DNA from: Alphaproteobacteria bacterium MarineAlpha5_Bin5 | GTDB lineage: Bacteria; Pseudomonadota; Alphaproteobacteria; HIMB59; GCA-002718135 | Reading direction: 5' to 3' | Assembly (NCBI GenBank): GCA_002938205.1 | Contig: PTKZ01000013.1 | Span: 1 to 47,105, forward strand | DNA: 47,105 bases | In this document: piece after piece, positions 1 to 47,105 of the stretch | Layout: every line of letters starts with the position of its first letter | Position numbering within the stretch: the first letter of the stretch is position 1 | The notes under the pieces: generated by a model | Told to the model about the DNA's origin: nothing | Database searches by the model: none | Seen by the model: only the letters and a program-made list of their open reading frames with translations | Made by a program: the position numbers and the translations under genes

Positions 1-840
1 ACGTCTCCTCATAGCTTTACTTTAAAACCTTCTCATGCAAAACTTCTTGAAGAGGCTGATATTATATTTTGGGTTGGCGAAGGTATGGAAACATTCATGG
101 AAAGACCTCTTGAGTCTATAGTTAAAAATGCTGAAGTGCTTGAGTTCATGGAGATTGAAAGCATTAATAAATTAAAATTCAGAGAAGAATCAATTTTTGA
201 AGATCATGATGATCACGGTCACGACGACCATGAAGACCACGACGATCACGATGAAGACCATGACGATCATGATGATCACGATGACCATGACGATCATGAT
301 GATCACGAAGGACACGATGAACACGGTCACGCGCACGGAGAATTTGATGCTCACATATGGTTAGATCCAATGAATGCTAAAGAAATGGTTCTTGAAATTG
401 CTCATGAACTATCACACTTAGATCCAGCTAATGAAGATAAGTATAATGTTAATGCAAAAGCTACAAATTTAGCTCTTGATGAAATGATTGACGACATTAG
501 TCAAAACATTAATAAAGATGCAAAGTTCGTAGTGTTTCATGATGCTTATCAATATTTTGAAGAAAGGTTTGGTGTAAGAGCTGCAGGTGCACTAACATTG
601 AATACTGATGTTTTGCCTGGAGCTAAACAAATTGATGAAATTCAAGATGTGATAAAAGATAGAGGAATTAATTGTATTTTTTCTGAACCTCAATTTAATC
701 CAAAGATTATTTCAACAATAGCACAAGATACTAATATTAAAACTGGTGTTTTTGATCCTCTTGGAGCAAATATAGATTCAGATAAATCACTTTACTTTAA
801 GTTGATAAATAACTTAAGCGAAGAACTTAAAGATTGTTAG
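1..840 (+). CDS. znuA: Zinc ABC transporter substrate-binding protein ZnuA (5' truncated)
   Basis: The reading frame is already open at base 1 (TSPHSFTLKPSHAKLLEEAD...), so the signal peptide and first zinc ligand lie outside the window. This is the periplasmic zinc-binding component that delivers Zn(II) to a ZnuBC-type importer. SPHSFTLKPSHAKLLEEAD and WVGEGMETF are typical of the ZnuA/TroA family, as are the later HIWLDPMNA and FHDAYQYFE segments. Between them, at about bases 199-340, lies a loop almost wholly of His, Asp and a few Glu/Gly. Such His-rich loops are characteristic of zinc-specific ZnuA and are thought to chaperone or sense zinc. The stop is TAG at 838-840. No permease or ATPase gene follows. 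Confidence 0.93.
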   Translation, partial: TSPHSFTLKPSHAKLLEEADIIFWVGEGMETFMERPLESIVKNAEVLEFMEIESINKLKFREESIFEDHDDHGHDDHEDHDDHDEDHDDHDDHDDHDDHDDHEGHDEHGHAHGEFDAHIWLDPMNAKEMVLEIAHELSHLDPANEDKYNVNAKATNLALDEMIDDISQNINKDAKFVVFHDAYQYFEERFGVRAAGALTLNTDVLPGAKQIDEIQDVIKDRGINCIFSEPQFNPKIISTIAQDTNIKTGVFDPLGANIDSDKSLYFKLINNLSEELKDC

Positions 841-844
841 TATA

Positions 845-865
845 TTAATACCCAGACGGTATTAA
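845..865. other. Inverted repeat after znuA
   Basis: TTAATACC and GGTATTAA form a perfect 8-base inverted repeat around a 5-base spacer (CAGAC), starting five bases after the znuA stop. It could be a weak terminator or a protein-binding site. No T-tract follows, so the terminator reading is weak. It lies in the 268-base gap 841-1108. Confidence 0.4.
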
Positions 866-904
866 AATTTAACTAAACTTAAGTGTTGAGGGTCTTGTAC
901 TTAG

Positions 905-926
905 AGGAGCTTTGTAAAAGGCTCTT
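905..926 (+). other. Stem-loop of unknown role in the znuA-murJ gap
   Basis: Bases 905-913 can pair with 918-926 (nine pairs, two of them G-U) around a four-base loop. It is one of the few GC-containing hairpins in intergenic sequence here. No clear T-run follows. The rest of the gap 841-1108 holds a 13-codon reading frame with a strong GAGGAG and otherwise nothing recognisable; no tRNA fold was seen. Confidence 0.35.
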
Positions 927-1093
927 TGTAAAATAAATACATTTCTATATTACCTAAAGTTAACTGTTATTTATCTATTTTTAGACATTTTTGTAAGTTA
1001 ATCCCTAGTTTTATTTGAGGAGAACTTTTGAAATTTATGCTGAAATTCACACATGACATTTTAAATTAAATTTATACAAATCACTCTTCAAAC

Positions 1094-1101
1094 TATAAAA
1101 T
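1094..1101 (+). promoter_or_regulatory. Probable -10 element of murJ
   Basis: TATAAAAT ends seven bases before the murJ ATG at 1109, so transcription would start at or within a base or two of the start codon. There is no Shine-Dalgarno sequence in TTGGCATT before the ATG. This suggests a leaderless or nearly leaderless mRNA. No convincing -35 was identified. Confidence 0.4.
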
Positions 1102-1108
1102 TGGCATT

Positions 1109-2656
1109 ATGCAGGGTTTATTTAGATCATTTTTTACAGTTAGCTTTTATACTCTTATAAGTCGTATTTTAGGTTTTATTCGCGATATTTTAATTGCACG
1201 TTATCTTGGATCTACCATAACATCAGATGCCTTCTTTGTTGCTTTTAGAATTCCTAATTTTTTTCGTCGTGTTTTAGCTGAGGGTGCTTATAGTGCCGCC
1301 TTAATTCCTGTTTTTTCTGGCATTGTCATTGATTCAAAAGATGATCATGAGGCAGCAGACTTTGTTGAAAATACCATGTCATTATTACTTTTTGTTACGG
1401 TTGGCTTATCAATCGTTTTCTTTTTTAGTATGTCTTATATTATCCAAATTTTAGCACCTGGATTTTCTGCAAATAAGGAAGCTTTTGATTTAGCAGTACA
1501 TTTTGGGAAAATTATATTTCCCTACCTCATTTTTATATCCCTTGTTGCTCATTTTGCTTCTATTAATAATGTACACGGTAAATTTGTAGCAGGGGCTTTT
1601 GCTCCTGCCATATTAAATATAAGTCTTATTCTCTCCCTGTTTGTGTTAACACCTTATTTTTCTACAGCCGGTCACGCTTTATCTTATGGAGTTTTGTTCG
1701 GTGGAGTGTTTCAGTTTCTTTATTTATATAAAGCTGTTTTACAATTTTATAGACCACGTATTCGTATCCCTCGATTTAATGAAAAAATTAAAAAGTTTTT
1801 TCGTTTGTTTTTTCCAGGTGTAATAGGCTCAGGTGTTATTCAATTAAATATTGTTATAGGAACAATTATTGCCTCTTTCTTACCCATTGGAGCTATAAGC
1901 CATATATATTATGCCGATCGATTAAATCAATTACCCCTTGCTATTTTTGGTATTGCGATGGGTGTTGTTCTTCTACCAAGTTTATCAAAAGCGATTAAAA
2001 AAAATAATGAAAAAGAAATTGAAATTACTCAAAATCGATCTTTAGAATTTTGTTTATTAATTTCCTTACCATCTGCAGCAGGTTTATATATTTTATCAGA
2101 CCCTATTATCCACATATTATTTGAAAGAGGAGCATTTGTAACAGAAGATACTTTTTATACAGCAAAAGTATTATCAATTTTTGCACTTGGATTACCAGCT
2201 TATATTTTAATTAAAGTTTTGATTACGTGTTTCTTTGCAAGAGAAGATACTAAAACACCTCTTTATATTTCTATTATTAGTGTGATAGTCAATGTTGTTC
2301 TCTCTCTTTTATTAATAAGTACTATGCGAGAAATGGGTATTGCTCTCGCAACTGCAATAAGCGCCTGGATTAATACATTGCTACTTTTTTTTATTTTGCG
2401 CAAGAAAAACAATCTTAGTTTAGATGATCAGCTTATAAACAATACCTTTAAAATCATACTTTCTTCGTCTGCAATGATAGTGGTTTGTTATTTTTTAGAT
2501 CGAATGTTTTTCGAGAATATCCAAGATTTGAATTTACTTTTAAAAGTTGTAAGCCTTTTACTACTCCTTATTTGTTGTAAAATTGTATATCTGGGAATGA
2601 TATTTATGTTAAAAGTTCTCACAATTCAGGATCTAAAAGGGTATATACAAAAATAA
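1109..2656 (+). CDS. murJ: Lipid II flippase MurJ
   Basis: MurJ is an inner-membrane MOP-superfamily flippase that moves lipid II from the cytoplasmic to the periplasmic face for peptidoglycan synthesis. The 515-residue product is of normal length and consists of about 14 hydrophobic segments. The N-terminus ([21 protein letters not shown]) and the [21 protein letters not shown] segment are typical of MurJ/MviN, including the arginine of the early RIPN motif. The ATG fits the family N-terminus. It is followed after one base by trpS, so the two are probably co-transcribed. Confidence 0.95.
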
Positions 2657-2657
2657 G

Positions 2658-3683
2658 ATGGAAAAACCTACAAATAGAATATTATCTGGTGTGCAGCCTT
2701 CGGGGGATTTGCACCTTGGTAATTATTTGGGAGCAATAAAAAACTTTGTTTCTTTACAACATAAATACGAATGTTTTTTTTGTGTAGTTGACTTACACGC
2801 TATTACAGTATGGCAAGATCCAGCAACATTAGCACAAAAAACAAGAGAAGTAACAGCAGCATTTATTGCTTCAGGCATTGATCCTAAAAAAAATACTTTA
2901 TTTGTACAATCACAAGTTCCTCAACATGCTCAATTAGCATGGATGTTTAGTTGTATTGCAAGAATGGGATGGTTAAATCGTATGACGCAGTTTAAAGATA
3001 AAGCTGGTAAAAATAGTGAAAATGTTTCAGTGGGATTATTTTCTTATCCTACTCTAATGGCAGCCGACATATTAATCTATCTTGCAACCCATGTACCTGT
3101 AGGAGAAGATCAAAAACAACATTTAGAATTAACAAGAGATATTGCACAGAAGTTTAATAATGATTTTAAACATGAGTTATTTCCCATTCCTGAACCTTTA
3201 ATATTAGGTGAAGCAAAACGTGTAATGAGTTTACGCGATGGAACTAAAAAAATGAGCAAGTCAGACCCATCTGATTATTCTCGTATTATGTTAACTGACA
3301 GTAAGGAAAATATTGTTCAAAAAATAAAAAAAGCCAAGACAGACCCCCTGCCTCTTCCTGACAGTTTAGAAGATGCTAAAGCTAGACCAGAGGCATTAAA
3401 TTTATTAACAATATTTGCAGCTTTGAATGACTCTGATACTGAAGAGGTTATTTCTAACTATGGCGGAAAAGAGTTTTCCCAATTTAAAAATGATCTAGGT
3501 GAGTTAGCTTCTTCAAAACTATCTCCTATTTCTGATGAAGTAAATAAACTAATGAGCGATAAAGTTTATCTTGATTCAATCATCGTGTCAGGTAAAGAAA
3601 AGGCTATTTCTGTTGCTAAACCTGTTTTAGATAAGGTCTTTGAAATTCTAGGCTTTTTACACAATAATATCCCAAAAAATTAA
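2658..3683 (+). CDS. trpS: Tryptophanyl-tRNA synthetase
   Basis: This class I aminoacyl-tRNA synthetase charges tRNA-Trp. The 341-residue product has the usual bacterial length. It shows the HIGH-type nucleotide-binding sequence in [13 protein letters not shown] near residue 15 and the KMSKS loop in [10 protein letters not shown] near residue 200. [13 protein letters not shown] and [15 protein letters not shown] are also family signatures. The ATG begins one base after the murJ TAA, and murJ-trpS is a common alphaproteobacterial pairing. Confidence 0.97.
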
Positions 3684-3702
3684 AATTTTTTTAATTTTTT
3701 TT
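3674..3702 (+). terminator. AT-only terminator-like hairpin after trpS
   Basis: A12-type and T12-type arms (3674-3685 and 3689-3700) form a perfect 12-base inverted repeat of A and T only, with a three-base loop and two more T residues. The trpS stop codon lies inside the left arm. In so AT-rich a genome this may be chance, but the position, A-tract and T-tract suit an intrinsic terminator separating trpS from nfuA. Confidence 0.45.
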
Positions 3703-3727
3703 CATACGAAAGACATATTAATCACTA

Positions 3728-3733
3728 TATAAT
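3728..3733 (+). promoter_or_regulatory. Consensus -10 box immediately upstream of nfuA
   Basis: A perfect TATAAT ends seven bases before the nfuA ATG (3741), so the predicted transcription start coincides with the start codon. No Shine-Dalgarno is present in ACTAACT. No clear -35 was found. The arrangement points to a leaderless nfuA transcript. Confidence 0.5.
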
Positions 3734-3740
3734 ACTAACT

Positions 3741-4307
3741 ATGTTTATACAGACTGAGCAAACGCCAAATCCACAAACTCTTAAATTTTTACCTGGGAAA
3801 GTGGTAATGGAGGAAGGCACAGCTTTTTTTCAAAATATTGATGAAGCTTCAATATCTCCATTAGCAACACGTCTATTTTCAGTAGAAGGTGTTTCAGGAG
3901 TTTTTTTAGGTAGTGATTTTATCACAATTACAAAAGCAGAAACTATAAATTGGGAAATAATGAAACCTTTAGTTCTAGGCTCAATAATGGATCATTTTAA
4001 TTCTGGTGAAGAGACATATTTATCTAAAAAAACAGAAGATACAAAAAAGTCATTAAAAGAAAATTCAAATGATTCTGAAATTGTAAAACAAATAAAAGAA
4101 CTTTTAGACACTAGAGTAAGACCAGCAGTTGCAATGGATGGTGGTGATATTATTTATGATAGTTTTAAAGATGGGATAGTATACCTTCATATGCAAGGAG
4201 CTTGCTCTGGATGTCCTAGTTCAACAGCAACATTAAAAATGGGAATAGAAAATATGCTCAAGCACTATATTCCAGAAGTGCAAGAAGTTAGACCGACTGA
4301 TGCATAG
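3741..4307 (+). CDS. nfuA: NfuA/NifU-like iron-sulfur carrier protein
   Basis: A two-domain Fe-S carrier of 188 residues. The N-terminal Nfu_N domain (about residues 1-87) opens MFIQTEQTPNPQTLKFLPG, and the C-terminal NifU-like domain (about 110-185) carries the CxxC motif in GACSGCPSSTATLKMGIE, which binds a [4Fe-4S] cluster at the dimer interface. It hands clusters to apo-proteins; MiaB, encoded 3 kb downstream, is a plausible client. Its last eight bases overlap the start of the Bax-like gene. Confidence 0.93.
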   Translation: MFIQTEQTPNPQTLKFLPGKVVMEEGTAFFQNIDEASISPLATRLFSVEGVSGVFLGSDFITITKAETINWEIMKPLVLGSIMDHFNSGEETYLSKKTEDTKKSLKENSNDSEIVKQIKELLDTRVRPAVAMDGGDIIYDSFKDGIVYLHMQGACSGCPSSTATLKMGIENMLKHYIPEVQEVRPTDA

Positions 4308-5301
4308 AATATTTTTAATTCCACTTATAATTGTATTAATTAGTTCGATTAATTCTATTGCATTTGAAGAAACTAAAAATGAGACTAAATTTATTTATAA
4401 GCTTAATACTAATTTAGATGATTTAGTTTTAAATTATTGTAGTACTTATGACTCTTATACTATTAATAGATTATATTCTGAAAAAAAAATTCAAACATTT
4501 AATTCAAAACAAAATAATAAATTAAATAATGTATTCGTAAAAATTAAAAATAAACCACTTAATCCAAAAATCTTAATTGATATTGAAAATGAAATAAAAT
4601 TAACTTTAATAAATAGAGAAAAAAACAACTTAGAAAAAAAAGATTTATTAAGTAGTTCAAAGAAAGAGTTTGTTAATATTATATTACCAATCATATCTTA
4701 TGAAAATCAGAAAATTTTATTAGAGAGAGAAAAATTAAAAATAATTAGACAAGTTTTAATTAATAAGCAAACTTTAGATAAAAATAATTTAAAATTTTTA
4801 AAAAATATTGCTAAACATTATAATGTAGAGAGTATAAAAAAACATAAACTTGATTTAGTTGATGAACTCTTGGACTTAGTAGATATTATTCCAAACTCAA
4901 TTGTTCTGGCCCAAGCAGCAAATGAAAGTGGTTGGGGAACTTCAAGATTTGCAAAGGAATATAACGCCCTATTTGGAGAATATACTTATGATTATTCAAG
5001 AGGTGTTATTCCTCTAAGAAGAGAAAATGGTGCGAAACACTTAGTTAAATCTTTTAGCTCAGTAGACAAAAGTGTTCAATCCTATTTTAATAATATAAAT
5101 ACGCATTATGCATATAAGGAATTCAGAGAAGTAAGAAAAATTATGAGAAATTTAAATAATTTTTCAAAAGTTTTCTTATTAGTCGAAAGATTAAATACTT
5201 ATGCATTAGACAAAAAGTATATTGAAACTATTAAATCAATAATAAAATCTAATAATTTACAGCATTTTGATGAAATAAATTATAGCCTTATTAGCTCATA
5301 A
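4300..5301 (+). CDS. Bax-like secreted glucosaminidase-domain protein
   Basis: The protein has a hydrophobic N-terminus (about residues 4-22), probably a signal peptide or anchor, then a Lys/Asn-rich region. A FlgJ/Bax-type N-acetylglucosaminidase domain occupies about residues 185-320. Its landmarks are IVLAQAANESGWGTSRFAKE, with the presumed catalytic Glu in the ANES motif, followed by NALFGEYTY, SVQSYFNNINTHYAY and ALDKKYIETIKSII, as in E. coli Bax. It probably cleaves or binds peptidoglycan in the periplasm. It overlaps nfuA by eight bases and runs convergently into the deacetylase gene with a six-base overlap. Confidence 0.82.
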   Translation: MHRIFLIPLIIVLISSINSIAFEETKNETKFIYKLNTNLDDLVLNYCSTYDSYTINRLYSEKKIQTFNSKQNNKLNNVFVKIKNKPLNPKILIDIENEIKLTLINREKNNLEKKDLLSSSKKEFVNIILPIISYENQKILLEREKLKIIRQVLINKQTLDKNNLKFLKNIAKHYNVESIKKHKLDLVDELLDLVDIIPNSIVLAQAANESGWGTSRFAKEYNALFGEYTYDYSRGVIPLRRENGAKHLVKSFSSVDKSVQSYFNNINTHYAYKEFREVRKIMRNLNNFSKVFLLVERLNTYALDKKYIETIKSIIKSNNLQHFDEINYSLISS

Positions 5302-6327
5302 ATAAAATTGGTGACCAAACCAGCGCCAATAACCATCATTACCTTTGGTCGTACAATTTATTCTTGATCTTCCCTTTTCTAATTTTCTATTTAATCTAAT
5401 TTCTATCCTTTCATTAAATTTAAATATTTTTTTTTCTACTTGCCCTTTGCTATCAAAAATAAAGCAATCTAATGATTTGCTTAGTTTTTCATCTAATAAT
5501 GAAAAACCAATATAAGGTGGATTTTCTTCAGGCGTTGGATTAACAGGTATAAAATCATAAATACCCAAACCTTTTGATTGTGCAGCAAACTTAACTCTAG
5601 CTAATTCACCATATTTTTCATTAAGAGAAAATCTAGGCAAATAATACAAATTTGAAGTTTCATTAATTACGCCCGAATGTTGTCCAAAAGCTACCTTGAA
5701 TTTATAATCTTTGATCAAATCTATAATTTTAGAATTCGTTTCACCATACGGATATGCAAATAAAGTAGGAATCTCACCTAATTCACGTAAAAAAACTTTA
5801 TTAGAAGTTTCAATTTCTTTTTTAATTTCTTCAATATTTAAATCAGGCATATGATGATGATTGTGAGAATGAGCGCCAATTGAAACACCTTCATTTTTTA
5901 AAAGTCTAATTTGATTCCAATTTAAGTAGTTTTTATTATTGATAGCTATAGTTGAAGTATTAACAAATAAAGTAACTGGTATATTATTTTCTTTGAATTT
6001 TGGCCAAGCAGTAGTAAAGAATGATTTATCAGCATCATCTATACTTATACCAACTGTATTAGCAGGGAGGATTCCATTATTAATAATTGTGTCAACAATG
6101 TACTCAAGTGATTGCAAAGAATACTTATCTTTGGTAAGCTCCAATATATGTGAATCTAACTGATCAATTGTAACATTTGTAGAAGGATATTTTGAGATAC
6201 CAAATTTGTGATACATGAATACAACAGCAGAATTTTTGATATTCATCGCTTTTAAAGTTGATATGTTTAAAAATATAAAAAAAATAAGAAATATTTTTAT
6301 TATAATAACTTTGTTAATTATAGTCAT
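5296..6327 (-). CDS. Secreted polysaccharide deacetylase family protein
   Basis: The 343-residue protein starts with a signal peptide or anchor (hydrophobic from about residue 7 to 26). The NodB-type deacetylase fold shows FMYHKFG, the Asp motif GISIDDADKSFF, the metal-binding His motif in GAHSHNHHHM, and FAYPYGE. A beta-rich C-terminal extension ends GYWRWFGHQFYL. It likely removes acyl groups from an envelope or extracellular glycan; the substrate is unknown. AGAAGG lies five bases before the ATG. Its start codon abuts that of tsaB with no base between, so its ribosome-binding site lies inside tsaB. Confidence 0.85.
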   Translation of the reverse strand: MTIINKVIIIKIFLIFFIFLNISTLKAMNIKNSAVVFMYHKFGISKYPSTNVTIDQLDSHILELTKDKYSLQSLEYIVDTIINNGILPANTVGISIDDADKSFFTTAWPKFKENNIPVTLFVNTSTIAINNKNYLNWNQIRLLKNEGVSIGAHSHNHHHMPDLNIEEIKKEIETSNKVFLRELGEIPTLFAYPYGETNSKIIDLIKDYKFKVAFGQHSGVINETSNLYYLPRFSLNEKYGELARVKFAAQSKGLGIYDFIPVNPTPEENPPYIGFSLLDEKLSKSLDCFIFDSKGQVEKKIFKFNERIEIRLNRKLEKGRSRINCTTKGNDGYWRWFGHQFYL

Positions 6328-6942
6328 ATGATCCTTCTACTAGATGTAATATCATCAATACCAGAATTTTCAGTTTTTGATGAGAACAAAATCATATTTT
6401 CTTCTAATATTATAAAATCTAAGGAGGAAAAACTAAGCACTAATATTATACCCGAATATTTGAAAATTAATAAATCTTTAGAATTACAAAATAAATTAAA
6501 AGGATTAATTATAACAACTGGTCCAGGATCATATACTTCACTACGTGTAGGAGTAGCATTTTTACTTGGTTTACAACAAGCCAAGCATCTAGATATTGCT
6601 GAAATTTCTTCAGAAAATTTAATTAATTTTTTAATTAATACCAATAATAAAAATAAAGCAGGAGTGTATATAAACTCGGCAAATTCTCAAAATTTTATTA
6701 GTTTTAAAAATAGAAAAAATAAAATTGAACATTTTAAAATAGATTCTAACAAAGTAAAATTACCTAAAGAAATAATTAAAATATATTACAATGAGAAACC
6801 ATTAAAAACTGCACTCAGGAACATTCATCATATAAAATTTAGTTTGAAAGATCAAATTGTAGAAAATCTTTCAAAAATAAGATTTACAAGAAATGCAATT
6901 ATTAAACCAATTTATATATCTAATAATAAAATACTAAATTGA
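6328..6942 (+). CDS. tsaB: tRNA threonylcarbamoyladenosine modification protein TsaB
   Basis: TsaB is the ASKHA-fold partner of TsaD in making t6A37 in ANN-decoding tRNAs. The N-terminus (ILLLDVISSIPEFSVFD) and the hallmark GPGSYTSLRVGVAFLLGLQ at about residues 62-80 identify it. At 204 residues it is slightly short, and its C-terminal half is poorly conserved and Lys/Asn-rich. It begins directly next to the divergent deacetylase start (CATATG at 6325-6330). Its stop overlaps the rimI TTG start as TTGA. Confidence 0.9.
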   Translation: MILLLDVISSIPEFSVFDENKIIFSSNIIKSKEEKLSTNIIPEYLKINKSLELQNKLKGLIITTGPGSYTSLRVGVAFLLGLQQAKHLDIAEISSENLINFLINTNNKNKAGVYINSANSQNFISFKNRKNKIEHFKIDSNKVKLPKEIIKIYYNEKPLKTALRNIHHIKFSLKDQIVENLSKIRFTRNAIIKPIYISNNKILN

Positions 6943-7421
6943 TAAATATTAAAAAACTAACAAAAATTAATTTAAAATCATGTTTAGATTTAATAGATAT
7001 TGAAAGAGATAACTTTTGTCATTTAATGAGAATTGGATGGTCAGAAAAACAAATTAAATTACAGTTAAATAAGGTAATTAATTATTCTTTAGGTATATTT
7101 GATAATAAATGTTTAGTTGCTTTTATCTTAGGCGATTTAATTACTATTGAAAAAGTTTCAGAATATGAGATATTAATCATCTATGTTAAAAAATCAAATC
7201 GCAATAAAGGACTAGCAACGAAATTACTTAATCACATTGAAAAAGAAAAACAACACTTAAATTTGAAAAAAATTTATCTTGAGGTTTCTGCAGATAATAA
7301 TAAAGCAATAAATTTTTATAAAAGAAATGATTTTAAGTTAATTAATATTCGACCTTGTTATTATTCTATAGATAATCAAAAATTTGATGCTTTATGCTAT
7401 ACAAAGTTTTATGACAAATAG
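6939..7421 (+). CDS. rimI: GNAT acetyltransferase, RimI-like
   Basis: A 160-residue GNAT-fold N-acetyltransferase. The acetyl-CoA-binding motif A is seen in NRNKGLATKLLNHIEKE and the following motif B in LEVSADNNKAINFYKRNDF. RimI acetylates the N-terminal Ala of ribosomal protein S18 in E. coli; the position directly after tsaB supports this assignment, though the substrate is not proven here. The start appears to be TTG at 6939, overlapping the tsaB stop, and the last eleven bases overlap miaB. Confidence 0.85.
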   Translation: MINIKKLTKINLKSCLDLIDIERDNFCHLMRIGWSEKQIKLQLNKVINYSLGIFDNKCLVAFILGDLITIEKVSEYEILIIYVKKSNRNKGLATKLLNHIEKEKQHLNLKKIYLEVSADNNKAINFYKRNDFKLINIRPCYYSIDNQKFDALCYTKFYDK

Positions 7422-8739
7422 TTCAGTAAAGAAAAAAAAAATATTTATTAAATCATATGGATGTCAAATGAATGTATATGATTCAAACAGAATAAAAGAT
7501 CTTTTTGTAAACCAAGGATATGCTTTAACTAATAAAATAGAAGAAGCTAACTTAGTAGTTTTAAATACATGTCATATAAGAGAGAAAGCTACAGAGAAAG
7601 TTTATTCAGATATTGGAAGAATTAAAAAAATAAAAAATAAAAGACATAAAAATAATTTTAAACTTGTTGTAGCTGGTTGTGTTGCACAAGCTGAAGGTAA
7701 AGAAATCAAAAATAGATCGCCTTTAGTAGATTATGTTGTGGGACCACAGTCATATCACAAATTACCTGAAATGATTGATAATGATTATAGTAACATAAAT
7801 ATTAATGATGAATTCTTGCAAAATGAAAAATTCAAAAATCTTTTATTTAATTCTACAAATAAAGTTTCAGAATTTGTTTCAATACAAGAAGGTTGCAATA
7901 AATTTTGTTCTTTTTGTGTTGTGCCTTATACCCGTGGTTCAGAATTCTCTCGTCCAGTCGAAGAAGTTTTAAAAGAAATTCAAAATTATACAGCTAATAA
8001 TATAAAAGAAATTATTTTATTAGGTCAAAACGTTAATGCTTATCATGGAAAAGGCAAAGATGGGAAATCTAAAGATTTAGCCTATTTAATAAATAAAATT
8101 AGTGAACTTGATAAATTAAAAAGAATTAGATACATGACATCTCACCCAATCGACATGTCGAAGTCTTTAATTGATTCCCATGGTACTAATTCTAAATTAA
8201 TGCCTTTTTTGCATTTACCAATTCAATCAGGATCAGATAATATTTTGAAAGCAATGAACAGAAAGCATTCTGTAAAAGATTATATAGAAGTAATAGAAAA
8301 AATAAAATCAGTCAGGCCTGATATTGCACTTTCATCTGATTTTATCGTAGGTTTCCCAGGAGAAACAGATAAAGATTTCGAAGATACAATGAGATTTGTT
8401 GAAAAAGTTAAGTTTGTTATAGCTTATTCATTCAAGTATAGTGCACGTCCAGGAACACCTGCACAAAAAAAAGATAATGTTGATATTAAGATCAAAAAAG
8501 CCAGGCTCAAAGCACTACAATCTTTGTTAAAACTACAGCAAGTTAATTATAATAAAGCATTCATAAATCACAATTTAGAAATACTTTTTGAAAAAGAAGG
8601 AAGGTATAAAAATCAATATGTAGGAAGAACTATATATAATCAAAGTGCTTTTGTTTCTCATTCTAAGAATTTAATTAACAAAATAAGGAAAGTTAAAGTA
8701 TTAAGATCAACAGATTTTGCTTTAGAGTGTCAATTATGA
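7411..8739 (+). CDS. miaB: tRNA-2-methylthio-N6-isopentenyladenosine synthase MiaB
   Basis: A radical-SAM methylthiotransferase acting on i6A37 of tRNA. The UPF0004 N-terminal domain has three cluster cysteines, in YGCQMNVYDS, NTCHIREKA and AGCVAQAEG. The radical-SAM CxxxCxxC is in GCNKFCSFCVVPYTRG, and a C-terminal TRAM-type region follows. I chose ATG 7411 (442 residues), which places the family N-terminus KKIFIKSYGCQMN close to the start; a GTG-like extension further upstream lies deep inside rimI and adds no conserved sequence. It overlaps rimI by eleven bases and phoH by four (ATGA). Confidence 0.95.
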   Translation: MTNSSVKKKKIFIKSYGCQMNVYDSNRIKDLFVNQGYALTNKIEEANLVVLNTCHIREKATEKVYSDIGRIKKIKNKRHKNNFKLVVAGCVAQAEGKEIKNRSPLVDYVVGPQSYHKLPEMIDNDYSNININDEFLQNEKFKNLLFNSTNKVSEFVSIQEGCNKFCSFCVVPYTRGSEFSRPVEEVLKEIQNYTANNIKEIILLGQNVNAYHGKGKDGKSKDLAYLINKISELDKLKRIRYMTSHPIDMSKSLIDSHGTNSKLMPFLHLPIQSGSDNILKAMNRKHSVKDYIEVIEKIKSVRPDIALSSDFIVGFPGETDKDFEDTMRFVEKVKFVIAYSFKYSARPGTPAQKKDNVDIKIKKARLKALQSLLKLQQVNYNKAFINHNLEILFEKEGRYKNQYVGRTIYNQSAFVSHSKNLINKIRKVKVLRSTDFALECQL

Positions 8740-9680
8740 GCATAAAAGAACATTCAATTAGTTTAGAATTTAATGATAATGGAACACTTACAAGTTTATT
8801 TGGTATTAATGATATAAATATTCAAACATTAGAAAAAATAAATAATGTTAAAATTCAATATAGAGGTAATAAAGTTAAAATAATAGGGTCTAAAAATTCA
8901 ATAAATAATACTAAACAAGAATTATTTAGTCTGTTTCAGGAAGCAAAAAAAGGTATAGAAATAAATGAAGATAAAATTAAAGAAACAAAAAGCCTATTAT
9001 CTCTTGAAAGTGATGAAGATAAAAACATGGATTTGTTTATCCAAACTAAAAAAAGAAAAATTATTCCTCGTTCTAATAATCAAAAAATATATTTTGAATT
9101 TCTTAATACTAAAGAAATTGTATTTGCTGTTGGGCCAGCGGGCACTGGTAAAACATTTATAGCAGTTGCAAAAGCATTATCTTGTCTTCAAGAAGGAAAA
9201 GTAAAAAAAATTATATTATCCAGACCTGCTGTAGAAGCTGGTGAAAAATTAGGTTTTTTACCAGGTGATTTAAAAGATAAAGTTGACCCTTATTTAAGAC
9301 CTATTTATGATGCATTGTATGAAATGCTTCCATACGAACAGGTTGAAAAAAAAATTAATAATAACATAATTGAAATAGCTCCAATAGCTTTTATGCGTGG
9401 CAGAACACTAGAAGATTGTTTTATCATTCTTGATGAAGCACAAAATACAACAAAAATTCAGATGAAAATGTTTCTAACTCGTTTAGGTAGAAACAGTCAA
9501 ATGGTTATTGTAGGAGATAATACACAAATTGATCTTGTCTCTAAAACAGAATCTGGTCTTTTGGATGCTTCAACAAAATTGCAGAATATTGAAGATATTG
9601 GATTTATAAAATTAAGTGAAAAAGATGTAGTAAGACATGAAGTAGTAAAAAAAATTATTAAAGCATATGAAAATAAATGA
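8736..9680 (+). CDS. phoH: PhoH-like ATPase
   Basis: A cytoplasmic P-loop ATPase of the PhoH/YbeZ family, 314 residues from ATG 8736. Walker A is VGPAGTGKTFIAVAKAL, Walker B is CFIILDEAQNTT, and SRPAVEAGEKLGFLPGDL is the family signature. A KH-like N-terminal region of about 100 residues precedes it. The partner gene ybeY follows directly with an ATGA overlap, the usual pairing for RNA metabolism and rRNA maturation. An upstream in-frame GTG at 8727 is possible, but the ATGA overlap with miaB favours 8736. Confidence 0.93.
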   Translation: MSIKEHSISLEFNDNGTLTSLFGINDINIQTLEKINNVKIQYRGNKVKIIGSKNSINNTKQELFSLFQEAKKGIEINEDKIKETKSLLSLESDEDKNMDLFIQTKKRKIIPRSNNQKIYFEFLNTKEIVFAVGPAGTGKTFIAVAKALSCLQEGKVKKIILSRPAVEAGEKLGFLPGDLKDKVDPYLRPIYDALYEMLPYEQVEKKINNNIIEIAPIAFMRGRTLEDCFIILDEAQNTTKIQMKMFLTRLGRNSQMVIVGDNTQIDLVSKTESGLLDASTKLQNIEDIGFIKLSEKDVVRHEVVKKIIKAYENK

Positions 9681-10138
9681 TTATTAGTAATTTTTTTTGT
9701 AATTCAAACCATTGGCCTAGAAGGATAGAAAAAATAAAAAAAATATTCAAGAGAACGATTAAGCAAAAAGATTTGAATTTTAATGATAAGCGTAATTATT
9801 TTATAAATTTTGTATTAACTGATGATAAGGAAATTAAAAAATTAAATTTAAAATATAAAAATAAAAAAAAAGCAACTGATGTTTTAACTTTTATATCTAA
9901 AACAAAAAATAATAATTTTGCAAAAAATATTTTTTGTGATATTTTTTTTTCAGCTCAGACTTTAAAAAAAGATGCCAAAAAAAATAATATAAATTTTTAT
10001 GATCATTTCACTCATATTTTTATACATAGTTGTTTACATATTAATGGTTTTACACATCAAAAATATAAAGATTTCCGGATTATGCAGCATTTAGAAATTA
10101 AAATACTAAAAAATTTAGGTATAAATAACCCTTATTAA
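9677..10138 (+). CDS. ybeY: Endoribonuclease YbeY
   Basis: A small metal-dependent RNase implicated in 16S rRNA 3' maturation and ribosome quality control. The zinc-binding HxxxHxxGxxH sequence is present as HSCLHINGFTH near the C-terminus, after KKATDVLTF, which is also conserved. At 153 residues it is of normal length. It overlaps phoH by ATGA and is followed by corC after a few bases, the standard order. Confidence 0.93.
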   Translation: MIISNFFCNSNHWPRRIEKIKKIFKRTIKQKDLNFNDKRNYFINFVLTDDKEIKKLNLKYKNKKKATDVLTFISKTKNNNFAKNIFCDIFFSAQTLKKDAKKNNINFYDHFTHIFIHSCLHINGFTHQKYKDFRIMQHLEIKILKNLGINNPY

Positions 10139-10142
10139 TTTG

Positions 10143-10997
10143 ATGAAAGATTCTATTCAGGATAAATCTAGTAGTTGGAAAAGTTGGTTAATTAAAAAAC
10201 TATTGTCCAATGATTCTTCAAAAGAAGAAATATTAAATTTTATTGCAACTGAAAAAAATACAAAAAATACTTTTGAAAATTTTGATGATAATAATGAAAA
10301 AAATTTAATTAAAAATATACTTGAGCTAGGAAAAAAAAGTGTTGATGATGTAATGGTTCCTAGAGGAGAAATCATTTCTGTAAATAAAAAATATTCCTAT
10401 TTAAAAATTTTAGATTTAATAAAAAATGAAGGACACTCTAGATTTCCTGTATTTGAAAACAATCTTGATAATATTATAGGTTTTTTTCATATTAAAGATT
10501 TTATAGAGATCGATAAAAATACTTTTGATATAAAGTCTATATTAAGAGAAATTTTATACGCAGCACCAAAATCACCTATACTTGATCTACTAAAAAGGAT
10601 GAGGTCATCAAGGATACATATTGCTCTAGTCGTTGATGGCGTGGGAGGAGTTGATGGATTGGTAACAATTGAAGATTTAGTTGAAGAAATTGTAGGAGAA
10701 ATTGAAGATGAGCATGATGCAGAAGATGAAGATGAGTTGATTTTAAAAAAGGAAAATGATTTTTTAGTAGTTGATGCTTCATATAGGGTAGATGAATTAG
10801 AAAAATATTTTAATATTAATTTAGACATTGCAGATGAAGAAGAAATTGAAACTGTAGGTGGATTAGTATTTTCCAAAATAAACAGAATACCTAAAAATAA
10901 TGAATTTTTTGAAATTGATAAAAAAATTAGTATTAAAGTTATCAGAGCTAGTCAAAGAAAAATTTTAACAGTGCAAATTAGAAAATTAAATAATTGA
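10143..10997 (+). CDS. corC: CBS-domain protein, CorC/TlyC family
   Basis: A 284-residue protein with paired CBS domains (about residues 65-190: VDDVMVPRGEIISV...GHSRFPVFENNLDNIIGFFHIKD, then HIALVVDGVGGVDGLVTIEDLVEEIVGEIEDEHD) and a C-terminal CorC_HlyC domain (VDASYRVDELEKYFNINL...). It lacks the DUF21 membrane domain, as E. coli CorC (YbeX) does. It sits between ybeY and lnt, the conserved position. Its exact biochemical role, in Mg/Co homeostasis or ribosome-related, is unsettled. ATG 10143 is preferred over an adjacent TTG at 10140. Confidence 0.92.
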   Translation: MKDSIQDKSSSWKSWLIKKLLSNDSSKEEILNFIATEKNTKNTFENFDDNNEKNLIKNILELGKKSVDDVMVPRGEIISVNKKYSYLKILDLIKNEGHSRFPVFENNLDNIIGFFHIKDFIEIDKNTFDIKSILREILYAAPKSPILDLLKRMRSSRIHIALVVDGVGGVDGLVTIEDLVEEIVGEIEDEHDAEDEDELILKKENDFLVVDASYRVDELEKYFNINLDIADEEEIETVGGLVFSKINRIPKNNEFFEIDKKISIKVIRASQRKILTVQIRKLNN

Positions 10998-12454
10998 TTT
11001 TATTAAAATATTTAATACTTGGTTTCTTAACAGCTTTACTTTTTCCACCATATTTTATGCTACCTTTAGGCTTTATTATATTCCCATATCTTCACTTGCA
11101 AATTTTTGAACTTAACAAAAATCAATCTAAGGCAAATTATTTTGTTAATGGTTTTGTATTTGGTTTTGGCTTTTTATCAATTTTTTTATTTTGGATAATT
11201 AATCCATTTTTAGTTTATGAGTCTACAAAATCATATTTTTTGTTATCTTTCTTGTTAATTTTTATATTGTCTTTAATTTTTGGTATTAGTTTTATTTTAT
11301 TTAAGTTTACTAATAATACTTATATAAAAATTATATCCATTCCTATCATTTTAGTTTTCATTGAAGTTTTAGTTGCCAATTTATTGTATGGATTCCCTTG
11401 GTTAAGCTTTGCGCTAATAATTTCTAATAATTTTATAGGATTAAATTTAATTAAATACTTTGGCACACATTTTACGAGTTTTTTAATTATTTTAGTTTTT
11501 TTATCCCCTTCATTTGTTTTTTTTAGAAAAAAAATAAGATTTATCTTTAAATTTATAACTCTTTTTTTTATTTTTTTTATTGTACTGTTTATTGTTACTA
11601 GTAATTATTTTTTTAAGAATAAAAATGATGAAGTAAAAAACTTATCAATTGAGCTTTTTCAAATGAATAATCAAGTAAACAGTGTTGAAACTAATTATTC
11701 AGATGAAATATATAATACTATAATAGAAAATATTAATTCATCTAATGCAGATTTATTGATTTTTGCAGAAAATAATTACCCATATTTAGTTAATGATATA
11801 AACAATCTAGAAATTAATTCTTTTTTAAAAGATAATCAAAAACTTATAATTGGCGCAACAAGAGTAGAAAATGGCAATTATTATAATTCTATTTTAATAT
11901 TAGAAAAAAATATATCAGATTATTTTGATAAGAAAATATTGGTTCCTTTTGGAGAATTTCTTCCTATGCGTAAATATCTTAAATTTTTAGAAAAAATTTC
12001 CGGCACATCTGATTTTAGTATTGGTTCAAAAAAAAGAGTTTTAAAAATATCTGATCAAATTAATTTTATACCCATAATCTGCTATGAAGTAATATTTTTT
12101 TGGCGATTGATTAATGCACACAATAATGAAGCTGATATTTTAATAAATATAACTAATGACGGATGGTTTGGTAATCGAATAGGTCCTTATCAGCATTTTT
12201 ATTTATCAAAATTGAGAGCCTCTGAATTCAATAAATATCTTTTGAGAGTTTCTAACAATGGTATTTCAGGTATTATAGATAATAAAGGTAATGTGATATC
12301 TAGCACTAATTTAAATGCAGAAAATAAAATTCAATATGATTTAAAATTTAAAAATCGATTAAATTTAATATTTTTTCACAAATATTTTAATTTGCTTTTA
12401 ATGATTATTATGGTTCTTGTTTTTTCATCTAGGTTTATAGCAAAAAATGAATAA
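10994..12454 (+). CDS. lnt: Apolipoprotein N-acyltransferase Lnt
   Basis: An inner-membrane enzyme that adds the third acyl chain to lipoproteins. The first ~200 residues form several hydrophobic helices. A periplasmic nitrilase-fold domain follows, with a Glu-Lys-Cys triad visible as LIFAENNYP (Glu), KKILVPFGEFLPMR (the Lys region) and PIICYEVIF (Cys). A final transmembrane helix closes the 486-residue protein. The start is TTG at 10994 overlapping the corC stop as TTGA. It overlaps trmB by eight bases. Confidence 0.93.
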   Translation: MILLKYLILGFLTALLFPPYFMLPLGFIIFPYLHLQIFELNKNQSKANYFVNGFVFGFGFLSIFLFWIINPFLVYESTKSYFLLSFLLIFILSLIFGISFILFKFTNNTYIKIISIPIILVFIEVLVANLLYGFPWLSFALIISNNFIGLNLIKYFGTHFTSFLIILVFLSPSFVFFRKKIRFIFKFITLFFIFFIVLFIVTSNYFFKNKNDEVKNLSIELFQMNNQVNSVETNYSDEIYNTIIENINSSNADLLIFAENNYPYLVNDINNLEINSFLKDNQKLIIGATRVENGNYYNSILILEKNISDYFDKKILVPFGEFLPMRKYLKFLEKISGTSDFSIGSKKRVLKISDQINFIPIICYEVIFFWRLINAHNNEADILINITNDGWFGNRIGPYQHFYLSKLRASEFNKYLLRVSNNGISGIIDNKGNVISSTNLNAENKIQYDLKFKNRLNLIFFHKYFNLLLMIIMVLVFSSRFIAKNE

Positions 12455-13106
12455 TAATTATTTTCATTATAGAATCTATGGAAGATCAAAGGGAAGAAAT
12501 AAAAAAAATTTTCAATACGATAAATATAGATCAATAATAAACAATCGAGCAATAAAAGATCTTAAGGTTACTGATAATAATATTTTAGATATTGGTTCTG
12601 GATATGGAGAAAGTACATTATATTTAGCAGAAAATTATATAAATTCTAAAATTATTGCATGTGAAAATTTTTTTGATGGAAATTACAAATTAATAAATGA
12701 AACAGAAAAAAAACAACTAAATAATATTTATATTCATAATGGAAATGTACATCAGTTCTTAGATAAATTGACTGAGGGAAAATATTTTAGTTTAATCTGG
12801 ATACTATTTCCAGATCCTTGGCCTAAGAAAAAACATTTAAAAAGAAGATTAATAAATTTATTTTTTTTTAACAAAATATTAAAATATTTAAAAAAAAATG
12901 CAAAAATATACATTGCCACTGATTCAAAATCATATTTGAAAGAGATCTTATTTTTAGTTTTTCAACTAAGAAATCAGTTAATTTGGGAAAATCAAAGAAA
13001 GTTAGGCTGGGATTATAACAATACATCTTTAGTTCAAACAAAGTACTATAAAAAAGCTATAAAAAATGGGAGTAATCCTTTTATTATAAAATTGAGAACA
13101 TTATAA
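12447..13106 (+). CDS. trmB: tRNA (guanine-N7-)-methyltransferase TrmB
   Basis: An SAM-dependent methyltransferase forming m7G46 in tRNA. The N-terminal YRIYGRSKGRNK resembles the family YGRRKGR motif. The SAM-binding loop is LDIGSGYGESTLYLAEN, and the TrmB hallmark FPDPWPKKKHLKRRL is intact. At 219 residues it is of normal length. It ends this gene run; a promoter and terminator hairpin lie between it and nusA. Confidence 0.93.
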   Translation: MNNNYFHYRIYGRSKGRNKKNFQYDKYRSIINNRAIKDLKVTDNNILDIGSGYGESTLYLAENYINSKIIACENFFDGNYKLINETEKKQLNNIYIHNGNVHQFLDKLTEGKYFSLIWILFPDPWPKKKHLKRRLINLFFFNKILKYLKKNAKIYIATDSKSYLKEILFLVFQLRNQLIWENQRKLGWDYNNTSLVQTKYYKKAIKNGSNPFIIKLRTL

Positions 13107-13108
13107 GC

Positions 13109-13137
13109 TTGAGTTTTGGTTATTTTTTTAATATAGA
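13109..13137 (+). promoter_or_regulatory. Sigma-70-type promoter of the nusA operon
   Basis: TTGAGT (13109-13114) and TATAGA (13132-13137) are separated by 17 bases, a near-consensus spacing. They begin directly after the trmB stop. Transcription would start near 13144, giving a leader of about 50 bases that is mostly the hairpin at 13159-13180. Confidence 0.55.
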
Positions 13138-13158
13138 CCCATAAATTTGGATAATTTC

Positions 13159-13185
13159 AAAGGTGGGATTTCCCGCCTTTTTTTT
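13159..13185 (+). terminator. Intrinsic terminator/attenuator hairpin in the nusA leader
   Basis: AAAGGTGGG (13159-13167) pairs with CCCGCCTTT (13172-13180): nine pairs with one G-U, four-base loop ATTT, and eight consecutive T residues at 13178-13185. It is by far the best rho-independent terminator seen in the window. It lies between the predicted promoter and the nusA ATG at 13196. It may end trmB-operon transcription and also attenuate nusA; NusA itself acts at such hairpins, so autoregulation is plausible. Confidence 0.75.
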
Positions 13186-13195
13186 GGTAAATTAT

Positions 13196-14728
13196 ATGGC
13201 AAAACAAAAAATAAAAGTAATAAGAGAAGAAATGTTACAAGTAGCTAATTCTGTAGCACAAGAGAAGAACATTGATCAAGATTCTGTTTTTGCTGCAATG
13301 GAGCAAGCTTTAGAAAAATCAGCTAGAGTTAAATATGGTTTTGAGAGAGACATACGTGTAAGCATTAATAGAGCTACAGGTGATATTAGTCTAAATTCTT
13401 ATCTTGAAGTTGTAGAAACTCTTACAGAGGAAGATCAGGCAAAACAGATATTACTAGATGAAGCAATAAAAGTTAATCCAAATATTAAAGTTGGAGAGTT
13501 TATTGTTAAAGAACTCCCACAAATTGAATTAGGCAGAGTTGCTGCTCATAATGCTAAAGGAGTAATCATACAAAAGGTTCGTGAAGCAGATAAATCAAAA
13601 CAATATGAAGAGTATAAAGATAAAATAGGTGAAATTGCCATTGGAATAGTAAAACGTATTGAGTTTGGTAATTTAATTGTTGATTTAGGTAAAAGTGAAG
13701 CAATTATTAAAAGAGAGGAATTAATACCAAGGGAAACATTTAAAAATGGTGATAGAGTTAGAGCTTATATTTATGAAGTAAAAAATGATGTTAAAGGTTA
13801 TCAAGTTTTTTTATCTAGAACACATCCACAATTTTTGGCTAAGTTATTTTTTCAAGAAGTTCCAGAAATTTATGAAGGAGTAATTGAAGTAAAGAGTGTG
13901 GCTAGAGATCCTGGATCTAGAGCAAAAATAAGTGTTCATACTGATGATTCAACTATTGACCCAGTCGGTGCTTGTGTGGGCATGAGAGGTTCTAGAGTAC
14001 AAGCAGTTGTAAATGAACTTCAAGGAGAAAAAATTGATATTGTAACTTGGTCAAACAATCAAGCCACATTTTTAGCTAATGCTCTTGCGCCAGCCGAAGT
14101 AAGTAAAATATTTTTATATGAAGAAAAAAATAAAGTAGAAGTAGTAATTCCTGATGATCAATTAAGTCTAGCAATTGGTAGAAAGGGTCAAAACGTTAAG
14201 TTAGCTTCTAATTTAACTAATTTAGAAATTGATATTTTAACTGAAGCAGAAGAATCAGAGAGAAGACAAATTGAATTTAAAGAAAAGAGCTCTTTACTAT
14301 CTGAGCTTTTAGATGTTGAAGACGTTATTGCTCAACTATTGGTGACAGAAGGTTATGTTTCAGTTGAATCTATAGCATCTGAAACTGTTGAAAACATTGA
14401 AAAAATAGAAGGATTTGACGATGATTTAGCAAAAGAGATTCTATCTAGAGCTAAAAATTACATAAAAGAGCTAAATGATGAAAATCAAAAAATAGTAAAT
14501 GAAAAAATCCTAGATGAAGATTTAAAAAATTTAAATGGTATGACAGTGCAAATGCTAGCTTTATTAGCAAAGGAAAAAATAATAACTTTAAACGATTTTG
14601 CTGAATTAGCTTCTTATGAATTAATAGATAAAGAGGAAGGAATTTTTAAAAACCTTGATCTTGAAGAAGAACTTGTAAGTAAAATGATAATGCAGGCTAG
14701 AGAAAATTGGTTTGCTGAAGAGAAATAA
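13196..14728 (+). CDS. nusA: Transcription termination/antitermination factor NusA
   Basis: NusA binds RNA polymerase and modulates pausing, termination and antitermination. Domains run in order: N-terminal RNAP-binding domain (about 1-125), S1 (about 130-195, GIVKRIEFGNLIVDLGKSEAI), KH1/KH2 (about 220-350, with VGACVGMRGSRVQAVVNEL and LAIGRKGQNVKLAS), and acidic C-terminal repeats. I chose ATG 13196 (510 residues, MAKQKIKVIREEMLQ). A GTG at 13163 would start translation inside the terminator stem and adds no family sequence. rimP normally precedes nusA but is absent. Confidence 0.95.
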   Translation: MAKQKIKVIREEMLQVANSVAQEKNIDQDSVFAAMEQALEKSARVKYGFERDIRVSINRATGDISLNSYLEVVETLTEEDQAKQILLDEAIKVNPNIKVGEFIVKELPQIELGRVAAHNAKGVIIQKVREADKSKQYEEYKDKIGEIAIGIVKRIEFGNLIVDLGKSEAIIKREELIPRETFKNGDRVRAYIYEVKNDVKGYQVFLSRTHPQFLAKLFFQEVPEIYEGVIEVKSVARDPGSRAKISVHTDDSTIDPVGACVGMRGSRVQAVVNELQGEKIDIVTWSNNQATFLANALAPAEVSKIFLYEEKNKVEVVIPDDQLSLAIGRKGQNVKLASNLTNLEIDILTEAEESERRQIEFKEKSSLLSELLDVEDVIAQLLVTEGYVSVESIASETVENIEKIEGFDDDLAKEILSRAKNYIKELNDENQKIVNEKILDEDLKNLNGMTVQMLALLAKEKIITLNDFAELASYELIDKEEGIFKNLDLEEELVSKMIMQARENWFAEEK

Positions 14729-14745
14729 ATTATAGGAAAAATAAA

Positions 14746-16977
14746 TTGGACAAAAAAAAAAATAACAAAAAAAAACCTTTAAAACTTTCATCTACTGGAA
14801 GACTCCAAATTAGAAAAAATCTAGGACCTGGGGGTGATAACGCAAGATCGCCTGGCAATAAAAAAACCATTCAAATTGTCTTTAGAAATAAAAATAACCA
14901 ACAAAAAAGTTCGTCAACGGCTAAATCTAATTTTAGAGGATCTTCATCTTTTAGATCTTCAAACCCGCCTGTGGGAGCAAATTTTAGCCCCTTGAATAAA
15001 AATAAATCTTTTGAAAATAAAAACAAAAAAGTTGTTGAAAATAAAAAAAATCAACCAAAAAAATCAACTCTTAAACCTGTAGAAGATGATTTTAATAAAA
15101 TTGATGCAAAAAAAATATTAGAACAAGAAGAACAAGAATACGATAGATTTCCTAGTTTAGCGAAATTAAAAAGAGCTAGAGAAAAAGAGAAATTAAAATC
15201 GATTGATAAAAATGATGAAAATAAAATATCTAGAGAGGTTTTTATTCCAGAAATAATTACCGTGCAAGATCTTGCTAATAGAATGGCAGAAAAAACAGCA
15301 GATGTTGTTAAAGTTCTTATGAAAATGGGTGTAATGGCAAATGCAACACAATCACTTGAGGCAGACATAGCTGAACTTGTAGTAGAGGAAATAGGACATA
15401 AACCTGTAAGAGTTAATGAGGATGATATTTTAAAAGAAGTAGAAGATTTTGAAGATGCTGAATCTTCATTACAATTGCGTGCTCCTGTAGTTACTATTAT
15501 GGGCCATGTTGATCATGGGAAAACTAGCATTTTAGATGCTTTTAGAAGTTCTAATGTTGTAGATGGTGAGTCAGGTGGCATTACCCAACATATAGGTGCA
15601 TACCAAATTAATAATAATGGAAAAAAAATTACATTTATAGATACACCAGGTCATGCAGCCTTTTCTAATATGCGGGCAAGAGGAGCTAAAACAACTGATA
15701 TAGTTGTATTAGTAGTTGCTGCAGATGATAGTTTAAAACCTCAATCTATAGAATCAATTGCTCATGCAAAAGCAGCTAAAGTGCCAATTATTGTCGCAAT
15801 TAATAAAATAGATTTGCCCGCAGCTGATGCTGATAAAGTAAGAAATGATTTATTAACTCAAGAAATTATTGTTGAAAAGTTAAGTGGAGAAGTATTGGAT
15901 GTTGAAATATCGGCAATAAAGAAAACCAATTTAAATAAATTAGAAGAAGCAATTCATCTTCAAGCTGATCTATTAAATTTAAAAGCGAATCCAAATAGAG
16001 CAGCCAGAGGATCAATAATTGAATCAAAACTTGAAAAAGGAAGAGGATCAGTTGCAACAGTTTTAGTTCAAAAAGGAACTTTAAAAGTTAGTGATATTTT
16101 TATATCTGGCTCTGAATGGGGTAAAGTAAAAGCTTTAATAAATGATAAGGGTGAAAGTATAAAAGAGGCTAAACCCTCAACACCAGTTGAAGTTCTTGGT
16201 TTTGATTCCAATCCACTAGCTGGTGATGATTTTATTGTTGTTGAAAGTGAAAGTGTTGCAAGGAAAATTTCTGAATATAGATCTAAAAAGATTCAAATTC
16301 AAAAAAATAAAGTTGTTAAAACTAATGTAGAAGAAATGTTTCAACAAATAAATCAAGGTGCAGCTACTTCTTTACCTGTTGTTATTAAAACTGATGTTCA
16401 AGGATCAACAGAAGCAATTGAAAACTCAGTGGTTAAGCTTTCAACTCCCGAAGTAAAAGTAAGTGTAATTCACAAAGGTGTTGGAGCTATTACAGAAAGT
16501 GATGTAGCTTTAGCAAATTCAAGTAAGGGTTTTATTTTAGGCTTTAACGTAAGGGCGTTACCACATGCTAGAGATGCAGCTAAAAGAGACGGTGTTGATA
16601 TTAGATATTATTCAATAATATACGAATTAATAGATGATATTAGAAGCTTGCTTTCTGGCTTACTAAAACCAAATATTTCAGAAAAAATTACAGGTAATGT
16701 TGAAATAAGAGAAGTATTTAATATTTCAAAAGTAGGAAATATTGCAGGCTGCATGGTTAAAGACGGTATTATATCACGAAATTCTAAGATTAGATTATTA
16801 AGGGATAACGTTGTAATTCATACAGGCTTAATAAGTAGCTTAAAAAGATTTAAAGAAGAGGTAAGTGAGGTTAAAAGTGGTTTTGAATGCGGAGTAATGT
16901 TAGAAAATTATTTAGATATTAAGATTGGAGATATTATTGAAACATTTGAAGAAGTAAAAACAGACAGAAAATTATAA
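14746..16977 (+). CDS. infB: Translation initiation factor IF-2
   Basis: A GTPase that places initiator tRNA on the 30S subunit. The N-terminal ~150 residues are Lys/Asn-rich and low-complexity. An IF2_N domain follows (VQDLANRMAEKTADVVKVLMKMGVM), then the G domain: G1 GHVDHGKTS, G3 DTPGHAAF, G4 NKID. C-terminal IF-2 domains include GFNVRALPHARDAAKRDGVDIRYY. At 743 residues it is somewhat shorter than many alphaproteobacterial IF-2 proteins, mainly at the N-terminus. The start appears to be TTG at 14746, with AGGA about ten bases upstream. ylxR, common between nusA and infB, is missing. Confidence 0.96.
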   Translation: MDKKKNNKKKPLKLSSTGRLQIRKNLGPGGDNARSPGNKKTIQIVFRNKNNQQKSSSTAKSNFRGSSSFRSSNPPVGANFSPLNKNKSFENKNKKVVENKKNQPKKSTLKPVEDDFNKIDAKKILEQEEQEYDRFPSLAKLKRAREKEKLKSIDKNDENKISREVFIPEIITVQDLANRMAEKTADVVKVLMKMGVMANATQSLEADIAELVVEEIGHKPVRVNEDDILKEVEDFEDAESSLQLRAPVVTIMGHVDHGKTSILDAFRSSNVVDGESGGITQHIGAYQINNNGKKITFIDTPGHAAFSNMRARGAKTTDIVVLVVAADDSLKPQSIESIAHAKAAKVPIIVAINKIDLPAADADKVRNDLLTQEIIVEKLSGEVLDVEISAIKKTNLNKLEEAIHLQADLLNLKANPNRAARGSIIESKLEKGRGSVATVLVQKGTLKVSDIFISGSEWGKVKALINDKGESIKEAKPSTPVEVLGFDSNPLAGDDFIVVESESVARKISEYRSKKIQIQKNKVVKTNVEEMFQQINQGAATSLPVVIKTDVQGSTEAIENSVVKLSTPEVKVSVIHKGVGAITESDVALANSSKGFILGFNVRALPHARDAAKRDGVDIRYYSIIYELIDDIRSLLSGLLKPNISEKITGNVEIREVFNISKVGNIAGCMVKDGIISRNSKIRLLRDNVVIHTGLISSLKRFKEEVSEVKSGFECGVMLENYLDIKIGDIIETFEEVKTDRKL

Positions 16978-16981
16978 ATTT

Positions 16982-17362
16982 ATGAATACAGAAATGTCTT
17001 CTCAAAGGCAGATTAGATATAGTGAATTAATTCGATCTCTAATTAGTGAATGTATACTTAAAGAAGATTTTTATGATTCAAGTATTGATATATCCACAGT
17101 TACAATATCGTTTGTGAAAATGAGCAAAGATCTTAGATTTGCAAATGTTTATCTAATGCCATTAGGAGGAAAAGAACAAGATATAGTTTTAGAAAGTATA
17201 AATAAAAATAAATACATATTTCAAAAATATTTATCAGCAGCCAGACTTCAATCAAAATTTACACCTAAAATTAATTTTTATATTGATAATTCATTTGATG
17301 AAGCAGAAAAAATAAAAAAACTTCTTTTAAATAAAAAAGTATTAAGAGATCTTAATGGATGA
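16982..17362 (+). CDS. rbfA: 30S ribosome-binding factor RbfA
   Basis: A 126-residue KH-type ribosome assembly factor needed for late 16S rRNA processing. SQRQIRYSELIRSLISECI at the N-terminus and VKMSKDLRFANVYLMPLGG in the middle match the family, as does the position between infB and truB. The last eight bases overlap the truB start. Confidence 0.9.
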   Translation: MNTEMSSQRQIRYSELIRSLISECILKEDFYDSSIDISTVTISFVKMSKDLRFANVYLMPLGGKEQDIVLESINKNKYIFQKYLSAARLQSKFTPKINFYIDNSFDEAEKIKKLLLNKKVLRDLNG

Positions 17363-18266
17363 ACATATTCAAGGTTGGATAAATTTATACAAACCAAAAA
17401 ATATTAGTTCATTTCTTGCTGTAAAAAAAATAAAAAAAAAATTTAATATTAATAAAATAGGACATGCCGGTACACTAGATCCACAAGCAGAAGGTATTCT
17501 TCCTATAGCTTTAGGCAAAACAACTAAATTAATTCCCTTTGTAAGTTCAGGTTTAAAAAAATATATATTTACAATCAAATGGGGTATACAAACTGATACT
17601 GATGATATTGAAGGTCAGGTTATAAATGTTTCAAAAAATTTTCCAAAACAAAATGAAATTAAAAATTGTATAAAAGATTTTATTGGAATTAATGAACAAA
17701 TACCGCCAAAAGCTTCAGCAGTTAAAATTAATGGTGAAAGAGCATATCTTCTTTTAAGAAAAAATAAAAAATTTACTCTTAAGTCAAAAAAAGTATTCTT
17801 AAAAAATATAAAATTAATTAAAAATTCTTCTAAACATCATTCGACATTTGAAATTGAGTGTGGCAAAGGTTATTATGTAAGAAGTCTGGCTAGAGATTTA
17901 GCTTGTTCATTAGGTACTTTTGGCCATATATCCTATCTTAATCGTACTAAAGTTGGATTATTTTCCGACAATTTATCAATTTTACTGGACGATTTACTAA
18001 AAATAAGACAAACGGACTTCGAATTTAATTGTTTAAATTCTTCAATGTCTATGCTGGACGACATCTTGGCTTATGAGATTGAAGATGAGAGAGATTTTAC
18101 TGATCTTTCTTTAGGTAAGTCAATTAAAATAGATAAAACTAAATTGATTAAGCCGCCTTTAGATTTAGATAAAAATAAAATAATTTTTTTATCAAAAAAT
18201 GGAAATGTAATTTCTTTTGGCAAATTGAATGGCAATTTGTTTAAACCAAATAAAATATTAATTTAG
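17355..18266 (+). CDS. truB: tRNA pseudouridine-55 synthase TruB
   Basis: Converts U55 in the T-loop of tRNAs to pseudouridine. The catalytic Asp lies in GHAGTLDPQAEGILPIALGKTTK (about residues 36-58). KYIFTIKWGIQTDTDDIEGQV, QIPPKASAVKINGERAY and GYYVRSLARDLA are the remaining family blocks. At 303 residues it is of normal length. The TAG stop (18264-18266) lies within the Shine-Dalgarno of rpsO, so the two genes are translationally close. Confidence 0.95.
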   Translation: MDEHIQGWINLYKPKNISSFLAVKKIKKKFNINKIGHAGTLDPQAEGILPIALGKTTKLIPFVSSGLKKYIFTIKWGIQTDTDDIEGQVINVSKNFPKQNEIKNCIKDFIGINEQIPPKASAVKINGERAYLLLRKNKKFTLKSKKVFLKNIKLIKNSSKHHSTFEIECGKGYYVRSLARDLACSLGTFGHISYLNRTKVGLFSDNLSILLDDLLKIRQTDFEFNCLNSSMSMLDDILAYEIEDERDFTDLSLGKSIKIDKTKLIKPPLDLDKNKIIFLSKNGNVISFGKLNGNLFKPNKILI

Positions 18267-18270
18267 GAGA
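18265..18270 (+). promoter_or_regulatory. Strong Shine-Dalgarno of rpsO
   Basis: AGGAGA lies four bases before the rpsO ATG (18275). It is one of the few strong ribosome-binding sites in the window; most genes here have a weak one or none visible. It overlaps the truB stop codon by two bases. Confidence 0.7.
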
Positions 18271-18274
18271 AGCG

Positions 18275-18544
18275 ATGTCGATTAAAAAAGAAACGAAAAA
18301 AGAATTAATTGATAAATTTTCAAAGGATAAAAATGATACTGGTTCTGCTGAGATTCAGATTGCTATTTTAAGTGAAAGAATAAACAATTTAATTGAACAC
18401 TTTAAATTTCACAAACACGATAAGCATTCAAAAAGAGGGTTAGTATCTTTAGTGAATAATAGAAAAAAATTATTAAACTATGTTTCAAAAAAAGATAATA
18501 AAAGATACCAAGAATTAATTAAAGAACTAAAAATTAGAGGTTAA
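18275..18544 (+). CDS. rpsO: 30S ribosomal protein S15
   Basis: An 89-residue primary 16S rRNA-binding protein, full length. DTGSAEIQIAILSERINNLIEHFKFHKHDKHSKRGL and LLNYVSKKDNKRYQELI (the latter in abbreviated form) are S15 signatures. Its order before pnp is conserved across proteobacteria. In E. coli the rpsO leader is autoregulated by a pseudoknot; no such structure was evident here, since the gene follows truB directly. Confidence 0.97.
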   Translation: MSIKKETKKELIDKFSKDKNDTGSAEIQIAILSERINNLIEHFKFHKHDKHSKRGLVSLVNNRKKLLNYVSKKDNKRYQELIKELKIRG

Positions 18545-18570
18545 GAATATAAAATAGAAAAGAGTAAAGA

Positions 18571-20655
18571 ATGTTTGATATAAAAAAAGTAGAATTAGAA
18601 TGGGCAGGTAAAAATTTAATTATAGAAACAGGTAGAATAGCGAGACAAGCAGATGCGTCAGTTATTGTTACGTATGGCGGCACAACTGTTATGTCCAATG
18701 TTGTTGCAGCTAAGCAAGCTAAACCTGATATAGATTTTTTTCCTTTAACAGTAAATTATCAGGAAAAATTCTATTCAGTTGGCAAAATTCCAGGAGGTTT
18801 TTTTAAAAGAGAAGCAAGACCAACAGAAAAAGAAACTCTTGTTTCAAGATTAATTGATAGACCAGTAAGACCTTTATTCCATAAAGATTTTAAAAATGAA
18901 ACTCAAATAACATGTACAGTTTTATCTCATGATCTTTCTAATGATTCAGATATAGTTGCAATGATAGCAACTAGTGCTGCTCTGACATTGTCTGGACTAC
19001 CTTTTATGGGACCAATAGGAGCTGCAAAGATAGGTTTAATACAAGATGAGTTTGTGCTGAATCCTTCAATCGAGCAAATAAAAAATTCAAATTTAGATTT
19101 AGTTGTAGCAGGAACAAGCAAAGGTGTCTTAATGGTTGAATCAGAAGCACATCAATTATCAGAAGAAAAAATGTTGGAAGCTGTTGTATTTGGTCAAAAT
19201 GCTTATAAACCAGTAATAGATACTATCATTGCATTAGCAAAGCAAGCAGCAAAGGATCCTTGGGCAATACCTGCTCAGGATGAAAAAATAAAAGAATTAC
19301 CACAAAACATTGCAAAAGATTTTAAAACTAAACTTGTAGATGCATATAAAATTCATGAAAAACAAACTCGTTCTGAAAAACTTAACGAGTTACGGAATGA
19401 AATTGAAGAAAAATTTGTTTCAGAAACTATGTCAGTAATAATTGTTAATGATGCAATTAAATCTATAGAAAAAGAAATTGTAAGAGGTGAATTATTACAA
19501 ACTGGTAAAAGAATTGATGGTAGGGATACAAAAACAGTTAGACCTATTATTTGTGAAACTGGAATTCTTGAAAGAACTCATGGATCAGCTTTATTTACAA
19601 GAGGAGAAACCCAAGCCTTGGTAGTTACAACTTTAGGCACTGGTTTAGACGAACAAAGAATTGATGCTATTGAGGGAGAATATAAAGAAAATTTTATGTT
19701 ACATTATAATTTTCCTCAATATTCAGTTGGTGAAGTTGGAAGAGCAGGATCTACTAGTAGAAGAGAAATAGGGCATGGCAAATTAGCATGGAGAGCAATT
19801 CATCCAATGCTTCCGTCATCTGAGAAATTTCCTTATACATTTAGAGTTGTTTCAGAAATAACAGAATCTAATGGTTCTAGTTCAATGGCAACTGTTTGTG
19901 GCACATCAATGTCTTTAATGGATGCAGGTGTTCCTTTAGAACAGCCAATTGCTGGGATTGCGATGGGTTTAATTAAAGAGCAAGAAAATTATATTATTCT
20001 TTCTGATATCTTAGGTGATGAAGATCATTTAGGAGATATGGATTTTAAGGTAGCAGGAACTAAAAATGGTATAACCTCTTTACAAATGGATATTAAAATT
20101 ACTAGCATTACTTCTGAAATAATGGAACAGGCACTGAAACAGGCGAAGGACGGCAGACTACATATCTTGGGTGAAATGGCAAAAGCTATAGAAAAGCCAA
20201 AAGAAAATATTTCAAGTTATGCTCCTACAATTACCACACTTAAGGTTCATAAAGATAAAGTTAGAGAAGTTATAGGAAAAGGTGGTGCAGTAATAAGAGA
20301 AATTACTGAGAAAACTGGAGCTAAAATTGAAATAGATGATGAAGGTTTAGTAAGTATAGCAGCAGTAGATAAAAAGTCTGGTCAGGCTGCGATAGATTGG
20401 ATTAAAGGTATAGTTGAAGAACCAGAAATTGGGAAGATATATGAAGGCAAGGTTGTGAAGTTAATGGACTTTGGTGCTTTTGTGAATTTTATGGGTTCAA
20501 AAGATGGACTAGTACACATTAGTCAACTTAAAAATGAAAGAGTTGAGAAAGTAAGCGATGTTGTCAATGAAGGAGATATCGTAAAAGTTAAGGTATTGGA
20601 TATAGATTCCCGTGGAAAGGTTAAATTGTCCATGAAGGAAATTGAAACTGAATAA
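18571..20655 (+). CDS. pnp: Polyribonucleotide nucleotidyltransferase (PNPase)
   Basis: A 3'-5' phosphorolytic exoribonuclease and degradosome component, 694 residues. Two RNase PH-type domains are visible ([26 protein letters not shown]; later [22 protein letters not shown] and [19 protein letters not shown]). They are followed by KH ([21 protein letters not shown]) and S1 ([20 protein letters not shown]) domains. The catalytic DMDFKVAGT region is intact. The 26-base gap after rpsO shows no RNase III-type hairpin of the E. coli kind. Confidence 0.97.
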
Positions 20656-20666
20656 TTAATTTAAAA

Positions 20667-21410
20667 ATGCTTAACCTTCCTAAGTTAATAGGCCATAGGG
20701 GGGTTAAAGATTTATCTCCTGAAAATACCATTGAGTCTCTAAATTTAGCCAAAAAAATTGGACTAAATTGGATAGAATTTGATGTTAAAATTTCTAAAGA
20801 TTTAATTCCAATACTATTTCATGATGATTCTTTAGAAAGAACTACAAATGGTACAGGCCTGCCTATTGAGCATAACTATAAATATCTTAAGCAATTAGAT
20901 GCAGGATCTTTTTTTTATAAAAAATCAACAAATATTTATATTCCTACTTTTGAAGAAATATTATTTTTTTGTATAAAAAAAAATATCAATTTTAATATTG
21001 AATTAAAACCTAACAAAGGTTTTGAATCGAAAACCGTTAAATCTATTGCAAAAACTTTAACCAATTTGAAGTTTTCTAATCAATATTTTTTTTCAAGTTT
21101 TGATTTGAATTCATTAATTATGATGAAAAAAATATTACCACATTCAAATTATAGTTTTTTAGTTAATGACTTCAAAAACAATCAATCTTTAAGTGACATT
21201 ATTGTTATTGCTAATAAATATAATTTTTTTTGTTTTGGCATCAATCTCAATATAGTTAATTCAGAAGTTATTGATATAATTTTGGAAAATAATTTATTAG
21301 TAACTGTATATTCTAATAAAAACATTTCGGTAAATGAAGCAAATCAATTATGGTCTAAAGGTGTAAATAGTATTTTTATAGATGATCCTACTAAATTTAA
21401 ACTTATTTAA
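20667..21410 (+). CDS. Glycerophosphodiester phosphodiesterase family protein
   Basis: A 247-residue GDPD-fold (TIM-barrel) enzyme that hydrolyses glycerophosphodiesters to glycerol-3-phosphate and an alcohol. The catalytic His-Arg and metal ligands appear in LIGHRGVKDLSPENTIESL and WIEFDVKISKDLIPILFHDDSLERTTNGTG, and NIELKP gives the further acidic residue. There is no signal peptide, so it is probably cytoplasmic like UgpQ. It may recycle phospholipid headgroups. It lies eleven bases after pnp and overlaps convergent fabI by four bases. Confidence 0.88.
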   Translation: MLNLPKLIGHRGVKDLSPENTIESLNLAKKIGLNWIEFDVKISKDLIPILFHDDSLERTTNGTGLPIEHNYKYLKQLDAGSFFYKKSTNIYIPTFEEILFFCIKKNINFNIELKPNKGFESKTVKSIAKTLTNLKFSNQYFFSSFDLNSLIMMKKILPHSNYSFLVNDFKNNQSLSDIIVIANKYNFFCFGINLNIVNSEVIDIILENNLLVTVYSNKNISVNEANQLWSKGVNSIFIDDPTKFKLI

Positions 21411-22183
21411 ATATTTTTTTTTGGCATACCAACTATATTGAATCCACAATCAACATAATGAATTTCACCTGTAACTGCTGAAGAGAGGTTACTTACAAAA
21501 TATAAAGCTGAATTTCCTAATTCTTCCAAATGTACATTTCTTTTTAATGAAGAATTTTCTTCAGTAAATTTGTATACCTGTCTAGAATTTGCAATAGCAG
21601 CACCAGCAAGTGTTCGCATTGGTCCAGCAGATATTGCATTTACTCTTATGTTTTTTGACCCTAGATCAGTACTCAAATATTTTACACTAGTTTCAAGTGC
21701 AGCTTTTGCAACTCCCATTATATTATAATTAGGCATTACTTTTGTTGAACCATAAAAACTTAATGTTAGTAAACTACCTCCACTATTCATAATTGGTTTA
21801 CTTAATTTAGCAATTTTAGTAAATGAATAACATGAAATATTAAGAGTATTAATAAAATTATTTTTACTAGTATCTAAATATCTACCGTTTAATTCATTTT
21901 TATCTGAGAAAGCAACTGCATGAATTATAAAGTCAATTTTACTCCATTTTGATGCAACAGTGCTTATTGTTTTTTCAATATCATTTTCTTTACTAAAATC
22001 ACATTCTATTAATAAAGAAGAATTAACCTTATCGGCAAGAGGCTTTACTCTTTTAAGTAAACTTTCGTTTTGATAGGTAATAGCTAGATCTGCTCCTTCT
22101 TTATGGAGTTTGCTTGCTATACCCCAAGCAATTGAGTGGTCATTAGCGATACCAAAAATAATACCTTTTTTATTTTTAAGCAT
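21407..22183 (-). CDS. fabI: Enoyl-ACP reductase (NADH) FabI
   Basis: An SDR-family enzyme performing the last reduction of each fatty-acid elongation cycle. The N-terminal [21 protein letters not shown] is the FabI form of the nucleotide-binding motif. The active-site Tyr and Lys lie in [13 protein letters not shown], and [14 protein letters not shown] follows. At 258 residues it is of normal length. It overlaps fabB upstream by eight bases, completing fabA-fabB-fabI. Confidence 0.95.
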
Positions 22184-23393
22184 TGTATTTAGAAAAAATT
22201 AAAGTTGCATTAGTACCACCAAATCCAAAACTGTTAGACATAACATTCTCTAAATTTTGATTTTCTAATGTATTTAAAAGTATATTACAATTACTAGCTT
22301 CACTATCTAATTTGCTTATATTTGCTGAACCACTAATAAAGTTATTTTTCATCATTAATAAACAATAAATTGCTTCATGCACACCTGTTGCCCCCAAGGA
22401 ATGACCAGTTAATGATTTTGTAGAGCTAATTTTAGGAATTTGTTCTTTAAAAACATTTTTAATTGCATCAAGCTCTTTAATATCTCCAATTGGAGTACTC
22501 GTACCGTGTGAGTTAATATAATCAATTTTGTTATCAATATTTTCAAGAGCTTTTAACATACATCTTTCTGCACCTTCACCAGAAGGCTGTACCATGTCAA
22601 AGCCGTCTGAAGTTGCTCCATATCCTGTAATTTCTCCATAAATTTTTGCTCCCCTAGCTTTTGCATGTTCTAATTCCTCTAAAACTAAAGTTCCACCACC
22701 TCCAGAAATAACAAATCCATCTCTTTCGGTATCATATGCTCTAGAAGCAATGGTTGGATTGTCATTATATTTAGAAGATAAGGCACCCATTGCATCAAAT
22801 AAAATTGATAAAGTCCAGTGTAATTCTTCTCCACCACCAGCAAACATTACATTCTGTTTTCCGATTTGAATCAACTCATAAGCATTACCAATGCAATGAG
22901 AACTAGTAGAGCAAGCTGATGTTATACTATAATTTATACCTTTTATTTTAAATGGAGTTGCTAATGTAGCAGAATTAGTACTCGACATACTTCTTGTAAC
23001 CATAAAGGGCCCAACTTTTTTTGATCCTTTCTCTTTACCATTTTCAAAAGATTGAAATAGATTTTGTGTGGAAGGTCCTCCAGATCCAACAATAATGCCT
23101 GTCATTTCATTAGAGACTTCTTTTTCTTCAAGACCAGAATCTTCTATTGCATCTTTCATTGCTATAAAATTAAAAGCAGCTCCATCTCCCATAAAGCGAA
23201 GTAATCTTCTGTCGATATTTTCTTCTAAGTTAATCTTAGGTTTGCCATGAACAAGACTTCTAAATGAAAATTCCTCATATTCAGGAGCTGAACTAATTCC
23301 TGAATTTAAATTTTTTAAATTTTCTATTACTGTTTCTTGATCATTCCCAATACACGAAACAATTCCTAATCCCGTGATAACTACCCTTCTCAT
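22176..23393 (-). CDS. fabB: 3-oxoacyl-ACP synthase I FabB
   Basis: A condensing enzyme needed to elongate unsaturated acyl chains. The Cys-His-His triad is visible in [31 protein letters not shown] and [30 protein letters not shown] near the C-terminus is also typical. At 405 residues it is of normal length. Pairing with fabA argues for FabB rather than FabF. The start follows the fabA stop by six bases. Confidence 0.95.
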
Positions 23394-23399
23394 GAATTG

Positions 23400-23906
23400 C
23401 TATTTATCAGAAGTGAAAAGACCAACTTTCATATCTTTTGCTTCATATATTGATTCACCATCAGCTTTAAGAATACCATCAGCTACACCAAGAATTAATT
23501 TTCTTAAAATTAATCTTTTTAATGAAATATGATAAGTAACTTTTTTTACAGTTTTAAGAACTTGACCAGTGAATTTAACTTCACCAACACCTAGAGCCCT
23601 ACCTTTACCTGGTTGACCTAACCATCCAAGATAAAATCCCAACAGTTGCCACATAGCATCTAATCCTAAACATCCAGGCATAACAGGGTCGTTTTTAAAA
23701 TGGCAATTAAAGAACCATAAATTTGGTTTTATGTCCAATTCGGCTATAATTTCACCTTTAGAAAAAAACCCCCCTTGTTCATTAATTTTTGTAATGCGAT
23801 CAAACATTAACATAGGAGGTGAAGGTAATTGAGCATTCCCTTTCCCAAATAATATGCCGTTTGCGCAATCAATAAGTTGTTCGTAAGAAAAGGAATTTGC
23901 TTTCAT
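23400..23906 (-). CDS. fabA: 3-hydroxydecanoyl-ACP dehydratase/isomerase FabA
   Basis: Dehydrates 3-hydroxyacyl-ACP and isomerises trans-2- to cis-3-decenoyl-ACP, the entry to oxygen-independent unsaturated fatty-acid synthesis. The catalytic His and Asp are in [26 protein letters not shown], abbreviated here, about residues 67-90. [13 protein letters not shown] at the N-terminus is also a signature. At 168 residues it is full length. The 42 bases between it and the ThiF-like gene are AT-rich with no clear promoter. Confidence 0.96.
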
Positions 23907-23948
23907 AAATAAATTAAATTTAATCTTTAGTTCATTATTTAATGGAAG

Positions 23949-24695
23949 TTAATATTTATTCAATAAACAATCTTTATTATTTTTAACTTTAATTCTATTT
24001 ATTTCAGCCATCATTACATTAATTAATGTTAATATGTTATTTTCATTATTAAAATTTAGAAGCAAATTAATGGTTTTTTGAGCAGTTACTAATCCAGCTA
24101 TTCCAGCAGCAATAGCTGAGATTCCAACAGTTTCGCATCTAGGAAGATCAACGTCATCTTTGTTTGGGAAAAGACAATTTAAACATATATGTTCACCAGT
24201 TTTGTTAGGAAAAAAACACACTTGAATGTGATTACCAACTGCAGATGAAAACATATATTTTATTGAATTTATTACACAATATTTATTTATAATTTTAGAT
24301 GTATGCCAACTATCTGTTGTATCAATGACAACTGATGAACCGTATAATAAGTTTAGATTATTTTCATTAATGTTTTTGGCATAAGCCTCGATATTACTAT
24401 TAGGGTTAGTTTTTAATAGTTTGTTTTTAGATATATGAGCTTTATTTTTACCAATATCATCAATAGAATAGAGCATTTGACGATTTAAATTATTTTTTTC
24501 AATTTTGTCACCATCAAAAATGGTTAGATTTTTTATCCCAGAAGAGATTAAATACTGACTCAATGGACATCCAATACCGCCTAATCCTATAATTGAAATT
24601 TTTTGATCTTTAAGCTTTGTAATAGCTTCTTCAGAATATTCTTTTAATATAAATTGTCTTGCAAATATTTCATATTCTAAGTCACTATAATTCAT
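23949..24695 (-). CDS. ThiF/MoeB/HesA-family adenylyltransferase
   Basis: A 248-residue E1-like enzyme that would adenylate the C-terminus of a ubiquitin-fold sulfur carrier. It has FARQFILKEYSEEAI, the nucleotide-binding GLGGIGCPLSQYLISSG, the Arg-containing NNLNRQMLYSIDDIGKNKA, DTTDSWHTS and a CLNC pair at about residue 171-174. The matching second zinc pair is incomplete: only DCLLNKY remains at the C-terminus. A possible active-site Cys lies in PRCETVGISAIA. No ThiS or MoaD partner is nearby, so thiamin versus molybdopterin synthesis cannot be decided. Confidence 0.82.
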   Translation of the reverse strand: MNYSDLEYEIFARQFILKEYSEEAITKLKDQKISIIGLGGIGCPLSQYLISSGIKNLTIFDGDKIEKNNLNRQMLYSIDDIGKNKAHISKNKLLKTNPNSNIEAYAKNINENNLNLLYGSSVVIDTTDSWHTSKIINKYCVINSIKYMFSSAVGNHIQVCFFPNKTGEHICLNCLFPNKDDVDLPRCETVGISAIAAGIAGLVTAQKTINLLLNFNNENNILTLINVMMAEINRIKVKNNKDCLLNKY

Positions 24696-24713
24696 GTTTT
24701 GAATTAATTTATA

Positions 24714-25442
24714 CTAAATTTTATAACCTGTGTGAATGCAAACTATGCCATTAAATAGATTCGTGTAAGAAACATTAATAAAACCTACTTCAGTCAATTT
24801 ATTTTTTAATTGTTCTTGGTCTGGGAATAAATCAATACTTTGACTTAAATAATTATAAGCTGCTTTATTATTAGAAACTATTTTTCCTGCCAAGGGTAAA
24901 AAATTTGACTTATATTTTTTATAAATATTAGAAATTAATAAAGTTTCTGGAGTACTAAATTCCAAACAAAAAAAAATTCCACCTGGCTTTAAAACACGAA
25001 ATGCTTCACAAAGAGCTTTTTCAATGTTTGTGATATTTCTTAGGCAAAAAGAAATTAAGTATTTATCATAAAAATTATTTTGAAAGTTTAATTCTTCTGC
25101 ATTAGCTAAATGGAAATTAACATTTTTATTTATTATATTTTTTTTCCCCATATTTAACATTTCTTTATTTAAATCAACAACGTCTATTCTAATATTTTTT
25201 TTTCTTTTAAGTATTTCTTTTACAATATCTCCGGAACCTGAACCAACATCCACAATTACTTCATTCTTTGTAGGATTAATTAAATCTACAAATTTTTTTT
25301 TCCAAATTCTATGTGTTCCAAAACTCATTATATCATTCATTAGATCATAATATAAAGCCACGTCTGAAAATATTTTTTGAACAAATTTTGTTTTTTCTTT
25401 AAAATTTACTTTATTATAATCAAAACTTAATATTTTATTCAT
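24714..25442 (-). CDS. ubiE: Ubiquinone/menaquinone biosynthesis C-methyltransferase UbiE
   Basis: An SAM-dependent C-methyltransferase of ubiquinone synthesis. The SAM motif is VIVDVGSGSGDIVKEIL; the family-specific blocks are YYDLMNDIMSFGTHRIWKKKF, FRVLKPGGIFFCLEFS and a C-terminal NGIVCIHTGYKI. At 242 residues it is of normal length. Its start codon is only five bases from the divergent mutM start. Proximity to mutM-rpsT-dnaA is common in alphaproteobacteria. Confidence 0.95.
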   Translation of the reverse strand: MNKILSFDYNKVNFKEKTKFVQKIFSDVALYYDLMNDIMSFGTHRIWKKKFVDLINPTKNEVIVDVGSGSGDIVKEILKRKKNIRIDVVDLNKEMLNMGKKNIINKNVNFHLANAEELNFQNNFYDKYLISFCLRNITNIEKALCEAFRVLKPGGIFFCLEFSTPETLLISNIYKKYKSNFLPLAGKIVSNNKAAYNYLSQSIDLFPDQEQLKNKLTEVGFINVSYTNLFNGIVCIHTGYKI

Positions 25443-25447
25443 ATTTT

Positions 25448-26275
25448 ATGCCTGAATTGCCTGAAGTGGAAACAACTATAAATGGTTTGCGTATATTAAA
25501 AAATAAAAAAGTCATTAAAGTTAAGGTTTATACAAAAAAACTTAGATATAACATACCAGACTATATCCATAAAACAATAACAGGCCAAAGAATTAAAGAA
25601 ATTAATAGAATAGCCAAATACATTCTAATTAAATTCAAAAATAATATTACTATTATTATCCATTTAGGAATGTCTGGAAGATTAAAAATTTTAAAAAAAA
25701 ATTTTATTAAAGAAAAACATGATCATCTGATGTTATATTTTAGAGATAATTATGTCTTAGCATTAAATGATACCAGAAAGTTTAGCTTTGTTGATGTTGT
25801 TGAAACAGAAAATATTTGTAATAAGAAATATATTTCATCTCTTGGGATTGATGCACTAAGTAATAAATTATCAGCGGACTATATTTATGGAAAAATTCAT
25901 AAATCTGTAGTTCCAATAAAACAAATATTATTAAATCAACATATCGTAGCTGGGATAGGTAATATTTATGCAAGTGAAATCTTATTTGACGCTAAAATAT
26001 CTCCATTAACTCTTGGGAGAGACCTATTAGCTGATCAAATTAACCAAATTATAAAATCTATAAAAAAAATTCTTAAAAAAGCTATAAGATACAAAGGTTC
26101 AAGCATTAGAGATTATAGATCTTTTGATGGCACATTAGGTAATTTTCAGTCTAATTTTAAAGTTTATGGTAAGGCAGGAAAAAAAATTTCAAGTTATGAA
26201 ATTATTAAAATTATACAATATGGGCGAACAACATATTTCTGTCCAAAAATACAAAAGGAACAAAATAGCAATTAA
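25448..26275 (+). CDS. mutM: Formamidopyrimidine-DNA glycosylase MutM, zincless type
   Basis: A bifunctional glycosylase/AP lyase that removes 8-oxoguanine. After Met removal the mature N-terminus is PELPEVETT with catalytic Pro and Glu; IHLGMSGRLKIL carries the conserved catalytic-loop Lys region upstream, and QHIVAGIGNIYASEILF is the helix-two-turn-helix. The C-terminal zinc finger is degenerate: positions equivalent to the four cysteines read Ile247, Tyr250, Cys265 and Ile268. The conserved QYGRTT with its Arg is kept. The fold probably persists without zinc. Confidence 0.93.
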   Translation: MPELPEVETTINGLRILKNKKVIKVKVYTKKLRYNIPDYIHKTITGQRIKEINRIAKYILIKFKNNITIIIHLGMSGRLKILKKNFIKEKHDHLMLYFRDNYVLALNDTRKFSFVDVVETENICNKKYISSLGIDALSNKLSADYIYGKIHKSVVPIKQILLNQHIVAGIGNIYASEILFDAKISPLTLGRDLLADQINQIIKSIKKILKKAIRYKGSSIRDYRSFDGTLGNFQSNFKVYGKAGKKISSYEIIKIIQYGRTTYFCPKIQKEQNSN

Positions 26276-26287
26276 GATATTAATATA

Positions 26288-26315
26288 TTGACTTTAATAT
26301 TATTAAATCTATACC
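26288..26315 (+). promoter_or_regulatory. Promoter of rpsT
   Basis: TTGACT (26288-26293) and TATACC (26310-26315) are spaced by 16 bases. The -10 ends ten bases before the rpsT ATG, predicting an untranslated leader of only a few bases. Confidence 0.5.
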
Positions 26316-26325
26316 ACCTGCAGAA

Positions 26326-26586
26326 ATGGCTAACCATAAATCTGCAGTTAAACGGTCAACTCAAAACCGGCTTAGAAAATCTATAAATGAAAAATATCTC
26401 AGTAAATTTAGAACAACGCTAAATAGGTTTAATGATGCAGTAAAGTCTAAGAAAACTGAAGAAATTCAAAAAAATTTAAGCGAAGTTAATTCTATAATGG
26501 CAAAAGCAGTAAAAAAAGGCATATTTAAAAAGCAATATCTTTCTAGAAAGTTATCCTCGTTATCAAATCAAATCAAAAAAAAATAA
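26326..26586 (+). CDS. rpsT: 30S ribosomal protein S20
   Basis: An 86-residue 16S rRNA-binding protein of the small-subunit body. MANHKSAVKRSTQNRLRKS at the start is nearly diagnostic, and the rest is a Lys-rich helical protein, as expected. The position just before dnaA is typical of alphaproteobacteria. An A/T palindrome at its 3' end (AAAATAAATTTATTTT) could serve as a weak terminator. Confidence 0.96.
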   Translation: MANHKSAVKRSTQNRLRKSINEKYLSKFRTTLNRFNDAVKSKKTEEIQKNLSEVNSIMAKAVKKGIFKKQYLSRKLSSLSNQIKKK

Positions 26587-26666
26587 ATTTATTTTCTATT
26601 TTTTTCACTTTTATTCTTGCCAAAAATCCGTAAAGAGTGTTGATTATCTTTATTATAATTGGTGGT

Positions 26667-26721
26667 TATAATATTTAAGTTTTTAGATAAAAAGTTTTTT
26701 ATCTAAAGTTTTATTAGGGGG
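26667..26721 (+). promoter_or_regulatory. dnaA promoter -10, 5' hairpin and ribosome-binding site
   Basis: TATAAT at 26667-26672 predicts a start near 26679. Immediately downstream, 26682-26692 pairs with 26697-26707 in an 11-pair stem with a four-base loop, so the transcript would begin with a hairpin. AGGGGG (26716-26721) lies three bases before the dnaA ATG. The 138-base gap 26587-26724 contains no recognisable DnaA box, so there is no evidence for an origin here. The -35 is unclear. Confidence 0.5.
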
Positions 26722-26724
26722 CTA

Positions 26725-28116
26725 ATGGAAAAATCAGTTTCAGGTTTTGATGAAAGTAAATGGTCCTCTTTAAAAAAAGATTTAAAAAAAACTGTAGGAG
26801 ACAGTGCATATAATAACTGGCTTAAGCACTTAAGTTATGTTGCCTTAGAAAACGATACAATAACTTTTTCTGTACCAACTAAATTTTTAAGAGATTGGAT
26901 AGTGAACAATTATTCTGATACCATTAAGATAGAATCAAAAAAATATTCTGAACAGATAGATGTTATTAAATTTGTAGTTAAACCAAATGGAGGCAGAATA
27001 GTTCCTGGCACTACCAGAACTATAAAAAGTTCAGATAATCATTGGAAATCAACACTAGATATCAGATCTAATCAACAATCTACTCAAAGTGAATTTGGAG
27101 CACCTTTAGATCCAAGATTTACATTTGACAATTTTGTAGTTGGCAAACCCAATGAATTGGCATTTGCTGCATCAGAAAGAGTAGCTGAAGCAGATAAAGT
27201 TTCTTTTAATCCATTATTTTTATATGGAGGAGTGGGACTTGGCAAAACTCATTTAATGCATGCTATTGGATGGAAAATTAAACAACAGCAACCTGACAGG
27301 AAAGTAATTTATCTTTCTGCTGAAAAATTTATGTATCAGTTTGTTCGAGCTCTTAGATACAAAGATACTTCTGCTTTTAAAGAACAATTTAGATCAATTG
27401 ATGTTTTAATGATTGATGATGTGCAATTTATTAGTGGAAAAGATAATACTCAAGAAGAGTTTTTCCATACTTTTAATGCATTAATAGAGCAAAATAAGCA
27501 AATTGTAATTTCTGCAGATAAATCACCTTCTGATCTTGATGGAGTACAAGATAGATTAAAATCGAGACTTGGCTGTGGATTAGTAGCTGATATTCATCCC
27601 ACAACATATGAATTAAGATTAGGCATTCTAATTGAAAAAGCACAAAAAAGAGGCGTTGAAATCCCGCCAAAAGTATTAGAGTTTATTTCACATAGAATTA
27701 TTTCAAATGTAAGAGAAATGGAAGGAGCATTAAATAGATTGGTTGCACATGCAACCCTTGTTGGCACTTCAATCTCCGTTGAGACAGCTCAAATCGTACT
27801 TCAAGATTTATTAAAATCATCAAATAAAAAAATCACTATTGAGGAAATACAAAAGAAAGTTGCCGAACATTTTAATATAAGAATTACAGACATGCATTCA
27901 CCAAGAAGATCCCGATCAGTTGCAAGACCACGTCAAATAGCAATGTACTTAGCAAAATCAATAACTTCTAGATCCCTTCCAGAAATTGGAAGAAAATTTG
28001 GAGGTAGAGATCATACAACTGTTATGCATGCAGTTAAAAAAATTGAAGAACTTAAGATTCAAGATGTCAGTTTTAATGAGGATATTGAGTTATTAAAAAG
28101 ACTTATAGATTCTTAA
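26725..28116 (+). CDS. dnaA: Chromosomal replication initiator DnaA
   Basis: An AAA+ initiator that binds oriC and opens the duplex. Domain I covers about residues 1-85. A short linker follows, then the AAA+ core opening FDNFVVGKPNELAFAA with Walker A in GGVGLGKTHLMHAIG and Walker B in IDVLMIDDVQFISGK. The DNA-binding domain IV ends with GGRDHTTVMHAVKKIEEL. At 463 residues it is on the short side because domain II is small. It has a strong AGGGGG ribosome-binding site. Confidence 0.97.
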   Translation: MEKSVSGFDESKWSSLKKDLKKTVGDSAYNNWLKHLSYVALENDTITFSVPTKFLRDWIVNNYSDTIKIESKKYSEQIDVIKFVVKPNGGRIVPGTTRTIKSSDNHWKSTLDIRSNQQSTQSEFGAPLDPRFTFDNFVVGKPNELAFAASERVAEADKVSFNPLFLYGGVGLGKTHLMHAIGWKIKQQQPDRKVIYLSAEKFMYQFVRALRYKDTSAFKEQFRSIDVLMIDDVQFISGKDNTQEEFFHTFNALIEQNKQIVISADKSPSDLDGVQDRLKSRLGCGLVADIHPTTYELRLGILIEKAQKRGVEIPPKVLEFISHRIISNVREMEGALNRLVAHATLVGTSISVETAQIVLQDLLKSSNKKITIEEIQKKVAEHFNIRITDMHSPRRSRSVARPRQIAMYLAKSITSRSLPEIGRKFGGRDHTTVMHAVKKIEELKIQDVSFNEDIELLKRLIDS

Positions 28117-28141
28117 GTCAAATTTCTTTATATTTAAAAAT

Positions 28142-29257
28142 ATGAAGTTTATAATTAGCAAACCTATAATTTTTAAAACTTTATCACACTTACAAAACAT
28201 TGTAGATAAGAAGAATACCCTACCAATACTTTCGAATATTTTAATTGAGGCTGATAACAATAATTTAACGCTATCATCAACTGATATGGATATATCAATT
28301 ACCGAAACAATTCACTGCAGTGTTCTTGAGTCAGGATCAACAACTATCAATGCTCAATTAATATATGATATCATCAGAAAAATACCCGATACAAGTGAAA
28401 TTGAAATTATTTCAAATGATGGAAAACTCTTAACTTTACGCTCGAATGGCTCTCGTTTTTCGCTGGCCTGTTTACCAAAAGAAGATTTTCCAATTATTGA
28501 AACTAAAGGTAACGGAAATAAAATAAAAACAAAGGCAAAGACCATATTTAAACTTATTGATAAGACAAAATTTGCTATTTCCAATGAAGAAACTCGTTAT
28601 TTTCTTAACGGTTTATATTGTAATATTACTAATGAAAATAACAATAATTATATTACATTTGTTGGTACAGATGGCCATAGGTTAGCAAAATTTAGTTCTT
28701 TGACTGGTGAGATAACATCTGAGATACCCGGGGTTATTATACCGAAAAAAACGATTAATGAATTGGCAAAATTATTATCTGATAATTTAAATGATATTGA
28801 GTTTTATATTAGTGCAAATAAAGTAATTTTTTATATTGATAATTTGATATTGGTTTCAAAACTGATTGATGGAAATTTTCCCGATTATAAAAAGGTTATT
28901 CCTGATAATAATCAAAATCATTTATTAGTAAAAAGAGCTAATTTGTTATCTGCTGTTGACCGAGTAAGCACTATTGCAAATGAAAAATCACCAGTAATTA
29001 AATTCAAATTATTAAATAACTTAGTAAATTTAAGTACCGTTAATAATGAAAATAGTACAGCAACAGAAGATTTAAACGTTACTTATGATGGAGATGAAAT
29101 AGAAATCGGTTTCAATTCAAAATATATTATGGATATATTATATAATTTGGATGCAGAAGAAGTTACTTTATCATTTAAAGATAATTCTTCTCCAATTATA
29201 GCTAAAGAAAAATCTAATCCAAATCTTATTTATGTATTGATGCCAATGAGAGTGTAA
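28142..29257 (+). CDS. dnaN: DNA polymerase III beta sliding clamp
   Basis: The ring-shaped processivity clamp. The 371-residue product has the three-domain clamp length. NTLPILSNILIEAD, FVGTDGHRLAKFS, DGNFPDYKKVIP and the final LIYVLMPMRV are family signatures, the last being part of the peptide-binding pocket. It is 25 bases after dnaA, probably in the same transcript as recF and gyrB. Confidence 0.97.
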   Translation: MKFIISKPIIFKTLSHLQNIVDKKNTLPILSNILIEADNNNLTLSSTDMDISITETIHCSVLESGSTTINAQLIYDIIRKIPDTSEIEIISNDGKLLTLRSNGSRFSLACLPKEDFPIIETKGNGNKIKTKAKTIFKLIDKTKFAISNEETRYFLNGLYCNITNENNNNYITFVGTDGHRLAKFSSLTGEITSEIPGVIIPKKTINELAKLLSDNLNDIEFYISANKVIFYIDNLILVSKLIDGNFPDYKKVIPDNNQNHLLVKRANLLSAVDRVSTIANEKSPVIKFKLLNNLVNLSTVNNENSTATEDLNVTYDGDEIEIGFNSKYIMDILYNLDAEEVTLSFKDNSSPIIAKEKSNPNLIYVLMPMRV

Positions 29258-29264
29258 ATCTAAT

Positions 29265-32818
<3,554 letters not shown>

Positions 32819-32831
32819 ATTAGAATATAAA

Positions 32832-34061
32832 ATGAACACAATTTTGCTTGGCAATCTTATAAAAATAAGATGGATTGCAATTATAGGTCAAATATTAACA
32901 ATCTTTTTAGTCAATTATTTTTTTTCAATTTCTATACCAATCTTTCAATGTTTGCTTGTTGTATTGCTTTCAGTTATTGTAAATTGTTTTTCTTATTTTA
33001 TTCAAAAAAATAATAATAAAATCTCTGATAAACAAGCATTTTTTTTTCTTTTATTTGATACTTCACAACTAGGTTTACTTTTATTTTTAACAGGAGGTAT
33101 TTTAAACCCATTCTCAATTTTAATTCTTGCACCTGTTATAATTTCAGCATCATATCTTCAGGCATTTTGGACAGTTTTTCTTTCTTCTTTTTCAATAATT
33201 TTAATTCTAACTATTAATTTTAATTTTATTCCATTAAATTGGAATCAAGCAATATTTATTCCTAAAATTTACAATAATGGATTAGTTATTGCTTTAATTA
33301 TTACGATTATATTTATAGCTGTTTATGCATATTTATTTGCAAGTTCTTCAAGAAAAATTTTACAAGCATTGTCAGAAACAAAATTACAACTTTCAAACCA
33401 AAAAAAAATTACAGAAGTTGGATCATTAAGTGCAGCAGCAGTACATGAACTGAGCACCCCTTTAAATACTATTTTTTTAGTATTAAATGATTTTCTAAAA
33501 GATAAAATATTGCTTAAAAACAAAAGATTACTTAGAGATGTTGAGTTATTAAAATCACAAGCAGAAAGATGCAGAGAAATACTTTTAAGACTTTCAAAAA
33601 ACCCCTATAATCTTAAAGATAATTTTTTTGAAAAAATTAAGTTAATTGACATAATAAAATTAAACTTTGATAAATTTAATTCTGTTAAAAAACTTAATAT
33701 TTCTAATCATTTATCAGAAAAAGAGGTTGAAATTTTATATAAGGATGAAATGATGTATGCTTTGGGAAATATTATTCAAAACAGCATAATATATTCAAAA
33801 GAAATGGTGAATATTGAAATAACACTACATAAAGACGATTTATTATTAAAGATATTTGATGATGGCCCTGGATTCCCTAAAGAAATTTTAGATAAACTTG
33901 GAGAACCGTATGTTTCAAAAAATAAAAAAGGTATGGGTTTAGGAATATTTATTGCAAAAAATTTAATTGAAAATATGAATGGAAAAATATTATTTTATAA
34001 TTCAGATGATGATTATGCTGTTGTTGAAATCAAATTTAATAAATCTATTTTATTGATATGA
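32832..34061 (+). CDS. regB: Redox sensor histidine kinase RegB (PrrB/ActS type)
   Basis: A membrane-bound kinase that senses quinone pool and redox state. About six transmembrane helices precede a transmitter domain. The quinone-binding heptapeptide GGILNPF is at residues 88-94. The H-box AVHELSTPLNTIFLVLND has the phospho-acceptor His at 205. The redox-active Cys equivalent is at 247 in ERCREILLRL. The ATP-binding motifs NIIQNSI, DDGPGFP and GMGLGIFIAKNLIE follow. It overlaps regA by four bases. Confidence 0.93.
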   Translation: MNTILLGNLIKIRWIAIIGQILTIFLVNYFFSISIPIFQCLLVVLLSVIVNCFSYFIQKNNNKISDKQAFFFLLFDTSQLGLLLFLTGGILNPFSILILAPVIISASYLQAFWTVFLSSFSIILILTINFNFIPLNWNQAIFIPKIYNNGLVIALIITIIFIAVYAYLFASSSRKILQALSETKLQLSNQKKITEVGSLSAAAVHELSTPLNTIFLVLNDFLKDKILLKNKRLLRDVELLKSQAERCREILLRLSKNPYNLKDNFFEKIKLIDIIKLNFDKFNSVKKLNISNHLSEKEVEILYKDEMMYALGNIIQNSIIYSKEMVNIEITLHKDDLLLKIFDDGPGFPKEILDKLGEPYVSKNKKGMGLGIFIAKNLIENMNGKILFYNSDDDYAVVEIKFNKSILLI

Positions 34062-34585
34062 ATAAAGAATTAATGATAGTTGATGATGATTTACCTTTCA
34101 GAGAAAGACTATCAAGATCAATGCAAAAAAAAGATTTTATAGTTGAATCATTTCCTAGTTGCTATGAATCATTAAAAAGAATTGGTGAAAAGAAATTTGA
34201 TTATGTAATTGTAGATATGAGATTAAAAGATGGATCAGGTTTAGAATTAATAAAAAAAATAAGAGAAATTAGTCCAGACACAAAATCCTTATTATTAACT
34301 GGATATGGAAATATAGCTACAGCAGTTGCTGCTATAAAATCAGGTGCTATCGATTATTTACCTAAGCCTGCTGAAATAGATCAAATTTATGATGCATTAA
34401 CCAATTCAAAAGAACTTTTGCCACCACCTCCAGAAAATCCAATGACCGCTGATCGCATAAGATGGGAACACATACAAAGAGTCTTTGCACAATGTAAAGG
34501 CAACGTGTCAGAAACTGCTAGAAGGTTAAGGATGCATAGAAGAACACTTCAAAGAATTTTAAACAAACATGCCCCAAAAGAATAA
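34058..34585 (+). CDS. regA: Redox response regulator RegA (PrrA/ActR type)
   Basis: A DNA-binding response regulator and cognate partner of RegB. The receiver domain shows the acidic pocket IVDDD, the phospho-acceptor Asp53 in YVIVDMRLKDGSG, and the conserved Lys in DYLPKPAE. A proline-rich linker PPPPENP joins a Fis-type helix-turn-helix (GNVSETARRLRMHRRTLQRILNK, abbreviated). At 175 residues it is of normal RegA length. In known alphaproteobacteria the pair controls energy metabolism in response to oxygen. The end overlaps the glycosyltransferase gene by 17 bases. Confidence 0.95.
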   Translation: MNKELMIVDDDLPFRERLSRSMQKKDFIVESFPSCYESLKRIGEKKFDYVIVDMRLKDGSGLELIKKIREISPDTKSLLLTGYGNIATAVAAIKSGAIDYLPKPAEIDQIYDALTNSKELLPPPPENPMTADRIRWEHIQRVFAQCKGNVSETARRLRMHRRTLQRILNKHAPKE

Positions 34586-35606
34586 ATACGAATTATCAAT
34601 TATTATACCAGTATATAATGAGGAGAGTTATTTAAATAAATTATTTAAACAAATATTATATTTTTTTAATAGTGAAGATGTAGAAGTAATCATTGTTAAT
34701 GATGGCTCCACAGATCGTTCTAAAGAAATAATAGAAAATTTTAAAATAAAAGAAAATATTAAATTTTCACTTAAAATAATCCATTTAGATAAAAATTTTG
34801 GGAAAGGTAAAGCTGTTAGAGAAGGTATAAATAATAGTACCGGTCAATATGTAATATTGCAAGATGCAGATTTAGAATTAGATTTAAAAGATGCAAAGGA
34901 GTTATCAAATATTATTAAGAGCAATGAAGAAATCAAATGTATATTTGGTAGTCGATACTCATCTGGTAAATTAAAAAAACATAGTTATTTTTCAAATGAG
35001 TTAATCGGAAAAATTAACTCATTTATTTTTAATATTTTCTTTGGCCAATCTTTAAGCGATATACATTGTGGTTTAAAAATTTTACATCGCGATGTTGTGG
35101 AAAATATAAAACTCTCAATCAATGATTTTGGCTTGGAAATTGATTTAGCCTCTCAAATTGTTAGAAATAATTTTTATATATATGAATTTGGTGTTTCATA
35201 TTATTCAAGAACAAGAGTAGAAGGTAAAAAAATTACTTGGATAGATGGAGTAAAATCATATTATTATTTATTTAAGGTAAGATTTTTAGATAATCCAATA
35301 TCAATAAAAATATCCCTAATCTATTCATGTATATATATGATTTATGTCGGATCTTACTTTGGCATGGGATTAGGTAAAACTTTATTTATGATAGCTTTTT
35401 TTATTATTGGTTTGGTGATTGGTTTAAAAAATAAATTATTATCTTCATCTTTTATTTTTTTATCGATTTATATCGGCTCGTTATTTGGAAAAGGTCAAGG
35501 GAAGGTTTTGGCAGTATTAATATTTTTTATTTTAGGTTTGTATCTAGCAAAGAAAATAAGCAAATTTATTAATAATAAAATACCTAATTTAGATTACTTA
35601 ATTTAA
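34569..35606 (+). CDS. Membrane-linked family 2 glycosyltransferase
   Basis: A GT-A fold transferase with the N-terminal SIIIPVYNEESYLNKLF, nucleotide-binding IVNDGSTDRSKEII, the metal-binding LQDADLELD and DIHCGLKILHRD. It resembles dolichyl/polyprenyl-phosphate sugar transferases. The C-terminal ~90 residues form several hydrophobic helices with Gly-rich GMGLGK and GKGQGK turns. It probably transfers a sugar to a lipid carrier for envelope glycans; the sugar is unknown. Its start lies inside regA, and its end overlaps the convergent ligase-like gene by 23 bases. Confidence 0.85.
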   Translation: MPQKNKYELSIIIPVYNEESYLNKLFKQILYFFNSEDVEVIIVNDGSTDRSKEIIENFKIKENIKFSLKIIHLDKNFGKGKAVREGINNSTGQYVILQDADLELDLKDAKELSNIIKSNEEIKCIFGSRYSSGKLKKHSYFSNELIGKINSFIFNIFFGQSLSDIHCGLKILHRDVVENIKLSINDFGLEIDLASQIVRNNFYIYEFGVSYYSRTRVEGKKITWIDGVKSYYYLFKVRFLDNPISIKISLIYSCIYMIYVGSYFGMGLGKTLFMIAFFIIGLVIGLKNKLLSSSFIFLSIYIGSLFGKGQGKVLAVLIFFILGLYLAKKISKFINNKIPNLDYLI

Positions 35607-36912
35607 TTTGGCTAAGAACAATACAATTAGCAATAACATAAAAAGTTAAAACACCGTTCCAATTTTTTATTAAACTGCCAGTTGACATAATAGGCCAAAA
35701 TATAATTATCATTACTGCTAAAGATATTATTTTGAATTGATTATGATTTTTGCCAAATATTATAAAATTAAATAAATAACCTAAATAAACTAGAAAAGAA
35801 AACAGTGCAATGATACCGCCTTCAGATAACCATTGAATGTAAATATTATGAGGATGAGAAGCACAATCATAATTTTTCATTTCTTTTTTATATTTGTCAT
35901 TATTGATACAAGCGAATTTATAGTTATTAATTCCAACACCTGTAAAAGGATGATCTTTAAACATTATTATTGCGAGTGAATAAATTTCTCCGTAAGCTGA
36001 TGTTTTAAAATTTTTTAATATTTCAATAAAACTTGGCTGTATATTAATAATTTTTTTACATTCTTTATCTATATTTTTTTCACATTTAAAAGATTTTTCT
36101 ATTTTCATTCCTTGGTGATACTGTGTTGAATTAAGAACTTCATAATCATTATAAAATGGATGGGTTTTATACGTAATACCGATAAATATTAATGATATTA
36201 TTATAGTTATAAAAAAAACTGATCTTTTATTTTTCATAAATAATAATAAAAAAAATAAAGCTAAAAAAAATGTTGCTAAAGCCATTCTTTCACCACTAGC
36301 AAAGCATACCAGACTTATAATACTTAAATATAATATCTGTAAAATATAATTTGTTTTATTTTTTTTAATAAAGAAAAAAAATACATAACCTATTAATCCA
36401 AATTTTGAAACATAGGCTCCAGGTACTAATTCATCTCCGAATGGACCAGTTAGTCGACCATACCAATTCGATTTAAATCCAAGTAAATCATATCCAAAGC
36501 CATCTTTGGAAGAATAATTATAAAATTGAAAAAGAGAATCTAGTAAAACAAAACATACGGTTATAAAAATAATATAAACTAAAATTTTAATCTTTTTTTC
36601 ATTATTAAAGAAAAAATAATAAGCAATCAGCGGGATAAATAAGAAACGTATAAAAATTAAACTATCTTGGAATGAGTTTTGCTTATTTAAAGCAAAAAAA
36701 CTAACAAAGATTAATGTAAACCAAAAAAATATAGAAATTAAAAAAACTTTTTCTCTAAAAATAAAGAAACTTTTATTTAAAATTAAATAATTTATTAAAA
36801 AATATAAAGCACTACAAGAAATTATTATATCCGGTATTGCTGGACCAGTTATTAAAAACAAAGGTATAAATAGGAAAAGTATTAAAAAAAAATTATAAAT
36901 TAATAAACTCAT
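35584..36912 (-). CDS. O-antigen ligase/polymerase-like membrane protein
   Basis: A 442-residue protein with about ten or more hydrophobic helices and one large periplasmic loop (about residues 245-345). That loop ends in GVGINNYKFACIN and ASHPHNIYIQWLSEGGIIALFSFL, the Wzy_C signature of WaaL-type ligases and O-antigen polymerases. It would join or polymerise surface polysaccharide in the inner membrane. It overlaps the ABC ATPase gene by four bases (co-transcribed) and the convergent glycosyltransferase gene by 23. Confidence 0.82.
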   Translation of the reverse strand: MSLLIYNFFLILFLFIPLFLITGPAIPDIIISCSALYFLINYLILNKSFFIFREKVFLISIFFWFTLIFVSFFALNKQNSFQDSLIFIRFLFIPLIAYYFFFNNEKKIKILVYIIFITVCFVLLDSLFQFYNYSSKDGFGYDLLGFKSNWYGRLTGPFGDELVPGAYVSKFGLIGYVFFFFIKKNKTNYILQILYLSIISLVCFASGERMALATFFLALFFLLLFMKNKRSVFFITIIISLIFIGITYKTHPFYNDYEVLNSTQYHQGMKIEKSFKCEKNIDKECKKIINIQPSFIEILKNFKTSAYGEIYSLAIIMFKDHPFTGVGINNYKFACINNDKYKKEMKNYDCASHPHNIYIQWLSEGGIIALFSFLVYLGYLFNFIIFGKNHNQFKIISLAVMIIIFWPIMSTGSLIKNWNGVLTFYVIANCIVLSQIKLSNLN

Positions 36913-37835
36913 TTTTTCTTTATTAATTTTATAAAAACATCTTCCAAATCACTTTCGAAGGTATTGATTTCCTTAAATTCTATATTATTTGAATTTAAAA
37001 TATCAATTATTTTTTTAAGAGAAACTATATCTTTATCATAATTTAATATTAATTTTTTTCCCTGTAATATCGGTTTATATTTATTAAGTATTTCAGGTAT
37101 TTTTATTTTAGTTATTAATGAAAAGCTAACAGTTTTATTTGAGATAGTATTTAGAAGATTTTGCTTAGTATCATCTGTTAATATCTTGCCATTATTAATT
37201 ATTGTAATATTATCACATAATTCTTCAGCTTCTTCTAAATAATGTGTTGTCAGACAAATTGTTGTTCCTTCATCATTAATTCTTTTTATATAATTCCATA
37301 ATGATCGTCTTAATTCTACATCAACCCCAGCAGTTGGTTCATCTAATATTAGCATTTCTGGGCTATGCACTAAAGCTTTAGCTACAAGCAATCTTCTTCT
37401 CATTCCACCAGATAGTGTTCTTGCGTAAGCATTTTTTTGTTCATGCAATCCTACATTCTTTAATATCGTTTCAGTTTTCCTCTCTTTTTTTGGTATTCCA
37501 TATAAACCTGCTTGAAGTTCAAGTAGTTCGTTTGGACTAAAAAAGGGATCAATGTTTAGTTCTTGTGGCACAATACCTATTTTAAACTTACTTTGTTTGG
37601 AAAAAGAATCTATATTAAGTCCACATATACTTACTGTTCCACTATTTTTTTTAACTAATCCTCCTAAAATATTAATGAATGTTGATTTACCTGCTCCATT
37701 TGGTCCTAATAAACCATGAATTGATCCTTTCTTTATCCTAATATTAAAATTATCAAGAGCATTTGTTTGTGATGATTTTTTGTAGAAAATCTTATTAACG
37801 TTTTTTGCCTCAATTGAATATTTATAGTCTGACAT
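36909..37835 (-). CDS. ABC transporter ATP-binding protein
   Basis: An ABC-2-type exporter ATPase of 308 residues. Walker A is GLLGPNGAGKSTFINILGGL, the signature LSGGMRRRLLVAKALVHSPEM and Walker B MLILDEPTAGVD, with the switch His in CLTTHYLEEAEEL. A C-terminal regulatory region of about 80 residues follows. I chose the internal ATG at 37835, because an upstream frame extending to 37880 would overlap polA and adds no family sequence. No permease gene adjoins it; the next gene in the transcript is the O-antigen ligase-like protein. The substrate is unknown. Confidence 0.88.
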   Translation of the reverse strand: MSDYKYSIEAKNVNKIFYKKSSQTNALDNFNIRIKKGSIHGLLGPNGAGKSTFINILGGLVKKNSGTVSICGLNIDSFSKQSKFKIGIVPQELNIDPFFSPNELLELQAGLYGIPKKERKTETILKNVGLHEQKNAYARTLSGGMRRRLLVAKALVHSPEMLILDEPTAGVDVELRRSLWNYIKRINDEGTTICLTTHYLEEAEELCDNITIINNGKILTDDTKQNLLNTISNKTVSFSLITKIKIPEILNKYKPILQGKKLILNYDKDIVSLKKIIDILNSNNIEFKEINTFESDLEDVFIKLIKKK

Positions 37836-37868
37836 TCTTATATTAGAGTCTATATATTTAATTTTTTT

Positions 37869-40613
37869 ATGAATAAACAAAATAGATTAATATTAATTGA
37901 TGGTTCTGCCTATATTTTTCGAGCATATTATGGTTTACCACCTATGAGCAGAGCCGATGGTACACCAATAAACGCAGTTTTTGGTTTTACTAACATGCTT
38001 GTTAAACTAATTGAGGATTATCGTGATGATAAGATGATTGTCGTTTTTGATGCTGCTAGATTTAATTTCAGAAATGAAATTTACAAAGAATATAAAGCAA
38101 ATAGAGGAGAAACACCTGAGGACTTAATTCCTCAATTTGATATTATTCGAAAATGCGTTGATGCTTTTAAAATTACACAATTAGAAATAGAAGGATATGA
38201 GGCTGATGATATTATTGCCTCTTACACAAAGCTTGCGACCAAAAAAAAAATAAATTCTTTAATTATTTCTTCAGATAAAGATCTTATGCAGCTTGTTGAT
38301 GAAAATGTATCAATGCTAGATCCAATGAAAAATAAAATTATTGGTATAGATCAAGTTATTGAGAAGTTTGGGCTTCCACCAGATAAAGTTATTTTTATAC
38401 AAGCTTTAACTGGAGATAAAATTGATAATATCCCAGGTGCTCCTGGCATAGGTCCAAAGACCGCATTAGAATTGATAAAAAATTATGGAGATATTGATGG
38501 ATTAATTAAAAACGTTGATAAAATTAAACAAGAAAAAAGAAGAAGAACAATTGCAGATTCAATTAAAGATATATTAACTAGCCTTGAGTTAGTAAAACTA
38601 AAAAAGGATATAGATTTGCCGATTCAAATTGAAGAAATTCAAACATATTCCTCAATTGAAAATAATAATACAAGCATATCTAATTTTTTAGATGATCAGG
38701 GATTCAAATCAATTGCACAACGATTAAAAAATAATGCAAATGTTTTTTCAAATATTGAAGAAGAAAAAACAACATCTACTGAAAAATATAAATATGTATT
38801 AGTAAATTCAAAAAAAAATTTTGAAGATCTTTTAAATAATATTAGAAAGATGGGTTACTGTGCAATTGATACAGAAACTAACTCGCTAAATATTGAAAAA
38901 GTTAAACTTGTAGGAATATCACTGTGTTGTGATGAGTATATTGCATATTATATTCCAATTAATCATGTAGATAAAATTACATCAAAAAGAATTAAGGAAC
39001 AGCTAGAAGAGGATTATGTATTAAAAAAAATTAAAAACATTTGTGAAGACCCATCTATAATTAAGATCGGTCAAAATATTAAATTTGATATAAGGGTTTT
39101 TGCAAAGTACAATATTTTAATAAAGTCAATTGCTGATACTATGTTGATGTCCTATTCCTTAGATAATGGAATTACTAAACATAATATGGATGATTTAGCT
39201 TTTAATCATTTACAACATAATTGTATACAATTTAAAGATATGGTTGGGAGTGGTAAAAGTGAAATCACTTTTGACTATGTTGATATAAATAATGCTGTTA
39301 ATTATGCAGCAGAAGACGCCTTAGTCACTTTAAAATTATATAATTTATTATTCCCAAGAGTTGTAAAAGAAAAAACATGTTTTATTTATGAAGAGATTGA
39401 TCTTCATTTAATTGAAGTACTGTCCTTAATGGAAAATAATGGCATTAAAGTTAATATTAATTATTTAAAAGAATTAAGTAATCAATTTGAAAAAGATAGT
39501 AACAATATTGCTAAGAAAATATTTAAATTTTCAAAAAAAGAATTTAATATTGGCTCACCTAAGCAATTAGGTGAAATTCTTTTTTTAGACTTGAAGATTG
39601 AAGGGGCAAAAAAAACAAAGTCAGGAACATTTTCAACTGATTCATCCACTCTTCAAGATTTAGAATCCAAGGGATACGAAATTGCAAAATTAGTCCTTGA
39701 ATGGAGAGAGGTAACAAAACTTAAATCAACTTATACTGATGCTTTGCAGGAACAGGCAATTAAAAAAACTAATAGGATACATACCTCATATGGTATAGCA
39801 AATACCCTAACAGGGAGACTGAGTTCCAATGATCCTAATCTTCAAAATATACCCATTCGAACAGAAAATGGAAAAAAAATTAGAAAAGCTTTTATAAGTG
39901 AACAAAATACTAAGCTGATAAGTTTTGATTATTCTCAAATAGAATTAAGATTGGCTGCTGAAATTTCTAAAGATAAAAATTTTATTAATGCTTTTCTTAA
40001 CAGTGAAGATATACACTCATCAACTGCTAAGGATATTTTTAATGTTGCTGATAAGGATTTAAACTCTGATTTAAGAAGGAAAGCAAAGGCTATTAATTTT
40101 GGAATTTTATATGGGATAAGTCCTTATGGTTTAGCAAAACAGTTAAAAATTTCAAATTCAGAAGCAAAGTTATATATTGAAAATTACTTTCAAAAATATC
40201 CTAAAATAAAAGAATATATGAATTACCAAATTCAATTTGCAAAGTCTTCAAATTTTGTTTCAACAATTTTTGGAAGGCGTTGTAATATTAAAGGTATTAA
40301 TGATAAAAATTTTAATGTACGTGGATTTGCTGAAAGACAAGCTATTAATGCACCTATCCAAGGCAGCGCAGCAGATATTATTAAATTAGCAATGATTCAA
40401 ATTCATAAAAAAATTATATCAAAAGAAATACCAGCAAAAATGTTATTACAAGTTCATGATGAGTTAATTTTTGAGGTAAATGAAAAAGATATAAATGAAT
40501 CTTCGATTATCATAAAAAAGATAATGGAAAATGCACATTTGCAATATAAAGATTTTACCGTACCATTAACTGTAGATTATGGTATTGGTAATACATGGGG
40601 AGAGTCACATTAA
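37869..40613 (+). CDS. polA: DNA polymerase I
   Basis: A repair and Okazaki-fragment-processing polymerase, 914 residues. The 5'-3' exonuclease domain (about 1-300) begins LILIDGSAYIFRAYYGLPP and includes GYEADDIIA and GDKIDNIPGAPGIGPKTA. The 3'-5' exonuclease domain (about 310-510) appears functional, with AIDTETNSL and YAAEDALVTLKLY. The polymerase domain shows GRLSSNDPNLQNIPIRT, SFDYSQIELRLAAE, AINFGILYGISPYGLA and VHDELIFEV. It diverges from the ABC gene across 33 bases. Confidence 0.97.
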   Translation: MNKQNRLILIDGSAYIFRAYYGLPPMSRADGTPINAVFGFTNMLVKLIEDYRDDKMIVVFDAARFNFRNEIYKEYKANRGETPEDLIPQFDIIRKCVDAFKITQLEIEGYEADDIIASYTKLATKKKINSLIISSDKDLMQLVDENVSMLDPMKNKIIGIDQVIEKFGLPPDKVIFIQALTGDKIDNIPGAPGIGPKTALELIKNYGDIDGLIKNVDKIKQEKRRRTIADSIKDILTSLELVKLKKDIDLPIQIEEIQTYSSIENNNTSISNFLDDQGFKSIAQRLKNNANVFSNIEEEKTTSTEKYKYVLVNSKKNFEDLLNNIRKMGYCAIDTETNSLNIEKVKLVGISLCCDEYIAYYIPINHVDKITSKRIKEQLEEDYVLKKIKNICEDPSIIKIGQNIKFDIRVFAKYNILIKSIADTMLMSYSLDNGITKHNMDDLAFNHLQHNCIQFKDMVGSGKSEITFDYVDINNAVNYAAEDALVTLKLYNLLFPRVVKEKTCFIYEEIDLHLIEVLSLMENNGIKVNINYLKELSNQFEKDSNNIAKKIFKFSKKEFNIGSPKQLGEILFLDLKIEGAKKTKSGTFSTDSSTLQDLESKGYEIAKLVLEWREVTKLKSTYTDALQEQAIKKTNRIHTSYGIANTLTGRLSSNDPNLQNIPIRTENGKKIRKAFISEQNTKLISFDYSQIELRLAAEISKDKNFINAFLNSEDIHSSTAKDIFNVADKDLNSDLRRKAKAINFGILYGISPYGLAKQLKISNSEAKLYIENYFQKYPKIKEYMNYQIQFAKSSNFVSTIFGRRCNIKGINDKNFNVRGFAERQAINAPIQGSAADIIKLAMIQIHKKIISKEIPAKMLLQVHDELIFEVNEKDINESSIIIKKIMENAHLQYKDFTVPLTVDYGIGNTWGESH

Positions 40614-40651
40614 ATGAAAAATATTTTTCTAATTTTTTCAATATTAATTCA

Positions 40652-40774
40652 GTGAATATAAAAAATAAGAAAAAACGCAATCCTATGGCAAAAGATTTGC
40701 GTAGTCCAAAATACAAACAACGTACAGTAAAAAATAAAAAAATTTATAATCGAAAGAAAAAAAAAATTAACTAA
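40652..40774 (+). CDS. arfA: ArfA-like alternative ribosome-rescue factor (small ORF)
   Basis: A 40-codon reading frame following polA, very basic, with the core DLRSPKYKQRTVKNKKIYNRK. This resembles ArfA of E. coli ([21 protein letters not shown]) and the short alphaproteobacterial proteins annotated as ArfA. ArfA recruits RF2 to ribosomes stalled on non-stop mRNA when tmRNA fails. GTG 40652 includes the upstream Lys-rich NP motif; ATG 40685 is an alternative start. The TAA stop overlaps the convergent glutaredoxin stop. The family is assigned by eye only. Confidence 0.68.
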   Translation: MNIKNKKKRNPMAKDLRSPKYKQRTVKNKKIYNRKKKKIN

Positions 40775-41010
40775 AAATCCTCATCTGGATTATTAAATGC
40801 AAGCCATTGTTCTAATTGATTGTATGTGCCAACGTGTTCACTGTTAATTATTATTTGAGGAAATGTTTTTGCATTAGGAAATTTTTGGAAAAATTCTTCC
40901 CTTGTAAAATCTTGATCAAGCATAAATATTTTTGGATTATATTTAGCAAGGCGCATTTTGGCTCTATCACAAAATACACAATTAGTTTTAGAGTAAATTT
41001 CAGCTTGCAT
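40771..41010 (-). CDS. grxC: Glutaredoxin (ribonucleotide reductase partner)
   Basis: A 79-residue thioredoxin-fold glutaredoxin with the active site CVFC near residue 11, cis-Pro loop TFPQIII and the following EHVGTYNQLEQWL glutathione-contact region. The CVFC pair is dithiol type. Its start overlaps the nrdB stop by one base, so it is in the nrdA-nrdB transcript and probably supplies electrons to ribonucleotide reductase. The three-letter symbol is by similarity; it could be called nrdH-like in function. Confidence 0.85.
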   Translation of the reverse strand: MQAEIYSKTNCVFCDRAKMRLAKYNPKIFMLDQDFTREEFFQKFPNAKTFPQIIINSEHVGTYNQLEQWLAFNNPDEDF

Positions 41011-41999
41011 TAAAAAGCTTCATCAAAACTAAGAGCTCTATCTGTTGGTCGTTGATATTCGGAGACTCTTTTTTCAAAGAAATTCGTTACATTTTGAACA
41101 TCTAAAGCACGCATAAAATCAAAAGGATTTTCTGTATTAAATACTCTTTCAAATTCGAAAAGATCTGCAATTCTATCTGCTACCGCCTCAATATATTGAC
41201 ACATAAGATCAGCATTCATTCCAATTAAATCTACAGACAAGGCATCTTTAACAAATTCTTTTTCAAAAGAAACTGCCTCTCTTACAATCTCTTCAAATTC
41301 AGATTGCTGAACATCATTTGGAATTAATTTAAGATCTACTATATCTGCATCGGTTAATGTTTTATTATTAAACTTATCTCTTAGAGTTTTAAACATAAGT
41401 GCAGAAAAACTAAAATGCATTCCTTCATCTCTAGCAATCCAATCATTAGATAAAGACAGTCCAGGAAGTAAGCCTCTTTTTCTAAAATAGTATATGGCAC
41501 AAAATGAACCTGCAAAAAATAAACCTTCAACTAATCCAAATCCTATTAAACGAGTAAGTAAATTTTGACTACCATTTAGCCATTTTGATACCCATTGAGC
41601 TTTATGATTAATACATGAAACATTTGATATAGCATCAAATAATGTATCTTTTTCATTTGAATCTTTTACGTATGCTTCTATTTGCAACGCATACATTTCA
41701 GCATGTATAGATTCATTGAGCATTTGCATGGATATAAAACATCTTGCTTCTGGTATTAAAATTTCTTTGTAAAATCTACTTGCTAAATTTTCATTAATCA
41801 TTGCTTCAGAGTTAGCAAAAAAGGCTAAAACATGTTTAATAAAATGTTTTTCACCATCATTTAATGTCTGTAGATCTCTTAAATCATCATTAAGAGAAAC
41901 TTCCTCAGGTGTCCAAAATGCTTGTATGTGAAGTTTATAACGATCCCAAATTTCTTGATTCTTTATTGGAAAAATTGATTTAACACCCTTAGATATCAT
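41010..41999 (-). CDS. nrdB: Ribonucleotide reductase beta subunit NrdB
   Basis: The radical-generating R2 subunit of class I ribonucleotide reductase, 329 residues. Iron or metal ligands are recognisable: NSEAMINEN, Glu96 and His99 in MLNESIHAEMY, and EGLFFAGSF, NDWIARDEGMHFSF. Tyr103, four residues after His99, matches the radical Tyr of E. coli (E-x2-H-x3-Y). The first ligand position in FWTPEEVSLNDD is Ser35 where E. coli has Asp84, so the preceding Glu33 may serve instead. It lies sixteen bases after nrdA. Confidence 0.94.
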   Translation of the reverse strand: MISKGVKSIFPIKNQEIWDRYKLHIQAFWTPEEVSLNDDLRDLQTLNDGEKHFIKHVLAFFANSEAMINENLASRFYKEILIPEARCFISMQMLNESIHAEMYALQIEAYVKDSNEKDTLFDAISNVSCINHKAQWVSKWLNGSQNLLTRLIGFGLVEGLFFAGSFCAIYYFRKRGLLPGLSLSNDWIARDEGMHFSFSALMFKTLRDKFNNKTLTDADIVDLKLIPNDVQQSEFEEIVREAVSFEKEFVKDALSVDLIGMNADLMCQYIEAVADRIADLFEFERVFNTENPFDFMRALDVQNVTNFFEKRVSEYQRPTDRALSFDEAF

Positions 42000-42015
42000 T
42001 TTACACTATTTATCA

Positions 42016-44769
42016 TTATGCACTGCAAGTTAAACATTCTTCTGAATCATTATCCGTTGTTGTATTTTTTATAAATTCTTTTTTTGCAACCTTTTCGGAT
42101 GATACAGTTACTTTTACTGCATCTACTGCAGACCTACTTCTTAAATAATACATACCTGTTTTTAAACCTTTTTTCCATGCATACATATGCATAGAATTAA
42201 CTTTACCAAAAGTAGGTGTTGATAGCCATAAATTCATAGATTGAGTTTGGTCAATAAATGGACCTCTATCAGCAGCCATATCAATCACGGTTTTTTGAGA
42301 TGTTTCCCAAACTGTTTTATATATTTCTTTTAAATCTTCAGGAAAATCAGGAATATTTTGTACAGATCCATTCTCAAGAATAATTTTATCTCTCATTTCT
42401 TTATTCCATAAATTTCTTTTTGATAAATCTTTAACTAAAAATCTATTCACAAGCAAAAATTCACCAGATAAGGTTTGTCTTTTGTATATGTTGGATGTTT
42501 GAATTTGGAATGTTTCAGTATTACCAAGTATTATTCCTGTTGATGCTGTTGGCATACACGCTGTTGTTAAAGAATTTCTGACTCCATATTTTTTTATTTT
42601 TTCTTTTAAAGTATCCCAATCCCACATATTAGATGGTTGAACATCCCATAGATCAAATTGAAATTTTCCTTCAGAAAGCGGCGAACCTTTAAAAGTTGAG
42701 TAAGCTCCTTTTTCTTTAGCTAAATCACAAGATGCTTCCAAAGCTCCAAAATAAATAGTTTCAAAAATAAGTTTATTAATTTCTTTAGCTTTTTCACTGT
42801 CATAAGCAATATTTAACTTAAAGTACACATCTGCCAATCCTTGTATACCTAAACCTATCGGTCTATGTTTATTATTGGATGTTTCAGTTTTTTTAGTTGG
42901 ATAAAAATTAATATCGATAACTTGATCCAAATTTTTAGTTGCTAGTTTTGTTGTCTCATATAATTTTTTATAATCATAATCTTTTTTGTTATTAATTTTT
43001 TTGATAAATTGAGGTAGTGCTATTGAAGCTAAATTACATACAGATGTTTCATTATTGTCAGAGTATTCAACAATTTCTGCACACAGATTAGAGGATTTAA
43101 TTACTCCAATATTCTTTTGGTTGGATTTATTATTAATTGAATCTTTGTAAAGCATATAAGGTTGTCCAGTTTCTATTTGCGCTTCAATAATTTTTGACAT
43201 TAATGTTCTTGCTTTAATTTTGTCTAGATGAGGTAATTCTTTTTCATATTTGTTGTATAATTTTTCAAAATCTTTTCCAAATTTATTAGATAGCCCTGGA
43301 CATTCATGTTCACTCATTAGTGTCCAATCCTCATCATTTTCTACTCTTTGCATAAATAAATCGGGTATCCACAATGCATAAAATAAATCTCTAGCCCTAA
43401 ACTCTTCTGCACCTGTATTTTTTCTTAATTCAAGAAATTTTTCAATATCTGCATGCCAAGGCTCTAAATATACAGCAAAAGAACCTTTTCTTTTTCCACC
43501 ACCTTGGTCAACCGATTTTGCTGTTTCATTAAATATTTTAAGAAAGGGAATTAAGCCGTTAGATTTGCCATTTGTTGTTTTAATTCTACTTCCACTACTT
43601 CTTATATTATGCGCGTGCATTCCAATACCGCCTGCAGTTTTTGAAATTAGAGCACAGTCTTTTATCGTATTAAAAATTCCTTCAATAGAATCATCTTCCA
43701 TTGCAATTAGAAAACAGGATGAAAGTTGTTGCATTTTAAGACCGCTATTGAATAAAGTTGGCGTTGCATGGGTGTACAATCCATTACATAGATTTTCATA
43801 TGTTTCCTTTACTTGAGTATAGTCAAAACTGTCACAAGCTACAGTAAGTGCTACTCGCATCCATAGATCTTGAGGCCTTTCTATAGTTTTATTTTCAAAC
43901 TTAAGAAGATAAGCCCTTATCAAGGTGGTAAAAGCAAAGTAATCAAAATTATAATCTTTATCATAATCTATTATTGCCTCAATAGCTTCAGAATTGGCCA
44001 TAACTTTATTATAATATTCTTCTTTCAACAAACCATCATCATATAAATTCTTTGTAGCAATAACAAAGCCAGGAGTTTCTTTATGAAGAGAATTTGCCTT
44101 TATACGAGCAGCTAGGTATGAATAATCTGGATGTTCAACTGTTAATGCAGCTGCAGTTTCTGCAAGATAATTATCAATTTCTGTACTGGTAATATCTGGG
44201 TACAAACCTGGTATTGCTTTTTGGGCGACAACTATAGGATCAATATTTAATCCAGTTGATAAAACTGAAACACGATTAGTTATTTTATCCAAAGAAACTG
44301 GTTCTTTAGAACCATCCCTTTTTACAATCATCAATGATGATACTTTGATGCCGATCTGTTCTTTTAGTTTATTTGTGTGGTATCTAGATGCTGCTCTTTG
44401 TTCTCTATAAAGTACGTAAGCTCTAGCTACTTTGTGATGCTCATCGCGCATAAGAGCCAATTCAACTTGATCCTGTATATCTTCAATGTGGATCATATCT
44501 CCATCAGCTATTCTTCTTGTTAGAGCTGAGACTACTTTATTTGTTAGATTTTCAACTGTTTTATAAATACTTTCCTGTTGCTCTTTTTCTTTATTTTTAT
44601 TATTTCTTATTTTTGTTTGAGCAAGAAAAGCCTTTTTGATTGCATTAGATATTTTATCAGCTTTAAAAGGTGTTATGGACCCATCTCTTCTGACTACACT
44701 TAAACTTAGAAGATTAATTTTTTTTGAATTTACATCTTTTTTTGCTAACATAGGTGAATTGTCTGCCAT
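42016..44769 (-). CDS. nrdA: Ribonucleotide reductase alpha subunit NrdA
   Basis: The catalytic R1 subunit that makes deoxyribonucleotides, 917 residues. Two ATP-cone domains stand at the N-terminus (SVVRRDGSITPFKADKISNA and MIVKRDGSKEPVSLDKITNR). The active-site cysteines appear in QLSSCFLIAM, NLCAEIVEYS (with Asn and Glu) and SVCNLASIAL. The C-terminal redox pair is ECLTCSA. Two cones are unusual in simple R1 proteins but common in alphaproteobacterial ones. The upstream region has an NrdR box. Confidence 0.96.
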   Translation of the reverse strand: MADNSPMLAKKDVNSKKINLLSLSVVRRDGSITPFKADKISNAIKKAFLAQTKIRNNKNKEKEQQESIYKTVENLTNKVVSALTRRIADGDMIHIEDIQDQVELALMRDEHHKVARAYVLYREQRAASRYHTNKLKEQIGIKVSSLMIVKRDGSKEPVSLDKITNRVSVLSTGLNIDPIVVAQKAIPGLYPDITSTEIDNYLAETAAALTVEHPDYSYLAARIKANSLHKETPGFVIATKNLYDDGLLKEEYYNKVMANSEAIEAIIDYDKDYNFDYFAFTTLIRAYLLKFENKTIERPQDLWMRVALTVACDSFDYTQVKETYENLCNGLYTHATPTLFNSGLKMQQLSSCFLIAMEDDSIEGIFNTIKDCALISKTAGGIGMHAHNIRSSGSRIKTTNGKSNGLIPFLKIFNETAKSVDQGGGKRKGSFAVYLEPWHADIEKFLELRKNTGAEEFRARDLFYALWIPDLFMQRVENDEDWTLMSEHECPGLSNKFGKDFEKLYNKYEKELPHLDKIKARTLMSKIIEAQIETGQPYMLYKDSINNKSNQKNIGVIKSSNLCAEIVEYSDNNETSVCNLASIALPQFIKKINNKKDYDYKKLYETTKLATKNLDQVIDINFYPTKKTETSNNKHRPIGLGIQGLADVYFKLNIAYDSEKAKEINKLIFETIYFGALEASCDLAKEKGAYSTFKGSPLSEGKFQFDLWDVQPSNMWDWDTLKEKIKKYGVRNSLTTACMPTASTGIILGNTETFQIQTSNIYKRQTLSGEFLLVNRFLVKDLSKRNLWNKEMRDKIILENGSVQNIPDFPEDLKEIYKTVWETSQKTVIDMAADRGPFIDQTQSMNLWLSTPTFGKVNSMHMYAWKKGLKTGMYYLRSRSAVDAVKVTVSSEKVAKKEFIKNTTTDNDSEECLTCSA

Positions 44770-44808
44770 TTAATCTCTATCCATTATTAATAAATCTATT
44801 GCCGAAAA

Positions 44809-44824
44809 ACACAATATGTAGTGT
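44809..44824 (-). promoter_or_regulatory. NrdR operator upstream of nrdA
   Basis: The 16-base site ACACAATATGTAGTGT (plus strand) matches the NrdR box consensus acaCwAtATaTwGtgt closely. It lies 40 bases before the nrdA start. A second, degenerate half-matching site (ATACAACATTTG...) begins 31 bases further upstream at 44840, near the usual two-box spacing. NrdR is an ATP/dATP-sensing repressor of ribonucleotide reductase genes. Confidence 0.75.
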
Positions 44825-44840
44825 CGCCGTCATTTGACAA
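44812..44840 (-). promoter_or_regulatory. Probable nrdA promoter overlapped by the NrdR box
   Basis: On the minus strand, TTGTCA (44835-44840) is followed 16-17 bases later by CATATT/ATATTG inside the NrdR box, a plausible -35/-10 pair. Binding of NrdR would block the -10. The remainder of the 281-base gap 44770-45050 is AT-rich; it must also carry the chvI promoter, but I could not define one. Confidence 0.45.
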
Positions 44841-45050
44841 TACAACATTTGCTCAATATCGCAATAAGAACAAAACATGAACATAAATATATTTTTCTAT
44901 AAGTCAAACTTTATATTTATTTTATTTTTTTATTATGCAAACAAGTATTTGATTTAATTGAATTTAGTTATTAACTCTAATCACATTTTATTATTTAGCT
45001 TTAAAATGATTTAAACTTAAATTTGCCATAAAATATCAATAAAATAACCA

Positions 45051-45764
45051 ATGGTCTCAATTGCACTAGTAGATGATGAGCAGTCGATTCTCACTTCTGT
45101 TGCTTTAGCATTAGAATCTGAAGGATATGAGGTTGATACATTTCACAATGGTTTAGAGGCTCTTAATTCATTAGAAACAAAAAAATATGATTTGGGTTTA
45201 TTTGATATTAAAATGCCCAAAATGGATGGTAACGAATTATTAAACAAAGTTAGATCTAGTAAAAATTTAAACCTAAAAGAAATGCCAATAATTTTTTTAA
45301 CTTCAAAAGATCAAGAACAAGATGAAATAATAGGTCTCAGAATGGGTGCTGCTGATTATATTAAAAAACCTTTTTCACAAAAATTATTAAATGAACGAAT
45401 AAGAACAGTATTAAGAATTTATAGTAATAGAAAAAATAATTTAAACACTCCTAATCAAAATAATACTAATTTAAAAAAAGGTAATCTTGAATTAGATGAA
45501 TTAAAACAATTATGTTTTTGGAAAAAACAAGTAATTGAATTAACCGTAGCTGAATTTAATCTTATTAAATCCCTTGCAAAATATCCAGGTGTAGTAAAGG
45601 ATAGAAATCAGTTGATGGATTCTATGTATGGAGACAATATATATGTAGATGATCGCACTATTGATAGCCATATAAAAAGACTAAGAAAAAAATTTAAATC
45701 TTATGATTCATCTTTTGATCAAATTCGCACAAGATATGGTTCTGGATACTCTTGGCGTGAATAA
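45051..45764 (+). CDS. chvI: Response regulator ChvI
   Basis: An OmpR-family regulator of 237 residues. The N-terminus SIALVDDEQSILTSVALALESEGYEVDTF closely resembles ChvI (abbreviated). The phospho-acceptor Asp is in LGLFDIKMPKMDG, and ADYIKKPFS carries the conserved Lys. The winged-helix domain ends DRTIDSHIKRLRKKFK...RTRYGSGYSW. ChvG/ChvI systems in rhizobia and Brucella respond to envelope or acid stress; the signal here is unknown. The chvG reading frame begins inside its last codons. Confidence 0.93.
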   Translation: MVSIALVDDEQSILTSVALALESEGYEVDTFHNGLEALNSLETKKYDLGLFDIKMPKMDGNELLNKVRSSKNLNLKEMPIIFLTSKDQEQDEIIGLRMGAADYIKKPFSQKLLNERIRTVLRIYSNRKNNLNTPNQNNTNLKKGNLELDELKQLCFWKKQVIELTVAEFNLIKSLAKYPGVVKDRNQLMDSMYGDNIYVDDRTIDSHIKRLRKKFKSYDSSFDQIRTRYGSGYSWRE

Positions 45765-47105
45765 AGTCAATAGACTATCTTTATCAAACTATTCACTAAA
45801 ATTTCAAATTTTTTTTATAAATTTATTAATAGCATTGTTTGGTTTTTTATTTTTTTTATTTTTTAACATTTATTTAATTCAAAATGATAAAAATATTATA
45901 AACGATTATGAATACTCCAAACAAAATTTATTAAAAGTAAAAAATTTTTTAGAAAAAAACTCAATCGTTAGAGTGCCTTTGTTTGATGATACCTGCAAAG
46001 GTTTGGATACAGCAAATTGTTTAGATGTAAATGAATTAAATAACAATCTTGAACTTTCAGAACCTGTTTTAGAACCAACTATTACACAGCAATATATTTT
46101 ACAAAATTATTTTAATAGGGTTTTTGACGTTAAAATTTACAATGATGATTGGATCAAGATCGTTGATACTCAAGATTTTTATAATTTTTCTAATGTAGAA
46201 GAATCAGATTTAACCGAACCTCTTGAAATTGAATCAGGGTTATATCAAGGATATAGTCAATTTTTTCAAAATTTATTTAGGGTATATTATCAAGAATATA
46301 TTAAAAACAAATTTATAGATAATCTAGAAAGTCAAAAAAGCGATATCGTTTATGTAGCGGAAATAATTAGAAAGAAAAATAATATTAATAAAAAATTTCT
46401 TAATATAGAAAATAATATATATCAGTTATTTGCTGCTCCAATAATATTTAATGAAAGTGTATATGGAGTAATATTAATTTCTTATCCTATAATTAATAAT
46501 CAAACACTTGAAGTAATATCTTTTAATTTATTTAATTTTTACATTTTATTCGTTTTAATAATGATTGCACTTTCTTTTATTTTTTCTAGAGGACTTATTA
46601 GTCCAATAAAAAAATTATCGAACCTAACCATTTTAGAAAGAGATAAAGTTGTTAAAAATAAAATAGAATATCCACAAAGAGGTGATGAAATTGGTATTTT
46701 ATCAAAGGAAATTAAAAATATGTCATTAGATCTTAAATCTCAAATATCACAATTAGAAAAATTTGCTGCAGATGTTTCTCATGAGCTTAAAAATCCTTTG
46801 ACAAGTTTACAGTCTGCAAGCGAATTATTGTTAAATAAAAAAATATCAGATCAAAATAAAATGCTACTAATTCAAAATATTGATAAAGATATTAAAAGAA
46901 TGAATCAATTAATTACGGATATATCTAATTTTACCAGAATTAAAGCTGAAATAGAACTTGAGCAAAATGAATATTTAAATCTTAATCATTTTTTATATGA
47001 TGTATCAAATTATTTTGCAGATAATAATAAAAAAATAAAAATATTTATTGAGGAAAAAGATCAAAATATATCTGTGTTAGTAAATAAGAATAAGTTGCTT
47101 CAAGT
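45757..47105 (+). CDS. chvG: Sensor histidine kinase ChvG (3' truncated by window end)
   Basis: An open frame continuing off the end of the window. From GTG 45757 it encodes NRLSLSNYSLKFQIFFINLLIALFGFLFFLF, the first transmembrane helix, then a periplasmic domain of about 220 residues. A second helix (FNFYILFVLIMIALSFIFS) and a HAMP region (ISPIKKLSNLT) follow. The H-box is FAADVSHELKNPLTSLQSA; the ATPase domain is cut off. ATG 45736 is an alternative start. It overlaps chvI by eight bases and is its expected partner kinase. Confidence 0.9.
   Translation, partial: MNKVNRLSLSNYSLKFQIFFINLLIALFGFLFFLFFNIYLIQNDKNIINDYEYSKQNLLKVKNFLEKNSIVRVPLFDDTCKGLDTANCLDVNELNNNLELSEPVLEPTITQQYILQNYFNRVFDVKIYNDDWIKIVDTQDFYNFSNVEESDLTEPLEIESGLYQGYSQFFQNLFRVYYQEYIKNKFIDNLESQKSDIVYVAEIIRKKNNINKKFLNIENNIYQLFAAPIIFNESVYGVILISYPIINNQTLEVISFNLFNFYILFVLIMIALSFIFSRGLISPIKKLSNLTILERDKVVKNKIEYPQRGDEIGILSKEIKNMSLDLKSQISQLEKFAADVSHELKNPLTSLQSASELLLNKKISDQNKMLLIQNIDKDIKRMNQLITDISNFTRIKAEIELEQNEYLNLNHFLYDVSNYFADNNKKIKIFIEEKDQNISVLVNKNKLLQ

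Follow-up and report, generated by a model that had tools for sequence, protein, structure and literature searches.

Can a DNA glycosylase of the MutM type still repair oxidized DNA once its C-terminal finger has lost three of the four cysteines of the zinc site, and, if so, what led to the loss? The question is raised by a mutM (fpg) gene in a stretch of 47,105 nucleotides, referred to here as the window, from the genome of Alphaproteobacteria bacterium MarineAlpha5_Bin5 (contig PTKZ01000013.1). In the Fpg/Nei superfamily, the finger supplies one conserved arginine that clamps the phosphates on either side of the damaged nucleoside, a task that NEIL1 and plant Fpg accomplish with a zincless hairpin, according to the available portions of two papers (PMC9266487, PMC3188539). 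The original prediction, based on the window, proposed that the enzyme has dropped its zinc requirement, perhaps as a metal economy in an open-ocean organism. The evidence assembled below makes it very likely that the protein is the functional MutM/Fpg of its lineage and has a zincless finger.

The mutM Gene and Its Product

The gene, which encodes formamidopyrimidine-DNA glycosylase, lies at positions 25,448–26,275 of the forward strand (as do all the features of it given here); the open reading frame is whole and translates into 275 amino acids. Its product scores above both MutM equivalog cut-offs of NCBIfam (NF002211, 278.7 vs 212 bits; TIGR00577, 246 vs 203.3 bits). The N-terminal catalytic domain (PF01149, residues 1–113, 25,448–25,786) contains Pro2, Glu3, Lys57, and the HLGMSGRL motif with Met75, and the H2TH domain (PF06831, residues 132–222, 25,841–26,113) contains GIGNIY and Asn172. 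The 8-oxoG capping (recognition) loop, approximately residues 216–233 (26,093–26,146), is full-length, with no gaps across the loop in the alignment to the bacterial Fpg structure 6tc6. An alignment of 20 MutM sequences, with and without the zinc cysteines, showed that P2, E3, K57, M75, R110, F112, N172, and Arg260 are invariant, so the retention of the catalytic Pro/Glu, of HLGMSGRL, and of the finger arginine, as originally described, holds. Judged by its equivalog score, its catalytic, intercalating, and H2TH residues, and its full capping loop, the protein is a MutM/Fpg at the level of sequence.

The finger itself (residues 240–270, 26,165–26,257) is where it departs from the usual pattern. 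The four zinc-cysteine positions read, exactly as first noted, Ile247 (26,186–26,188), Tyr250 (26,195–26,197), Cys265 (26,240–26,242), and Ile268 (26,249–26,251), so that only the third cysteine is kept, and Arg260 is encoded at 26,225–26,227. In Pfam searches at E ≤ 1, the window MutM matched neither the zinc finger PF06827 nor the zincless finger of NEIL1, PF09292; the Cys4 finger of a MutM is absent from it. At E ≤ 10, weak partial matches to PF06827 (0.275–0.57) appeared in the mutM products of 4 of 12 genomes of the order. Aligned to the best PDB match, the knuckle of the finger is shorter by two residues.

The divergent neighbour (24,714–25,442, reverse strand) has a methyltransferase motif and was named ubiE-like from a reading of its sequence. 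The same motif was found at all 55 of the order's mutM loci of at least 3 kb, and an rpsT start pattern at 16 of these 55. A ThiF/MoeB-like protein (PF00899) is encoded at 23,949–24,695 on the reverse strand; its first CxxC is kept (CLNC) and C-L-L-N stands at the place of the C-terminal pair, so that here, too, an incomplete zinc site is possible. Near the left edge of the window (85–840, forward strand), a ZnuA-like protein (PF01297) has a very long His/Asp-rich loop. Its open reading frame joins the profile only at position 97 of 263, and the gene may begin further to the left than the frame found.

Occurrence of the Putative Zincless Finger Across the Order

The order of the window is probably the marine HIMB59/AEGEAN-169 order. 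The accessible text of PMC10734472 divides the marine order HIMB59 into the families HIMB59 and GCA002718135; genomes are larger in GCA002718135, which is probably the family of the window. The sample examined here comprised two families, that of the window (f1, 110 genomes) and a second one (f2, 52 genomes searched). A mutM match was found in 76 of the 101 genomes of the genus, in 85 of the 110 of the family, and in 132 of the 162 of the order; among those at least 90% complete, it was found in every one, both in the genus (6/6) and in the order (20/20).

The finger was read in 68 of the 132 order genomes with a match (69 were fetched, and in one, G118, the finger was cut by a contig end). 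Six loci without the start pattern were excluded from the 122-row alignment; five of these were read by eye, and all six entered the 68-genome count. The first cysteine is present in none of the 68 and the fourth in none, which answers the question, raised with the original prediction, of whether the loss is shared across the clade. At the fourth position, leucine (42 genomes) and isoleucine (24) account for 66 of the 68, with one lysine and one phenylalanine, and at the third, cysteine is kept in 53, with serine in 13 and valine and alanine in one each. A cysteine at the second position was found in only two genomes, G067 and G109, both of which also have Cys265 and hence two cysteines only. 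In f1, position 247 is Ile, Val, or Met in 49 of 49 rows and position 250 varies among D, Y, H, K, F, and N; in f2, position 250 is Y and position 265 is S or A in 10 of 11 rows. The zinc ligands are absent, and Arg260 is present in all 60 order rows aligned. On this reading of the sequences, the apparently zincless finger is fixed order-wide.

The genome of the window (1,575,745 bases, 55 contigs, 92% complete) contains a single Fpg-type match. The state common to 68 order genomes and the single match exclude the two findings that would have spoken against the original prediction, a read or assembly error at 26,186–26,260 and a second, intact mutM with this copy in decay. Such a second mutM was also sought in the rest of the order, where the genomes with two matches proved to contain split pieces (G103, G107). 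In one other genome, G002, the match is split and contains a stop. A scan of the genome collection for close relatives returned one locus only (L031, Syntrophaceae).

Selection on the Finger and Its Predicted Structure

Selection was estimated from pN/pS, in which the synonymous differences are near saturation and uncorrected, so that only the comparison between regions is usable. In f1 (49 distinct sequences), the ratio is 0.266 for the finger (residues 241–269) and 0.354 for residues 2–235; in f2 (11 sequences), it is 0.265 and 0.321, respectively. The strand bearing the arginine (253–264) has still lower ratios, 0.122 in f1 and 0.109 in f2. The knuckle (241–252) is freer in f1 (0.418 vs 0.354) and near the rest of the protein in f2 (0.346 vs 0.321), and a freer knuckle is expected if the zinc knuckle has no ligands left to hold. 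These ratios indicate that purifying selection on the finger equals or exceeds that on the remaining protein, and the word "degenerate", which had been used of this finger, is misleading: the finger is conserved.

An AlphaFold2 model built from the window MutM and 23 relatives has a mean pLDDT of 94 and a pTM of 0.89. The structural check suggested for the finger thus gave a confident Fpg fold with a predicted beta-hairpin: the blocks spanning 241–270 have a pLDDT of 92–96, and the strands of the hairpin are at 253–257 and 260–264. In comparisons with Foldseek and VIA-align, the closest structures are zinc-finger Fpg proteins (1r2y, Z 35.7 and rmsd 1.6 over 268 residues, with residues 2–270 aligned; 1k82, Z 34.5), followed at lower values by the zincless AtFPG (3twk, 3twl, and 3twm, Z 27.3–28.2, with 3twm at 28.2) and MvNei1 (3vk7, Z 26.7); all of these alignments extend into the finger. 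Since the input alignment itself contains zinc and zincless Fpg/Nei proteins, and AlphaFold2 knows the Fpg family, the model indicates that the sequence is compatible with a beta-hairpin finger and does not speak to stability without zinc.

Zinc Sites in Other Alphaproteobacterial MutM Proteins

The class sample outside the order comprised 119 sequences, 59 from the first two sets (one having been dropped) and 60 added later. They were not taken at random: 30 were the best scoring, 30 were chosen mainly for weak scores, and 60 came from the listed middle. One locus with no frame containing the GxGNxY pattern (L125) was excluded before all finger counts. The 118 rows that were classified include a Syntrophaceae outgroup and leave out L131, which has a long insert, and L260, which missed the pattern and has a standard finger by eye.

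Three cysteines were lost in only 1 of the 119 class sequences, L247 of G192, a small, incomplete genome outside the order; its finger, GDPSPADPQTPIQRIVQSGRSTFYCPASQI, keeps only the third. With two changes on the tree for L247 and the order, its finger is apparently an independent zincless loss.

The fourth cysteine is kept in 77 of the 118 classified rows, and 32 of the 41 rows without it have at least three cysteines in the first knuckle. Put the other way, it is absent from 32 of the 35 rows with at least three knuckle cysteines, compared with 9 of the 83 without. Many alphaproteobacterial MutM proteins thus have an extra first-knuckle cysteine (C-x2-C-x-C) with the fourth cysteine gone, often as CAKRQR (L087, L091, L112, L113, L117, L120, L124, L127, L136, L214, and L216, together with L237–L239, L245, L248, L250, L255, L257, L258, L265, and L266), and in these the zinc ligand has probably been relocated. 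The relocation trait requires 26 changes on the best tree, and the phylogenetically independent pairs on well-supported branches number only four. The alignments therefore suggest that other members of the class mostly have a substitute of the same kind for a lost fourth ligand; in the HIMB59-like order, ligands appear to have been lost without replacement. Three loci of f49 (L133, L134, and L137) have three-cysteine fingers in which the fourth cysteine has become Val or Leu with no extra cysteine, possibly an intermediate state.

How many times was the site lost within the order? For the order to form one clade (support of around 91), 10 long or odd rows have to be excluded; the tree with all 89 rows requires two changes for the loss. 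A third tree (127 rows) sets the 8 selected order rows apart from the rest by an unsupported branch. In view of these trees, the simplest reading, although not a firm one, is that the site was lost once, in the ancestor of the order; most likely, the sequences suggest, the third cysteine was then lost later in most of f2.

Why Was the Zinc Site Lost?

One explanation would be that mutM is decaying, with the finger being lost and the enzyme inactive or dispensable. Three of the four conserved cysteines are indeed missing, 30 of the 162 order genomes, mostly incomplete assemblies, have no match, and the match in G002 is broken. However, the gene is present in every order genome that is at least 90% complete, in f1 and f2 alike its finger has a lower pN/pS than the remaining protein, and the same state recurs in two families and several genera, which makes decay highly improbable. 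Another possibility is that the finger still coordinates a metal, zinc or a different one, with a new set of ligands, for example, Cys265 with an Asp, His, or Tyr near 250, or residues elsewhere. The retention of Cys265 in 53 of 68 genomes fits this idea, as does the visible shift of a ligand in many other Alphaproteobacteria, described above. Yet the finger lacks any four conserved Cys, His, Asp, or Glu residues, given the variability of position 250 in f1 and the Ser or Ala at 265 in nearly all f2 rows, and even the two genomes with a cysteine at 250 have only two; substitute ligands are very unlikely. The zincless reading of the original prediction is supported by order-wide fixation, purifying selection on the finger, the conserved Arg260, the predicted hairpin, and the lack of a second copy.

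As to the cause of this loss, the proposal that an open-ocean organism economizes on zinc throughout its genome appealed to the ZnuA in the window and is in keeping with what is, by inference, a marine, streamlined order. The ZnuA is indeed present, but an importer is a sign of demand for zinc and does not show that MutM lost its zinc through scarcity. Moreover, the finger of IleRS, which is homologous and belongs to the same Pfam family, retains all four of its cysteines at each of 11 order loci. In the window's own genome (G000), this finger has four cysteines and scores 20.9 bits in one search, slightly below the Pfam cut-off of 21.3, and 23.3 bits in another, and the search for it gave no PF06827 match in G083 (67% complete). 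A cysteine-pair motif applied to a 392,311-base sample, about a quarter of G000, found the pairs intact in NrdR, AccD, and a PilB/GspE-type ATPase, and the sampled class genomes of at most 1.5 Mb outside the order mostly have, by reading, a complete cysteine set. Metal economy is, on these grounds, not supported as the cause and is unlikely. A different idea is that the zinc thiolate cluster is a target of oxidation and that its loss was selected because 8-oxoG repair then continues in the presence of oxidants or intense light. According to the available part of PMC4176347, 2-thioxanthine oxidizes the finger cysteines of Fpg, which ejects the zinc and abolishes activity (for the L. lactis enzyme, DNA binding is abolished), and the zincless NEIL1 is resistant; the part of PMC11366302 available reports AEGEAN169 at up to 6% of cells in the high-irradiance surface of the South Pacific Gyre. 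Against this, the zinc finger persists in most bacteria that face oxidative stress, Cys265 is still there in most of the order, and neutral drift in a small, AT-rich genome accounts for the loss equally well, so this idea is doubtful, if conceivable. Neutral loss followed by hydrophobic compensation and selection for an oxidant-proof finger are both compatible with the data, which do not separate them.

A Proposed Finger Held Without Zinc

In the mechanism proposed for the zincless MutM, the C-terminal beta-hairpin would present the phosphate-clamping Arg260 and would be held by hydrophobic packing instead of a Cys4 zinc site. Ile247 and Ile/Leu268 might stand in for the first and fourth cysteines, together with a conserved Ile/Val-rich strand. 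Cys265, kept in most of the genomes, counts against a purely hydrophobic site, which, to go by the sequences, should have no need of it. The catalytic Pro2/Glu3, the intercalation triad Met75/Arg110/Phe112, and the full capping loop are retained, as are the arginine and the predicted hairpin, and excision of 8-oxoG and Fapy without bound zinc is therefore predicted. The portion of PMC4176347 available also reports that the Fpg variants C248GH and C268H still complement an E. coli fpg mutator.

Could another enzyme remove 8-oxoG in these bacteria? Replacement of MutM by OGG1 was considered and rejected: OGG_N (PF07934) was found in 0 of 12 order genomes and in 3 of 14 controls. A MutY-type match at E < 1e-50 was present in 11 of the 12, none of the 12 reaching the curated MutY cut-off; the twelfth, G109, gave a weak match only (4.4e-16), probably to another HhH glycosylase. 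MutM is the sole candidate found for 8-oxoG excision in these 12 genomes, which is a further reason to think it functional. It is thus rather probable that an order of abundant marine bacteria has a natural zinc-free 8-oxoG glycosylase combining a zincless finger with an intact capping loop.

If this is so, zinc would be dispensable for bacterial MutM, and the repair of oxidized DNA might itself resist oxidants by which a conventional finger is stripped of its zinc. A conserved repair enzyme may lose its zinc site across an order even as the homologous finger of IleRS persists in the same genomes, and across the Alphaproteobacteria, the MutM site seems unusually fluid. Annotation rules that demand the zinc finger would miss or downgrade the mutM genes of the order.

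Comparison with Known Fpg and Nei Proteins

The window MutM resembles the Cys4 Fpg proteins (E. coli 1k82, B. stearothermophilus 1r2y, and L. lactis 1pm5) in its fold, Pro2/Glu3, triad, H2TH, full capping loop, and finger arginine, but differs from them in its three replaced cysteines, its shorter finger (by two residues), and its failure to match PF06827. With the plant and fungal Fpg proteins (AtFPG; 3twk, 3twl, and 3twm), it shares a zincless, arginine-bearing beta-hairpin, as far as the available text of PMC9266487 and PMC3188539 goes; the latter covers 62 BaFpg1 sequences. The capping loop of plant Fpg is, however, much shorter, and, according to the text of PMC10573277 available, the little 8-oxoG activity of plant Fpg is due to this short loop. 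The alignments indicate that the window MutM lacks the shortened loop of the plant/fungal clade (PFNei). In plants, a short loop and poor 8-oxoG activity accompany the zincless finger, and a natural bacterial MutM of the present kind would let the two features be tested apart. Human NEIL1 is similar in having a hairpin without zinc ligands (PMC9266487, in the part available), whereas its family, PF09292, is not matched by the window MutM.

Another likeness is to the Mimivirus MvNei1 (3a42, 3vk7) and its viral relatives, which are zincless too and have a hydrophobic residue at the fourth cysteine position, before Gln, in GRTTHWVPQIQ; these proteins differ in being Nei-like (21–29% identity), with a valine at the third cysteine position and a different knuckle. 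MvNei1-like Fpg/Nei proteins with this zincless finger were found on IMG/VR contigs of 22–434 kb (L168–L179, L181–L184, L186, and L192); the assignment of the group to MvNei1 is by the match of L168 to PDB 3a45, and the viral alignment (A2) excludes duplicates and three rows without an ATG start. A MutM on a further IMG/VR contig, L160, lacks the first two zinc cysteines and keeps the second pair.

No report of a bacterial MutM with a zincless finger was found in the open-licence literature of PubMed Central, in which most subscription journals are not covered. Zincless fingers in the superfamily are not in themselves new, the original prediction having rightly noted that they are known; they are described in plant and fungal Fpg, NEIL1, and mimivirus Nei. 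What appears to be new, from the sequences compared here, is a bacterial MutM in which the zinc site has been lost and the capping loop kept.
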